In this document: piece after piece, positions 1 to 64,000 of the stretch
Layout of the letters: each line of letters opens with the position of its first letter
How positions within the stretch are numbered: the first letter of the stretch is position 1
Source: Theocolax elegans
Lineage: Eukaryota; Arthropoda; Insecta; Hymenoptera; Cerocephalidae
DNA: 64,000 bases
NCBI GenBank assembly: GCA_026168455.1
Contig: CM047426.1
Location: 58,377,812 to 58,441,811 of the forward strand
Direction of reading: 5' to 3'
Notes under the pieces: model-generated
The model's input: the letters and a program-made list of their open reading frames with translations, nothing else
Databases searched by the model: none
What the model was told of the DNA's origin: nothing
Translations under genes and position numbers: made by a program

Positions 1-1405
1 CCAAATTCTACCGACGGATTTCCATATTTTTCTTCCTTTAATCAACAACGCCATCTAGCTAAAATAATCAATCTAATATTATATACGTGTGCGCGCTATA
101 TACAACAGTATATACGTATACATAGGTGTGCGCGCACCGTATATATCTATATATATCTTCTATTGTGCCGCGGTATACCTTCGCACGCATATATTAGGTA
201 TACCGCGACTCCTACTCTACTCGCGCGCTCCCCTCGCTCCGCGCGCTCCCACCCATGATCCCACTACGGTCGGTCACTCGAGCTCTTTGCGCGCGCACCA
301 CTCTCGCTGCTCGAGTGATTTCCCCCTTCCCCGCGCACCTAGCCTAGTGCCGCACGATCGTCGCCGTCGGTGCCGCGTTCCTCGGTATACGGGTGTAAGG
401 TGGGGGAGCACCCTGGCTCTCCCGACTAGTTGTACGTAGTTCGGGCGTGCGCGCACCCCTGCGCCATCTCGACCGTCGTCGTCTGCTGAGCACGTGTGAC
501 GGTTGAGGTTAGGACGCCGCCTAAGCTCCCGTCTTAATGACATCAGCAGCGGGTACGCCAGGTATCGTGAGACAACCTGGGCTCGGTCCTTGGCTCACGA
601 TACCTCTCGGCCGTGGTCTGGGTCGTGATCCGCGTAATACCGTCGGGTATCGGTCGCTAAAACATACCCATACCGTGGGTATCAGTGTTTATATTAAAGT
701 GTATCGGTGCATTTCGGTCCGCCAGCGAGGGATTCACTACCTGCGACGCGATCGCGATCTAATATACATTAAAGTATGCATGCACATGACTTATAAATAC
801 AAGCCATGTGCATGTACTTGTGCGTTGTATATTTTACAACGTCACAACGATGCCTCGGTTGATAATAATAAAACTTGAGAAAATACATTTTTACTTATTT
901 TATTAAAAATAAACTAGAATAAATACAAAAAAAATATAAGAAAAAAATTCTTGGTGTAAAAAATAAAAGTCATCGAACTTCAAAGCCCAAGAATTGAGAT
1001 AGACCCATTATGCACGGAATCTAAACCAATACTGCCCAGTTGCGTGTGGAAACTACACCCTTTATATAAGAAAATTTCATGTTTCAACAATTATCTTCTT
1101 TTTACAATTATTAGCCAAATAATAGTAAAAAAAAATAATTCCAAAATAAATTTAAGTGTGGTTTCTATTTCGTCCCAACAATTAAATTTAGAATTTTCAT
1201 TTTTTATTGCAAAATTGCATTTTCGGTGCATTGGCAACTGCAAAACGTCGGCATTCCTGAATTGCTTAATTATATTGAATAATTTTGTTAAGTTTGAATA
1301 TTGTTTGATGTTTTTGATTTAATTATAAAATTAGATTTTTTTATAATTAAATCATTTTTTTTTTGATAACGTGTTAAAATTTGATTTATTCGTTTTTCTG
1401 TATAA
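1..1405. other. Left flank, no gene recognised
   Basis: The first ~880 bases are GC-rich with alternating CG/TA tracts; the rest is AT-rich. Short open frames on both strands show no family motif and look like chance frames in biased sequence. The bases just before 1406 include ATAA (1402-1405), which is the left target duplication of Gypsy-1. Confidence 0.6.
561..604. repeat. Perfect 11-bp hairpin
   Basis: GGTATCGTGAG (561-571) is repeated inverted as CTCACGATACC (594-604) around a 22-base loop in the GC-rich left flank. No gene or terminator context is visible, and its role is unknown. Confidence 0.6.
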
Positions 1406-1710
1406 TGTAATGGTAAGTGATATTCACTCACCATTATACGAATTCGGTAGGTAAACACAAGCGCTATATATAGATATAGATATAGCCAACGACTCGAACG
1501 GCCGATGCCCGCGCAACGAAAATCGGCAATTTGTGAGGGAACGTTTGCACGCGCAGGACGACCGGTACAAGAGAAAGATCGCGACGACACGTGTGTCTAA
1601 ACGTCCCGGTTTACGTAGTTGTTTATCCACGAGTTTTTTCGTATGGTTTTTAACTGTGTTGGTTTGGTGAACACACGACGCGGATTGATCGACGGTCGAG
1701 GAACTATACC
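1406..1710 (+). repeat. Gypsy-1 5' LTR, left fragment
   Basis: Aligns almost base for base with the start of the 3' LTR at 24043-24347, including the AT-rich stretch around GCGCTATATATAGATATAG. Similarity stops at the left end of the TIR unit (1711). Only the last ~20 bases of the LTR reappear on the far side (ending 16186), so part of this LTR was lost or replaced. Confidence 0.85.
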
Positions 1711-2149
1711 GTTGATAAATAAAAGAAAATTATTGCCGTAAAAGTTATTAGGCCGGAAATAATTAATTAATTGTAAAATAGTGGAAATGAAAGAAAAATG
1801 ATTCGGCCGAATTGTTTTATAATATTTGTATTGACGCGGTCTTGAACAATAAACAATGATATTTGTAAATAATATGATTAACGCAATTAATAATTCAATT
1901 ATTTTGCAATATTTCGGCATCGTAATTAATAAAATAAAAATTATATTGCGTGAAATAATTTGTCGGAGTGCTGTTTTACCCGATAACCTAAAACTGCGCA
2001 GCGTTTACCGACAGCGCGTCGGCCGGGACTCACCGCAAGATAAATCGCACATGCCGTGAAGAGGGCGACACGCGATTCAGTTTTGCTTATATCAGCGATT
2101 AAAAAATTTTTTTGATTGTGCGTATATTTTTATATTTTAATTAAAAGCT
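1711..2149 (+). repeat. Left terminal inverted repeat (outer part)
   Basis: Inverted match to 15547-15985 over equal lengths (439 bp); the only difference I found by eye is at 1735 (G here, A in the other copy read on this strand). Weaker similarity continues to about 2400, with small gaps. Both TIRs hold short open frames in both directions, one with a hydrophobic run near IIELLIALIILFTNIIVYC. These are probably incidental. Confidence 0.9.
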
Positions 2150-3055
2150 AAAAGATTTTATAAATAATGAACATATTGCAAGTTACTTACAAATAATTAG
2201 ATTGAATATTTTGAATTAATTTATTAATTTATTTGTTTTTTATTTCCCAAATATTTATAAAAATATATGTACTTATGCTACAAATAATAAAATAATTCAT
2301 AATGTTGATATAAACATATTAAAAATTGCTCTATTCTAAGCACAATTAATCTATGAACTTTAATAATTAATTATACAGAAGAAAGTAATTTACCGTTGTA
2401 AAAATTAATTAATTCTAGATTATTTTTAAAGTGAGTGCATACCAAGCCATGTTTTTTACAGATACAATTTTATGTTGAACTGTTAATATTATAATATTCA
2501 TAATTCGATACTCCGCTAGGAAAATGCGGTTATTTTACATACGTATATTATACGTATATAAAAGAGTTTCTCGTCTCATAATGTCCCTTCTTTCTAGTCC
2601 GCTTCACTCCGAGGTAGAAGTCACACAAGACGAATTTATTTAATTTTCAAAGGCTCAAAAATGTATTCGCTCGTAAAACAATATGTTATGTCGCAGTGGA
2701 TTTTTTAAAATACGATTAAAAAATTATTATAGGGCGTATAAAAACGCATTTTGCACCCACTACGATATAAATCTACTTTTGTGCATTAGTATCATAGTGT
2801 ACTATAAGTGGCCAGTATATAAGAGTCGATTAAACTAAACATTACCTCAAGGTGAAATTATACACCTATTTCCGGTTAAAATTACCCTCACTAAAATCTC
2901 TCTCGATGCGATAAGAATTCATTAAAAGAATAATCCAATATCGAAATAAAGTTTTATCGATATTTTTTTTGTATTTCACAACAAGGCTTCTTTTTCAATA
3001 CTTCATACTGATGACTTCAACTTATCATAAAACATGAAAGGAACCAAATTTTTTT
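2150..3055. other. AT-rich interior of the TIR unit, no gene
   Basis: The first ~250 bp are the diverged inner part of the TIR. The rest is AT-rich sequence without a supportable coding frame. Confidence 0.5.
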
Positions 3056-3059
3056 TGCA

Positions 3060-3595
3060 CCAAATGAGTATCAAGGGTGGTTTCGAAGCGTATAATGGAC
3101 CGAATATAACGATATTCTCTTTTTTCGACACGTTTTTTTGATAAGTGATAAATGATTTATATTGATAAGGGAATCTTCTTGTAACTAGAAAATGGTGCCC
3201 TATGAATATTTTTATCTGAAATAAATATTAAGGGTGCATCCCGGGGCTAAAATGGGCCGAGAATATTAGAAATTCTGTTTTTTTTTATTACTTTGGGGCA
3301 TTTCAAAAAAGCGTCTTTTAAAATAGTTTAAATTGATAAGGTAAGATTATTGAAACCCAATAAGGATGCTCAATTAATACTTTAAGCGGAATAAATATTA
3401 AGGGTGTTTGTCGGCGGTAAAATTGGCCGAGAATATCGAAATTCTGGTTTTTTCGAGATTATTTTGATGTATCTCATAAAGGCATCTATTGAAATGCTTT
3501 AAATTGATAAGGTAAGCTTATTAAAACTCAAGAAGGATGTTCAATTATTATTTTATGCGGAATAAATATTAAGAGAATATCGAAATTCTGCTATT
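3060..3595 (+). repeat. ~170-bp tandem repeats, about three to four units
   Basis: Units share AATAAATATTAAGGGTG, a GGCCGAGAATAT block, AAATTCTG and TTTAAATTGATAAGG at a spacing near 170 bp. The first unit (from ~3065) is the most diverged and the last is cut short at ~3590. A related block, in the same orientation, lies at 13410-13560 near the other end of the TIR unit. Confidence 0.7.
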
Positions 3596-3597
3596 TT

Positions 3598-4767
3598 GCT
3601 TCCTCGTAAAGGAAGCATTGTGTATGTGTGTGTGTAAACATTTAATATCTTTGGTTCTATCAAACCGATTGGACTCTTTTCGTTATGAACCGACGTTTTT
3701 TTGAAGTAGACATAAGACGTACTGGTGTAAATTTAAAGCATTATAAATGCTTTTTAGTTATAGTCAATTTTTTATTTTAAAAAATTGGTTTTTTGGATTT
3801 TTTCAATTATACCGTTAGAGTAGCTATATGTGACCAATGGTGATTTGTTGAGGATAAATTTATCTATCTTCTCGTTCAAGGTTTCTTCAGTTATCTTCAT
3901 TTGTTTTTGAGGTAATGCAAAAATAGACAATTTTTTTAAAGAAACTCGTAGTTCAAACAGTTATGCACTTGGATGAAAAAATATTGTTTAAAACATGTTT
4001 AAGGGCATGGAGTTCGGGATTTTTTCAAAAATTCATTCTTTTGCTTATAAAAGAATATAAAAAATCATCATTTTCTGGGACTGACATCTCCTTAATCTTC
4101 TGTAATTTTTAACGATTTAGATTAAACATGCAAAAAATGTAATCGATCAACGTTAAAATCGAAAGCTCAGTATTCGCACATATAATGGTACATATAATAG
4201 TATCCCTTTGGACGGCGTATACTGTACAAAAATTCAAGTGTCTAATATAAGTGTCATCATGTGTGTAATAACATTGTTTATTTCCTAAAAGATGTCAAAT
4301 TTTGGGCATAATTAATTATTCTAATTAATTAATTATTCTCTTTTGACCGGTGTCGATATTATATAGATATTGAATTTATAATTTTGACTTGTCCTAATTT
4401 ATGAAAACGCCGATAGCATTCATTTCTCCGAATAAAATACTACGAGAAGTATAGTCGCGATATTTATAGTTATAAATTCCTTTTTGCTTTTTGCAACGCA
4501 GTGAGAAAAATATTTTTCGTTGCGCGTTCATGGTACAGGTCAGAAGAGACTGAGGATGCAATTTACTTAAAATAGTCAATTTTTCAGTAGCCCTAGTAGT
4601 ATTTAGCTACACTTGAGCGTTCAAGAACGATTTAAAATAAATATAGTCCCTAAAAGCGTGGGGGCCCCGCAGATTTCTTCCCTGGCTCATTTTCCACATA
4701 TAAATAAAAGATTCATCTGCCTTAAATTTAGTATATTTTATTTATATATATATATTGTTTATGTACA
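3598..4767. other. AT-rich, downstream of the minus-strand gene
   Basis: Starts with a small hairpin (GCTTCC...GGAAGC, 3598-3616) followed by a short TG run. No coding frame with a recognisable motif. The region just below 4768 is the likely 3' untranslated side of the USP-SENP gene. Confidence 0.45.
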
Positions 4768-7248
4768 CTATTGAACATTAATATTTTTTGATAGATTTTG
4801 AATAATATTAAAAATTTCTTTTCTCTTATTTTTAATACTGTCTTCAGTAAACCAGGAAGTTACTTAAAAAAGTATAATTCTGAATGGGATTCTAAAAAAT
4901 TCAGTTAGTATTATTTATTTATTAATTAATAAATGTAAATATTATGAACATTATATAGTAGCAACAAAATTATATTCACCATAAAAAATTGTTCTACGTA
5001 ATGTAGTAAATATATCCCGCAGTCATATCCGTTCTTCTGTTGCGGAACAGCCATATGTATGGATCTTAAATTTGTAAAGTTTAAGATGGCTCCAGTCTTT
5101 TCTTTATACTCTAATTCAAAGAATTTTTTTATATTCTTGATTGCTAAGGGACGTTTTCCATTTAACGAATCAAATATCAATATACATGGACTACAAATAA
5201 GGAATTAATGATAATGATGTACAAAAGTAATAAGTGTTTAGAATACACACAAAATAGTTTACTTTCTACAAGGGAGAGAGGGGCTAACTTGAACGAGCAG
5301 AGTAAATTCTCGTTTGGTATTTTTTTAAAAATGGTATCTAAGGAAACAATTATTATATCATCAATAAATTTTTGTCCACATATAGATCTGTTAACTGCAA
5401 AGAATTTTTGCATTTTACATTCAATCGTATAGAAATAAGTTTATTAGCGACAAGAGAATATTTCGATTTCCGATAATAAGCAGCTAAATACTATTTACTC
5501 AAAGGAAGATTTAGTCGTCCGACCGGTCTCTGAGAGTAAAATATTTCCTGAATCATGTGTAAATTGAACGTGAGGAATAATTTGAACTCGTGTAAATCTA
5601 CAAAATAAAACTACCTACAGATTAAATCGAACATAAACAATCTAATATTATAAAAATACAAATATTCTATGTGGTACGATTGCTAGCTTATTAACTTATT
5701 TGTACGCCAAATGTAGGAACATAGTTGAGTCTAAGTTATTTCTAAAATGCCCTACACCATGTAAATTGAATTTTTGAATTAATTAATTAAAAATAGCGAT
5801 AACGCATTAATCTATGTTTTTACCTGCTTTTTTTCATTTTAACTAACTGAATTTCAACTTGAGCAGTTATTTAACGGGATGGAATAGTCAATTTTTACCG
5901 ACTGAATAGTGGCACACATATTTTGTTAATTAATCATTAAATACTTGAATAAATGGAAAATCAAGACATCATTGCCTTCCGTATTGGTACCTTCTATAAT
6001 TCAGCCAAGAGCAAAGTATGTACGCGCAGTTATTAACGAGAATGATTGGAAGGAAATTTTATAACCTATATCCACTATGCGAAAATTTCTTTCCAATGCT
6101 ATTTTAATACGAATTAAAATATGCGTTTGAAATTTTCCAGAAAAATAGATTGTACAAGTACGGAGAGCAAAGATGTGATCATTTCCTTTTAGAGAAAATA
6201 TGTATTAGTTAATTAAATATAATTGTCGCATATGGCTCGGTATAGGTAACAAATTGAGTATTACATTCCCTTATTCTTCTAATTCGTGAACAAAAGTCAA
6301 AGTTCGAGACTGAATAACTGAAGCTTAGGCTCCTGTAGCTGCAAAAAACGTTCAACTTTGTCCCGACCTTGGAGATAAATTTCAAAAAACGATTTTTATT
6401 CACCTACTGTAAATTTTTGGGTTTTCAATTTATACCTCTGGAATAAGTCTTTAAAAAATTTGATATCTTAAACTTAATGTAAAAGTATTTCAAATTCGCT
6501 GAGAAAAGAATTAAAAATAAAGTATTCAACTTAGCCTCGTTCTCTCCTAAATGAATTAAAATATAATAAAGGTTTATTTGAAATAAAATGTACCTGTATT
6601 GCTTAATTTGTTTAATTTCAGCATAGAACTGCAATCTTTGTTTCGCTACGTCACTAAATCCCATTGGATTTTGAAATAAATGTAAAAAGCAAATTATTAC
6701 CAAATACCAGTGTTTGCTAAAATATATAATTAAAAGATGAATTAATGTTTTTATTATTAGAATTTGTCATTTCAAAGGATGAATTACTGCGTACATACTT
6801 TTCATTTATAGGCACAATAATGAAGTCTTTTTCAAAAATATTTACATCCTTCGTCCACTTCATTTTCATTCGTTCCATTGGTAATTTAACAGTTTGTTTT
6901 AATTTTGTATAGAAGAATGAATCAAAAATATAAGTTCTTTCTCTATCTGTTCCATGTATAATGTTTAGAAAAATATAATTTAAATAAAAATTTATAATAA
7001 CGTCATTTAAGAATTGGTGATCCTTTAAACATTGTAAATGCTGCAATCTGATTTGAATTCCTCTTGGAATAGGTGGAGGAGGATATATAAGTATTCTACA
7101 ACAATGTTTATTTACTGAAATATTGAAATCATTATTACTTCATTATTATGTATTTATATATAATTGTGATATCTTACGTAGCATTACTTCCAACATTACT
7201 GCTCCAAGACTGTTCCGATAAGTTGTCAATGCTTAATTCACGCAACTC
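4768..7248 (-). CDS. SENP6/7-type SUMO protease domain (five exons)
   Basis: Ulp1/C48 cysteine protease, expected to remove SUMO, in SENP6/7 probably SUMO chains. Visible motifs: LIYPPPPIPRG, QCLKDHQFLNDVIINFYL, WTKDVNIFEKDFIIVPINE, then the catalytic triad: His in KHWYLVIICF (6710-6712), Asp in CILIFDSLNG (5169-5171) and Cys in QQKNGYDCGIYLLHYVEQFF (5019-5021) with the oxyanion Gln. The YPPPP lead-in and PCILIFDSL are typical of the SENP6/7 branch. The final exon begins NPIQNYTF and then, after an apparent 1-base insertion, continues as SWFTED...KRKEIFNII to a TAG at 4768-4770, the family's normal C-terminus. The catalytic residues are all intact. Confidence 0.85.
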
Positions 7249-8286
7249 CTACAATATATTATTATTTTCAATTATTCATAATATAAAAAAGTTTAAATTT
7301 GAGGTTATTTTCACAGTATAAATTATAAAATCCTTCTTCTTAGAAAAGAAATATCGACTGACAAAGAACTTAAACGTACTTTGTGTTCTGACGATATAGA
7401 AGAAAGCGCTGAATTTTGTGTGAATTCAATATTTATTTGAACCGGCGCCCCCATATTCATTCGATATTAATTATACTTTTCTTTCAAGTTATGACTTAGC
7501 CGTTATGTCGTTGGCTTAGAGCGTGGATCAAAACTACTTTGTGAACTGATTTGCTGAATTGTCAGATTATTTGATGTTTTTAACCAGGAGCACACTTTCT
7601 CGTGATTATTTTCTTGACCAAGTGCCTAATTTTTGTAACAAACAAAAGGACTTATAATAACGCATGAAAAGATTTATCTAATACTTTTCGCACAGTATTT
7701 TATTTCAAAATTATGTTTCCAAAATTTAGTACAAATCTTAAATACAAACAGACTCTGGTAAAACATCATTTTTTTTAATACAATTTAAAACATTTAATTA
7801 CAATCGCGTATACAAACGAACCGCTAGGGAAACATAATTTTTTTAATTCATAAAATTGAAATAAGTTAAACTGAACAAATTAAAAATATATTTCTCTTTT
7901 GAGATGAGGAGACCAGGCAAGAGAGCCCTGGTCGAAATGCCAAAATTTTTTTAATAATTTTACAAAGGCTACTCTAGGCCTTCCACCAACCATAGTGGAC
8001 GAAGAGTAAAGCCTTTTTATATATAAAGCATAATATGTATGGTTCGCAAAACCCGCTATTTTCATTATATTAAACCTACAGCGAACGTTAAAATTTTACA
8101 ACTAAAAGTACAAAATATTAATCAAAAATTTTTCATGTAATTGTATAAATTTATTATTAATTAGTAGAACTTGTGCTAGAGGAATAATTTTCGAATCTCA
8201 AAAAAGTTGTTAATGCGAGTAAAAAGAGCAGATTATTTCTCCAGTTGGAGGCTACTACGGGTTCTGTTCCATTAAAAAATATTTAC

Positions 8287-8472
8287 GTATAAATTTAATT
8301 TGTAATTATATATTATACTGACATTTGACTCGTTGATATCTGTTTCCAAATCTTGATTTAATTCTTCAACTATTGGAAAATCAATTTCATTTGCAGCATC
8401 AACATTTTTGCGAAGAACATCGATAGTTCCATACTTTTGACTTAAGTCACCTCTTATATTTTCAAGTATTTC
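8287..8472 (-). CDS. Linker exon between USP and SENP halves
   Basis: A 186-base exon with acceptor TTAG and donor GTAAAT, phase 0 on both sides. It would place an acidic stretch (EILENIRGDLSQKYG... then EIDFPIVEELNQDLETD) between the His-box exon of the USP part and the short exon 7248-7178 that leads into YPPPP. An alternative donor at 8318 breaks the phase. The acidic linker has no motif I recognise. It is the key exon for the claim that the two proteases are one protein. Confidence 0.5.
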
Positions 8473-8984
8473 CTAACATTTTGTAATATATATAAAGGCA
8501 GTTATAGCAGGATATAAAGTAAAATTTATATTACTAATATTGATTATTTAGCGATAATAATTTACTTTATATAAAAAATGAAATAATTTTTTATAACAAA
8601 TGCACGAATTTCGCGTTTTAATGCCTTAATAAAAATAGGGACTAATTCTTTTGCGCTCGGCAGGATTTCTCTCTAAATTTAGCGCATGTACGAATGAACA
8701 ATGGCATTAGTTATAAACAATAGCATAAATATTTGCAGGGGACGCAAAAAGACTCTATTAAAAAAACGCCCACTCCAGACGTTTAGCGAACGATTTTTTT
8801 ATGCAGTTCCTTAGCGTCTTTTGCGAATATATAATATATATTTTTTTACATTCGTGCATGCATATACATATATAAAATTGAAATGGTGGCGATTCAAAAT
8901 TAATTTATTGGCGCAATAATTGCTACATAGTTTACCGATCTTAAAAACCCCTTAAACTTGAACATTCGTGCACTTGTCACAAAA

Positions 8985-9200
8985 AATATGATGTGCACCA
9001 AGGGCTAAGTGGGTTTTTTTGCCTCGTTTATTTGCAGTATTTGGCTTCGGTGAGCAATGCACTCTCCTGCGGCTTGTGCTACCTCACCTGCACCTCGTAC
9101 TGTAAAATGATACGATTGGCGGAGAAAAAATTATCAAAAAGAGGATTTAACTATCTTTCAACCGGATCGTTTCCTGATAGATTGCAAATGGTTTAAATTG
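8985..9200 (+). repeat. Fragment related to the snap-back element at 10676
   Basis: Begins GTGCACCAAGGGCTAAGTGG followed by a T run and GCCTC, matching the ends of the element at 10676-11455. Only one end is seen, so it is a solo or degraded copy in an intron of the minus-strand gene. Confidence 0.45.
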
Positions 9201-9381
9201 AAGATGTCAATAGTATATTTCGTTTTAACAGAAACTTTTAGAAGTATTTCAATTTTAATATAATATTCTTAATTTTTTGTTCAGCATACACTTGTTAAAA
9301 TATATGTAATGTTTATTTAAAAGCTTATATTTAATGTAATTTATAAATATTTATATCAATACGTAATGAAGAATTTCTTAC

Positions 9382-12300
9382 ATGAATATGGAGTGGGAAA
9401 TCACTTATATGCATAGGTAATTCATTCTCTATCGAATTCTCTTGCCTGTATAAAAGCATATAAGCATTTTCATTTTTTCCTTTAATTTCATTTGAATTTG
9501 TTACTTCTAAGTAGGATACACGAGCATCATCAAAAATCAACCATCGATTGGTTTCAAAATCTTTTATATAAGCATAATAATGTCCTGCGTATGCAGTGCC
9601 TACATGAATAATTATGCAAAATAGCTCGTACGTAAAAATTCCTGCAAATAGTTTAAAAATAGTAAGTTCGATTATTAATATATTGTACATTGATTATATA
9701 ATCATAGTAATATAATTATAAAAAAAATTGAAAAGGAGGATGCCTGTACAGAAAATATTAAAAGAGAACCTATAAAACTGATCATAATATATATAAAAAG
9801 AAACAGAAATCGTAAAATTGTAATTAGCTTTTTATGTATAAAGAGAAAAATAATTAGAAAATAACTTTAAGGGGGTTCCATACTCAATTTTTGATGATTA
9901 ATTAATAAAGTAGTAAAAATGTGAAAAAATAAGAGAAGAGGCGCCTTCGTTTATTGACAATCTAACTGTGTGCTAAATTTTAGATTAAAATATTATTGCG
10001 TTTTCGAGAAAAGTCTTACCAAAAATATCAAATCTTTTCACCTCGTTGAGGTTAGGTTTACATTTTTGGTAAGACTTTTCTCAAAAACGCAATATAATTT
10101 TAATCTGAAATTCAGCACACAGTTAAATTATCAATAAACGAAGGCGCCTCTTCTCTTATTTTTTTACATACTGTTTTATTTACAAATTTATTACTAATAA
10201 TCACGATTGCCGATAAGGTAGGGAGGATAAATATTAACTATGGCACCCCATTAATAAATTATTGTACTTATTTCAACAATTTCAATCTAACTTAACTTAT
10301 TGTCCCACTGATTTGATATTCATATTTTCGTTATATACGTTACAATAGGTTTTTATTAATTAATACCAATCAGTGTACAATCTCCTTTATACACGTTAGA
10401 CGCAATTTTTAAAGCTATCTTACCTTTATCTGTTAATTCTTCATATTCTTTGAAATTGGTATCTACTGCCTTCATAAGCGAATGTAAATTTAAACGCTCA
10501 GGAAATGTGACTCTATAAATTGTAAATTTTTAATTAACATTTTTCGTTATGTAAAATAAGCGTTTGTTCCCGGGAAGAAAGTTGCTATCCGAGCTTTAGC
10601 TTTTGTCAGTAATTCATTCATGAGACTAATCGCTTTTTACTCCCGAAGTGCATATAAAATTTTTCACAATGAATATAGTGTACACCAATGGCTTTTAGGT
10701 GGGCTTTATTACCTCATGTGTTTGCAGTACTCACAAGGAGAATGTTTCAATTTTTGGAAACGGATCTTTATCAAACTCTAGAATATGTTTTCTACTATAA
10801 AAATATGAAGAAAGCCTGATTTTTAGGCTCTCATGCGCTTTTATACGATAGATATAAGCAAAAAACGAAAAATTTCGCGAAAGATAACCTTGACTTTGGT
10901 CGCTTAAAACGCGAAAACAAATAGAGATATGCACTCAAACTCAATTTCAGAAAACAGCTGAGATCGAATAGATTTGATTTGAAAAGAGAGAAGCTCAAAT
11001 ATCTTGATTTGGTCAAAAGTTATGAAAGAAAAAAGAATTTAATAATTTTGGCCTAAAAATGAATACATTTTTTACTTCAAAATATTCATCAAAATATCGT
11101 AAAATTCTTATTGTTTTCATAACTTTGAACTAAATCAAGATATTTGAGCTTCTATTTTTTTTAAATCCAATCTACTCGATCTTGGCTTTCTTCTGAAATT
11201 AAGTTCGAGTGCATATCTCTATTTGTTTTTGAGTTATAAACGACCAAAGTCAAGGGTATTTTTGGCGAAATTTTTCGTTTTTTGCTTATATCTATCGTAT
11301 AAAAGCACATGAGAGTCTAATACTCCGGCTTTCTTCATATTTTCGTAGTAGAAAACATATTCTAGAGTTCGGTATAGATCCGGTTCCTAAAGTTGAAACA
11401 CTCTCCTTGTCAGCCCAAAAAAGGCCACTTTACGCCCTTGGCACACAATATACTACTTAATCTGTAAAATAATGTAAAAATAAGGAAGAAAAATGTACTT
11501 ACGTATGATTTACTTTGATCCTTTTATTTATATTCAAATCATATGTGAATCGTTTTAGTTGCAGCGATAAAATATATGGCAATTTCTTAAACCTGTGTTG
11601 TTTAATAATTCCACATTCCTTTTTACAATAACCACATAAGTACTTATTCTCATCGTCTGTGCTGTCAATGTCAATAAAATTTTGTAAAGCTCTTTCCTAA
11701 ATAAATATTATTATTTCTTTAAGGATATTATTTTACTTATTTTATAACGATTCAATATAATTTTCTTAAAAATATATTTGAAGCATTTTATTTATACAAT
11801 TTAATTACTTTCATGAAATATTCTCATTTATTAGAACTAATTTTAAACGCAGATGTTAAAAGTAGGAGTAACTTACCACGCTATGGTAGTACGTTTTGTT
11901 TTTACTATTGGAAGACATTACTGAGAGGGGAATGATAAGAAAAGAATTTTCACTATATATAACTGTGCCACATTCCAAGCATTTGGTATAATCAATCAAG
12001 TTACCTATTAAATATTAATGTTCAAATAATACTTGATACTAACACGGTGATATGTAATTATAATTATATACCCTGATAAAGGTAGCTGATGAGGTCAAAT
12101 TGTAGAGTACTACACAAAATTTGCTGCAACGATTCGGAAAATGTTTGAAAAAACTCAACTATGTCTTGTTGTTCATTTGCTTTGGTAGGACCTCATCCAA
12201 AGCTTTCTGTCAAAGCAGTGGTTTCTGCAGCTTTTAAATTTGACGTCTATTAAAGGTAAATTACAATAATTATTTATTTTATATCTATTCACATATACAT

Positions 12301-14160
12301 TTATTAATTTATTACTATGGTAATAGATTATTATCATCAATTATATGGGTAATTTCGAAAGACACTATGAATTTTAATTAAAAAAATTTTTGTAAGGGGA
12401 AGTGATGTATTATGGTTAAAAATATTGAAATTATAAGCGGGGCACATATATAAATAAGCCGCAAATACCAGGGGAGATTACATGCATTATTATCTTTAAT
12501 TAAAGTTACTAAAAAAAGAAAATATGATAAATCTTAAAATGATATTCAAGAGAACCTGTTGGAAATCAAAATAATTCACACTATTTTTATACAATGTTCT
12601 ATTTTTTAATGAGATAGACAGTGCCAAGATGAAATACATTAAAAAAGGTACGTAAGTACAATTATTTGCAATAAACACGTATTACTTTTACACCAACATT
12701 TTTTTTAGAGCTGCGGTACATTAGAATATTTTAATATTGTTATATTACATTGAATTATGAAACTTTTAAATAATTTGTTATGATTTATCATAACCATAAT
12801 AATTATCAACGGTCAACTTTTTCGAAAATCAGGTGACATCTTTCAACGCGTATTTAAGGTGTTTAAAAATATTTTAAAGATCTTTTTATAGCTGAAAATA
12901 TTCGTCTATCCAATTAAAGCAAAGTAAGTGGGAGCAGAATTGATTTGCTTTCTTTTATAAATAATATGCATCAACAATTGGTAAAATGTGCTCGGTGACA
13001 GCCAGCGGAAAGTACATTTATGTTAGCTGTTCTACTACACTAGTTCAGACATAACATTTCTATATAAAAATAGTCTTAATTAATTGCAATTCTCTCTCAT
13101 AATTACGCACTCTCAATAATTATCGGTACACAAATTCGGACTTTTTTCTCGAAATGAACCATATTCTTTGTTTCAATAACAGCCCGAAAAAACCCTTGCG
13201 CTTTCGGCGCCGGATGGCAAAGCTGCAATCTCGGCCTCGTTGTTGAAAAAAAAAATAGTATATACACTTGGGGAGGTCAATAATCGGGTAACAATTTATA
13301 TGTTATTACCCTATGAGTTCGCCAATACTTCATATACTTACAAGTAGAGGATCAAACCTTCGGACAACGGATCTTTGCCAAATTCTAGCCAATGTTTTTT
13401 CTTATTTAGAATTTATATTAAGGGTGATGGGAGAGAGGGGGTAGAATGGGTCGAAAACCCAACAAGGGTGCGTCCGGAGGGCAAAATAGTCCAAAAATAA
13501 TTAAATTATCCGTTTTTGGAAGTTGTTTTTTCAGTATCTCAAAAAGGTGTCTTTTTATAGAACAAATAGTGCGTAAGTATTATAAATTCTCATATTAGTA
13601 TCGTTAATTAGAGTATAATCAGAATAATACATTGTTTTAACAAGTTTTTACTATGAATATTGTTTCCTATTAGAAGAATTGGAAAATTTGGACATTTTTT
13701 GTTGGATTTGAATGGATAATTATGCAGCAAGTTATGAAAGATATCCTTAGAATCTTTTTACATTTTGGTGTAAGTGTAAATGATTTTTTTAGAAATTTTG
13801 CTTGAATATATTTAATTGTAAGTTTGATCATATTATTTTCTAATTAGTTAAAATTTAGAAAAATTATTTCGTAAACAGTCGGCCATCATATTTGTATAAA
13901 TTCTTTAATGCAATAATGAACAAAATTGAATGTTCCCGTAAACTGAATATTACAATGAAATTAAAACTAGGAAATTTATACCTGTAAAATAAGAAAAAGT
14001 TTCTGCAACTCCAAAACCATGTCGCTATTAGCATCATCCGTTTCTAAACCTTCATTATAATAATTATACAAATTATTTCTGAACTCAGCGGTCATGTACA
14101 ATGTCTGCAGAACAGTATTTAGATAACACGTCATGCCTTGATTAATAAGTCCTACATAAT
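9382..14160 (-). CDS. USP47/USP7-type deubiquitinase domain (six exons)
   Basis: Cysteine protease that would cleave ubiquitin from proteins. Seen in order: DYVGL-type start and Cys box NQGMTCYLNTVLQTLYM (catalytic Cys codon near 14126-14128); the QQD block NEQQDIVEF; YQG then DYTKCLECG; a second metal-binding pair YLCGYCKKEC; LPYILSLQLKRF; VTFPERL; and the His box GTAYAGHYYAYIKDF (His codon near 9580-9582), followed by LIFDDARVSYL and AYMLLYRQ. The order and spacing match USP47 more closely than other USPs I can recall. Family members have long N-terminal and C-terminal regions that are absent here. The QQD exon has TGA at 12193-12195 in place of the conserved Trp; the reading frame otherwise stays open. 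Introns hold a TTAA MITE and a snap-back element. Confidence 0.82.
9871..10250. mobile_element. 380-bp TTAA-flanked MITE with snap-back core
   Basis: Ends GGGGGTTCCATA (left) and TATGGCACCCCA (right) are near-inverted copies flanked by TTAA at 9867-9870 and 10251-10254, the signature of piggyBac-type insertion. Inside, ~110-bp arms (about 9930-10035 and 10055-10165) containing GAGAAGAGGCGCCTTCG are inverted copies. No coding capacity. It lies in an intron of the USP half. Confidence 0.75.
10676..11455. mobile_element. ~780-bp snap-back element
   Basis: Two arms of ~370 bp are inverted copies around a centre near 11070. The outer ends read GTGTACACCAATGGC (left) and GCCCTTGGCACACAATAT (right), and inside both contain the ATATAAGCAAAAAACG and GAGATATGCACTC blocks in opposite sense. 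Arm identity is well below that of young elements. No coding frame. It lies in the intron between 11503 and 10512. Confidence 0.65.
13410..13560 (+). repeat. Distant copy of the ~170-bp repeat unit
   Basis: Contains ATATTAAGGGTG, GTAGAATGGG, a second AAGGGTGCGTCC, and CAGTATCTCAAAAAGG, matching the 3060-3595 units in the same orientation. It lies in the first intron of the minus-strand gene. Confidence 0.5.
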
Positions 14161-14404
14161 CTACAAAATGTATAAGCCATATCAAATAACAATAATTTTT
14201 AGGATATAATATACAGAGGTCTTAGAACAATATGCCTAAAATTACTGCCTTTAAAAAGTAAAAATCTAGAAATTAAGAGAGATAACAATTTTCGTATAGA
14301 AATCATGATTTTAAAAGGAATAATTTAACTTATACTTATGGATGTTGAATCCTGAAATAGCTAAATAATTATTGTACAGTGAAAAGTACTGAAATTCGTT
14401 TTAA

Positions 14405-15148
14405 GGAGGTTCGATACCGCTAGCGCGTGCTTCGACACACCAACTGCCACGGAAATTTGTAAAACTATTTTATTTTCAACTCACCGTATTTCACAATTTA
14501 ATTATCAAAATGTTTGAAAATAAATTATAAAGTTGAAAAAAAGTGAGTGGGAAAGTTCTAAAAAATGTAAAATAAAATTACAATATTATTATAAATATGT
14601 TAAAGAAAATGTGTACAAATTTGAGTCAAAAAGAGTTGGAGGTGATATAGTATTTTGCACTTGAACAACGATATAAATGCGCTCTTGGTTGACTGTAAGT
14701 CGGGCATTTCTGAGATCTTGTAACTCATAGTCCGCACGAATTTGTTTTATTAAATTTTGATTAGGTCAATAACCCTATTTGAAAATTCACTGACTATTAA
14801 CCCTATTACAAAATCTCATCTGACTTTTCAATCAATCTAGGTTTCTAATCTAATTTCAATCAAGGTTTTTAAAGTATTTTAAACATACTTTCGATTTTTA
14901 GAAATATTTTCGATCGTTAAAAATTTCTCACGTGAGAAATTTCCAAAAATTGACAATGTCTGAAACGCTTTAAAACCTTGATTTTTGAGTATACTCAAAA
15001 ATTTATTTCTATTATTATATCGGAAGTTTAAGCTGCGTTTCAGTTGAAAAGTCACGTGAGATTTTATATTAGGGAAGTATATTAAATGAAATGTTTCTAA
15101 CTTAGTTTGATTGGATCACGATATTGTCGACTTTAGTATCGAACCTCC
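14405..15148. mobile_element. 744-bp TTAA-flanked element
   Basis: TTAA at 14401-14404 and 15149-15152 flanks inverted ends GGAGGTTCGATAC and GTATCGAACCTCC (13 bp, perfect). The interior has inverted blocks around a TCTCACGTGAGA palindrome near 14930. No transposase frame. It is a piggyBac-type MITE inside the TIR unit, upstream of the first visible USP exon, where the missing 5' exons or promoter would be expected. Confidence 0.82.
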
Positions 15149-15546
15149 TTAAGTCGTCAAGTAATTTGTATAATTTAAAAACGTAAATTAAAAAAATTAA
15201 TTGTCCCTAATTTTGAAAGCGTTAGTACACAGTGATTGGCAAATATCTCGTAAATGAGCAATTCTACTTAATAGTTCAACAGTAAAGTATACCTACTTCT
15301 ACACAATTATTATTTTCATTTACATACTTATAATTCTTTACATTAATTGAATTTAAAGAATTGCAAATTTTGATACGTTTACATCAACACTCTAAATTAT
15401 TATTTGTAGCATACACATATTTCTATAAATATTTGAAAAATTAATGAATAAATACTAAAATTAATTAATTTATTTTGATAAGCAACAAAATTATGAATTT
15501 CAATAATTCAAAAAATAAATATTTAACAAGACTTTCAATCTAATTA
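15149..15546. other. Inner, diverged part of the right TIR; no gene
   Basis: AT-rich. From about 15300 it resembles the inverted sequence of 2150-2400 with gaps. No coding frame. Confidence 0.5.
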
Positions 15547-15985
15547 AGCTTTTAATTAAAATATAAAAATATACGCACAATCAAAAAAATTTTTTAATCG
15601 CTGATATAAGCAAAACTGAATCGCGTGTCGCCCTCTTCACGGCATGTGCGATTTATCTTGCGGTGAGTCCCGGCCGACGCGCTGTCGGTAAACGCTGCGC
15701 AGTTTTAGGTTATCGGGTAAAACAGCACTCCGACAAATTATTTCACGCAATATAATTTTTATTTTATTAATTACGATGCCGAAATATTGCAAAATAATTG
15801 AATTATTAATTGCGTTAATCATATTATTTACAAATATCATTGTTTATTGTTCAAGACCGCGTCAATACAAATATTATAAAACAATTCGGCCGAATCATTT
15901 TTCTTTCATTTCCACTATTTTACAATTAATTAATTATTTCCGGCCTAATAACTTTTACGACAATAATTTTCTTTTATTTATCAAC
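15547..15985 (-). repeat. Right terminal inverted repeat (outer part)
   Basis: Inverted copy of 1711-2149; near-identical across 439 bp. The inner boundary at 15547 is where identity abruptly falls. Confidence 0.9.
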
Positions 15986-16186
15986 CATTCAAAATAAGTA
16001 TTTAAATTATTTTTTTTTTAACAAAATTGCCCATTTTTTAATTTTGCGCGCGTTGGGAGTCACTTCTGGGTGCACTGCTGGGCCACAGCGCACCCAGAAG
16101 TGACTCCGAGCAGCGGCAAAACATAAAAATATAGGCCCAGCTCGGAGCCAATTTTGGGCGCACTGCTGGGCAAGCACACCATTACA
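15986..16186 (+). repeat. Remainder of Gypsy-1 5' LTR with an 18-bp hairpin
   Basis: Ends GGGCAAGCACACCATTACA, matching the 3' LTR end (GGGCCAAGCACACCGTTACA), then the primer site. The preceding ~180 bp do not match the 3' LTR. They hold a perfect 18-bp stem, GGAGTCACTTCTGGGTGC (16056-16073) with its inverse at 16090-16107, and a second GCACTGCTGGGC copy. This stretch looks like a further small insertion or a replacement. Confidence 0.6.
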
Positions 16187-16197
16187 TGGCGCCCAAC
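16187..16197 (+). promoter_or_regulatory. Gypsy-1 primer binding site (tRNA-Lys type)
   Basis: TGGCGCCCAAC directly after the LTR end; complementary to the 3' end expected for an insect tRNA-Lys (CUU). The match stops after 11 bases. Confidence 0.7.
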
Positions 16198-16234
16198 TAA
16201 GTAAAGAATAAAGTCCCTAGACGTTAGTACAGTT

Positions 16235-17228
16235 CGTCGGGTGGGAGGAAAAGGGTGCTATTTCGAAATAACGGTGAAAAAGGTTCTAATTCGGATGAGC
16301 GGTGAAAAAGGTTCTAATTCGGATGAGTGGTGAAAAAGGTTCTAATTCGAATGAGCGGTGAAAAAGGTTCTAATTCGAATGAGCGGTGAAAATGGTTCTA
16401 ATTCGAATGAGCGGTGAAAATGGTTCTAATTCGAATGAGCGGTGAAAAAAGTTCTAATTCGGATGAGTGATGGAAAAGGTACTACTTCAAAAGAGCAATA
16501 AAAAGGTTTGAAGTTGGATGAGCGATAATTAAGGAAAATATATTTATTCCTGCAAACAAACAAAAAAGCTAAGTGGATTAATTATAATTTTTTAATTTTA
16601 TCAATAAGCTTTTTTGATTTTTAACAGGTTCACACGTTTAATGAAATCTTGCTCTTGGATCAAGAAAAAAAAGAGATATCAATAGTTTGATACAAAAAAA
16701 ACTAATTCCTAGTGAATATTATTGTTTTTATTATAGTTTATTGAATTAGCATTTATTTTTATTTAATAAATTATTGTCATAAATAAATCAATTTTTTTGT
16801 AAAACTTATCGTGAAGCCAAATATCAAATTCAATTATAGATTATACAAGTTAAACGTGTGAACCTGTTAAAAATCAAAAAAGCTTATTGATAAAATTAAA
16901 AAATTATAATTAATCCACTTAGCTTTTTTGTTTGTTTGCAGGAATAAATATATTTTCCTTAATTATCGCTCATCCAACTTCAAACCTTTTTATTGCTCTT
17001 TTGAAGTAGTACCTTTTCCATCACTCATCCGAATTAGAACTTTTTTCACCGCTCATTCGAATTAGAACCATTTTCACCGCTCATTCGAATTAGAACCTTT
17101 TTCACCGCTCATTCGAATTAGAACCTTTTTCACCACTCATCCGAATTAGAACCTTTTTCACCGCTCATCCGAATTAGAACCTTTTTCACCGTTATTTCGA
17201 AATAGCACCCTTTTCCTCCCACCCGACG
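16235..17228. mobile_element. ~1-kb foldback element with 28-bp subrepeats
   Basis: Left arm (from CGTCGGGTGGGAGG at 16235) and right arm (to CCTCCCACCCGACG at 17228) are inverted copies to within ~200 bp of the centre. Each arm carries tandem units of about 28 bp (GGTGAAAAAGGTTCTAATTC plus GGATGAGC or GAATGAGC): seven on the left and six on the right. AGTT flanks both ends (16231-16234 and 17229-17232) as a probable 4-bp duplication. The layout resembles Drosophila FB/Galileo foldback elements. No coding frame; inserted in the Gypsy-1 leader. Confidence 0.82.
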
Positions 17229-18352
17229 AGTTGATTGCGCGAACACGGCGCATAACAAGGGAATAGGAACGGACCGGAATTGAATTATTTATATGTATGC
17301 TCGGTTGATTTACGTGTGTTTGGTGATTAATACGTTAGTTACGTTGATTAATGTATAATTATTGTCGACAATTGGATTAATTGAATTGCAATTAATTTCA
17401 ATTAATAAATTATTGTGTTTGACAATAATTTAGATAATTTTATTTGATTTTCTTCGTTTTTTTTGTTTTTATGTAGAAGAAATCCGAAATCGACAATAAT
17501 AAAATTTCTTTATGATAATTCTTAACACACGTAAATTATAATAAATTCAGATTTATTTATTTACATGAGATAGAATCGTTTGAGGTCCACGATTTAAAAA
17601 CAAGTGTCCCTGATTCCGTATAGGTTAGTCGGAAAATTAGCGAAAGTAATTTTTCCGACTTAATAAAAATTGTTAATACCTGTGCAAGGGTGTGATTTTT
17701 GAAATTTGCTTAAATTATAATTTTGACTACGCGTATCGGCTCTCGCGTCATAATAAAAATTGTATTTAATTTTTTTTTTATGTAACACGCGATTGTAAGA
17801 GGTCACTGCGTTAGATATTCTACATAGTTAGGTAGGAATATATTTATTTATTAATTTATTTATTGATTAATTTATTAAATTATTTATTAATTTGTCCATG
17901 AATTTATTTATTTTTGAGGATAATCTGTTTTTTTTCTCATTTTATTGGATCGAAAATTTTTTTTATTGGTTAATATTTCGTTTAATTTATTTATTGTACA
18001 AAAATTTTTTTTTGTTTCGTTCAAAATCGGGTACAATATTTTAAAATAAATTAGACTGAAACGCGTATAACAAATTTAAATTGAAAGTGAAATTTAATTT
18101 ATTTTGTTAAATAGTTGTCAAAATTATAAATTTTTTTATTTTTTTTACAAGCAAGTTTCAAAGTGGTGAGCGTAAGTTGTTTATTTAAAAAGGGAAAAGA
18201 TCACAGTCTTCAACACACTGGCTCAATAATTTAGTAGTTTAACGCCACCTAGTGTTGAATAAACAAACCTTGCACAAGTAGCTGCGGAAGCGATTATTTT
18301 TTTATTTTTGTTAATAAACCGGCGATAGTTTTAAGATAATGTGGCAGAATCG
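17229..18352 (+). other. Gypsy-1 leader, no gene
   Basis: AT-rich untranslated leader between primer site and gag with runs of TTTATT. No supportable coding frame. Confidence 0.5.
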
Positions 18353-20115
18353 ATGACTGACCTGATCGATAACTGGATTGATACGGAATCCGGTGAACAA
18401 ATAAAGGCTCACCTCGAGTCGTTGGAGATGCGAATTGACGGCCCAAATTATAAGAGAGCCGAGCGTCTCCAACAGTGGTTATTGGGAAATTATACGGCTC
18501 AGGATTTTGCTGAAGAAACTACCTGATCCGAATTCTGATCCAGCTGTTGTGGAAGTTTTACAACAGACTCTTGCACTGGACGTTCCAGATATAGATGGAC
18601 AAGAGACACATGCAGATACTGAGGTAGATCAGCATGCAGAGGATCAACAATCCGAAGTCTCTAGCCAAGAAGCTAATAAAGAAGAGTGGATCACGTTAGT
18701 GTCTACAGGCGGCGCAGTTCGAGATAGCAGCAACATTTGCTGCGATGTTGACAGAGCAGTTGAAGCAACAGGCCGTCATGTCAGCACGGATGAAAGATTT
18801 GGAGACTCAAGTGTGTGCTTTGAAATTGGACTTCTACGCCCGCGATAGTACACAGAGAACGACCGCTAACAGAAACCGAGAGCCGAACCAACATGTCCGA
18901 TTCCAGGTTACATATACGTGTCATACACTGGACGATACGGACGAAAGACCACGATAAGTGCAGGCAGAGTGTGATGGTTCTCAAGCGCATCAAGCACCTG
19001 CTAGAGGAGCTTTGGGGAGGGGTGAGATATGGAGACAAGGTCAGCCTCCATATTCTAGCTCTCCCTACCCTAGTCGGATGGACTCAAACGTAACCGACCA
19101 ATCTACAACTAGATCGGCCGGGACAGTGCGTGATGTCGGCGCAATTGTTCGTAAGTGGGGAGTTCGATTCTCTGGAGACAAAAGCCAGAGTATTGAAGCA
19201 TTTCTTGCGCGAGTAGAGGATTGTAAAATACTCGCCAACCTCAGCGAGGACGAGGTGTTACCGTCCTTGTCTTCTCACCGATAATGCAGCTACTTGGTAT
19301 CGGAACGTGAAGGATAGACGGCACTCATGGCAAGATTTTGTAAGATATGCCAAGATGTGGTACGGAATGGGCCAGAGTTATCAACAACGGCTCATCGAGG
19401 AGTCTAACGCTCGCACGCAATGCAAAGATGAGCCGGTAAGAGATTATATTACCTGCTCGATTGCGATAATGCGTAAGCTCAAACCTATTCCTGATAAGCG
19501 GTGCCAGTTAGATCATCTGTACCGCAATATGCTACCTCAGCTTCAATGACTATTTAAGAGAGTTGAAGCTCGGTCGATCGAGAGTTTCTTACAATTGGCG
19601 TTAGACGCCGAGCAAACATTCGAGCGAGAAAAGCTATATCGGCCGCCTCCCGCAGAAGAAGACTTGATGCTGCCTGAATTAGCATATAAGTCGAGGAATA
19701 AGAAGCGGCCGAACGCTAAACCCAAGGTAGCAAGCGTAGCTAAGGAAACGAGTGAACCGACCCAACCGGATCTTTTGGAACGGTTCTCAAGGATTCTTGA
19801 GGATATGCTGAAATCCATGAACGGGAGTTGCCATACAGCTGGGGTGAGAGGCAACAATGATGTCTCTCAAAGCAAGAAGACCCACAGATCGCCTCCTCGT
19901 TTCAAGTGAGGACAGAGGAAGGGTAGTCGTAAGAGTCCTGATCAACAGTCATCGAATGGTCATACGTCAAGAAACGACGAGAAGTTTAATGCCGATGATA
20001 AGGAGAAGCGGAAAGACGTTGTCCCCAAGCCTATAGCCTGCAATACTTGTGGCAAATTGGGCTATACGAATAGGACGTGTCCTGATTGTACAAAAAACGC
20101 ACGGGGAAGCGGCTA
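18353..20115 (+). pseudogene. Gypsy-1 gag, broken
   Basis: Gag-like segments in shifting frames. An N-terminal piece begins MTDLIDNWIDTESG (18353) and fails at ~18525. Middle pieces include the capsid-like block FSGDKSQSIEAFLARVEDCK (19170-19230) and WYGMGQSYQQRL (19360-19395). A basic segment follows (RNKKRPNAKP). A single terminal zinc knuckle, CNTCGKLGYTNRTCPDC, lies near 20037-20090 with Tyr in place of the usual His. At least four frame breaks or stops separate the pieces. The product would package the element's RNA; this copy cannot make it. Confidence 0.7.
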
Positions 20116-20311
20116 GAGGGGACAGGTCCCGAGGTTGAGAGAGTCCCCGGAGAAGCGGTATTAATCCTCAAATCTCGAAGCAGTCAAGCTGCAGAGAGGC
20201 GTTAAGAAGACCTGACGATAAATGACCCCAAAGAAGTTAGAACGGATCCGGTCAGGAGTAAGATTTTAAAAATTACTCCGGAACCGAACTAGCGAGTTTA
20301 TAGTCCAGAAG

Positions 20312-23300
20312 ATGAGACGCGCTGGTGGTGAACAAATAGATATCGGTGGATGCCGGATCCGAGCGTTGTTTGATCCAGGTGCATCAACAACGGTAATGGG
20401 TTTGAACGGTTTGCAGTTGGCAACCGCTCTTGGCAGATCCATTCTCGATAAGCAAGCGGGTAGTGCTAAGCTTGCGGATGATAGTACACACCACTTGTGT
20501 GGACACGTTATGCTACCTTTCACCATTGGTAAAGACACGCGAGAAATACGGGTTGCAATTATGCCAAATTTAGACGCGGAATGCTATTTAGGAGTGAATT
20601 TAATTCGAGCATTCCGAGCAGTTCTAGTCCCAGATTCCGACTGTTTATACTTCAAAGGGTCATCACATTTCCTACAGCTGGAAATGACAAGTATTGAGAG
20701 TGGTCACGCTTCGTTGTCGTCAGCGGGTGTGGCCGACGCGACAGAAGATGAGCGCCAACAACTGCGTGAACTTCTGGATCAAGTGCTGTCCAGTACTTTG
20801 CCAAAGATCGGCCGATCATACGATGTTGAGCATGTGATCGACGTCGGTTCAGCGCGACCGATCAAACAAAGGTTCACGTCTCGGATAAGATTCGAGAGGA
20901 CATGCATCGACAAGTTCGAGAGATGCTCGAGACAGGTGTTATAGAACCATCTAGTAGCGGTTGGTCCAGTCCAGTGGTGATGGCTAAGAAGGGCGAAAAT
21001 GGAAAACGATTTTGCATTGATTTCAGGAAGGTCAACGCCTTGACCGAACCTGATGCGTATCCTTTGTCGTTTATGCAAGATATTTTACGCAAACTAAAGA
21101 GAGCTCGATATATATCTACGATAGATATGAACTGCGTCTATCACCAAATACCTCTGCAAATGGAATCGCGCCCGATTACAGCATTTACGGTACCTGGAAT
21201 GGGTTTGTTCCAGTTTACACGTATGCCGTTTGGATTGGCAAATGCTGGTGCGACGTTCCAACGCATGATAGACCAGATGATTGGACCTACTCTCGAACCG
21301 AATGCTTACTCTTATCTCGACGATATCATTGTCGTGATGGAGACCTTCGAAGAGCACAAACTGTTGCTAAAGGAGGTATTGACTCGTTTGACTGAAGCCG
21401 GTTTATCGGTAAACCGAGAAAAATGTGTTTTCTGTCAACCCAAAGTAAGATACTTGGGTGTATGGGTCAATCGCGACGGGATAAGACCTGATCCAGCTAA
21501 GACGGAGCCGATTCAGGAATAACTGGCTCCCCGAAATCTCAAGCAGCGGAGACGATTCCTCGGGATGGCATCTTGGTACAGACGATTTATACCCGACTAT
21601 GCTACGATAGCGAAGCCGTTGACTCGTCTTACAAAGAAAGACCAAAAGTACGAATGGCTACAAGAGCAAGAAAGTGCATTTCAGCGACTCAAAGCGCTGT
21701 TGATGACTGCACCCGTTCTGCAGACTCCTGACGTGAATGGTGAATATACGATTCAAACAGATGCTAGTGACACCGGTATCGGTGCAGTACTAACATAGGT
21801 CGTTGATGGAGTAAAGAGAGTCCTGGAGTTTGCCAGTAGAGTACTCTCGCCAGCAGCTATAGCGTTTCAGAACGGGAATGCTTGGCCGTAGTATGGGCGA
21901 TTAGGAAGTTTCGACAATATATTGAGGGTTACCAGTTTAAGGTTATAACTGATCATAGTAGTCTTCGTTGGCTGTGCAATATACACAATCCAACGAGTCG
22001 GCTCGCCAGGTGGGCATTAGAACTCCAGTCTCATAATTTTACAATTGAGTACAGGAAAGGAACTCTAACCTATGTCAGTTGCTTTAGTTTCTTGGAGCCA
22101 AACTACAAAAGATCCTTGGTCCCTCTCATGGCTGAAAGACGTAACAGAGCTACCTAGAGATTTTCCGGAATGGAAGATAATAGGAAACAATTTGTATTCG
22201 TATCGCGTCGATAACGAGTTAGACGACGTGATGGAAGATCAAGACGCTTGGAAACTGGTTGTACTAGAGGAGCATAGGTAAGCCATACTCCGTGAGTGTC
22301 ATGACGATCCGACTGCTGGACACTTAGGTAGGGAAAAGACATTTGCTAGAGTGGCTAAATTGTATTATTGGCCGCGTTACTACGCCGAAGTCGGAGAATA
22401 TGTACGCAAACGTCAAGTGTGCCAACAGTGTAAGGTGGAGCAACGTCCTCCCATGGGTTTGATGGGAAGACGTGTGATAGAGAAACCATGGCAAGTTGTA
22501 GCACGTGACGTCACTGGCCCACTTCCTTGGTGAATACACGGATACGAATACATATTGGTCTTTCAGGATTTGTTTATCCGCTGGATCGAGGCGGTCCCGA
22601 TTCGGAAATCTAATGCTAGGACCATCGTAAGAGTTGCATGCGCGAGTCATCACACGTTCTGGTACCCCAGAGGTGTTTCTGTCAGACAACGGAACTGAGT
22701 TTAAAAATAAACTCGTCGATGACTACTTAGTGGAACGAGGAATTCTCCATACGACGATTCCTCCTTACCATGCTCAGGCCAATCCTGTTAAACGTGCTAA
22801 TAGGACGTTGAAGACAATGATCGAGTCCTACATCACAGAAAAGCACAACACATGGGATGAGAAACTCCCTGACTTATTATTCGCTCTAAATACAGCGATA
22901 TAAAGTTCAACAGGATGGAGCCCGGCCATGTTAAACTATGGCCGGCAACCCGAGCTACCCGGTACAGCTCGTAGAGCGCAAGACGAGCTGGTTCAACAAC
23001 GTGTGGAGTACCAACGTTTGCTTGAGTAGAGTGATCGGCTGTCTAGATTACCTGAGCTTTACAAGAAAGCATCGGCCAATGCGAGTAAAGCTTATGAAAG
23101 GCAAGCCGGTTACTACAATGCCGGGCGAAGAGCTGCATCTTTTGAAGTTGGAAACCTGGTGTGGAAGAAGAATCGAGTCCTTTCATCCTGTGCTCAAGGT
23201 ATTTCGGTCAAGTTAGCCCCGAAACACGTTGGCCCATATTTGGTAGTTTATAGCTATGGCCCAAACACCGTCAAGATACAAGATGCTCGAGGTAACGAAG

Positions 23301-23641
23301 AGAAATGTCACGTACAGTATCTCAAACCGTATTTATCCGAAGATCACGGGGATGAGTACGGAGAAGTAGACGACATCGAGATCGGTCAACCTACGCTGGA
23401 AGAGGAACCTGATAATACGGTCCCTGCGAGCGAAGACGTCTCGAACGGCGAGAGGCAAGCGAGCGAAGTTCCATGCGAGGAACATGACGGTAATCCGACC
23501 GAAAACGCGTTCCCTATAAAACGAGGTAGAGGTAGGCCACGCAAACACGCTAGGGTCGTTGCGATACCGCGAAACCGAGCGAATGTTGTCTATAATGTAA
23601 GTCACCGTGGACAAGTTAAACGTGGTAGAGGTCGACCGTGA
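20312..23641 (+). pseudogene. Gypsy-1 pol, broken
   Basis: Order protease, reverse transcriptase, RNase H, integrase. The protease site reads ALFDPGASTTV (D-P-G rather than D-T/S-G). RT pieces 20902-21522 contain FCIDFRKVNA, QFTRMPFGLANA and YSYLDDIIVV. RNase H spans about 21565-22080 (TDASDTGIGAVL, VITDHSSLRWL). Integrase shows the zinc-binding AGHLGREKTF...YYWPRYY and SDNGTEF, but at the catalytic Glu position the sequence is ANPVKRANRTL, with Lys. The C-terminus ends in two GRGRPRK-like AT-hook repeats (from ~23520). At least six frameshifts or stops break it (for example 20942, 21520, 21796, 22531, 22901). Confidence 0.8.
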
Positions 23642-24034
23642 GGTATGACAAAGCGATAGGTAGTTAAGTTAAGCTAATGGAATTCACTCGGAGCTTGCAA
23701 TGAGCCCCAGACACTCAAGCTCCTCAACGGTATCACCACGACCGTGGACCAGGCCATGAAGGGTGACTTGGAGGAGTGACGTCGGTGGCAGGAGGACCTA
23801 GATGCGGTGATCATCGAGGCACGATTCCGGCAGGTCCACCGCCGTCCAGGGTCGGGGCTGAATAGCGACCCAGGGAGCCGGCGGTCCGGCTCCCCAACCA
23901 GCTCCATACAATTTTTCTACTCCCAATGTAGTTCTTTTGAGTGAGTTCATTCTTTGTCATACCCGAGTCGTTATATCCTATCCTACATTCGTATTTCTGG
24001 TACAGATACCACATACCCGGTATGCGGAATCTGG
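23642..24034 (+). other. Gypsy-1 3' internal region
   Basis: GC-richer stretch between pol and the 3' LTR with no recognisable env-like frame. Ends in the polypurine tract. Confidence 0.45.
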
Positions 24035-24042
24035 CAGGGGGA
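24035..24042 (+). promoter_or_regulatory. Gypsy-1 polypurine tract
   Basis: Purine run AGGGGGA just before the 3' LTR; expected start site for plus-strand DNA synthesis. Confidence 0.6.
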
Positions 24043-25062
24043 TGTAATGGTAAGTGATATTCACTCACCATTATACGAATTCGGTAAGTAAACACGAGCG
24101 CTATATATAGATATAGATATAGCCAACGACTCGAACGGCCGATGCCCGCGCAACGAAAATCGGCAATTCGTGAGGGAACGTTTGCACGCGCAGGTCGACC
24201 GGTGCAAGAGAAAGATCGCGACGACACGTGTGTTTAAACGTCCCGGTTTACGTAGTTGTTTATCCACGAGTTTTTTCGTGTGGTTTTTTAACTGTGTTGG
24301 TTTGGTGTACGCACGACGCGGATTGATCGGCGGTCGAGGAACTATCCGGTCGACATATCAATCGTAAGCGATAGAGCGAGTGAGAGAAAGAAAGAAAGCT
24401 GTCCATTCTTGGTGGTTTCTCTGCGATTCGAGGATAATTAAAAGTAAGTGGTATCACTTCTCGGACGAGCGATAATTATCGCGTATTAATTTTAAAGTGA
24501 TCGTTCGTATTTTTATGAGAGTTAGTTCGCGTACCCCTTTCCCCTCTCGCGTTGAGCCGACGTTTACGACTCAACCTTTGTGCGTGTGTTGACCTCAAAC
24601 GATAATTGTTTTTTTGTGTTTAGTTGTTATTACATTTCATATAATAAATCTGTTAATATTTAATTGCACATCAAATCGTATTGATTTACAAATCGAAAAC
24701 CGACGCATATAGTTTTTCCTCCGTTATCCCACTAGTCATATGTAAGTATACGGACTCTCGCGAACTCGCATATAATTTTCTTTCCACGGTCCATTTCAGG
24801 AAAGATTATTATTTTTACCTGTCGATGTTGGAAATCGAAGTACGATTTCCAAGCAACTTTAACGGCAAGTGTGCCGACAGGTAACCGCAGCCGCTACGCG
24901 GGAAATATTTGTATACATCATATATATAGTTCTATATTTTGTTTAACCATCGAGTACGAGATACCTAGTCGGCGATACTAGTCAGGCTTGTACGCCACGA
25001 ACTATATGGTTATAAGACGGGCAACTCGATGTTTTTACCCCTGGGCCAAGCACACCGTTACA
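24043..25062 (+). repeat. Gypsy-1 3' LTR (1020 bp)
   Basis: Starts TGTAATGG, ends CCGTTACA, followed by ATAA. Its first ~305 bp match 1406-1710. No coding content. Confidence 0.88.
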
Positions 25063-25503
25063 ATAAATAAACTTTAATTAAATGAATTACATGAACTTTT
25101 AAATGCAAAACGCACTTTTGCATTTAATATTAATAATAAAAGAATTTTTTATAGTTTGTTTTTTATTTGCCGTGTAATTACGTTTTTGGATCGTCGGCAA
25201 ATTTAATATAGTTTATATAGGTTATAAAGAAATTGTTTAAATAATTGAATTATTAATTTTAATTATTACTATAATATTTCTTTACCATCAAATTACAATA
25301 TAATGTAATATTCAAAAAATTATTTTTTAAAAACTATTTAGTAAAATAATTTATAGTACTAGTAATTAAATAAATATTACAATTATATAATTTGTTGGGA
25401 TAAATCCGTAATAATTAATAAAAGAATGATCATTTTTACTATTTATATCAATAACAATTTTTGTTATTCTCAATAATTAATTCTAATCTTATTATTTACA
25501 TTA
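25063..25503. other. AT-rich spacer
   Basis: Very AT-rich; no gene seen. Contains the right ATAA duplication of Gypsy-1 at 25063-25066. Confidence 0.5.
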
Positions 25504-27364
25504 GAGGCATTCCATGTGAAATCGGCAGATGAAAATTTTAAAATTATTGACATTCTGCTAAACAACTCCTCTTTGAACCTAGAATATGTAAAAAAAATTT
25601 TTAGATGCTTTACTTGGATAGGAAAAAAGGATAGGAAAATTTTAATTATAACCATTAATTGAATATTACTTTTACTGCACTTTTACTGACCTTAAGTGAC
25701 TAAAATGTCATATATATTGATTTTTGACATTGTTCGACACAATTGATGTTACTGAAAAAAATCACAGATACATCTAATTACATGTACTTTGTATGTACCA
25801 AACCGCTTAGTGGCATAATTAATAGGATAAAAGATATACACATGTTCTGTAAAGCTAACTGCAAAAAAAAAAGTTCAACATGAGTGTCAATTGCCGATGA
25901 ACATGAAATTTTTTAATTCAAGATAATTAATAATTTTAAATATATTGGTAGATTCTACTTTTCATTTGCAACAAAAAATATCTCTATAAATTTTCTCCTG
26001 AGATTAATAGTTTTAGAGAAAAAATTTTATATTGAAATATGATACGAATATTCGAGTGAATATCTTTATACGAATTTTTTTATTATACCAATAGTTTTAT
26101 GAAATTTTTTCTCTAAAACTATTACTCTCAGGAGAAAATTTATAAAGTAATCTGTTGTTGCAAATGAAAAGCAGAATCTACCAGTATTTTAAAAATTATT
26201 AATTATCTTGAATGAAAAATGTTCATGTTCATCGGCAACTGACACCCATGTTGAACTTTTTTATTTTTGCTGTTAACTTTACAGAAAAAAGTGTATATCT
26301 TTAATCCTATTAATTATACCCCTAAGCAGTTTGGTACACACAAAGTATATGTAATTAGATGTATCTGTGATTTTTTTTTCAATAATATCAATTCTGCCGA
26401 ACAATGTCAAATATTAAACTATATGATTTTTTAGTGACTGAAGGTCAGTAAAAGTGCTGTAATATTCAATTAATGGTTATAATTAAAATTTTATTAAAAT
26501 CTTGATGTAATTTCCAGTTTTAAAGGTGTGTAATACAGAAAAAATTTTTAGATACTAGAATTTATTTGTTCATAAGTTATTCTAACCTCAAAAAGTGAAT
26601 TTTTCTAAGTTTTTTTCAACACCAGCTGGGTTTACCACTACTTAACTCAAAATCTATCAACTTTTACTATAGAACATTATATGTAACATTTGTTGCTAAT
26701 TGTGTCTGGAATTTATTCAACTCAAAAAAAGTGCAAGTATGCCACAATTGATTTTTGTATCCAAAAGTCTAAAAGAAAGCTTGGAGCAATACCTTTCTGT
26801 ATAATTCTGCAAAAAGTTATGATAATTTAACAAAAGAGAAAAAATTCACAAAAATTAACATGGTTATTTTCATTTAAATTTTTTAAAAAATTTCGTGTTT
26901 TTTAAAATTATCATAACTTTTTACAGAATTAGAGGCCATAAAAATGCTACAGACCATTTGAAAGGTATTGCTCCAAGCTTTCTTTTAGACTTTTGGATAA
27001 AAAAATCAATTGTGGCATACTTGCACTTTTTTTAAGTTGAATATTGACATGTAGTTTATATAACATTCACCTTGAAATTAGAAATTCTATTCTAGAAGAA
27101 TAAATTCCAGACACAATTAGCAACGAATGTTACATATAATGTTCTATAGTAGAAGTTGATAGATTTTGAGTTAAATAGTGGTAAACCCAGCTGGTGTTGA
27201 AAAAAACTTGGAAAAATCCACTTTTTGAGGTTAGAATAACTTTTGAGCAAATAGATTCCAGTACCTAAAAATTTTTTCTGTATTCTGAAAAAAATTTGCA
27301 ATGTGTACCCAAAATTTGGAGCATTTTAAAATTTTGATCGGACCACTTCGTGTGGAATATCCCA
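25504..27364. mobile_element. ~1.9-kb composite snap-back element
   Basis: Outer ends are inverted: GGCATTCCATGTGAAATCGG near 25506 and CCACTTCGTGTGGAATATCC near 27345, each next to an AAAATTTTAAAAT block. Inside are two independent palindromes in series: arms about 25625-26038 and 26095-26500, then arms about 26537-26870 and 26900-27290 (for example CCACAATTGATTTTT near 26742 and its inverse near 27010). No transposase frame. The target duplication may be TA but is not certain. Confidence 0.65.
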
Positions 27365-27600
27365 TATATATATATATATATATCTCCCCATTAAAAAATC
27401 TCACTGGAGATCTCAAATCAAATCCCAGGTAAGATTTCATACCAAAAGCTCATTTCAGCAATTTTTCGTTCATTACACGTTTTAAACCTTCTTCTGTCGA
27501 TTGATAACTTTTTTTAAAGCATTAAAACTTTGAAAAACAAAGTTCAACTTTTCAAACATTTTCGAAATTTCAATGAAAAAAAAAACAGCTTCAGCCTGAA
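27365..27600. other. Spacer with short TA run
   Basis: A (TA)n run at 27366-27383, then AT-rich sequence with no gene. Confidence 0.5.
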
Positions 27601-27619
27601 TTTGAACCGGGACCACGCT

Positions 27620-27825
27620 CTCACTCTCGCACTCTATCACTTTCTCTCATTCCCTCTCTCTCTCTATCTTTCATTTTTACTCGCACTCTATCACTCTCTC
27701 CCTCATTCTCTCTCTCGCTCTCTATCTCTCATTCTCTGTCTCTATCTCTCACTATCTCTCATTCCCTCTCTCTCTCATTCTCTCTCACTCTCTCTGTAAC
27801 TCATTCTCACTCACTCTCTCTTAAT
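27620..27825 (+). repeat. TC-rich microsatellite
   Basis: Degenerate (TC)n/(TCTA)n with CACTC interruptions. The open frame across it encodes only Leu/Ser/His repeats and is not a gene. It borders the 5' side of a truncated non-LTR element. Confidence 0.8.
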
Positions 27826-28162
27826 ATTTTATATTTTATATTTTATATTTTATTTTGTATTTTATATTGTTATTGTTATGTTTACTTTACTGGTTTTATT
27901 TTTTTATTGTTATTATATTATTATTCTATTTTTTGGTTATTATTGTTACTTATTTATTTAGTTGTCTATTTATATGTTTATCTGTGTATGTATGATCTCA
28001 TTTTACTTTGTTATCTGTTCTCTAGCGTGACGAGTGTTTTGTTTTGATTACTTTTGTATTAACGCTGTATTTTATTTTATTTTAGTTTATTTGTTACTGC
28101 GCAGATTATATTCATAATATGTATACGGGGATCTTTCCCCGAAATACCAAATAAAGATTCTA
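27826..28162 (+). mobile_element. Non-LTR retrotransposon F: 3' end only
   Basis: AT-rich 3' untranslated region ending ACGGGGATCTTTCCCCG (hairpin), AATAAAG and then TCTATCTATCTC. The same terminal signature closes elements B, C and E. 5'-truncated with no coding sequence left. Confidence 0.65.
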
Positions 28163-28215
28163 TCTATCTCATTCTCTCTCTCTCTCACTATCTCTCATTC
28201 TCTCTCTCTCTCTCA

Positions 28216-28306
<91 letters not shown>

Positions 28307-28308
28307 AT

Positions 28309-28396
<88 letters not shown>

Positions 28397-28483
28397 TTAC
28401 TCTCTCCCTCTCACAGTCCCTCATTCTTACTCGCACTCACTCTCGCACTCTATCACGCTCTCTCTCTCTCTCTCTAGCGGGAG
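28163..28483 (+). repeat. TC microsatellite between elements F and A
   Basis: Long (TC)n runs broken by ACTATCTCTCAT. Confidence 0.85.
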
Positions 28484-28607
28484 AGAAGGCGGGAGATAAG
28501 GCGGGGCCGATGGTATCCCGCAGAGCGTAATTGTAAAGGCCCTACCAGTTATAGGTGACTACCTTGTCTGACTGTTTAACTCCTCGCTCACTAGCGGGGT
28601 TTCTCCG

Positions 28608-29941
28608 ATGCTGTGGCAGAGAGCTCACATTTTGCCACTAAAGAAGTGCAAAACACCATCTTCTGTTACTGATTTTAGACCAATTGCACTTTTGAGCTTT
28701 CTGTCAAAGGTATTGAAAAAGATCACCCTGGAGCAGTTGCGTGAATATACAGACAGAAACTTTCTTTCGGACTCATTACAGACTGGTTTCAGACCTTACA
28801 GCTCAACGGAGACAGCCTTGTTGAGGTTAACTGAGGATATTAGGGTCGGGATCGATAATAAATTGGTGACTCTACTCTTGCTGTTTGACTTCAGCAAGGC
28901 CTTTGACACAATCTCTCCTACTAGATTACTTCTTCAACTGAAACAGATGGGTTTTTCCAGGTCTGCCCTTTTGTGGATAAACTCTTATTTCTCAAGCCAT
29001 CAGCAGGCGGTTATCTCATCTGATAACATTTCTCCCTGGATTGCAACCAATTCAGGAGTACCACAGGGGTCAGTCCTGGGACCGTTTCTGTTTTGTTTAT
29101 ACATTAGTGACTTACGCGAGTTGCTGGTTTCTGCGGGGGTCAAATATATTTTGTACGCAGATGATCTGCAGACTTATATTCAGGTTCCTTATCATGACAT
29201 TGATGGGGGGATAGCGAGGCTTCAGAGGGTCGCTCAAGCAATTTTATTTGGATGTCGCAAATATTGTGCGAAATTTTACAAGGAAGACAAGCCATGCTTT
29301 GAGCTGGATGATGGTGTGCGCATCCCTTTCGTGGATAGTGTTCTGAGTCTTGGAGTAATTCTAGACTCTCAGCTTACTTGGAAAAATCATTTGGATAGCG
29401 TTGCGTAGAAGGTTAATAAGACTTTATATAGTCTGCGTTTTTTAGAAAATACATTAACGAAACCCTTCGTAAACGACTTGCTGAGTCCTTGTTGTTCCCC
29501 CATCTGGATTATTGTTCTGTGGTTGTTCTGGACGCCTCGCAGGAATTACGTAACAGAGTACAGGTGATACAGAATTCCTTTGTACGCTATGTGTGTGGTG
29601 TGAGGAGGGATGATCATGTGACCCCTCACAGAGTCTCCCTGTCATGGCTGCATTCAGATTCTAGAAGACAATATTTTATGGCTGTGCTAATGTACAAACT
29701 GATACGTATGCGTGTTCCACTGTATCTGGAGAGTTTATTCTCCAGATATGTTCCTAGGGGCACTGAGAGGGGTCCACTGAGGGAACTTACGCCTCCCTTG
29801 ATGCGCACTGAAGCTGGAAAGCGATCTTTCCGGGTTCAGGGGGCGCATTTATGGAACTCACTGCCGGCAGAGATCAGAAACTTATCGTCACTGAGGGGCT
29901 TTAAGATATCTGTCCGGAGGTACCTCCTGGAACTAGAATAG
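28608..29941 (+). pseudogene. Element A ORF2: reverse transcriptase remnant
   Basis: RT domain of CR1/Jockey type with DFRPIALLSFLSKVLKK, LLLFDFSKAFDTISP, NSGVPQGSVLGPFLF and the active site YILYADDLQTY. The endonuclease half is missing. The frame stops at 29406-29408 and resumes in another frame from about 29489 (thumb and C-terminal region, MLFPHLDYCSVV, ending 29941). The active-site motifs are intact, but truncation and frameshift make it dead. Confidence 0.8.
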
Positions 29942-30384
29942 CGTGATCATTATTTATTTATATTATTTATTTATTTATTCATTTATTTATTTATTTATTC
30001 ATATCCATCCATGATCTTGTATTTATTGTATGACGGTATTTTATTTTATTTTATTTTATTTTTATTTGTATCGTCCCATGTTCACTGTTTGCGAGAGTGA
30101 ATGTATTTAAGCGATGATTGGTGATGGATGGCTGCACGAATTTAAGTATGTTTGAATTATATTCTTATCATCTGACTGATGGATGTATACGACCGAAGAT
30201 TTATTTGTATTATATTTTATTTTATTATAATGACTTACTGTGATATTCACTGTATTAACCTAAAGCTGTGATATTACTTATTTGACCTAAAGCTAATGAC
30301 TGTGATATCAATGTGCAATGAGCAATGTTTTTATATACATGATTATTTTAAACATAATGTATTTTATTTTTTGTAATGTACAAA

Positions 30385-30385
<1 letters not shown>
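29942..30385 (+). other. Element A 3' untranslated region
   Basis: ATTT-rich repeats and AT-rich sequence, no gene. Confidence 0.55.
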
Positions 30386-30387
<2 letters not shown>

Positions 30388-30429
<42 letters not shown>

Positions 30430-30437
30430 CTCTCTCT
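30388..30437 (+). repeat. (TCTA)n then (TC)n microsatellite
   Basis: About eleven TCTA/ATCT units then TCTCTCTCTC, at the junction of elements A and B. Confidence 0.9.
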
Positions 30438-31802
30438 GAACTTTCAAAAATTTTGGAGAGAGTTGTGCACAATCAATTGTCCAAATACTTAGAAGAAAAT
30501 CAAATCCTAATTGATAGGCAAGCAGGGTTCCGAAAGGGACACAGCACCCAGACAGCACTTCTGGGAGTTCTAGATGACATTAGGAGAGCCATAGATGATA
30601 GAAAGATCATGATCTTAATCCTGTTCGACTTCTCCTAGGCCTTCGACACTGTCCCGTATGACAGGGTTATTCAGAAACTGTGTGAGATTGGTTGCTCTGA
30701 TACTGTTCTAACCTGGTTTTATCGGTATCTTGTGGGCCGCATGCAGGCCGTGAACGGGGAAAATGGCGAGCTATCGGACTGGCTCGTGATAAATGCGGGA
30801 GTGCTCCAGGACAGTGTTCTTGGCCCCATACTCTTTTCAATTTTTATAAATGATCTGCCGAAAGTTCTCACGTATAGCAACTATTTGCCGATGATGCCCA
30901 GGTCTACCATTCGTTTCTTCCGACAGATTTCGAAGTAGGTGTTCAGTGTATAACACAGGATGCCAATGCAATAGCGGCATGGGCGCGAGCGAATGGACTT
31001 AAACTGAATGTCGGGAAAACTTATGATTCTGGGTAGTCAGGCTTTTTTATTGCGTATCGACCTGAACACTGCCTCGAGGGTCAAACTGGGTACGGAATGA
31101 TTGAGCTATGAAAATGAGGTAAAATCACTTGGGGTAGTAATTACCCCCTCTCTAGAGTGGACAAAGCAGGTGTTATCTATTTCAAGACGTGTTCATGGGG
31201 TTCGACACTCTTTGAGATATTATAGGAAGGCACTGTCGCGTGAGCGCAGGAAGAGTCTGGTAGAAACACTTGTTTTCCCACACTTTAATTATGCCTGTGC
31301 GGTCTACAACGATGTCGATTAGACCAGGAACCTAAAGTTGCAGAGATTGTTAAATGCGTGTGTTCGGTTTGTGTGGGGGGATGTGGCGAGACGAGAACAC
31401 GTTACACCGTATAGGTTAGGTCTCAGGTGGCTATCGGTTGAGTCCAAACGTTCATACCTCATCAGCGCCCTTGCATATAACGTCATCACTCACAAATCTC
31501 GCACCTATCTCGCGAATCATTTCATAAAATTAAATACGCCATATCATAACCCCCGCACTTCCTCTCGTCACCCATTGAAATCATTGAACTATCATCCTCC
31601 TCGAACAGAAGCGCTAAATAGGTCCTGTATCATCACTGCATCTAAAATCATTAACAGTCTTCCATTTAGTACATTCGATATATCATCCATTGATCATTTC
31701 AAAAATTCATTGTTTAATTATTTGTTTGGGCTTGACCAGGCTGCCTGGTCCGATAGAACAAAGAACGAGGGGCTAACGGTGCCACAGGTCCCTCACCTCT
31801 AA
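30438..31802 (+). pseudogene. Element B ORF2: RT remnant
   Basis: Contains ELSKILERVVHNQLSKYL, RQAGFRKGHSTQTALL and FDFS followed by a TAG (30637-30639) before AFD. The GVPQGSVLGP motif is altered to GVLQDSVLGP, and the catalytic DD box is lost to a frameshift after LTYSNYLP. The C-terminal part, from SRRVHGVRHSLRYYRKALS, ends at 31802. No endonuclease. Confidence 0.8.
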
Positions 31803-32036
31803 AGTGCTCTAGGTTAGGTGCGAGTGTTATAAACATATATCGTCGTTGTCTGTTTTATTTGTTATTTATTTAATTTATTTTTATACTGTATATTTTATAT
31901 TATTGTTTTTTGTTTATATTTTATATTTTAAATATTGTTATTTTGTTTCATTTTGTAAAAGCGTCGTTGTGTACACTTAAAGTGCCTACGGGGTATCTAC
32001 CCCAAAGGCCCAATAAAGTTTCATCAATCATTCGAT
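30438..32036 (+). mobile_element. Non-LTR retrotransposon B (5'-truncated)
   Basis: Same family as C and E by protein similarity. Begins in mid RT, ends with ACGGGGTATCTACCCC, CCCAATAAAG and TC microsatellite. Confidence 0.75.
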
Positions 32037-32192
32037 CATCTCTCTCTCTCATTCTCTCTCTTATTCTCTTTCTCTCATTCTTTCTCTTTCATTCACTCTC
32101 TCTCTCTTATTCTCTTTCTCTCATTCTTTCTCTTTCATTCACTCTCTCTCTCTCCCATTCTCTCTATCTCTCATTCTCTCTCTCTCTCTCTG
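32037..32192 (+). repeat. TC-rich microsatellite between B and C
   Basis: (TC)n with TCATTC interruptions. Confidence 0.85.
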
Positions 32193-32817
32193 CGCACTCT
32201 GAACCTGTTTTCTCGAATACGCCGGAGTTCATGGTTCTGTGTTTAACAGGTAAAACCGTATCATTAGTGTTAGCAGTGGTATACCGCAGGCCTTCAGCGG
32301 CATACCCAACAGAATTCTTTGACGTTTTGTCGGACATTCTTCCGCGTTATAAGCATGTCATAGTCACTGGTGATTTCAACATTGACATGAATTCTACCAG
32401 TGCTATGGCAATTAAATTTAGGGGTAACTTATTGGCACTGGGTCTATCACTCATCCAGTCAGAACCAACTCATCATGCAATGACATCGAGTGGTCCTTCT
32501 CATACATGGTTAGATCTTTTTCTTATTCGTGAACCATTACCTGATTATGATTACATTAAAACGTCAGCTCCTTCCGCAGCAGGGCATGATGCTATAAATA
32601 TTATCCTTCGGATTACGAATGCACAGACAGAAGTTAAGAAAGTTGGAAAACTTAATTTGGGGGAGATCAACCTTCATACTCTCGCGACTACATTCAACTC
32701 ATATATCGATTCCTATTGATTGCAATTAATCAGTCATCCTTGGCCCGACCAATCTGTTCCTATGGATTTGTTCTCAATTAATCCTCAGTCTGGTGCGTTC
32801 TCACAACGGGCTCCATC

Positions 32818-32920
32818 CAGAGTGACCAGTTGGCGATTTTTTTTCCTTTTCTCTCTTACTTATATTGATGTTTATTAAGCAAGAGCAACAAAGAGAAAAA
32901 ATCGCCATCTGGCAACCCTG
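32818..32920. mobile_element. 103-bp hAT-like MITE
   Basis: Ends CAGAGTGACCAGTTGGCG and CGCCATCTGGCAACCCTG are inverted near-copies, and GCTCCATC is duplicated exactly on both sides (32810-32817 and 32921-32928). An 8-bp duplication with CAG-type ends fits hAT. Inserted in element C. Confidence 0.85.
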
Positions 32921-34378
32921 GCTCCATCAACAACAATTATCCACACCATCTCATCTACATTGTCATACATTTGTAAAGCCATTCTTCACACGTTCAACAC
33001 GTTAGCTCCATTAAAAGTTCACACTATAAAAAGTAAGCATAAGCCATGGATTTCCCGGGATATTAAGATAAATATTAGGGACAGAAATGCGGCTTTCAGC
33101 AGATTTCGAGCTACGGGGTCGAGTGAGGATTATAACATTTATAAAGATCTTCGTAATCGTGTCTCGAACGCTGTTAGCTCGAGTAAATTTCATTATCTGG
33201 CTAAAAAACTTGATAATATGAATGATCCTAGGAAGTCCTGGAAATGTTTCAAAAACATGGGTCTCAGCACTAAGTCAAATCCGTCACCACTCAAATTTTT
33301 CACGTCTCATCAGTTGAACCGTCACTTTGCATCTGTCTCGAGCCATGTCCAACCGCTTACCATTCAATCATTTTCAACTATATCTTGTAGTTCGTGTCCG
33401 ATGTCACCCTCATCCCCATCATTTCATTTCTCTACTGTTACCGTGAGAGCAATTCAGTATGCAATTCGGGGGGCGTCTTCGAGGACAGTGGGAATTGATG
33501 GTATATCTGTAGAAATGTTAAAGCTGTTGGAGCCTCAGTTAACACTGCGCCTTGTGGGTCTTTTTAATGATATGCTTTCGTCTGGGTATTTTCCTGATTG
33601 CTGGAAAAAGATTCTTTTATTTCCATTGGCGAAGTCGAGCAGGGTCGAATCGTGTTCCGATATTAGGCCGATTGCGAAGCTTTGCGAGCTTTCAAAGGTT
33701 TTGGAGAGACTGGTGCACAACCAGCTTTCTAACTACCTAGAAGAGAATCATATTCTTACCGACAGACGGGCAGGATTTCGCAGAGGTCATAGTACCCAAA
33801 CAGCACTCTTGGGTGCTGTTGATGATGTTAGGAGAGCCATTGACGCCAGAAAGATCACGATTCTTATACTGTTCGATTTCTCTAAAGCCTTTAATATGGT
33901 ACCTCATGACAAACTGATCCAAAAACTGAGTGAAATTGGTTGCTCTGATAATGTGCTGACCTGGTTTTATCGATATCTTGTGGGTCGCATGCATGCAGTG
34001 GAGAGTGAGTCTGGTGAGCTATCTGATTGGCTCGAGGTTAATGCAGGGCAGTGTTCTTGGTCCGGTATTGTTTTATATTTTTATAAACGATCTGCCTAAA
34101 GTTCTTACTCATAATGATTATATGCTATTTGCCGATGACGCCCAGGTCTCTCATTCGTTTTTTCCGGCAGATTTTGAAGCAGGGGTGCAACGTATCACTC
34201 AAGATGCTAATGCGATAGCCCGATGGGCTTACACTAATGGACTTAAGCTAAATGTAAAAAAAACGAAGGTTATGATTCTGGGTAGTCAGGCATTTCTGTC
34301 GCGTATTGATTTGAACACTGCCCCGAAGGTTGGTCTGGGAACGGAATTCTTGAGTTATGAATGTGAGGTTAAATCGCT

Positions 34379-35636
34379 TGTGACGGGCATAACCATATAT
34401 ATAGATGTATGGTTAGGCTCCAGTCACATAGCGTAATAGCTCAAGCGATAGAGTGTAAGCGCGCCACTCAAGAGGTCCGGGTTCAAGCTCGACTCTCGGA
34501 AGATTTTTTTAATTATTTAAATTAATTTATTTAAATAATTAATAAATCAAAATTAATAAAATTTATAATTTTATTTAAAGATTTTTTATTTTGCAAAATA
34601 TACATATTATGAAATTGAAATACGACTAAAATTAACTAAGTTGCAAATTTATATTGTTTATAGTTAATAATAATAAAATTTGAAATTATACAGTATATTA
34701 TAATATTACAATATATAATTATACATTATATATATATATATATAAAATATATGTGAGAAAAGTGATAAAAAATAAATAAGTATTTAAACAATAAATTAAA
34801 GTAAAATGAATTAAAATTAAAATTAAGATTGTTTTTCACGTTTGTTAATTATTATATAAATATAAGATTCAGATTTTGAAAACTAATGTAAATTAATATA
34901 AAGACAGAGAGGTTGACGACCCTGTGCCAAAATCATATGAAACAACAAAGAAGATAATAAGAAGAGAGGGAAACCGAAAACTCCAGCTGTAGATGTGAAG
35001 AAGGTGGGAGAGCAGTCCCCACCTCTAACCAAAGGTACAAAACCGGCCGTCTCGCTGTCGAATTCAGCATTCGCCTCGAGCTGTAAGGCGAGGAAGGAAG
35101 CACCCTCCTCGCCACTTCTAGAAATAAATGAATATTGATAGTTAAATTTTGTGAGTTTGATTAAACAGCTAGAGGTGTGATGTACATTTGAAGGTACTTG
35201 GACAAGATGGAATGCTGGAATCATTCCAATCTTTACCCAAGTCCTTTTATTCTTTAAAAGCCAATTCCTTAGAATACATTCGGACGAAAAGGAGCGCTAG
35301 ATTCGCTTTTTCTTCTACCCGAATTATTCTAATTTTCCTTTTTTCCATAGAAAAATACTCGGATGATGTGGAATACTGGATTTATTCCAACATCTACCTG
35401 ATTTTTTCAAATAATACATTCACCAAAGAGTTTATTGGGCTAGGCCGAACGCTGGATTCGTTCGAACCTCTATCCAACCTCTTATTCCATTAAAATATCC
35501 AGAAATCGTTCTGGGATGAGAAGAAACACTGGATTTGTTTCTAATCTACCCCAGACGTTTTCACTTCATACATTTATTACGGTCCTGCTAAAAATAAATG
35601 TATTTTTATGTAAGGGATAAAAATAAGCCCGTTACA
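34379..35636 (+). mobile_element. Solo LTR (1258 bp) inside element C
   Basis: Starts TGTGACGGGC, ends GCCCGTTACA, with CGCT at both flanks (34375-34378 and 35637-35640). The interior is AT-rich and noncoding, with repeated short blocks such as TGGAATGCTGGAATCATTCC. TG...CA ends and a 4-bp duplication suit a Gypsy-type solo LTR. It differs from the LTRs of Gypsy-1, -2 and -3. Confidence 0.78.
34432..34500 (+). other. tRNA-like segment in the solo LTR
   Basis: TAGCTCAAGCGATAGAGTG resembles an internal A box and GGTCCGGGTTCAAGCTC a B box at tRNA-like spacing. The acceptor and anticodon stems do not pair well, so it is a decayed tRNA or SINE-like head rather than a working tRNA gene. Confidence 0.4.
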
Positions 35637-36316
35637 CGCTTAGGGTTTTGATTTCGCCCTCTCTCGATTGAACAAGGCAGGTGCTATCTATCTCGAGTCG
35701 TATACATGGAGTTTTACGCTCTCTACGGTATTATAGGAAATCTTTATCGCGAGTTCTTCGGAAGAGACTGGTAGAAGCACTTGTCTTTCCACATTTTGAT
35801 TATGCGTGCGCGGTCTACAATGATGTCGATCAAACCAGGAATTTGAAATTACAAAGGCTGTTGATTGCTTGTGTTCGGTTCGTGTGGGGGGACATAGGAA
35901 GAAGAGAGCACGTTACTCCGTACAGGCTAGGTCTCAGGTGGTTATCAGTCGAGTCCAGACGTTCATACCTCATTGGCTCACTCGCGTTTAGTATCATTGC
36001 TCATAATTCTCCTAGCTACTTGGCTAATCTCTTCATTAAGTTAAACACCCCTCAGCAAAATCAACGCACTTCCTCTCGTCTTCCATTAAAATCACTCAGT
36101 TACTTCCCTCCTCGTACAGAGGCCTTACATAAGTCATTTATCATCACCTCATCTAAGATCATTAATGAGCTTCCTCCATCCACATTCGACAAATCATCCA
36201 TCAATCATTTCAGAAGCTCATTATTTCATCATTTGTTTAGACTCGACCAAACTGCCTGGGCCACTAGGGTTCAAAACGAAGGGATAATTTCACCGGTGAT
36301 CTCTCACCTCGAATGA

Positions 36317-36647
36317 TAATAAGACTGATTAGTTGAATAAATAAATTGTATCGCGGCGTCATAAATGTATTTTTGTTTTTATTTATTTATTTATTTTTGC
36401 GCAGTTATAAGTCAATGAAATTGTGTAATCTTATGTATATTTTTATTTCTTTCATTTGTATTATCTATTATTGTTATCATTTTGTTATATTGTTATTTTA
36501 CTTTTTATTTGTTTTTACTATTTATTTATATTGTTATTTTATTATTATAATTATATACGCTTAATAAGTATTCATTTTAAGTGTCTACGGGATTTTACTT
36601 CCAAAGACCAAATAAAGTTATCTATCTATCTATCTATCTCTCTCTCT
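36317..36647 (+). other. Element C 3' end and microsatellite
   Basis: AT-rich 3' untranslated region, then (TATC)n and (TC)n from ~36621 to the start of element D. Confidence 0.6.
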
Positions 36648-36923
36648 CTTCCGGTGAGTAGGCAATTCATACGTCACCTCGCTCCTGCCAGTTTTCTTCC
36701 TTTACTCAATCTTTGTGGGAGTTTCGGTTTATTTTTGTTGCAGGCTGTTGCACATTCTGCTGGCTCCTGCGATTAGAGCTTTAACAGCGTGACTCTTTTA
36801 TTAGAGTCAGTGAAAGTTGCAATTTGCTTGCTAATTTTGAGGTTATTTTCTCCCCTCTCCTGGAGCCTTGAGTTGGCGTGTATGGAGCGAGCGATGCATC
36901 ACCTTGCGGGAGCTTCTTGAACC

Positions 36924-39192
36924 ATGGCGACTACTCGTAATAGACTTCGAGGCAATACCAAGCGTCTGCGTGGTGTCGACGGTGCAGACGACGGAGAGAA
37001 TGAGTACGACGATGCCTTGACAGCCGGGGACGTTGACAGGCTGACGACAGAAGTGGCGAAGCATGTCGATGTGCTGCTTTCGAAGTTGTTATGCGAAGGA
37101 GCTGACAAAAAAGTTGCTGGTCAATTGCGTGCTGCAGTCAATGGTATGAATGCGGCCTTTACGACTGTGTCTGCCGCGCGAGTGTGAGCCGACCACAGCC
37201 GAGTTTTGCCGAAATCGCCGCGCGCTCGTCTGGTCAATCTTCGTTAGAGCCGGCGAAACGTATTGCTCTCTCGCAGGTGAAATCTTTCCCGTTAGAAACT
37301 TGCGAGCGTATTATTGTTGGTCCACGTTCTGATGCAACTGAGCAATTTTCGTCCTCTGCTCAGACTTGGACTGCGTTGGGCGGTGCAGTTAATCCTGCAA
37401 ACTTAAAAATGAGCGTTAAGCGTGTAGTTTACGGGTCTAGTATCTCGGTAATTATTGAAGGCCACTCTCTTAATGCGGAATCATTGAGTAATTGCGAATC
37501 GTTCATCACTGCGAGCTTAGAGGTTAAGGGGGTATCCTCGTATAGATCGATCGAAAAATCGATTTTTTTTATTACATAAGTCGATAGTATAACATGTCAA
37601 TAGTATGCTATTTTCTTTAAAGTTGTGCAATGCGCTGCCGGAATGCAATTGTACTGTGGCAGATGCTATTCCAATTTTAGTTGCATTAGTGCGTACAGTT
37701 GTGTAAATAAGAGCATTACTACAGTCTAAGCCGACTGAAAGTATAGGTTTCTTAAGTATAGGTTTATTTCGAAGAGTTTTACAACTGTTGGCTCAGTATT
37801 CTCGTAGCTATCAATTAGTTCACTGCTGTTTTGCGTGCAAAATGTCGTCTTACCCTAAAGGTGAAAAGGCCGGGAGGTATCGAGCATCAGAACACCGACG
37901 CTGAACGAGTAACACGGCAAAACATCAGAATGGAGAGCGCATCCAAGGAAGCTCGATTGGTCAAAAAAAGGAAAACTGCATCTGAAAATCAGCATTTCGA
38001 AGAACAAGAAGGGCTTCTTTATGGAGCAGGCATTGCTGAATAGTACAAAAGTCGATTAGTAGCTGTAAGTATGAAAAAATTCTATTAAAAAATAATATAT
38101 TGTATACCGCGAATATTAAATGCGTTTTTCTCGAAAACTTAATTTTTCGATTTTCCAAATTGGCGCCACTGATTACTCAGCGAGTTTTGAAGCTATTGAA
38201 AAAATATATACGATTTTAAAGGAAAATTAATTAGCTAGTCGACAAACCTAAAGGATTATGTTTTAAAAAATTATTTAATAACTCTTCTGCAATAATAATA
38301 AAAAAAACTTTTATGAATCTTTTTTCAAAAGTCCGCCATTTTTTCAAATTTTTTTTTGACATTTCAAATTTAGGTAAGTGGACGAGGAATTGGTATAATA
38401 ATGTCAAAAAACTTTGTTTCTTATATTTCAGAATGACACAGCAACAGCGAAACATGGCGCCAATTGAGACCAAAAAAAATATATCTTCACCTTGAATTTG
38501 ATTACGTGGCTCACCTAATTAACATTATGTATATATCAAAATTTTTTATGTTTCTACAAACTATAAGAAACTACATAAATAAAATTTCAAATAAAAATAT
38601 TGAATAGTTTCTTTTAAAAAACTTCGTAAAGTTTGTCTTCATTTTTCGCGATCTATATGAGGATACCCCCTTAAACCTGCAGCGGCGCTGGAACCGTGAC
38701 TTATTTTGTACGATGTTCCGGTAGATTTGTCTGGTGAGGAAATTGTTAAGTGCCTCGTTGACCAGAATTTACCACTTGCACCTGTTAATGATGTTAAACT
38801 CGTCGTACTTATACCCGGCTAGAGATAAAAAAACTCGATCATGCGTGGTTCAAACTAATCCCAAGTATAGACTGTTATTACTTCAGCGTAAAAGCGTTTG
38901 TATTAATTGGTTGGCTTGCCGTATTGCGGATCACATTTCGATTTTACAATGTTTTAAATGTCACGGTTTTGGGCATATTGCAAGCGCTTGGAAGAATAAG
39001 CCGCGCTGTTGGTTCTGTGCAGGCGTGCATTTTTCTAAGGATTGTTTGAAGAAAAACGAACTTAAATGCGCCAACTGCGTGTGGCACAAATTTGCGAATG
39101 TTACACACGCAGCCACTGATAAATCGCGGTGCCCCGTACTACGTAAACGAATCGATCGCAAAATAGCTTTAATCGACTATGGCTGTGAATAG
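36924..39192 (+). pseudogene. Element D ORF1: nucleic-acid-binding protein, broken
   Basis: Starts MATTRNRLRGNTKRLRG (36924) and frameshifts at ~37187 into SRPQPSFAEIAARSSG (to ~37530, where the TTAA element is inserted). It resumes after 38675 and carries three C-terminal zinc knuckles: CFKCHGFGHIASAW (last Cys replaced by Trp), CWFCAGVHFSKDC and CANCVWHKF with a distal His/Cys. It overlaps the start of ORF2 by a few bases. A chaperone for the element's RNA. Confidence 0.7.
37528..38670. mobile_element. 1143-bp TTAA-flanked (piggyBac-like) element
   Basis: TTAA at 37524-37527 and 38671-38674; ends GGGGGTATCCTCGTATAGAT and ATCTATATGAGGATACCCCC are inverted near-copies. The interior is AT-rich. 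A short basic frame at 37831-38043 (RLVKKRKTASENQ, ending YGAGIAE) is not recognised. No transposase. Inserted in ORF1 of element D. Confidence 0.85.
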
Positions 39193-41834
39193 TGATTCGT
39201 TACTTGTTATGGGCCATTTAAATGCACAGTCAATTGTTTCTCATTTCTGTGATGTCCGGAGAATTATTCTTGTTAATAAGGTTCACGTGCTCGCGGTTTC
39301 TGAGTCGTGGCTAAAGCCTGCACATCCGTCCAAGCCGTTTTGTTTACCGGATTATGCTCTTGTACGACATGATAGGCTGCATATTAACGGCGGTGGAGTA
39401 GCCCTTTACGCCTGTTCACCTCAGCTTGACGTTTATAGAAAGAGACCTGAATTCCTTTTTGTTTTGCTTACTGTTGGCTCTTTTAGGATTCTCGTTGGCG
39501 CTATCTATAGCCCTCCTAAATGTGGGTTTTGGTGTGACATTGAAGAGGCGCTTATTAACTGTAACGTATCTTATGACTTTATTGCTTTACTTGGTGATTT
39601 TAATATTAATTGGTTAGTTTCTTCTACACCAACGAAAATTCTATCCGAATTTTTTACTTCTTTTAGCCTCAAGCCTCTGCCTTTTACTCCTACACATCAC
39701 GCGGGTAGTACTTCATCGTTAATAGATTATATTTGTGTAAGTGACAGGTCACGTGTGGCCAATTTTTCGCAGATTTTATCTATATGACACTTCGTACTCC
39801 TCCTTTGAGTTGTCCAACTCGCTCTATTACCTGTCGATCTTTTCGTCGACTTAGACCTTTTGATTTTCAACATGACCTTAGGACTCTGGATTGGACCCTA
39901 ATAAGTAGTCAACCGAGTGTCAATGACAAAGTGGAATAGTTTATTTACCCCTAAGCCAAAAAAATCACCCTGGCTCACTTTGGAAGTTAGGAAACTTATA
40001 AACCGGCGTAATAAAGCTTGGCGTAACTACAAGCGTACAGGCCGTGCTTCGGATCATACCGCGTATAAAAATCTACGTAACATTACTAAAAAATCCACCC
40101 GCAACGCTTTTGCATCTTATTTTAAGTTAAAGTTTCAAAGCTGTTCTAATGCTACGGAGATGTGGAGGTGCGTTGATAGCCTGGGACTGGCTCGTAGAGG
40201 TAACGAACCATCTCAGTTTCCCGCCGACTGCACTGCTCTTAATTCCTTTTTTGCAGGTGACTTTTCATCAGCCCCACTTTCTCTGCTTTACCCTACAGTC
40301 TACTTGTGCCCTGACCGCAGATTTTATTTTAGGCACATTGATGCTAGTGGCGTGGTGGATGTCGTGAGTAGAGCTCGCTCTGATGCCCGTGGACCCGATG
40401 ATATCCCAATCAAATTCATCAGGGACTGCTTGCCGGTTATTCTGCCAGCTCTTGTGAATATCTTTGATTGCTCTTTACAGGGTGCTGTTTTTCCCGCTCC
40501 TTGGAAGAGGGCGATAATTCGGCCTATACCCAAATGCTCACCGCCGACTGAAATGGCACATCTACGTCCTATTAGTATTTTACCAGCTACATAAAAAATT
40601 CTTGAATCCTTGGCCCTTAAGCAGATCAACGACTATGTTGAAAGGAATGGTCTCCTCGATACGTTTCAGTCTGGCTTTCGCCAGTACCACTTCTTTATGC
40701 AATTGATTTTTCTCGTGCTTTCGATAGAGTTAATGTTAACTTACTGTGTGTTAAGCTTCGGACTATGGGTTTTTCAGACCCTGCCTGTCGTTGGATTCGC
40801 TCGTTCCTTTCAAGACGGTCCCAGATGAAAGATGTAACTACCTCTGATGGCAAGACTTCTGCACCCTTGGTTAGAGATTGCGGGGTTCCTCAGGGTAGTA
40901 TACTTGGCCCGCTCCTGTTTTCTTTGTTCATCAACGATGCCCCAAGTGTGTTAATGCACAGCTTTTACCATCTCTATGCGGACGATTTTACCGGGTATTG
41001 TCGCGGTTCTGTTTGTGACTTTCTTGGTATTATTGCTCGAGGTAATCAGGATTTAGACAGTTTATCACTTTGGGCATCTGGGAATGGTTTCCCAATTAAT
41101 GCAGGAAAAACCCAGTGTATATGGTTCGGTTCTCGAAATTTTATATGTCAAATGCGGGATCTACAACCTTCTTGCCCAGTCATTAACGGTGAGATTATTG
41201 AGTGCCGCGACTCTATCAAGTTGTTAGGTGTTTGGCTTGACAGTAAGCTTTCTTGGTCGCAGCCATTGCATTCAAACATCGCGCAAGTGCCATGCGGCCC
41301 TGGGACGTCTGCGTAGGTTCGGTGACTGCCTACCACGCTCGACCAAGCTCACGCTTGTTAAAGCATTAGTTTTTCCTAATCTTGATTACTGTACTGGCGT
41401 ATTTCTTGATCTCTCTGCGGAGCTGGTTGTAAGATTGAAGCGGTGTAAAATGCCTCTCTGCGGTTTGCATTGGGGGTCAGGATTTTCGAACACATCACTC
41501 CTTCATACATTGAGATTCGGGCATTGCCTTTTGATCTTCGTCGTGACTTTTTATGCATATGCCTTCTTGCCAGTATCCTTCGGTATGAAGCGCCCAAGTA
41601 TTTGGTTAACTGCTTTGGTTTCCAATCAGTTGATCGTTGTGGTACGAAGAGGGTACGGCTCTTGATTTGAATGTAGGCTGGGCTCGTACATGCTGTTACA
41701 AAGCTTCATTCAATATACACGCAGCGCGGCTTTGGAATGATCTGCCCTTCGAACTGCGTAGTCTATTTAAAAGTAACTCTTTTAAGACTGGTCTCGAGCG
41801 TTTCATGTTCACGCAGTTCTGCGATACTGCTTAA
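39179..41834 (+). pseudogene. Element D ORF2: endonuclease and RT, broken
   Basis: APE endonuclease at the N-terminus (VMGHLNAQSIVSHFCDV, LAVSESWLKPAHPSKPF, GGGVALYACS, LLGDFNINW), ending at 39787. The linker and RT start lie in 39917-40594 (ARGPDDIPIKFIRDCL, AHLRPISILPAT). A deletion after FQSGFRQ and a frameshift follow, then RT motifs GVPQGSILGPLLFSLF and HLYADDFTGYC (40765-41316). The C-terminal pieces run to 41834. Catalytic motifs are still legible, but the frame is broken at least four times. Confidence 0.8.
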
Positions 41835-41844
41835 TTATTTGTAC

Positions 41845-43129
41845 TGTGACAAGGTATGTAATACCTGTCAAAGTAATAAGCGAGCGAGTCCCAATACAAA
41901 CTAACCTACCTACCCTCACATCTCTAAGCCTACCTAGCCTACCCGAAGCTCCCCAAATCCCCAATACTTCTCTTGGCTCCTTCCACGTAGCACAATAAAG
42001 CAGCATGTCAGGAGAGGCGACACAACTCCCAGGAGGCTTCGCACCAGGACCATGAAGCACCCTACGATGGCCCAAGGTGCCAGATGGAGCAGCACGAGCA
42101 GCAACAAGACATCCAGGAAGCTGTGAAACAGTTAGATAATTAATAAGAATCCTAATTAGAAGGAAACAAGGAAGCATGTAGTGCACATAGTAACTGACAG
42201 CTACATGCTAGGAGAGGATTGGAAGTGAGGTTATGGTAATCATAACATTACCATAACTCTCAGTTAATAATTAGTAAATAATAAGCAGCACTCCCTCGGG
42301 AGATAGATATTCACCTGAGAAGCAGCCAGAATCCCCGCAGCAACGCAGCACCGACGAAGAGCAGCAATCACCGACCCGACGCGCACCAGCTGAGCAGCCA
42401 CCGTGAGAGCGAGAGAGAGAAAAGACTCGAAGATCGGCCGTCCCGTCTGCACCTGTAACAGAGCAGACTCATTAGCCGATACATTATATAACACGGAGGA
42501 ACGATCATATAGACTTACCGGGTTAACAGCATCACCGGGAACATCGTCCTCTCCGTGGGAAGCAGCAGCCCGGCAACGTTGTCCGCCTTGATCAACATGG
42601 CCGCGAGCACTCACTACACGAGGCGCGCGAGACGACGGCGGCCGACGGGCGACTCGACGCGAGAAGCTGCGCGCGCACGTCGGGCCCGAGCAGCGAAGCG
42701 GCGAACGAGCCCGAGCTCGAGAGAGCTCATCGGGACGCCATCGAGGCTACATCGGGCAATCGATTCGCGACCAATTATATCACCGATATAGTATATTTCG
42801 AGTGTGTGTGTGATAGCATTGACCACAGTGCAGCGAAATCCGAGGAGACGATCTCCACGTCAATAAGGTGGGTGTACGCCTTACAGTGGATATTCGTATT
42901 CCTCTGACCGTAAGTGTGCTTCCCCTTTTCTCCCCTCCCCTCCCCTCGCGCAGCAAGTAGCAGCAGCAGCTCGCACGCAGCCGAGCTTATTAATATAAAT
43001 TCGCCGCGATCGTACGCGGCTGGCGCCCAAACCTATTTTATATATATTTGTAATAAATATTATTTTATGTTAATATAATTGTTTATATCGCCTTGACGCC
43101 CCGCCCTAATCCCCAGCGTGACCGTTACA
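41845..43129 (+). repeat. Gypsy-2 5' LTR
   Basis: TGTGACAAGG to ACCGTTACA. CpG-rich in the right half. Holds antisense splice-like signals described separately. A GT donor, GACCGTAAGTGTG, at ~42908 on the plus strand could start a leader intron. Confidence 0.92.
42120..42614 (-). other. Antisense open frame with splice-like signals in the LTR
   Basis: On the minus strand an open block ends at 42519 before GTAAGTC. A second block, 42452-42315, lies between TGTTACAG and GTGAAT, and a third starts at 42120 after TTTCACAG. All three read on in one phase (second block VQTGRPIFESFLSLALTVAA...). The same arrangement is present in the 3' LTR. No ATG is seen in frame for the first block, so coding is doubtful; this may be an antisense noncoding transcript. 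Confidence 0.35.
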
Positions 43130-43130
43130 T

Positions 43131-43145
43131 TGGCGCCCAACGTGG
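43131..43145 (+). promoter_or_regulatory. Gypsy-2 primer binding site
   Basis: TGGCGCCCAACGTGG, one base after the LTR; full complement to the 3' end expected for insect tRNA-Lys (CUU). Confidence 0.8.
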
Positions 43146-44405
43146 TTTTCTTTTTTTCGGCATCGGCACGTTTTTTTTTGTTATCATTAAAATGGCGTCG
43201 TACGCGTGATATAACCGATGTTGAATATTACGGGATTAAATTAAAATTTTTTAGGAGCAGCATATATAAAACACAACATTCGGCAGCAGCAAATTGAGTG
43301 ATTTTTATTTTTTAAATTTCGATTAAAATAAATTGTGAACGTCAAGCGTGACGGAGTAATAATTTAATTATAGTAAGCCGTAGCCATTTTTCCCTCCCCC
43401 CGCGTGAAGCACACATACGGGAAGGAGGAAGAAGCCGCGTGGCCATATTTTCGGCCATCTTTAATTTATAAACACGTGTTAATTATACACGTGTTAATTA
43501 TACACGTAGTATTAAAGTAAATTCGTTTTCGTTTCCAGTAAACAATATTTTTATGCAATATAATTTTTTCTTTATTATATATTTTGATAATAATTTTGAT
43601 AATTTGTGCACAATATTTCCATATATTATATACCTGTATTTATTCCCAATACGCAAATTAACATTTTGTTTCGCTTTTTCCCCCCCTTCTCTCATCGCAG
43701 CCATACCACTTATTAATATAAGCCGTTATTTTAATTTTTTGCATAGTGCTATCGACAAATTAATAGTTTTTTTTTGTTGCTTAATATAATGTAGCCCTTA
43801 TATATAAAAATACAATAATATTTTCATTTTCCTTTCCGGCAGAAGCTGCAGTTTAAGTAATAAATAATTTTACAAAGCAGTATTTAAATAATACATAATA
43901 AATAAATTTTTATTTTTTCGTGCAAATTAAAAACAATAGTTCTTTTTGTTTTTGTATTATTTTCCCAGCTAGCAGCCACATAACAGTAATATAACTTTAA
44001 TTTTACTTAACAAATTAACAACTAAGCAAATTAGCACATAAAAAATCAATTTAATTTTTTTTTCTTTCTTCCCTTCTTTTCATTTGCTTTCAACAAATTG
44101 CATTTAATAACCCCATTTCGCAGCAAACTTAATAATTTTTACGCCTTTCCCTATCAGCAGCCAAAAACCTAAAAACCCGATACATTTTTATTACCCTTGC
44201 CTAATTTACCTTATTTTGGATTGATTCTCCCCTAAATAGTATTTAAGCAGATAACTAGCATATAAGAAACTTCAGCTTTAATTTTTCGTTTTTAACGTTG
44301 GGCTGTTAGTTTAATAGCAATAAGTATTGAGCTGCAGATTTATTGCGCCAAACTTATATCCTCCCCTTCTTAATTATTGATATAATAATTAAATTAAAAT
44401 TCAAA
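43146..44405 (+). other. Gypsy-2 leader
   Basis: AT-rich untranslated leader with a short tandem repeat (CACGTGTTAATTATA, 43471-43510) and several pyrimidine tracts ending in CAG that could serve as splice acceptors. No gene. Confidence 0.55.
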
Positions 44406-46748
44406 ATGGCAGCTAACTACAAATTAGGTAGTAAAATAAATATTGATAATGTAGCACAAGGTGCAGCAATAATTAGGCGCACAATAAATAATACCGCCGA
44501 TGGTAAAATTACAATTTACTGCAATCAGCTGGATTTAAACATCGACGACGATATACGCACAATTCGTGATCGCGTAGCGCGATACGAATTAATTAGAAAT
44601 TATGGCCCCTCAGCAGCAGAATGGAAACCAGAAGTAGATGGACGACCCTTGGAAGAATTTAGCCCAATAGAAGAAGAATCTCTCCTGGATCTCTCATTAA
44701 CACAATCCGAAATAACGAATTTCCCTCCCCCTCCCCGAGCAGCAAGAGCACAAAATATTACATCTGGTCGGATGTTATACGTGGAACTGCAAACCGGACA
44801 GTCGCAAGGACGGTACCAGGATCCACTGACTATGGAGGAGCCAACGGAATGCAACGAACCAATAAACGAAAGATTGCTACATCCAGCATATCGTCCGCAA
44901 GCACAATCAACGTGCAGGCATTTAAGAACGCCGTCTCCAGCTGAGCAAGAGCAGCAAAGATATTTATTAGAACCGATTATTCCAGAATTATTATATACAT
45001 CGCCAAGCACAACAGTATCGTTATTGGGAATAAACTCAACGTCGCATTACCCAATTATTACGCTTGCTCCAACCATACCGACAGATGAAAATTTAGCAAA
45101 TAACCCCTTCGTGCCAAATACAACTCCCGCAGCAACACAAAGCACACACGTATATACGAACTCGCAGCCAAGAACGACAAGCAGCATACAACCCTCAGCA
45201 TTCAGAGCAGTGCAGCAAACGGCAACAGAGCGAAGAATGAACGAGCGTAACCAAATGAACCCTAACGACCCGAGTAGCAGCACACACACAAGCAGCAGCA
45301 GAAAAATTCTCCCCAGCGTGCAATGGGAAGATGAATTAGCAGAGCAGCAGCAACGACGAGATCAAGCACACCAAAGCAGCATAGCCGACGAGCCTCAAAT
45401 GCAGAATCGAAGCCCGGAAAGAAATACAACATTTAGTATTCCCCCTCCCCAGCAGCCGCAATATTCCCAGCAGCAATATCCCCAGCAGCAATATCCCCAG
45501 CAGCAATATCCCCAGCAGCAGCAGCAGCAGCAAGCAAATTTGTCGATTCCATCTTTTAGGAATTGTTATTCAAATTGCAGCAATTTGGAGGATTCGCTTT
45601 TCACTAGAGAAAAAAGAACGGTAGAAATTTTCTCTAGATATCATATCCAGTTCAAAGGCACAAGGAAAAGCGATCCAGAAACATTCCTGAGCAATCTCCA
45701 GGAATGCAAGGAGACGTATAACCTCTCGATGGACGACATAATTAAAGCTCTCCCATCCGTGCTCGACGATGAAGCATGGGATTGGTTCAAGAGAGAAAAG
45801 AGCAGCTGGCGAAATTTTATTGATTTTGTCGACGCAGTGCGATTGCAATATGGATCGGAGGAAATCCAGAGCAACTTGCGGCAAATAGTAGAAAATCGCA
45901 CGCAAGGTCCAAATGAAGACATCTCAACGTATCTATCAAAATTACGAGGGATATTGGACCAAATTAAACCTCCGCTTCCGCTAGCAGATCAATTGGACAG
46001 AGCATTTCGAAATTTGCATCCTAGCTACAGATGCAAATTGGAAAGAAGCCAATTTGATAATTTTGCGCAGCTACAAAAGCTAGGCAAAAAGGAAGAAGCT
46101 AGGCGGTTACTCGACGAAACGTACAAGCCACCACCAACATTGCAAGGTTATGGCTTAGCAAAGTATGGCTACGTCGACCCAAAGCAGCAACAACCGCGCA
46201 GCCTAGCAGCAGTAAGCAGCTCGAGCAATCCCAAAGCCTCATACCCTTCCCAGACCCCCAAAGACCACACACCCAACCCCACATACAATAAAGAGCAGCG
46301 ATATAATAAGCCCAGTAGCCCCCAACCAAGAAGAGCAGCGCCGAACTCCCCCAAGTATGAAGAAGCAACGAAACGCGATTCCCCAAGGCCAAGTAGCAGC
46401 AGCAGCAGCACACAACATAAGCAGCCGTGGAACAAGGTAGTCGCCGACACCAGCCATAAGCAATGGCGTAAAGCAGCAACGACCCCACAAAGGCCCGACT
46501 CACCAAGGAGCCACAATCAGCAGCAACCCAGAAGCCAGAACAATTTTAGAGCAGCTATAAGAGCACCAATAATCCCCAACCACCCTAGAAAGCAGAAAGA
46601 GCCCTGCTTCATTTGTGACCAATTGGGTCACTGGGCAGCAGAGTGCTCTCAGGTATTCTGTTACAGTTGTGGAGACCAGGGAGTCTACATTAGAGACTGC
46701 CCTAAATGCAGCACGAAGCAGCAGGGAAACGGCAGCCAGAGAAAATAA
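44406..46748 (+). CDS. Gypsy-2 Gag polyprotein
   Basis: An intact frame of 780 codons from ATG at 44406 (MAANYKLGSKINIDNVAQG); an upstream start at 44343 is possible but less likely. The first ~340 residues are low-complexity and Ser/Thr/Gln-rich, with a tandem YPQQQ tract near residues 355-380 (45455-45535). The capsid-like retrotrans_gag region follows (DPETFLSNLQECKETYNLSM, DEAWDWFKREKSSWRNF), then a basic Pro/Ser/Gln-rich part. Two zinc knuckles close it: CFICDQLGHWAAEC and CYSCGDQGVYIRDC, the second with Val in place of His, followed by CPKC. It overlaps pol by ~40 bases in the -1 frame, the usual frameshift arrangement. No stop or frameshift seen. Confidence 0.88.
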   Translation: MAANYKLGSKINIDNVAQGAAIIRRTINNTADGKITIYCNQLDLNIDDDIRTIRDRVARYELIRNYGPSAAEWKPEVDGRPLEEFSPIEEESLLDLSLTQSEITNFPPPPRAARAQNITSGRMLYVELQTGQSQGRYQDPLTMEEPTECNEPINERLLHPAYRPQAQSTCRHLRTPSPAEQEQQRYLLEPIIPELLYTSPSTTVSLLGINSTSHYPIITLAPTIPTDENLANNPFVPNTTPAATQSTHVYTNSQPRTTSSIQPSAFRAVQQTATERRMNERNQMNPNDPSSSTHTSSSRKILPSVQWEDELAEQQQRRDQAHQSSIADEPQMQNRSPERNTTFSIPPPQQPQYSQQQYPQQQYPQQQYPQQQQQQQANLSIPSFRNCYSNCSNLEDSLFTREKRTVEIFSRYHIQFKGTRKSDPETFLSNLQECKETYNLSMDDIIKALPSVLDDEAWDWFKREKSSWRNFIDFVDAVRLQYGSEEIQSNLRQIVENRTQGPNEDISTYLSKLRGILDQIKPPLPLADQLDRAFRNLHPSYRCKLERSQFDNFAQLQKLGKKEEARRLLDETYKPPPTLQGYGLAKYGYVDPKQQQPRSLAAVSSSSNPKASYPSQTPKDHTPNPTYNKEQRYNKPSSPQPRRAAPNSPKYEEATKRDSPRPSSSSSSTQHKQPWNKVVADTSHKQWRKAATTPQRPDSPRSHNQQQPRSQNNFRAAIRAPIIPNHPRKQKEPCFICDQLGHWAAECSQVFCYSCGDQGVYIRDCPKCSTKQQGNGSQRK

Positions 46749-49531
46749 GGACCCGTATTTTCTCACCCAAACCCCCCTTAGGGTCTCACCCCTCCCATAT
46801 AGCAGCTAACGAGTCCCTTTTTCAGCAAATTCCCGGCATTGATCCCCGTTTATTTTTTAACCTAGAGCTAAATGGACACAAGCTCATAGCACTGCTCGAT
46901 GATGGAGCAGTGCACTCCTTTATAGGCAAAGGAATGAGTAAGGTGCTCCAGAAGAAGCTCAGGAGATCGGACTGCAAAGCAGTAAAAGTAGCAGACGGTA
47001 CCACGGTGCCAATTCAAGGTATTATCGACGTCTCTATAAATATTGACGGCGACAATATCCTAATGCCTTTCCAAGTAGCAGACGATCTGCAGTATGATTG
47101 CATACTGGGGATCGATTTTAAGCGCAAGGTCAACATGAGGATAAATTATGAAAAGGATACGTGGTGGACTTCTAAAGGCATTACGCATCATTTTTATCCT
47201 CATGGCGAAGACCCAAGCTACATACCAGCTCTAGCCAGCATCGGAGGACTCAAAAGAGCTACCCCTTCCCAAGAAAAAATTTTGCAGCAGCTTTTAGACG
47301 AAATGATTCCCGCAGCCCCCAAGACATTAGGTACCACGAACCTAACGGTCCATAAAATAGATACACAAGGAGCAGAGCCTATTAGGCAGAGGAACCGCCG
47401 GTACTCGCCTAAAATGCTACAAGCAGGCTATGCGGAGGTCGATAGAATGCTACGTGAGGGCATCATCGAACCTTCCGATAGTCCATGGTGCAGCTGCCCC
47501 GTTATTGTCCCTAAAGGGAACGGTGCATATCGTTTCTGCATTGACTATAGGCAAGTCAATGCAGTAACTAAAAAAATAGCGTATCCCATGCGAAACATGG
47601 ATGATATATTGAACCAGCTACGAGAAAGCCGCTACATAAGCAAACTAGACCTGTCCCAAGCTTATCATCAAGTCCCCCCTAGCCCCCGAAAGCCGAGAAA
47701 TAACAGCCTTTGCCCTCCCAGGAAAGGGTTTATTTCAATTCACCCGCGTACCCTACGGTCTAGCAAACGCACCAGCAATGTTCCAGAAAATAATGGACAA
47801 TTTAATAAAGCCGGAGTGGGAACCGAATGTGTTCGCTTACTTAGATGATATAATCATCACAGCCAAAACCTTTGAGGAACACATTCGGTGGCTCAAAATA
47901 GTATTAGCAGCCCTGAAGAAAGCCAATTTGCAGCTAAACCGCGAAAAATCTGAATTTTGTTGCGCGGAGGTTACATACCTAGGTTATAAAGTTAACCAGG
48001 ATGGCCTAAAAACCAACAATGACAAAATTAGGCCAATATTAGAATACCCAGCCCCCACTAATTTAAAGCAGCTACGGAGATTTACCGGATTAATCGGTTG
48101 GTATTCCCGATTTATCGATAAATTAGCAGATTATCGAGCACCCTTGAATTATCTCACAAGGAAAGATGTCAGATGGCACTGGCACAAAGAGCAGCAAGAA
48201 GCGTTCGAGAAGATGAAATTAGCCCTCACCCAAGCCCCCGTTTTAGCCCGACCCGATTTTTCCCTCCAATTTTCCAAACCGACCGACCAAGAGCCCTGTA
48301 CGAAGCCCACTACACGCCGCAAGCAGGCCATCTAGGTAATGACAAAACGTATGCTAGATTGGCCACATATTATTACTGGCCAGGAATATATATGGATACA
48401 TGCCAATATGTCAAAGCTTGCCAAGAGTGCCAAGCTCATAAAAGCAGCCAACAAGCTCCCGCCGGTCTTATGGAAGGCAGGAATATCAGTGCACCCTGGA
48501 CAGTAGTAGCAGCAGATATTATGGGCCCAAAGCCACCATCGAAACAAGGCTTCAAATACATTATTGTATTTGAAGACCTGTTCACGAGATACGTGGAGAT
48601 GAAGGCATTAAGAAGAGCTGATGCGAAGAGCGTATTACAAGCTTTCGACGAGCTCGTAATAAATAGATGGGGATGTCCCAAATACCTGATCACCGATAAC
48701 GGAACAGAATTCGTTAATCGGATGGTCACAGAAAAGCTAACATATTACGGGATTACGCAGTCTACAATCCCTCCATATTTCGCGCAAGCCAACCCTGTGG
48801 AAAGGGTTAATAGAAATATAAAGCCAATGATCAACAGCTATCTAGCTGATGATCATAGAAATTGGGACACACATCTAGGCGAATTTTGTTTTGCGCTAAA
48901 CACGGTCGTGCACTCCTCCACCAAATATTCACCAGCATTCCTGAATTTTGGTAGGAACCCTATTCCCATAGCTCTGGTCAAAAAGCACATTGAATCCCCA
49001 ACCCAAATTCCCGCCCCAGATACGCAGCAATGGATAGAGCGATTGCATAGATTGCCAGCAATCTACGACCTAGTAAAGAAGCATACCGAGATAGCCACAG
49101 CCAAGCAAGCACGGTATTACAATAGAGGTCGTAGAGACATACAGTACCAATTAGGAGATTTAGTTTGTCGCCGTAATCGTGTGCTATCGTCAGCCGACGA
49201 TAATTTCGCAGCTAAGCACGCACCCAAATATATAGGACCCGCAAAAATAATTCAAATATTCTCCCCTAGCATTTATTTAGTGGAGGATGAGAGCAGCAAA
49301 CGACAAACTAAAGTTCATATTAGCGATTTAAAGCGGTACGTCCCTCCCCGAAATGTAATTCCACCCCAATGTCCACAAACGCAGCAGCAGCAATTATCGC
49401 AAAGCATCCGAATCACGAATCCGCCCAATAACCCAGCTACCCGTAAAAGAGGTCGTCCCAAGAAAATTATACCTGATCCCGATATGTCCCCTAGCAGCCC
49501 ACCCACACATCAGCTCAGACCCCGGAAGTAA
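46706..49531 (+). pseudogene. Gypsy-2 Pol with RNase H deletion and frameshift
   Basis: The protease region (46840-47200) has LIALLDDGAVHSFIGKG, D-D-G where D-T/S-G is expected, and ILGIDF. RT begins at ~47370 (EPSDSPWCSCPVIVPKGNG, YRFCIDYRQVNAVT) and loses frame at ~47685 in a C run, then continues from 47778 with FAYLDDIIITAKTFEEHI. At ~48265 the RT-RNase H connection (APVLARPDFS) joins directly to the integrase zinc-binding part (AGHLGNDKTYARLATYYYWP), so RNase H is missing. Integrase is intact to 49531 (DIMGPKPPSKQG, ITDNGTEFVNRM, ANPVERVNRNI, C-terminal HISDLKRYVPPR), so D, D and E are present. Confidence 0.85.
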
Positions 49532-50294
49532 TAACTAAAATACCCCCTTTTATCTTCAGCAAGCAGCCACAGCAAGCAGCGAAACGTTAAACCCTACATT
49601 CTCTCTTCCTATTTATTTTTTACTATCAGCAGCTTAATGTACTAACAATACTAACGAATACCCCAGCAGCCAAGAAATAATATGCACAAATTTTTTATTA
49701 ATTACGTTGTCTTAAAGAAATTTTTTTTAAATGATTTAATGAGCAAGCAAAATAATGACGCAGTAGCAGCAATATGGCAAAGAAGCAGCAAGGCATGCAC
49801 CAATCTTATAAATTAGTAGTAGCATAATATATAAAAATCGATATTTTAATTGCATTGAAGAATTTAATTTTTATTATTAAATAAAATGTTTAATAGGAAT
49901 GAGAGAGAACATGTAAGTATGCAGTATGAGAGTGTCGCGAACGCGAAATGAGCTCTCAAAGCGGTAAGATATAATAAATATAATGTAAGGGCCCAGCCAA
50001 TCGTACTTATAGGCATATAAGAGCAAAATCGAATCACATACACCGTGTACACTAACACAGATAGCAGCCAAGCAGAATAGTCATGGAGACTAAACACGAG
50101 CACACCGCAACAGTAGCACCGGGTACTTGTTAGAAATAAGTTAGTCAAGAAGCAGCATTACTCTCCCCACCATACTAGCAGCGATAATAGCAAATCATTT
50201 TTTTTTAGTTTTAGTAATTAAGTATTTATTTAATTTATTGTCTTTTAGTTAGTTCAATTTAAAATTCAGTTACGACTTCCGCGTAACTTCAGTT
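49532..50294 (+). other. Gypsy-2 3' internal region
   Basis: Between pol and the purine tract; no env-like frame with signal peptide or membrane anchor is visible. Confidence 0.6.
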
Positions 50295-50307
50295 TGGTGG
50301 GGGGGAG
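50295..50307 (+). promoter_or_regulatory. Gypsy-2 polypurine tract
   Basis: TGGTGGGGGGGAG just before the 3' LTR. Confidence 0.75.
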
Positions 50308-50308
50308 T

Positions 50309-51585
50309 TGTGACAAGGTATGTAATACCTGTCAAAGTAATAAGCGAGCGAGTCCCAATACAAACTAACCTACCTACCCTCACATCTCTAAGCCTACCTA
50401 GCCTACCCGAAGCTCCCCAATACTTCTCTTGGCTCCTTCCACGTAGCACAATAAAGCAGCATGTCAGGAGAGGCGACACAACTCCCAGGAGGCTTCGCAC
50501 CAGGACCATGAAGCACCCTACGATGGCCCAAGGTGCCAGATGGAGCAGCACGAGCAGCAACAAGACATCCAGGAAGCTGTGAAACAGTTAGATAATTAAT
50601 AAGAATCCTAATTAGAAGGAAACAAGGAAGCATGTAGTGCACATAGTAACTGACAGCTACATGCTAGGAGAGGATTGGAAGTGAGGTTATGGTAATCATA
50701 ACATTACCATAACTCTCAGTTAATAATTAGTAAATAATAAGCAGCACTCCCTCGGGAGATAGATATTCACCTGAGAAGCAGCCAGAATCCCCGCAGCAAC
50801 GCAGCACCGACGAAGAGCAGCAATCACCGACCCGACGCGCACCAGCTGAGCAGCCACCGTGAGAGCGAGAGAGAGAAAAGACTCGAAGATCGGCCGTCCC
50901 GTCTGCACCTGTAACAGAGCAGACTCATTAGCCGATACATTATATAACACGGAGGAACGATCATATAGACTTACCGGGTTAACAGCATCACCGGGAACAT
51001 CGTCCTCTCCGTGGGAAGCAGCAGCCCGGCAACGTCGTCCGCCTTGATCAACATGGCCGCGAGCACTCACTACACGAGGCGCGCGAGACGACGGCGGCCG
51101 ACGGGCGACTCGACGCGAGAAGCTGCGCGCGCACGTCGGGCCCGAGCAGCGAAGCGGCGAACGAGCCCGAGCTCGAGAGAGCTCATCGGGACGCCATCGA
51201 GGCTACATCGGGCAATCGATTCGCGACCAATTATATCACCGATATAGTATATTTCGAGTGTGTGTGTGATAGCATTGACCACAGTGCAGCGAAATCCGAG
51301 GAGACGATCTCCACGTCAATAAGGTGGGTGTACGCCTTACAGTGGATATTCGTATTCCTCTGACCGTAAGTGTGCTTCCCCTTTTCTCCCCTCCCCTCCC
51401 CTCGCGCAGCAAGTAGCAGCAGCAGCTCGCACGCAGCCGAGCTTATTAATATAAATTCGCCGCGATCGTACGCGGCTGGCGCCCAAACCTATTTTATATA
51501 TATTTGTAATAAATATTATTTTATGTTAATATAATTGTTTATATCGCCTTGACGCCCCGCCCTAATCCCCAGCGTGACCGTTACA
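50309..51585 (+). repeat. Gypsy-2 3' LTR
   Basis: Near-identical to 41845-43129 apart from the 8-bp gap and a few substitutions. Ends ACCGTTACA, then GTAC. Confidence 0.93.
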
Positions 51586-51955
51586 GTACATATTTATATT
51601 TTTATATTTTATGTTTTTTTTTTCTATTTATATTTTTTATATTATATTATTTTATTTTTTCTTGACATGTTATGCTATTTTATCGCGTTTTTTGTAACGA
51701 ATATTTACTGCGACTGTATTAATTTTGTATTTTTGTATTCATGTGCCTCGGCTATCAAGGGCCTCCGAGTCCTTAGCCGTTAATAAACATCTATCTATCT
51801 ATCTCTCTCCCTCACTCTCACTCTATCTCTCATTCTCTCACTCATTTTCTCTCTCTCTCATTCTCTCTCTAATTCTCTGTTTCTCTCTCATTTTCACTAA
51901 CTGCCTATCTGTCTCTCTATCTCTCCCTCTCACTGTCTCTCTCGCTCTGTCTCAT
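51586..51955 (+). repeat. Element D 3' tail and following microsatellite
   Basis: AT-rich tail of D, a hairpin CGGCTATCAAGG / CCTTAGCCG (51749-51779), AATAAACA, then (TCTA)n and a long TC-rich tract to ~51955. Confidence 0.75.
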
Positions 51956-52133
51956 TATAAATTATATAAATTATATATATAAATTATAAATTTGCAAACC
52001 ATCAATTTTCGAGGTTAACTGCGAGAGGGAATTCGCGACTCTACGGGGAGCAGTTCTCGCAACATAAGACGGCTAACGCAATATTTTTGCTCATCTACCT
52101 GTGACCTTCACTGGCGGACGTCGATTGGCAGCA

Positions 52134-53303
52134 ATGGCATCGCGCGGCTGCTTCGTATGTGGCGTACGTCTCACAAGGAAGGACTATACTGAGGTATGTC
52201 CGGAGTGTAGTAAAATCTCCCACTCCCACTGTGTAGATGTTTCGTCTGGCTCTTCTGAGCGCCGCTGTTGCGAGCTGGCGAAAGTGAAAGCGCTAGTCGT
52301 GGCTCCTACTGATGCGAGGGCGCCACCGCCTGGGTTGCCACGACAAGCTAGGGAGAACTGCGCTACCGAGCCAGTAGCCACGCCCATATCGACTCCTTCC
52401 ACTACTAAGCGCGTGGCCTCGCCTCCGTCGCCATCATCGTCGCAGGTTGCTAAGCAACCTCGCGGCGCCACGCCCAATGAGTGTCACTCCGGCCTACCCC
52501 TTGCCGTAGATATGGCCGCGTTCCTCTCTGAGCTCGCAAGCCGCTTAGAGTCAAAACTTGACAATTCGGTCTCGCGCATCGAGTGATCAGTTCAAGGTTT
52601 GGCAAACGAGATTCGGGAACTAAATTCCCGAGTTTCACTATTAGAGGCCGAGACAGAAGAAAAGTTTTCGGATATCTCGAGTCGTCTGGGTGCCTTGGAG
52701 TGCGCGAATGATGCTTTGCGTGGACAATTTGAAGCGGCGAAAAGTAATTGCTTAGGGAGTACCACGGAGCCGGTCAATGACACTTGCGAGATTTTGATAC
52801 TCGGTATTCCGGCTAATTTAGAGATTTCAGAGGGAGAGGCCGTCGAAAAGATTTTATCAATTATCAAACTCCCCCGGGCTAACTCGCACGTAGTTGAAAC
52901 CAGGCCATGGCTCGCCCGTAATGGAACTAATGGTCAACCCGAGCGTACAACAACATCGTCAAGCAGAACCAACGCCGGTAACGGTATAGTGATTAGATTT
53001 TCTTCTCTCTCTATCAGGGATCTCATTCTTGAGAGAGCGCGTCTTTTGAAAGGAGTTACGGCGGAGTCTCTTTTCGGTGCGGGTGGTGCGACCTCAATAT
53101 TTCTGCGTGCGTTATGGCCCAAACAATTACACGTATTACTGTCAAAGGCTATTCGTCATTCTTCTGACTTAGGCTATGCGAGGCCTATAGTCAAAAATCT
53201 TAATGTTTATATGCGAAAAACCAAGGGAGGGGAGCTTCTTCCTATACATAACGAATCGGACATCCTTAATCTTCCGTCATCTAGTTCCTCATCGTCGAAA
53301 TGA
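52134..53303 (+). pseudogene. Element E ORF1: PHD-like finger and coiled coil, one stop
   Basis: From ATG at 52134: a Cys/His-rich N-terminus CFVCGVRLTRKDYTEVCPEC...SHSHCVDV...RCCEL, of PHD/RING-like spacing. Then comes a Pro/Ala/Ser-rich linker and the C-terminal part, starting with a predicted coiled coil (ELNSRVSLLEAETEEKFSDI) and an RNA-binding-like domain (CEILILGIPANLEISEGEAV). The frame is open except for a TGA at 52584-52586. CR1-group elements are known to carry PHD-type ORF1 proteins. Ends in a Ser-rich tail at 53303. Confidence 0.68.
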
Positions 53304-53319
53304 GAATCGGCGGGCCAGG

Positions 53320-56219
53320 CTTCATCACTCACTAACGCTACATTTTCCATCTTTCATGCTAACATCAACCGATTAAAAACTCATTTCTCATCCGTTGAAT
53401 CATTTATTGCACCTTCAAATCACGATATCATTTCTTTTTCAGAGACTTTTCTCAAGGACTATGACTCCTCCGATATATTGGGCCTTCCAAACTACACATT
53501 ATATAGATTGGATCGGGTTGGAAAGGAGGGGGGGGGTGTTGCGGCTTACATTAAGAATAACCTTGATGTTAAGTTAGTCGCCCACTCGGACCCTGTTTTT
53601 TCCAACTCTCCCGAGTTTATGATTTTTCAGATTTATGGTTGCTCCAGTTCGATACTGTTTTGTGTGGTTTACCGAAGGCCCACAGCGGCGTACCCATTCG
53701 AATTTTTTAACTCTGTATCAAAGTTTTTGCATACATGTGATCAAGTAATAATCACCGGTGACTTTAATATCAATATGGGCAAAAAGGATGGGTCGTCTGC
53801 TATGTTGGAGACTTACTTAGAGTCATTAGACCTTTCTCTAATCGAATCTGAACCCACTCATCATACTCACACAGCCAATACTTCATCGCGCACATGGCTC
53901 GATTTATTTATTGTTCGAAACCCTCCGCCAGTTTATAAGTATACGAAATCACTCGTGCCCTTTGCAGCAGGGCATGACTCTATTATTCTAGAATTAGACA
54001 TTAGTAAACCGCAGCTGAAACCAAAAAGGTTCTGGTCGCGCAACTTTGCGTTGATCGATCTGGCGGAGGCAGCTGCATTGTTTTCGGATACTTTTGATCG
54101 AGCTTCATCTCATCTTAACACTTATATCTTATCATCTTATCAATCATCTACTCACTTGTCGCATGCCTCGCCTGGCCGCGCGTTCTTTCCTTCTCCATCT
54201 CCCTCAAACTCCTTGTTTCAGTCTAACTCGTTATCACTCTCTACGTCACCTATCATTATAAATGACCTCCTCTCCAACCTTGTCAATTCCATTTTGTCTA
54301 CTTTTAATTCACTAGCTCCGGCAAAACTCACCACCATTAAATACTCTAATAAACCATGGATCACTCCACTCATTAAGCAAAACATTAAGGCTCGAAACAT
54401 GGCTTACAAGAGGTACTTGACGACAGGCCTGAGATCTGATTACCACATTTTCAAAGACCTTCGTAGGCTAGTTAAAAACTCTTTAGACTCGAGTAAATTT
54501 ACTTTCTATAACCAGAAAATAAAGTCTGCCGCCAATTCCTCAGGTCTGTGAAGGGAGCTCAGGAACATGGGTCTTGTATCTAAACCAGCTCAGTCACCTC
54601 TTAGTTTATTTTCACTCGATCAGCTTAATAATCATTACGCCTCCATCTCATATTCACCCTCTCACTTCACTTTGGATCATCTTCAGTCACTCATCACATC
54701 TCAGGACATCTTACCCGCCAATTATCCCACAACTTCATTTAATTTCGTTCCTGTCACTACTCATAAGGTGCTTTCCACCATATCCAGGGCATCCTCCAAG
54801 GCTATAGGCTACGACGGGATCTCGGTTCCCATGCTTAAATGCCTGGCACCCCAGATAGCTCCGCACCTGGCTGACCTGTTTAATTACTCTTTTTCATCTG
54901 GTTCCTTCCCAGAGCCCTGGACTAAATCCTTGCTTTTTCCTCTGGCTAAGTCGAGCAGGATGATCTCGCCGTCTGATACCAGGCCCATTGCTAAGCTCTG
55001 CGAAATTTCCAAAATCCTAGAGAAGCTTGTCCATGAACAACTTACAGATTTTATTAATTCTAACAACTTAATAATTGAGAGACAAGCGGGCTTTCGCCGG
55101 GGGCACAGTACCCAGACGGCGCTAATTGGTGTGTTGGATGATGTTAGAAGAGCGATCGACAAGCGCATGATTACCATCCTCATCCTGTTCGACTTTTCCA
55201 AGGCGTTCGATTCGGTGCCGCACGATATTATGCTACGTAAACTACGTGCGCTGGGGTGTTCGGACGTAGTGCTAACCTGGTTCTTTCACTACCTTGTGGG
55301 CCGTTCGCAGGCGGTGGTGGACGAGCTGGGGAACACCTCGGCCTGGCTTGACACATCCAGGGGAGTTCCACAGGGCAGTGTCCTAGGCCCTCTTTTGTTT
55401 TCTATTTTTATCAATGACCTACCGAGTGTTTTAAGGCATTCTAACCATATGATTTTTGCGGATGACACCCAGATCTATCACTCTTTTTACCCGGCGGATC
55501 TCGCTCAGGGAGTTCTCAGAATTTCGGAGGATGCCAACGCGGTGGATGAATGGGCGAGATCAAATGGGCTAAGTTTAAACGTGAAAAAGACGAAGGTGAT
55601 GATCTTGGGGAGTCAAGCCTACACTTCGCGCATTCAGCTAGACTCTGCTCCGAAGGTTAGAATTGGAGATAACCTACTGAACTATGAACAACAAGTCAAA
55701 TCATTGGGCATTTGGATAACTCCAACCTTGGATTGGTCTCGCCAGGTTGCGTCGGTCTCTCAGCGCGTTCATGGAGTCCTCCACTCCTTAAGATTCTTTC
55801 GGCGGGCACTCTCGCGCCAGAACCGTAAACATCTAGTCGAGTCGCTTGTTCTCCCACTCTTTGATTATGCGTGCGCAGTCTTCCATGATTTAGATGCGAC
55901 CAGGAATTTGCGACTCCAACGACTTTTGAACGCTTGTGTTCGCTTTGTGTGGGGGAACATACCCTGGCGCGAGCACGTGACACCATACCGTCTGAGGCTA
56001 GGATGGCTGTCGGTTGAGCTCAGGAGATCCCTCTTTATTGGTTGTAGCGCTCATAATATTCTTTCACACAATTCCCCGTCCTATATTGCACGCCATTTCA
56101 TTGTACGCGATTCCTCATTTTCATCCCGCTCATCCTCTCGCCACTCACCCTTATCCCTCTTTTATCTCCCTCCCAGAACCGAAGCTCTTAACAACTCCTT
56201 CATAATCACTGCCTCATAA
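53320..56219 (+). pseudogene. Element E ORF2: endonuclease-RT, nearly intact
   Basis: APE endonuclease: FHANINRLKTHFSSVE, ISFSETFLKDYD, GGGVAAYIKNNL, VYRRPTAAYP, VIITGDFNINM, SRTWLDLFIV and AAGHDSIILEL. A TGA at 54549-54551 replaces what relatives read as Trp. The RT is intact from 54567: GFRRGHSTQTALIG, LILFDFSKAFDSVPHD, GVPQGSVLGPLLFSIF and the catalytic HMIFADDTQIYHSF, then thumb and C-terminal region. A TAA at ~56217 and a frameshift cut off about the last 45 residues seen in element C. No start codon choice is secure; the frame is open from about 53320. Confidence 0.85.
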
Positions 56220-56938
56220 ATCATTTACCCTTCACTGACTTTAACCCGCACCTTTTCACTTCCTTCAAAACTTCATTAATATCCCATCTTACTGAGCTTG
56301 ACCGACGGGCCTGGGATTCGAGGGTGTCGGCTGAAGACATAGTGTGCCCTCCCTTGCCTGAGGTGTAAATTGAGGTTTAAATGAAATGGGACGATCCATA
56401 ATATTTAATTCTAGTCACTCTCGTATTTTATTTATTTTATTTATTTTATTTATTTTATTTATTTTATTTAATAGCTTACTTAAATTTCTTATCTTTTATT
56501 TTTCCGCGCTGACGCTATTGTTTGTTTGTTATTTTATTTTGCTTTATTTTGTTTTACTTTATTTTTTTACATTTTATTTCTACTCGGTTTTATTTCATTT
56601 TATTTTATTTCATTTTAACTTTAATTTATTTTATCCTCCCGGACCTCCGCTTATGTTGAAATGAGTTTTGTACGCGCTGCTTCTCTGTATTTTATTTTAT
56701 TTTATTCTATTTTATTATATTGTTTTATTGTTAAAGTATTATGTTAAATTGTATTTGAGCGTTAAATTTTATTTATTGTTATTGTTTTATTGTTATTTTG
56801 TTTTAAAAAACTTGCTTTATATCGCTGTTACTTTATATAACACATTGTATTATATATTTTTACTTTTAATTTGTATCTACGACTGAATTACTATAGTGTA
56901 TACGGGGTTATAACCCCAATTTACCCAATAAAATTAGC
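56220..56938 (+). other. Element E 3' region
   Basis: Out-of-frame C-terminal remnant to ~56367, then (TTTTA)n-rich sequence and the terminal hairpin. Confidence 0.6.
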
Positions 56939-56984
56939 AATCAATCAATCAATCATTCACTCTCACGCCAAGATGCCCTATTGA

Positions 56985-57447
56985 AAATAAATACGTAATT
57001 TTGTTACGTAACAAAAGCACGTACAAAAGTACGTATTGTTACATGCTAAATTCGAACATTTTGTTACGTACATATTGGCGCGTAGATTTGGCACGTAATT
57101 TTATTACGTACTTTTGGTACATAACTTTTCTTTTCTTTTTTTTTTTGCTTAACGTCGTTCTTACACTGATGCGTATCATCAGCGACCACAGAGGTATGTG
57201 CAATATCTTTTGTAAAAGCATACTTATTGAAAATACACTAATCAATCGGCAGACACGGTAAGGGCACGAACCGGCATCTCCGGATTATGCTTTACGGACC
57301 AAGCGTAACAGTTAAAAGATGTTTTTTTAATATTTGTATTGAGTTACGTACCTGAAGTACGTAATTGTATTACGTGCAGAAGTATCATCAGTGTGAGAGC
57401 GACGTTAAGCAAATAAAAAAGAAAAGAAAAGTTATGTACCAAAAGTT
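56985..57447. repeat. TACGTA cluster and foldback repeat
   Basis: Many TACGTA/ACGTAA motifs between 56990 and 57130. Then inverted arms at about 57110-57175 and 57375-57447 (TGGTACATAACTTTTC, GCTTAACGTCG and their inverses). No gene. Confidence 0.6.
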
Positions 57448-57448
57448 G

Positions 57449-58485
57449 TGACAATGCAAATAGTGCATGTCATTTAGTGCGACACTAAGCACAATCTTAT
57501 TTCCCTGTACGAGTAATTTCCCAAAGAGCCTGTAAATAATAACTATAACACCCTCCCAGTAACCGAGCTCCTTAACACATATGATATAAACCACCGAGCC
57601 CACAAACGAAGGTCCACAGGGGAGCAGCCGAGCAGGACACAGAAGGAGTTCACCGAAAGCTGCTGAGGTGTTGACAGTAAGCTGCAAAGTCCTGAATCTA
57701 GTAGCAGCGTACCCAGCAAACCAAGGAAGACCGAGCCAGAAGAAGGAGCCAATATAGCCAGGAAGTCCGTCAGCCAGCAATAATCCAGGAAACCTGCAAG
57801 CACCAGTTAATGTAGCAATATTCATTATAAGGGAGCAGACAGGAGCACACACTTACTTAAATGATTGTGTATAGGAGAGGACTTGTGAAGAGGTTAGGTG
57901 AGCATTATAAGTGCTCACACACACACAATATTAATATTAATAATAAAGACAGCAAGCCGTCTTCCAAGTGGATATTTACCTGAATATCGCCGTATGTCCG
58001 TCCAAGCAGCTCGAGCCCGCCGTTGTACCTGTCACGCCGTGCGCCTCAAGAAGAGCGAGAGAGACGGAGATATCGGTCGCGGCAACACACAAGAGCCTGT
58101 ATCGACGTGCCGCGTACACACGCCTCCCGCAGCCCTGTAAGCACCGAGATTATTAGCCGACGGGTTAACAAAAAGGAACGAGAGAAATATTTACCTGGCA
58201 TGCAGCTTACGTCGTCGTTAACGGCATCATTGTTGTTACTGGAACGGACGAGGCGTACACTACGAGACGATGCGGCGGCCATGTTACTCAAGCCGCACTC
58301 GAGTAAGGCCGCGTACGCAGCGCAAGTGGACCGTTGCGACGCATGCGCGCACACGGGCAATGCGTCGACCACGCCGAGGAGAGCAGAGCTCTTCCGATCA
58401 CCGTAGCATCATGACGTCCGATCTTGTGTGCGAATTACCGTGTGTAGCGAGCGTGCTAATTTATTTGAGCGAGAATTAAGCGAGA
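57449..58485 (+). repeat. LTR-like segment related to the Gypsy-2 LTR
   Basis: Starts TGTGACAATGC (Gypsy-2: TGTGACAAGG) and keeps the same order of blocks: AGGAGAGGA...GAGGTTA, ATATTTACCTGA, ATTAGCCGA...GGTTAACA and GGCGGCCATG. No clear CA end or duplication, so a truncated or solo copy of a sister family. Minus-strand splice-like sites fall at matching places. Confidence 0.45.
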
Positions 58486-58504
58486 CCCTGGTGGAAGTAT
58501 AAAT

Positions 58505-58775
58505 TGTACATTATAGTGCATATATGTACTTTTTCTATACAATACCGTACATAACCGTATATTTTTTATACATTTCTGTACATTACTGTACATTTCTGTA
58601 CGTTTCTGTACATTTCTGTACATTTTTGTACATTATTGGTACTTATTAGACTTTTGTACAGAATTGTACAAAAATGTACAATAATGCACGGAAATGTACG
58701 AAAATATATGGAAATGTACAGAAATGTGCAGAAATATATGGAAATGTATAAAGATGCATAGAAAAGTACAATAGT
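58505..58775. repeat. Foldback minisatellite of TGTACATTTC units
   Basis: The left half is built of TGTACATTTC/TGTACATTAC-like units and the right half of the inverse GAAATGTACA-like units, with the turn near 58645. No gene. Confidence 0.75.
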
Positions 58776-59173
58776 AAAAAGATTCAATGATATTGAATAA
58801 AGTTATGCTTCAAGTGTAAATATGTTAATTTATTTGATATAAATTAATTATTTAATTTGAATAAATATATACGTTATATTTTATTACATTAATATTATTA
58901 TTATAATAACATTATTTATTATTATTATTATTATTGCATATATCACTTGTTGTGCATTGCAATATTTCGGTGATCAATGACACACTTCTTTCATAAATAA
59001 GAAAAATAAAAATAATGAAAATGCAGAATTACAGCAACATGTGCGTGACAAATATTAAAATAGTACTTCCTTTATTATAATTTGAGAACGGAAATATTAA
59101 TTTCCGACCCCGTTGAAAAACTTCCTATTGATTCAAAAAATTGTATAATAGAGATATTTACGTTTTAATACAT
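58776..59173. other. AT-rich spacer
   Basis: No gene; (TTA)n near 58915-58935. Confidence 0.5.
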
Positions 59174-60200
59174 TGTGACGTGGTATTCGCGTGCCCGGGT
59201 AAAATTAATTAATTAACGTAATTAATAAAAACCGTTGGGCCGCGTTGCGCAATACCGCGCACACAATTAATTTATTTTTCCGAACTGCGGGCTGTCGCCA
59301 GGAACGCGAGTTCGCTGGGACGTAAGGTATGGAGGATTCGGGCGATCCTCCTTGCCTCGACACGAATTATAAATTTAAAGGATGTCGGCGGGAGCGGGGA
59401 GAACACAATGAACACAGAATTAAAATAAAATAATATAAATATTTATTTTAATTAACTATTTAACATTTTGGCCATCCAGGCCTCGTGCCGCGACAATGTT
59501 CTTTCGCGCGGGCGGAAGAATCGGGAGCCAACCGGATCGAGATCCTCGCCTGCGGTTGACTCCTTCTTGATCTCCGCTATTCGGGTACCGGCGTACCCGA
59601 ATACACTCCCGATGTACACACTCTCATACACTCGGGGGGAAGGGGGGAACGCACGGTAATAAACAACTTACCGGGGTGCGCCCCGTGGATGGCCCAGCCG
59701 ATCCTTGTCCCAGTGTCCTCCTGGGCAACGGAGGACGACGTCGGCTGCGGTGGTGGAAGGCGGCCCCGTGCCGCGGCGAGTGCCTCGCGAACCGCGTCCG
59801 CACTCACACAACACTTCCCGTCCTTTACACACTCACCCAAATCACTCGCGGCTCACTCACGAGGATGTTCCGGGTATCGACGGCTCTTGCGCCTCACGCG
59901 CCTTGGTTCAGCCGTAAACACTATCACGATTACCCCGGATAGTTTGTCCGCCTCGAACGGCGGATCGGGACGTACTTATTAGGCAATCGCCTAATTTTCG
60001 AAAAAGGGATGAGAGTGGGGAACACACACACACTCGCGCTCTCATCCCTACGTACTATTGCGCGCGTAATCGTACATTTGTAGAAAAATAAACAAGTGTC
60101 GTCGGTTGGCCTTGACATACGAAAGGCTCCGACGACTTACAATTCGACAATTTAAATACTCTATTCGTCGTGAATAGATTGTGTGACGATTTCCGTCACA
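59174..60200 (-). repeat. Gypsy-3 3' LTR (1027 bp)
   Basis: Read on the minus strand it starts TGTGACGGAAATCG at 60200 and ends CACGTCACA at 59174. Right next to it is a purine tract on the element's strand. The pairing LTR is outside the window, so the end is inferred from TG/CA. Confidence 0.78.
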
Positions 60201-60213
60201 AAGCCCCCCCCTA
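60201..60213 (-). promoter_or_regulatory. Gypsy-3 polypurine tract
   Basis: TAGGGGGGGGCTT on the minus strand, immediately before the LTR. Confidence 0.75.
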
Positions 60214-60417
60214 GACTCCACTTCCCTCGGGAAGGCCGAGTCGAAAGAAAGGCACAATCTATCCACGACTGCGCGCTGTACGCTTCTCTTCTTTTCTTCA
60301 ATTGGAGGCTGTTTCACTGATTCTTCGTGCTTCGGATGATATTGACGTGGCATACAGTCACCAGGCCCAGTCTTCGTTGACTGTTCTCACGTACGCCGAT
60401 ACGTTTTCCCTACCGCT

Positions 60418-63250
60418 TTACATGGCAACCCGAGGTGGTACATATCTCTTCACATCGGATATGTGTACCTCGGTCCGTTTCCGACCAAACTCTTCTAGTC
60501 TCAGAACTACTGGAGATAGTACTTCTTTAACTTCAAAGGGCCTGTCATACTTTGGTGCCAGTTTAGCAGACATGCCTTACGCACCTTAGGAAAGTGTACG
60601 GCAATTTAAATCATAAGCCTTGAGGACCTGCTTGAGACGTCTTATAGTTCTGACATATCAGACACCGTAAGACAAATTGGTGGGTATCGTGGTAGATACC
60701 TGGCCAATAGTAATCTCTTGCAACGCGTTCGTAAGTTTTTTCAATTCCCATGTGACCCATAGCTGGGTGGAAATGAGAATCTACTAGAACTCGGTTCCTC
60801 TGCTCTAAGGGTAGCACAAGACGCCAGCCTTCCTCTCGTTCTGTTACAGAGTCCAAGAGTTTATCACTTGTAAAACGATATAGCATATCATCCTCAATTT
60901 TCCACTCCGGAAATCTTCGAGGGCATGAGCGTACATCGTTTAATCTAGCAATATACCATGGGTCTGTAATTACTTCGAACGAGGCAATCTCTTCTTCGTC
61001 GGGGTCTGGGTTGACGGCACGAGAAAGCGCGTCCGGGACATAGTGCAAGGCTCCTTTCTTATGCACTATTTCAAAGTCCCATTGCTGCATTTCAAGTACC
61101 CATCGTGCCAACCTACCCGACGGCTCCTTGAGATTTTTGAGCCATATGAGAGCACTATGGTCGGTCACAGCCGTAAATCGATAGGCCTCAATGTATGGTC
61201 TCAATCTTTTAATAGCCCATATGAGAGCCAAGCATTCTTTTTCCGTTGTCATGTAATTACGTTCAGCGCGATTTAATAATCGGCTGACGTAGACAATCGG
61301 ATGCTCGAAACCCTCGTCGTCCAGTTGCGTCAACACCGCACCTATTGCTAAGTCACTAGCGTCACTTTGGACGGTAAATGGCTTAGCAAAGTCTGGACGG
61401 GCTAATACAGGCGATTCAGCTAACGCAACTCTAAGCTGACAGAACGCCTCCTCCTGCTCCTCGCCCCAATCCCAAGCCTGGTCTTTACGCAGCAACTTGG
61501 TAAGGGAAGCTTTAATGTCAGCTTCTCGATTAATGAATCGAGAGTACCAGCCTACCATCCCGAGAAAGGATCTCAGCTGTTTGACATTACGAGGAGTAGG
61601 GTAATTAAGGACTGGAGCGACTCGTTCCTCGTCAGGCCTCAAGCCGTCCGCGTCCAATTTGTACCCAAGGAACGTTACGCTGGAACAACAGAACTCACAC
61701 TTCTCTCGATTCACTTCGAGTCCAGCGTCATTCAACGTCCTTAGTACGTATTCGAGCCATTTTAGATGGTCCTCAAAAGTTTCGGTAATGACGATCAAGT
61801 CGTCTAGATAACCAAACACATGAGGTTCCACCTTAGGCCCGAAAATTGCATCTATAAGCCGTGCAAAGGTCATAGGAGCATTCATGAGGCCAAAAGGCAT
61901 TCTCGTGAACTGCCACAGCCCCGACCCTGGTACAGCAAATGCAGTATAATGCCGGCTCGCCTCGGCCATTAATATTTGGAAGTACGCTTTCTTAAGATCA
62001 ATTTTCGATATGTACCTTGCATTATGCAGCTTATCCAATATGGTATCCATATTAGGAATTGGATAAGAATCACGTTTTGTGACTGCATTAAGGTCTCGAA
62101 AATCGATACAGAAGCGATAACTTCCTTCGTCCTTGCGGACGATGACCGGAGCAGCTGACCAATCATTCGCACTCGGTTCAATAATGCCCTTGTCAAACAT
62201 CTTTTTGACCTCACTCTGGGCAAATTCGAGGACCTTGGGAGACATACGTCTTGGCTTATGACGAACCGGTCTTGCACCAGGATCAACCTCTATGTGGTGC
62301 TCCGTTAACGTCGTAAAGCCGTGGACGTCTTCCGAGGGCAAGAGTAGGCTTTCAACTATCTCTTTGACTTGTTTCCGCTGGTCGTCCTGTATCTCAATTA
62401 TACCAGCACATTCAGCGGAAATCCTCGAATCGATGTCATGAGATGTATCTCTGACGAAGTGTCTCCAATCACTCTCGCCAATACGCCAAATAGCTTCGCC
62501 TAGTTTGACTTCCATATTCCAATGTTGTAGAAAATCCATACCGAGAATGATGGAATGCTCAATATTCTCTACAATTCTCAGTTGGATATTGCCATCAAGG
62601 CCTTCTACACAGAATAGGATGTCAATTAGGCCAAGGACTTTAAGAGCTGGTCCAGCCACACCTTTCACGATAACCTTGACAGGTCTCCATTTAAACTTGT
62701 ACTGTTCGACAACATCTGATCGTACAAGAGAGACCATGGCGCCAGGATCGAAAAGTGCTTTAAAGTCCTTTCCACCGAGTCGTACCAAAAAGAATAGCCG
62801 GTTATCCGATTGGATTCCAGCAATTATCTGATCGGTTTGACTATCGTCGTTAGGAGTCGATGCCGTGTGCGTCATTTTAGACGTACTTGGTACGGCATCT
62901 GCCCCCCCCTGAACTGTACTTCTCGGCAACGAGCTTGTACGGTTCATGTTATGCACACCATCGACAACTACCTTCTCCACCAAGGGCTCGTTGTTGAGGA
63001 CAATTTCCTTCTCCACCAAGGGCTTCTTGTCCTCATTACTAGGTGTGTCACAACGGGGTGACGATGAGCAACAACCAAGGTCGTTCACTCCGATGGTGCT
63101 AAGCGGCTGAGATAACGATCTCTTTACACCTTCTTCACCAATAATATCTCTGCTATCAGAGTATATTTGCCTTTGGAGTTCCTTAGACCAATCTTTAGCC
63201 TCACGCTTTTGTTGGTCTAATAAGGTTCCTTGTTCTGTTTTACCTTGCAA
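60418..63250 (-). pseudogene. Gypsy-3 Pol with integrase core deleted
   Basis: A long open frame (879 codons, 63250-60611). Its N-terminal ~130 residues look non-catalytic. The protease has KALFDPGAMVSLV (D-P-G) and IILGMDF. RT has YRFCIDFRDLNAV, LWQFTRMPFGLMNAP and FGYLDDLIVI. RNase H is complete (VQSDASDLAIGAVL, TEKECLALIWAI, VTDHSALIWL, PDALSRA). Integrase keeps only the zinc-binding part (MGHMGIEKTYERVARDYYWP) and stops after QAGPQGL. A short piece at 60575-60418 is the far C-terminus (AKLAPKYDRPFEV, HISDVKRYVPPR). The DDE core between them is gone, so this copy cannot integrate by itself. Confidence 0.88.
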
Positions 63251-63483
63251 AGCTCGGGTGGGATTGACAGGTTGTGTTCTAAGAACTTTTCCATCTGTCG
63301 AATCCCCAGAACGTTTAGGATCCTTACACTCAGACTTACTTTCAACACCAACTTCGGTCTGAGAGGGAATTTGATCTCCGTTAAGGACTTTAGAGAAGTC
63401 AGCAAATGATTTGCTAGACTTCTTAAAGAGTTTAGAGGGTTCTCCAACCTTAAACTCTTGCCCTTGTAAACCATGCGGTTTAC

Positions 63484-64000
63484 TTACTGCAGTGCAGGGC
63501 GCCCGGGGCAGCTCGGGTGCCCTGCGTTCAGGTTTCCCACGTTTTGTAGGAACCTGACGCAGTTAGGACATGTTTGGAGTGTAACGCCACTAGTTCCACA
63601 CAGCTGGCACTCCTTTGCTACCAATTCGGTAGAGCACTGCTCAGCGGAGTGCCCAATGTTTCCGCATCGGTAGCATGTTCGGCTCGGGCAATCCGACGAC
63701 CTATGACCGACTTTTTGGCATGTGAAACACACGCCGACAAAGTTGGTGCTCAGGTTCGTTGGATTTACTGCCGTCGCCTGTGGTTGCACATACCTCACCA
63801 GGTTTTGTGCCATTTGTGGGACAAAAACATTTTGCTGGGGCAGTTGAGAATTCGTCAAAACACGTCTTTCTCTCTTGCCCGAGCTCTGTTTTTGTTGCCC
63901 AGGTGACTGTTGAGAAACAGGCACGTACGATACGGATTTCGAATTGGGGGCACTCACTCCATTATTCGATTTGCCGTATCGTTTCTGAAAACTATTAGCG
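63484..64000 (-). CDS. Gypsy-3 Gag, C-terminal part
   Basis: Frame open to the window edge. Gln/Ser-rich stretch, then three zinc knuckles: CFTCQKVGHRSSDC, CYRCGNIGHSAEQC and CQLCGTSGVTLQTC followed by CPNC; the third has Val in place of His. Ends at 63484, in a different frame from pol. The N-terminal part and capsid are outside the window. Confidence 0.82.
   Translation of the reverse strand, partial: ANSFQKRYGKSNNGVSAPNSKSVSYVPVSQQSPGQQKQSSGKRERRVLTNSQLPQQNVFVPQMAQNLVRYVQPQATAVNPTNLSTNFVGVCFTCQKVGHRSSDCPSRTCYRCGNIGHSAEQCSTELVAKECQLCGTSGVTLQTCPNCVRFLQNVGNLNAGHPSCPGRPALQ

Follow-up and report, generated by a model that had tools for sequence, protein, structure and literature searches.

A decayed hAT element in Theocolax elegans from a lineage that probably carried a selected gene joining USP47-like and SENP6/7-like proteases

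Here, we describe a DNA transposon in the 64,000-nucleotide stretch of the Theocolax elegans genome that was analysed as a whole (the window), and within it a gene in which a USP47-like deubiquitinase domain is followed by a SENP6/7-like SUMO protease domain. The reading that we consider probable is that the window holds a decayed, non-autonomous hAT element, whose lineage carried a selected accessory gene of USP47-like–SENP6/7-like composition derived from two host genes.

The transposon unit and its ends

The USP–SENP gene sits inside a DNA transposon that spans window positions 1711–16077 and is bounded by terminal inverted repeats (TIRs) of about 0.5 kb. The left TIR (1711..2152, plus strand, 442 nt) is 100% complementary to positions 15544-15985 and has lost the outer ~93 bases of its tip, the repeat extending further out in other copies; the right TIR, with its tip intact (CAGTGCACCCAGAAGTG), lies at 15544..16077 on the minus strand. 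Because the left tip is lost, the target-site duplication (TSD) of the window element is unreadable. Two units with the same TIRs as the window, the 44.9-kb C1 unit and the 76-kb C2 unit, carry perfect 8-bp TSDs at both ends (TTGTGCGC and TTGTTGAT, respectively), and the C346 unit has the TSD AGTAAGGCT but 3 additional bases at one of its ends.

The TIRs of hAT elements begin with CAG. This is also the case here, where the tip CAGYGCACCCAGAAGTG was found at 10 of the 12 ends inspected and is displaced by an insert at the remaining two (C2 middle and C3); the 8-bp duplication typical of hAT elements is likewise present, as read in C1 and C2 rather than in the window itself. These readings of the TIRs apply to the group comprising the window, C1, C2, C346, C1012, C6 and C7:29.37-Mb, with C41, C5, C4 and C7:47.76-Mb standing outside it. 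A deletion junction with a 4-base TTAA overlap (15268..15271, no strand assigned) marks the site of a segment that is absent from the window copy and that holds the transposase in the C1 element. The genome search for transposases, in which part of the candidates were scored, gave no match inside the window copy, and this copy is non-autonomous. The C1 element also encodes a tyrosine recombinase.

Partnership with hAT transposases

Related hAT transposases (at least 35% identity, a cut-off picked after inspection of the table) form 26 clusters, 16 of which have a USP or C48 match within 60 kb among the matches listed, and all 16 pairings are divergent. The other 10, C1's own cluster included, have no such match within 60 kb among the matches listed, and none was listed in the C1 element itself. 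The C-terminal dimerisation domain of hAT transposases was recognised in the C5 ORF (PF05699, E 1.7e-5, above the cut-off); the C6 ORF matches the same profile under the cut-off (E 0.0068), and the C1 ORF, with 47% identity to that of C5, matches only DUF4371, also under the cut-off. At C2:39378551-39454802, a transposase (39429016) and USP/C48 exons lie between ends that share one TSD, forming a composite unit with an inner TIR at 39417839.

Other element types were considered and rejected. A Polinton/Maverick, brought to mind by the Ulp1-like protease and the long TIRs, is ruled out by the 8-bp TSDs and the hAT transposase. KDZ/Zisupton elements have 8-bp TSDs and Ulp1, and are ruled out by the hAT-like nature of the transposase.

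Structure and decay of the protease gene

The gene model consists of 13 minus-strand exons starting at 14160, any N-terminal exon(s) before this position lying outside the model, with AG/GT borders and phases in agreement throughout. The original prediction of twelve phase-consistent exons holds as regards borders and phases and missed one exon (7625-7380). The USP Cys box (YVGLINQGMTCYLN) is encoded by exon 1 (13982..14160), the QQD box by exon 2 (12072..12246), the first and second CxxC pairs (CLEC and CGYC) by exon 3 (11877..12004) and exon 4 (11503..11696), a further part of the USP by exon 5 (10367..10512), and the His box (GHYYAYIKD), with the end of the USP fold, by exon 6 (9382..9641). 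The linker is formed by exon 7 (8323..8472), which is conserved in the C2:39.39-Mb copy and whose end is ambiguous between 8323, used here, and 8287, given earlier, GT and phase being kept at either; by exon 8 (7380..7625), the one absent from the earlier model; and by exon 9 (7178..7248). The SENP6/7-like fold starts in exon 10 (6799..7095; ILIYPPPP...), its catalytic His (KHWYL) is in exon 11 (6594..6716), Asp (LIFDSL) and Cys (QQKNGYDCGIYLL) are in exon 12 (4980..5190), and exon 13 (4844..4891) is the last.

The spliced window protein, written with X at stops, matches PF00443 across the whole profile (E 1.1e-50) and PF02902 at positions 1-190 of 217 (E 6.4e-28). The best solved relative of its SENP half is SENP7 (E 1.1e-43), followed by SENP2 (E 4.1e-22), and the USP half of a sister copy has USP47 as its best PDB match (E 2.8e-70). 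Reading of the translated exons finds the Cys box, QQD, both CxxC pairs and the His box of the USP, as well as the His, Asp and Cys of the SENP, all in place. The first half, with its Cys and His boxes, two CxxC pairs and full UCH profile, is of USP47 type, and the second, with its His-Asp-Cys triad and a Ulp1 domain nearest SENP6/7, belongs with SENP6/7; the earlier observation of a USP core and a SENP6/7-type triad in one predicted protein is confirmed.

The gene is not open in the window: this copy is broken and decayed. An in-frame TGA (12195-12193) just before QQD interrupts the USP domain, two TAA codons lie in exon 8 (7505-7503 and 7469-7467), and the last exon runs for 15 codons before a stop, the C1012 copy continuing to 42. 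The TGA and the first TAA are common to all three copies of the window subfamily, and the second TAA is found in the window only. The C41 copy has a stop within its Cys-rich exon, and in the C5 copy the frame is broken within the SENP half; the C2 copy, which contains a partial duplication and before which no exon 1 was seen, is open from exon 2 to exon 13, linker exon 8 included. No copy with every exon open was found among about ten inspected in sequence.

The fusion family and its selection

In this one genome, USP followed by C48 on one strand occurs at at least 12 loci, window included (hits merged within 8 kb), and neither the reverse order nor opposite strands were encountered among the matches listed. 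The input to the pairing comprised 148 USP rows, 73 C48 rows and 73 of 74 transposase rows; 149 of 185, 150 of 331 and 69 of 233 candidates were scored, respectively, and the counts are lower bounds. The 12 pairs are not 12 independent events, the window and C1012 being near-identical copies. Even clades with exons sharing only about 35-60% identity with those of the window have the same order, and the linker is conserved between two lineages. Over 577 codons, compared in one pair of lineages of which one is now a pseudogene, dN/dS is 0.229 for the USP, 0.230 for the linker and 0.232 for the SENP, and the three parts are under equal purifying selection. Trees of the two halves both recover a clade of window and C2 and another of C41, C5 and C6, the grouping of C4 and C7a differing between them; only the two clades common to both trees were used, with the root and the host-gene position in the USP tree set aside on account of an incorrect outgroup sequence, and in that tree C2 stands without exon 1 and C6 with exons 1-2 only. 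Chance is excluded by the domain E-values together with the repetition of the arrangement at no fewer than 12 loci. These loci, the conserved linker, the equal selection and the two shared clades support the predicted USP–SENP fusion beyond the window copy.

An unlikely alternative is that the gene is a passenger, that is, functionless transduplicated pieces of host genes, as often found in Pack-type elements. Such a passenger would fit with the lesions present in most copies inspected and with the presence of the window subfamily at three places despite nonsense codons in 3/3 copies, but a dN/dS of 0.23 between two lineages, an order kept in such divergent clades and the divergent pairing with a transposase all argue against it. 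Still less likely, in our estimate, is that copies of USP47 and SENP6/7 were captured as two genes, arranged head to tail and yielding two proteins without any fusion protein. The halves do derive from separate host-type genes, exon 6 read past its donor reaches a stop after 16 more residues, where an unspliced USP could end, and the fusion is known here from DNA alone. However, linker exons 7 and 9 keep frame and phase, the linker evolves like the domains, the C2 copy has an open exon 8, and exon 10 contains no ATG upstream of the SENP fold, which starts at an intron border of the host gene.

Origin from two host genes

Separate USP47-like and SENP6/7-like genes (L058, L042) exist in the same genome; they share domain families and intron borders with the fusion halves, but stand apart and unfused, neither having the other half within 15 kb among the matches listed. 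The idea that the fusion is an ordinary gene of the animal finds no support, given these separate genes and the association of the fusion with hAT-type transposons. At all acceptors compared (6/6 in the USP, 3/3 in the SENP), the introns of the fusion are those of the host genes, and one host USP47 intron is absent from the window and C2 copies and kept in C41, C5, C4 and C7. Two host genes appear to have been captured at the DNA level, introns included, to which the other option of the original prediction, one transcript with two captured domains, comes close. Retrogene capture is ruled out, since the introns match those of host-type genes. A viral origin was also rejected, a scan of viral contigs with the fusion model having found no relative; no viral gene was noticed among the ORFs listed for the C1, C7, C6 and C3 pieces.

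A further alternative is that segmental duplication spread a host fusion gene that lies near transposon repeats by coincidence. This would suit a multi-exon structure with host introns, but is highly improbable given that inverted repeats bound the unit, that units sharing these repeats are flanked by 8-bp TSDs at two unlinked loci, that a transposase is associated at 16 clusters, and that USP47-like and SENP6/7-like genes also exist apart.

Proposed mechanism and relation to known systems

Under the preferred reading of a hAT lineage with a selected accessory gene, the ancestor would have carried a hAT transposase gene and, transcribed divergently from it, a multi-exon protease gene born by DNA-level capture of USP47-like and SENP6/7-like genes with their introns. 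The protease gene would have encoded a USP47-like deubiquitinase domain joined by a linker, which includes a Cys-rich exon in some copies, to a SENP6/7-like SUMO protease domain. The window subfamily would then have lost the transposase segment by internal deletion and the protease frame by nonsense codons. SENP6/7 enzymes prefer poly-SUMO chains. The intact protein would strip both ubiquitin and SUMO from its substrates, of which the transposase and silencing or repair proteins at the element are the most likely, and its effect would be to protect these proteins against the proteasome and SUMO-targeted ubiquitin ligases, or to weaken SUMO-dependent silencing; action on mixed ubiquitin-SUMO chains is plausible. 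We put forward only tentatively the further idea that this lineage evolved a single two-headed enzyme, stitched from two host genes, that would erase both ubiquitin and SUMO, the whole SUMO-targeted ubiquitin signal, as a putative anti-silencing or transposase-protection factor. Such an enzyme would put both the transposase and the chromatin of the element beyond the host's proteasome and SUMO-dependent silencing.

In line with the original statement that no USP-SENP fusion had been described, neither such a fusion nor a hAT carrier was found in the literature searched, with most subscription journals and Repbase outside it. Ulp1, OTU, VTD and C19 domains are already known as transposon-encoded, according to the parts of the sources available (PMC2528002, PMC2836005, PMC9741609). 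KAONASHI/KI-MULE elements of melon, rice and grapevine and CACTA-ULP elements carry Ulp1; they resemble the present lineage as cut-and-paste transposons with a Ulp1/C48 gene beside the transposase, in reverse orientation in KI-MULEs, but belong to other transposase superfamilies and to plants, and the available part of the source mentions neither a ubiquitin protease nor a two-protease fusion (PMC2528002). Ginger1, with OTU or Ulp1, and a Trichomonas protein combining transposase_11 with peptidase C19 also tie a ubiquitin or SUMO protease to a transposase, but there, as far as the accessible text goes, protease and transposase form one fused protein, with OTU or Ulp1 depending on the family, outside hAT and with no USP-SENP combination (PMC2836005). 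Deubiquitinase domains occur on animal Helitrons, 121 VTD-bearing Helitrons also having OTU and hence two protease classes; unlike captured, intron-bearing USP47 and SENP6/7 genes, these domains lie inside the Helitron frame, and a SUMO protease goes unmentioned in the portion available (PMC9741609). In excerpts of a further source, hAT7 and other transposons have a TET/JBP dioxygenase; as in the present lineage, a hAT transposase has an enzyme-coding accessory gene next to it, but the enzyme modifies DNA, the hosts are fungi and the TSDs are 7 bp long (PMC12730594).

Several unrelated transposon superfamilies have acquired ubiquitin or SUMO proteases. One of each joined in a single selected protein would suggest that what is being countered is the hybrid SUMO–ubiquitin signal, and the USP–SENP lineage may serve as a natural reagent for testing this idea. 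The lineage also appears to be a case in which a hAT element captured two host genes together with their introns.

Structure and domain identity of the gene

The minus-strand gene of the original prediction, joining a C19 ubiquitin protease (USP) to a C48 SUMO protease (SENP), is present in the window with AG/GT exon borders and phases continuous throughout; the exons listed there stand, and an additional minus-strand linker exon at 7625-7380, overlooked at the time, aligns to an open exon of the copy on contig C2 (E 3.6e-15). Exon 7 has two candidate ends, 8323 or 8287. The window protein, spliced in silico with X at stops, matches the full PF00443 profile (E 1.1e-50) and, for PF02902 (E 6.4e-28), profile positions 1-190 of 217. 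The closest solved structure to its SENP half is SENP7 (E 1.1e-43), followed by SENP2 (4.1e-22), and the USP and SENP halves of the sister copy on contig C41 are closest to USP47 (E 2.8e-70) and SENP7 (E 2.7e-53), respectively. Inverted repeats lie within the gene introns at 9887-10201 (83%) and 10730-11413 (88%), and are perhaps nested small elements.

The window copy is broken. An in-frame TGA in exon 2 (12195-12193) and a TAA in the linker exon 7625-7380 (7505-7503) are common to all three subfamily copies, namely those of the window and contigs C1012 and C346, while a second linker-exon TAA (7469-7467) occurs in the window alone among the three. The last exon of the window copy terminates after 15 codons, beyond which the C1012 frame continues. 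Frame changes occur in linker exons 7 and 9 of the C1012 copy and in exons 9 and 10 of the C346 copy, of which exons 12 and 13 had no match in the span read.

A family of loci, probably under selection as one protein

The USP–SENP fusion is a family rather than a single locus. When matches no more than 8 kb apart were merged, with the match lists as lower bounds, at least 94 USP and at least 59 C48 clusters were obtained, and at least 12 places had USP followed downstream by C48 in the same orientation, at most 15 kb away; reversed order and opposite strands were each found in none among the matches listed. Chance would give about 0.06 USP-then-C48 pairs if places were independent, the window and C1012 being near copies.

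Selection was estimated from the window and C2 copies over 577 codons, stop codon excluded, a single pair of lineages in which that of the window was a pseudogene for part of the compared time. The dN/dS was 0.229 (95% bootstrap 0.15-0.32) for the USP part (exons 2-6), 0.230 (0.11-0.43) for the linker (exons 7 and 9), and 0.232 (0.14-0.35) for the SENP part (exons 10-12). Because the linker, which lies outside both domains, is also constrained, these values argue for one reading frame in which USP, linker and SENP form one protein under selection. The grouping of window with C2 was recovered in both the USP and SENP trees (100/100 each), as was that of C41, C5 and the C6 copy at 18.5 Mb (USP 100/100, SENP 97/97); a group of C7a, C7b and C4 appears in the SENP tree (94/97) and is absent from the USP tree, whose outgroup row was a wrong sequence. 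In C5, C7 (47.76 Mb) and C41, a Cys-rich exon of the CPFC..CLRC type sits between the USP and SENP halves, and carries a stop in C41; it was not found in the first 18.5 kb of the window and had no solved-structure relative at E 1.

Origin of the two halves

The genome also contains a USP47-like gene (C1:7937000-7939200), closest to solved USP47 (E 2.6e-95) and then USP7 (1.2e-46), and a SENP6/7-like gene (C1:107.48 Mb), closest to solved SENP7 (E 3.3e-67), neither with a partner half within 15 kb among the matches listed. On reading, splice acceptors fell at residues and phases identical to those of the window in six of six USP and three of three SENP cases compared. An extra host USP47 intron past the His box exon is retained in C41, C5, C4 and C7 (47.76 Mb) and is absent from the window and C2. 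Since their introns match those of host-type genes, both halves were most likely captured as genomic DNA rather than from mRNA.

The transposon and its transposase

The gene is flanked by inverted repeats of 442 nt with 100% complementarity (1711-2152 versus 15544-15985), the right arm of the terminal inverted repeat (TIR) extending to 16077 and the left tip being missing. The TIR has 14 genome matches, and tips were found at 10 of 12 ends examined; the tip pattern CAGYGCACCCAGAAGTGRCTCC occurred 26 times and its reversed control not at all. TIR pairs with perfect 8-bp target-site duplications bound a 44.9-kb unit (C1:79543606-79588512, TTGTGCGC) and a 76-kb unit (C2:39378551-39454802, TTGTTGAT); the C346 duplication is AGTAAGGCT, with three surplus bases at one end. 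Duplications of 8 bp are described as usual for hAT elements (PMC12730594). A second TIR tip in opposite orientation (16086-16107) lies 8 bases outside the right end of the window element, two arrays of 28-base repeats, inverted relative to each other with arms of 366 nt (97%), follow at 16234-17229, and the GC-raised stretch 18300-20116 has open frames resembling, by eye, retroelement gag with a CCHC knuckle.

The C1 element encodes a 638-aa open frame (5683-7596 of the extracted piece L023) with a weak DUF4371 match under the cut-off; for the hAT dimerisation domain PF05699, its C5 relative is over the cut-off (E 1.7e-5) and its C6 relative under it (E 0.0068). The genome search returned at least 74 transposase matches, none in the window among those listed. 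The C1 frame is located in a segment absent from the window; its two sides are matched by window 16077-15261 and 15271-14813, respectively, with a 4-base TTAA overlap at the junction. As the C7 (29.37 Mb) and C6 (53.48 Mb) elements share the C1 sequence past this junction, the window form is most likely derived, with the segment deleted. The C1 element had no USP or C48 among the matches listed; between its TIRs it also has a gene for a tyrosine recombinase (PF00589, E 3.1e-10; 307-1815 of extracted piece L026), which may be nested or part of the element.

With an identity cut of 35%, set after the table was seen, 16 of 26 transposase clusters at or above it had USP or C48 within 60 kb, divergent in all 16, and the other 10 had neither within that distance among the matches listed. 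Below the cut, same-strand C48 accompanied 6 of 25, five downstream within 5 kb and one at 32 kb near the C4 fusion; 19 had none among the matches listed.

Proposed function and related systems

A hAT lineage probably carries a selected dual-protease gene beside its transposase, and the window holds a decayed derivative. SENP6/7 enzymes shorten poly-SUMO chains, ubiquitin ligases are recruited by SUMO chains, and SUMO is used in insect piRNA silencing. The intact protein would be predicted to cleave ubiquitin and SUMO, and a protein doing both might shield the transposase or dampen silencing.

Ulp1 domains are known in MULE, CACTA and Ginger elements (PMC2528002, PMC2836005), a C19 domain occurs with transposase_11 in Trichomonas (PMC2836005), Helitrons carry OTU and VTD deubiquitinases (PMC9741609), and hAT7 has an accessory enzyme gene (PMC12730594); the Ulp1-like protease of Polinton-type elements is the sole one named in the passages of PMC10175614 consulted. 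In the literature searched, with Repbase and most subscription journals outside its scope, neither a USP–SENP fusion nor a hAT carrier of either enzyme came up.

In the lower-identity clade, C946:65499-68240 encodes a single open frame of ~970 aa with a hAT transposase (PF05699, E 7.2e-7) and an Ulp1/C48 domain (E 3.1e-6), and is a separate hAT clade in which a SUMO-type protease is fused to the transposase. Open frames of ~2900 aa each at C1:8001290-8009326 and C2:100630644-100638617 carry two UCH matches ~7 kb apart, and resemble a further multi-copy family that carries USP domains; similar paired UCH matches occur on further contigs.
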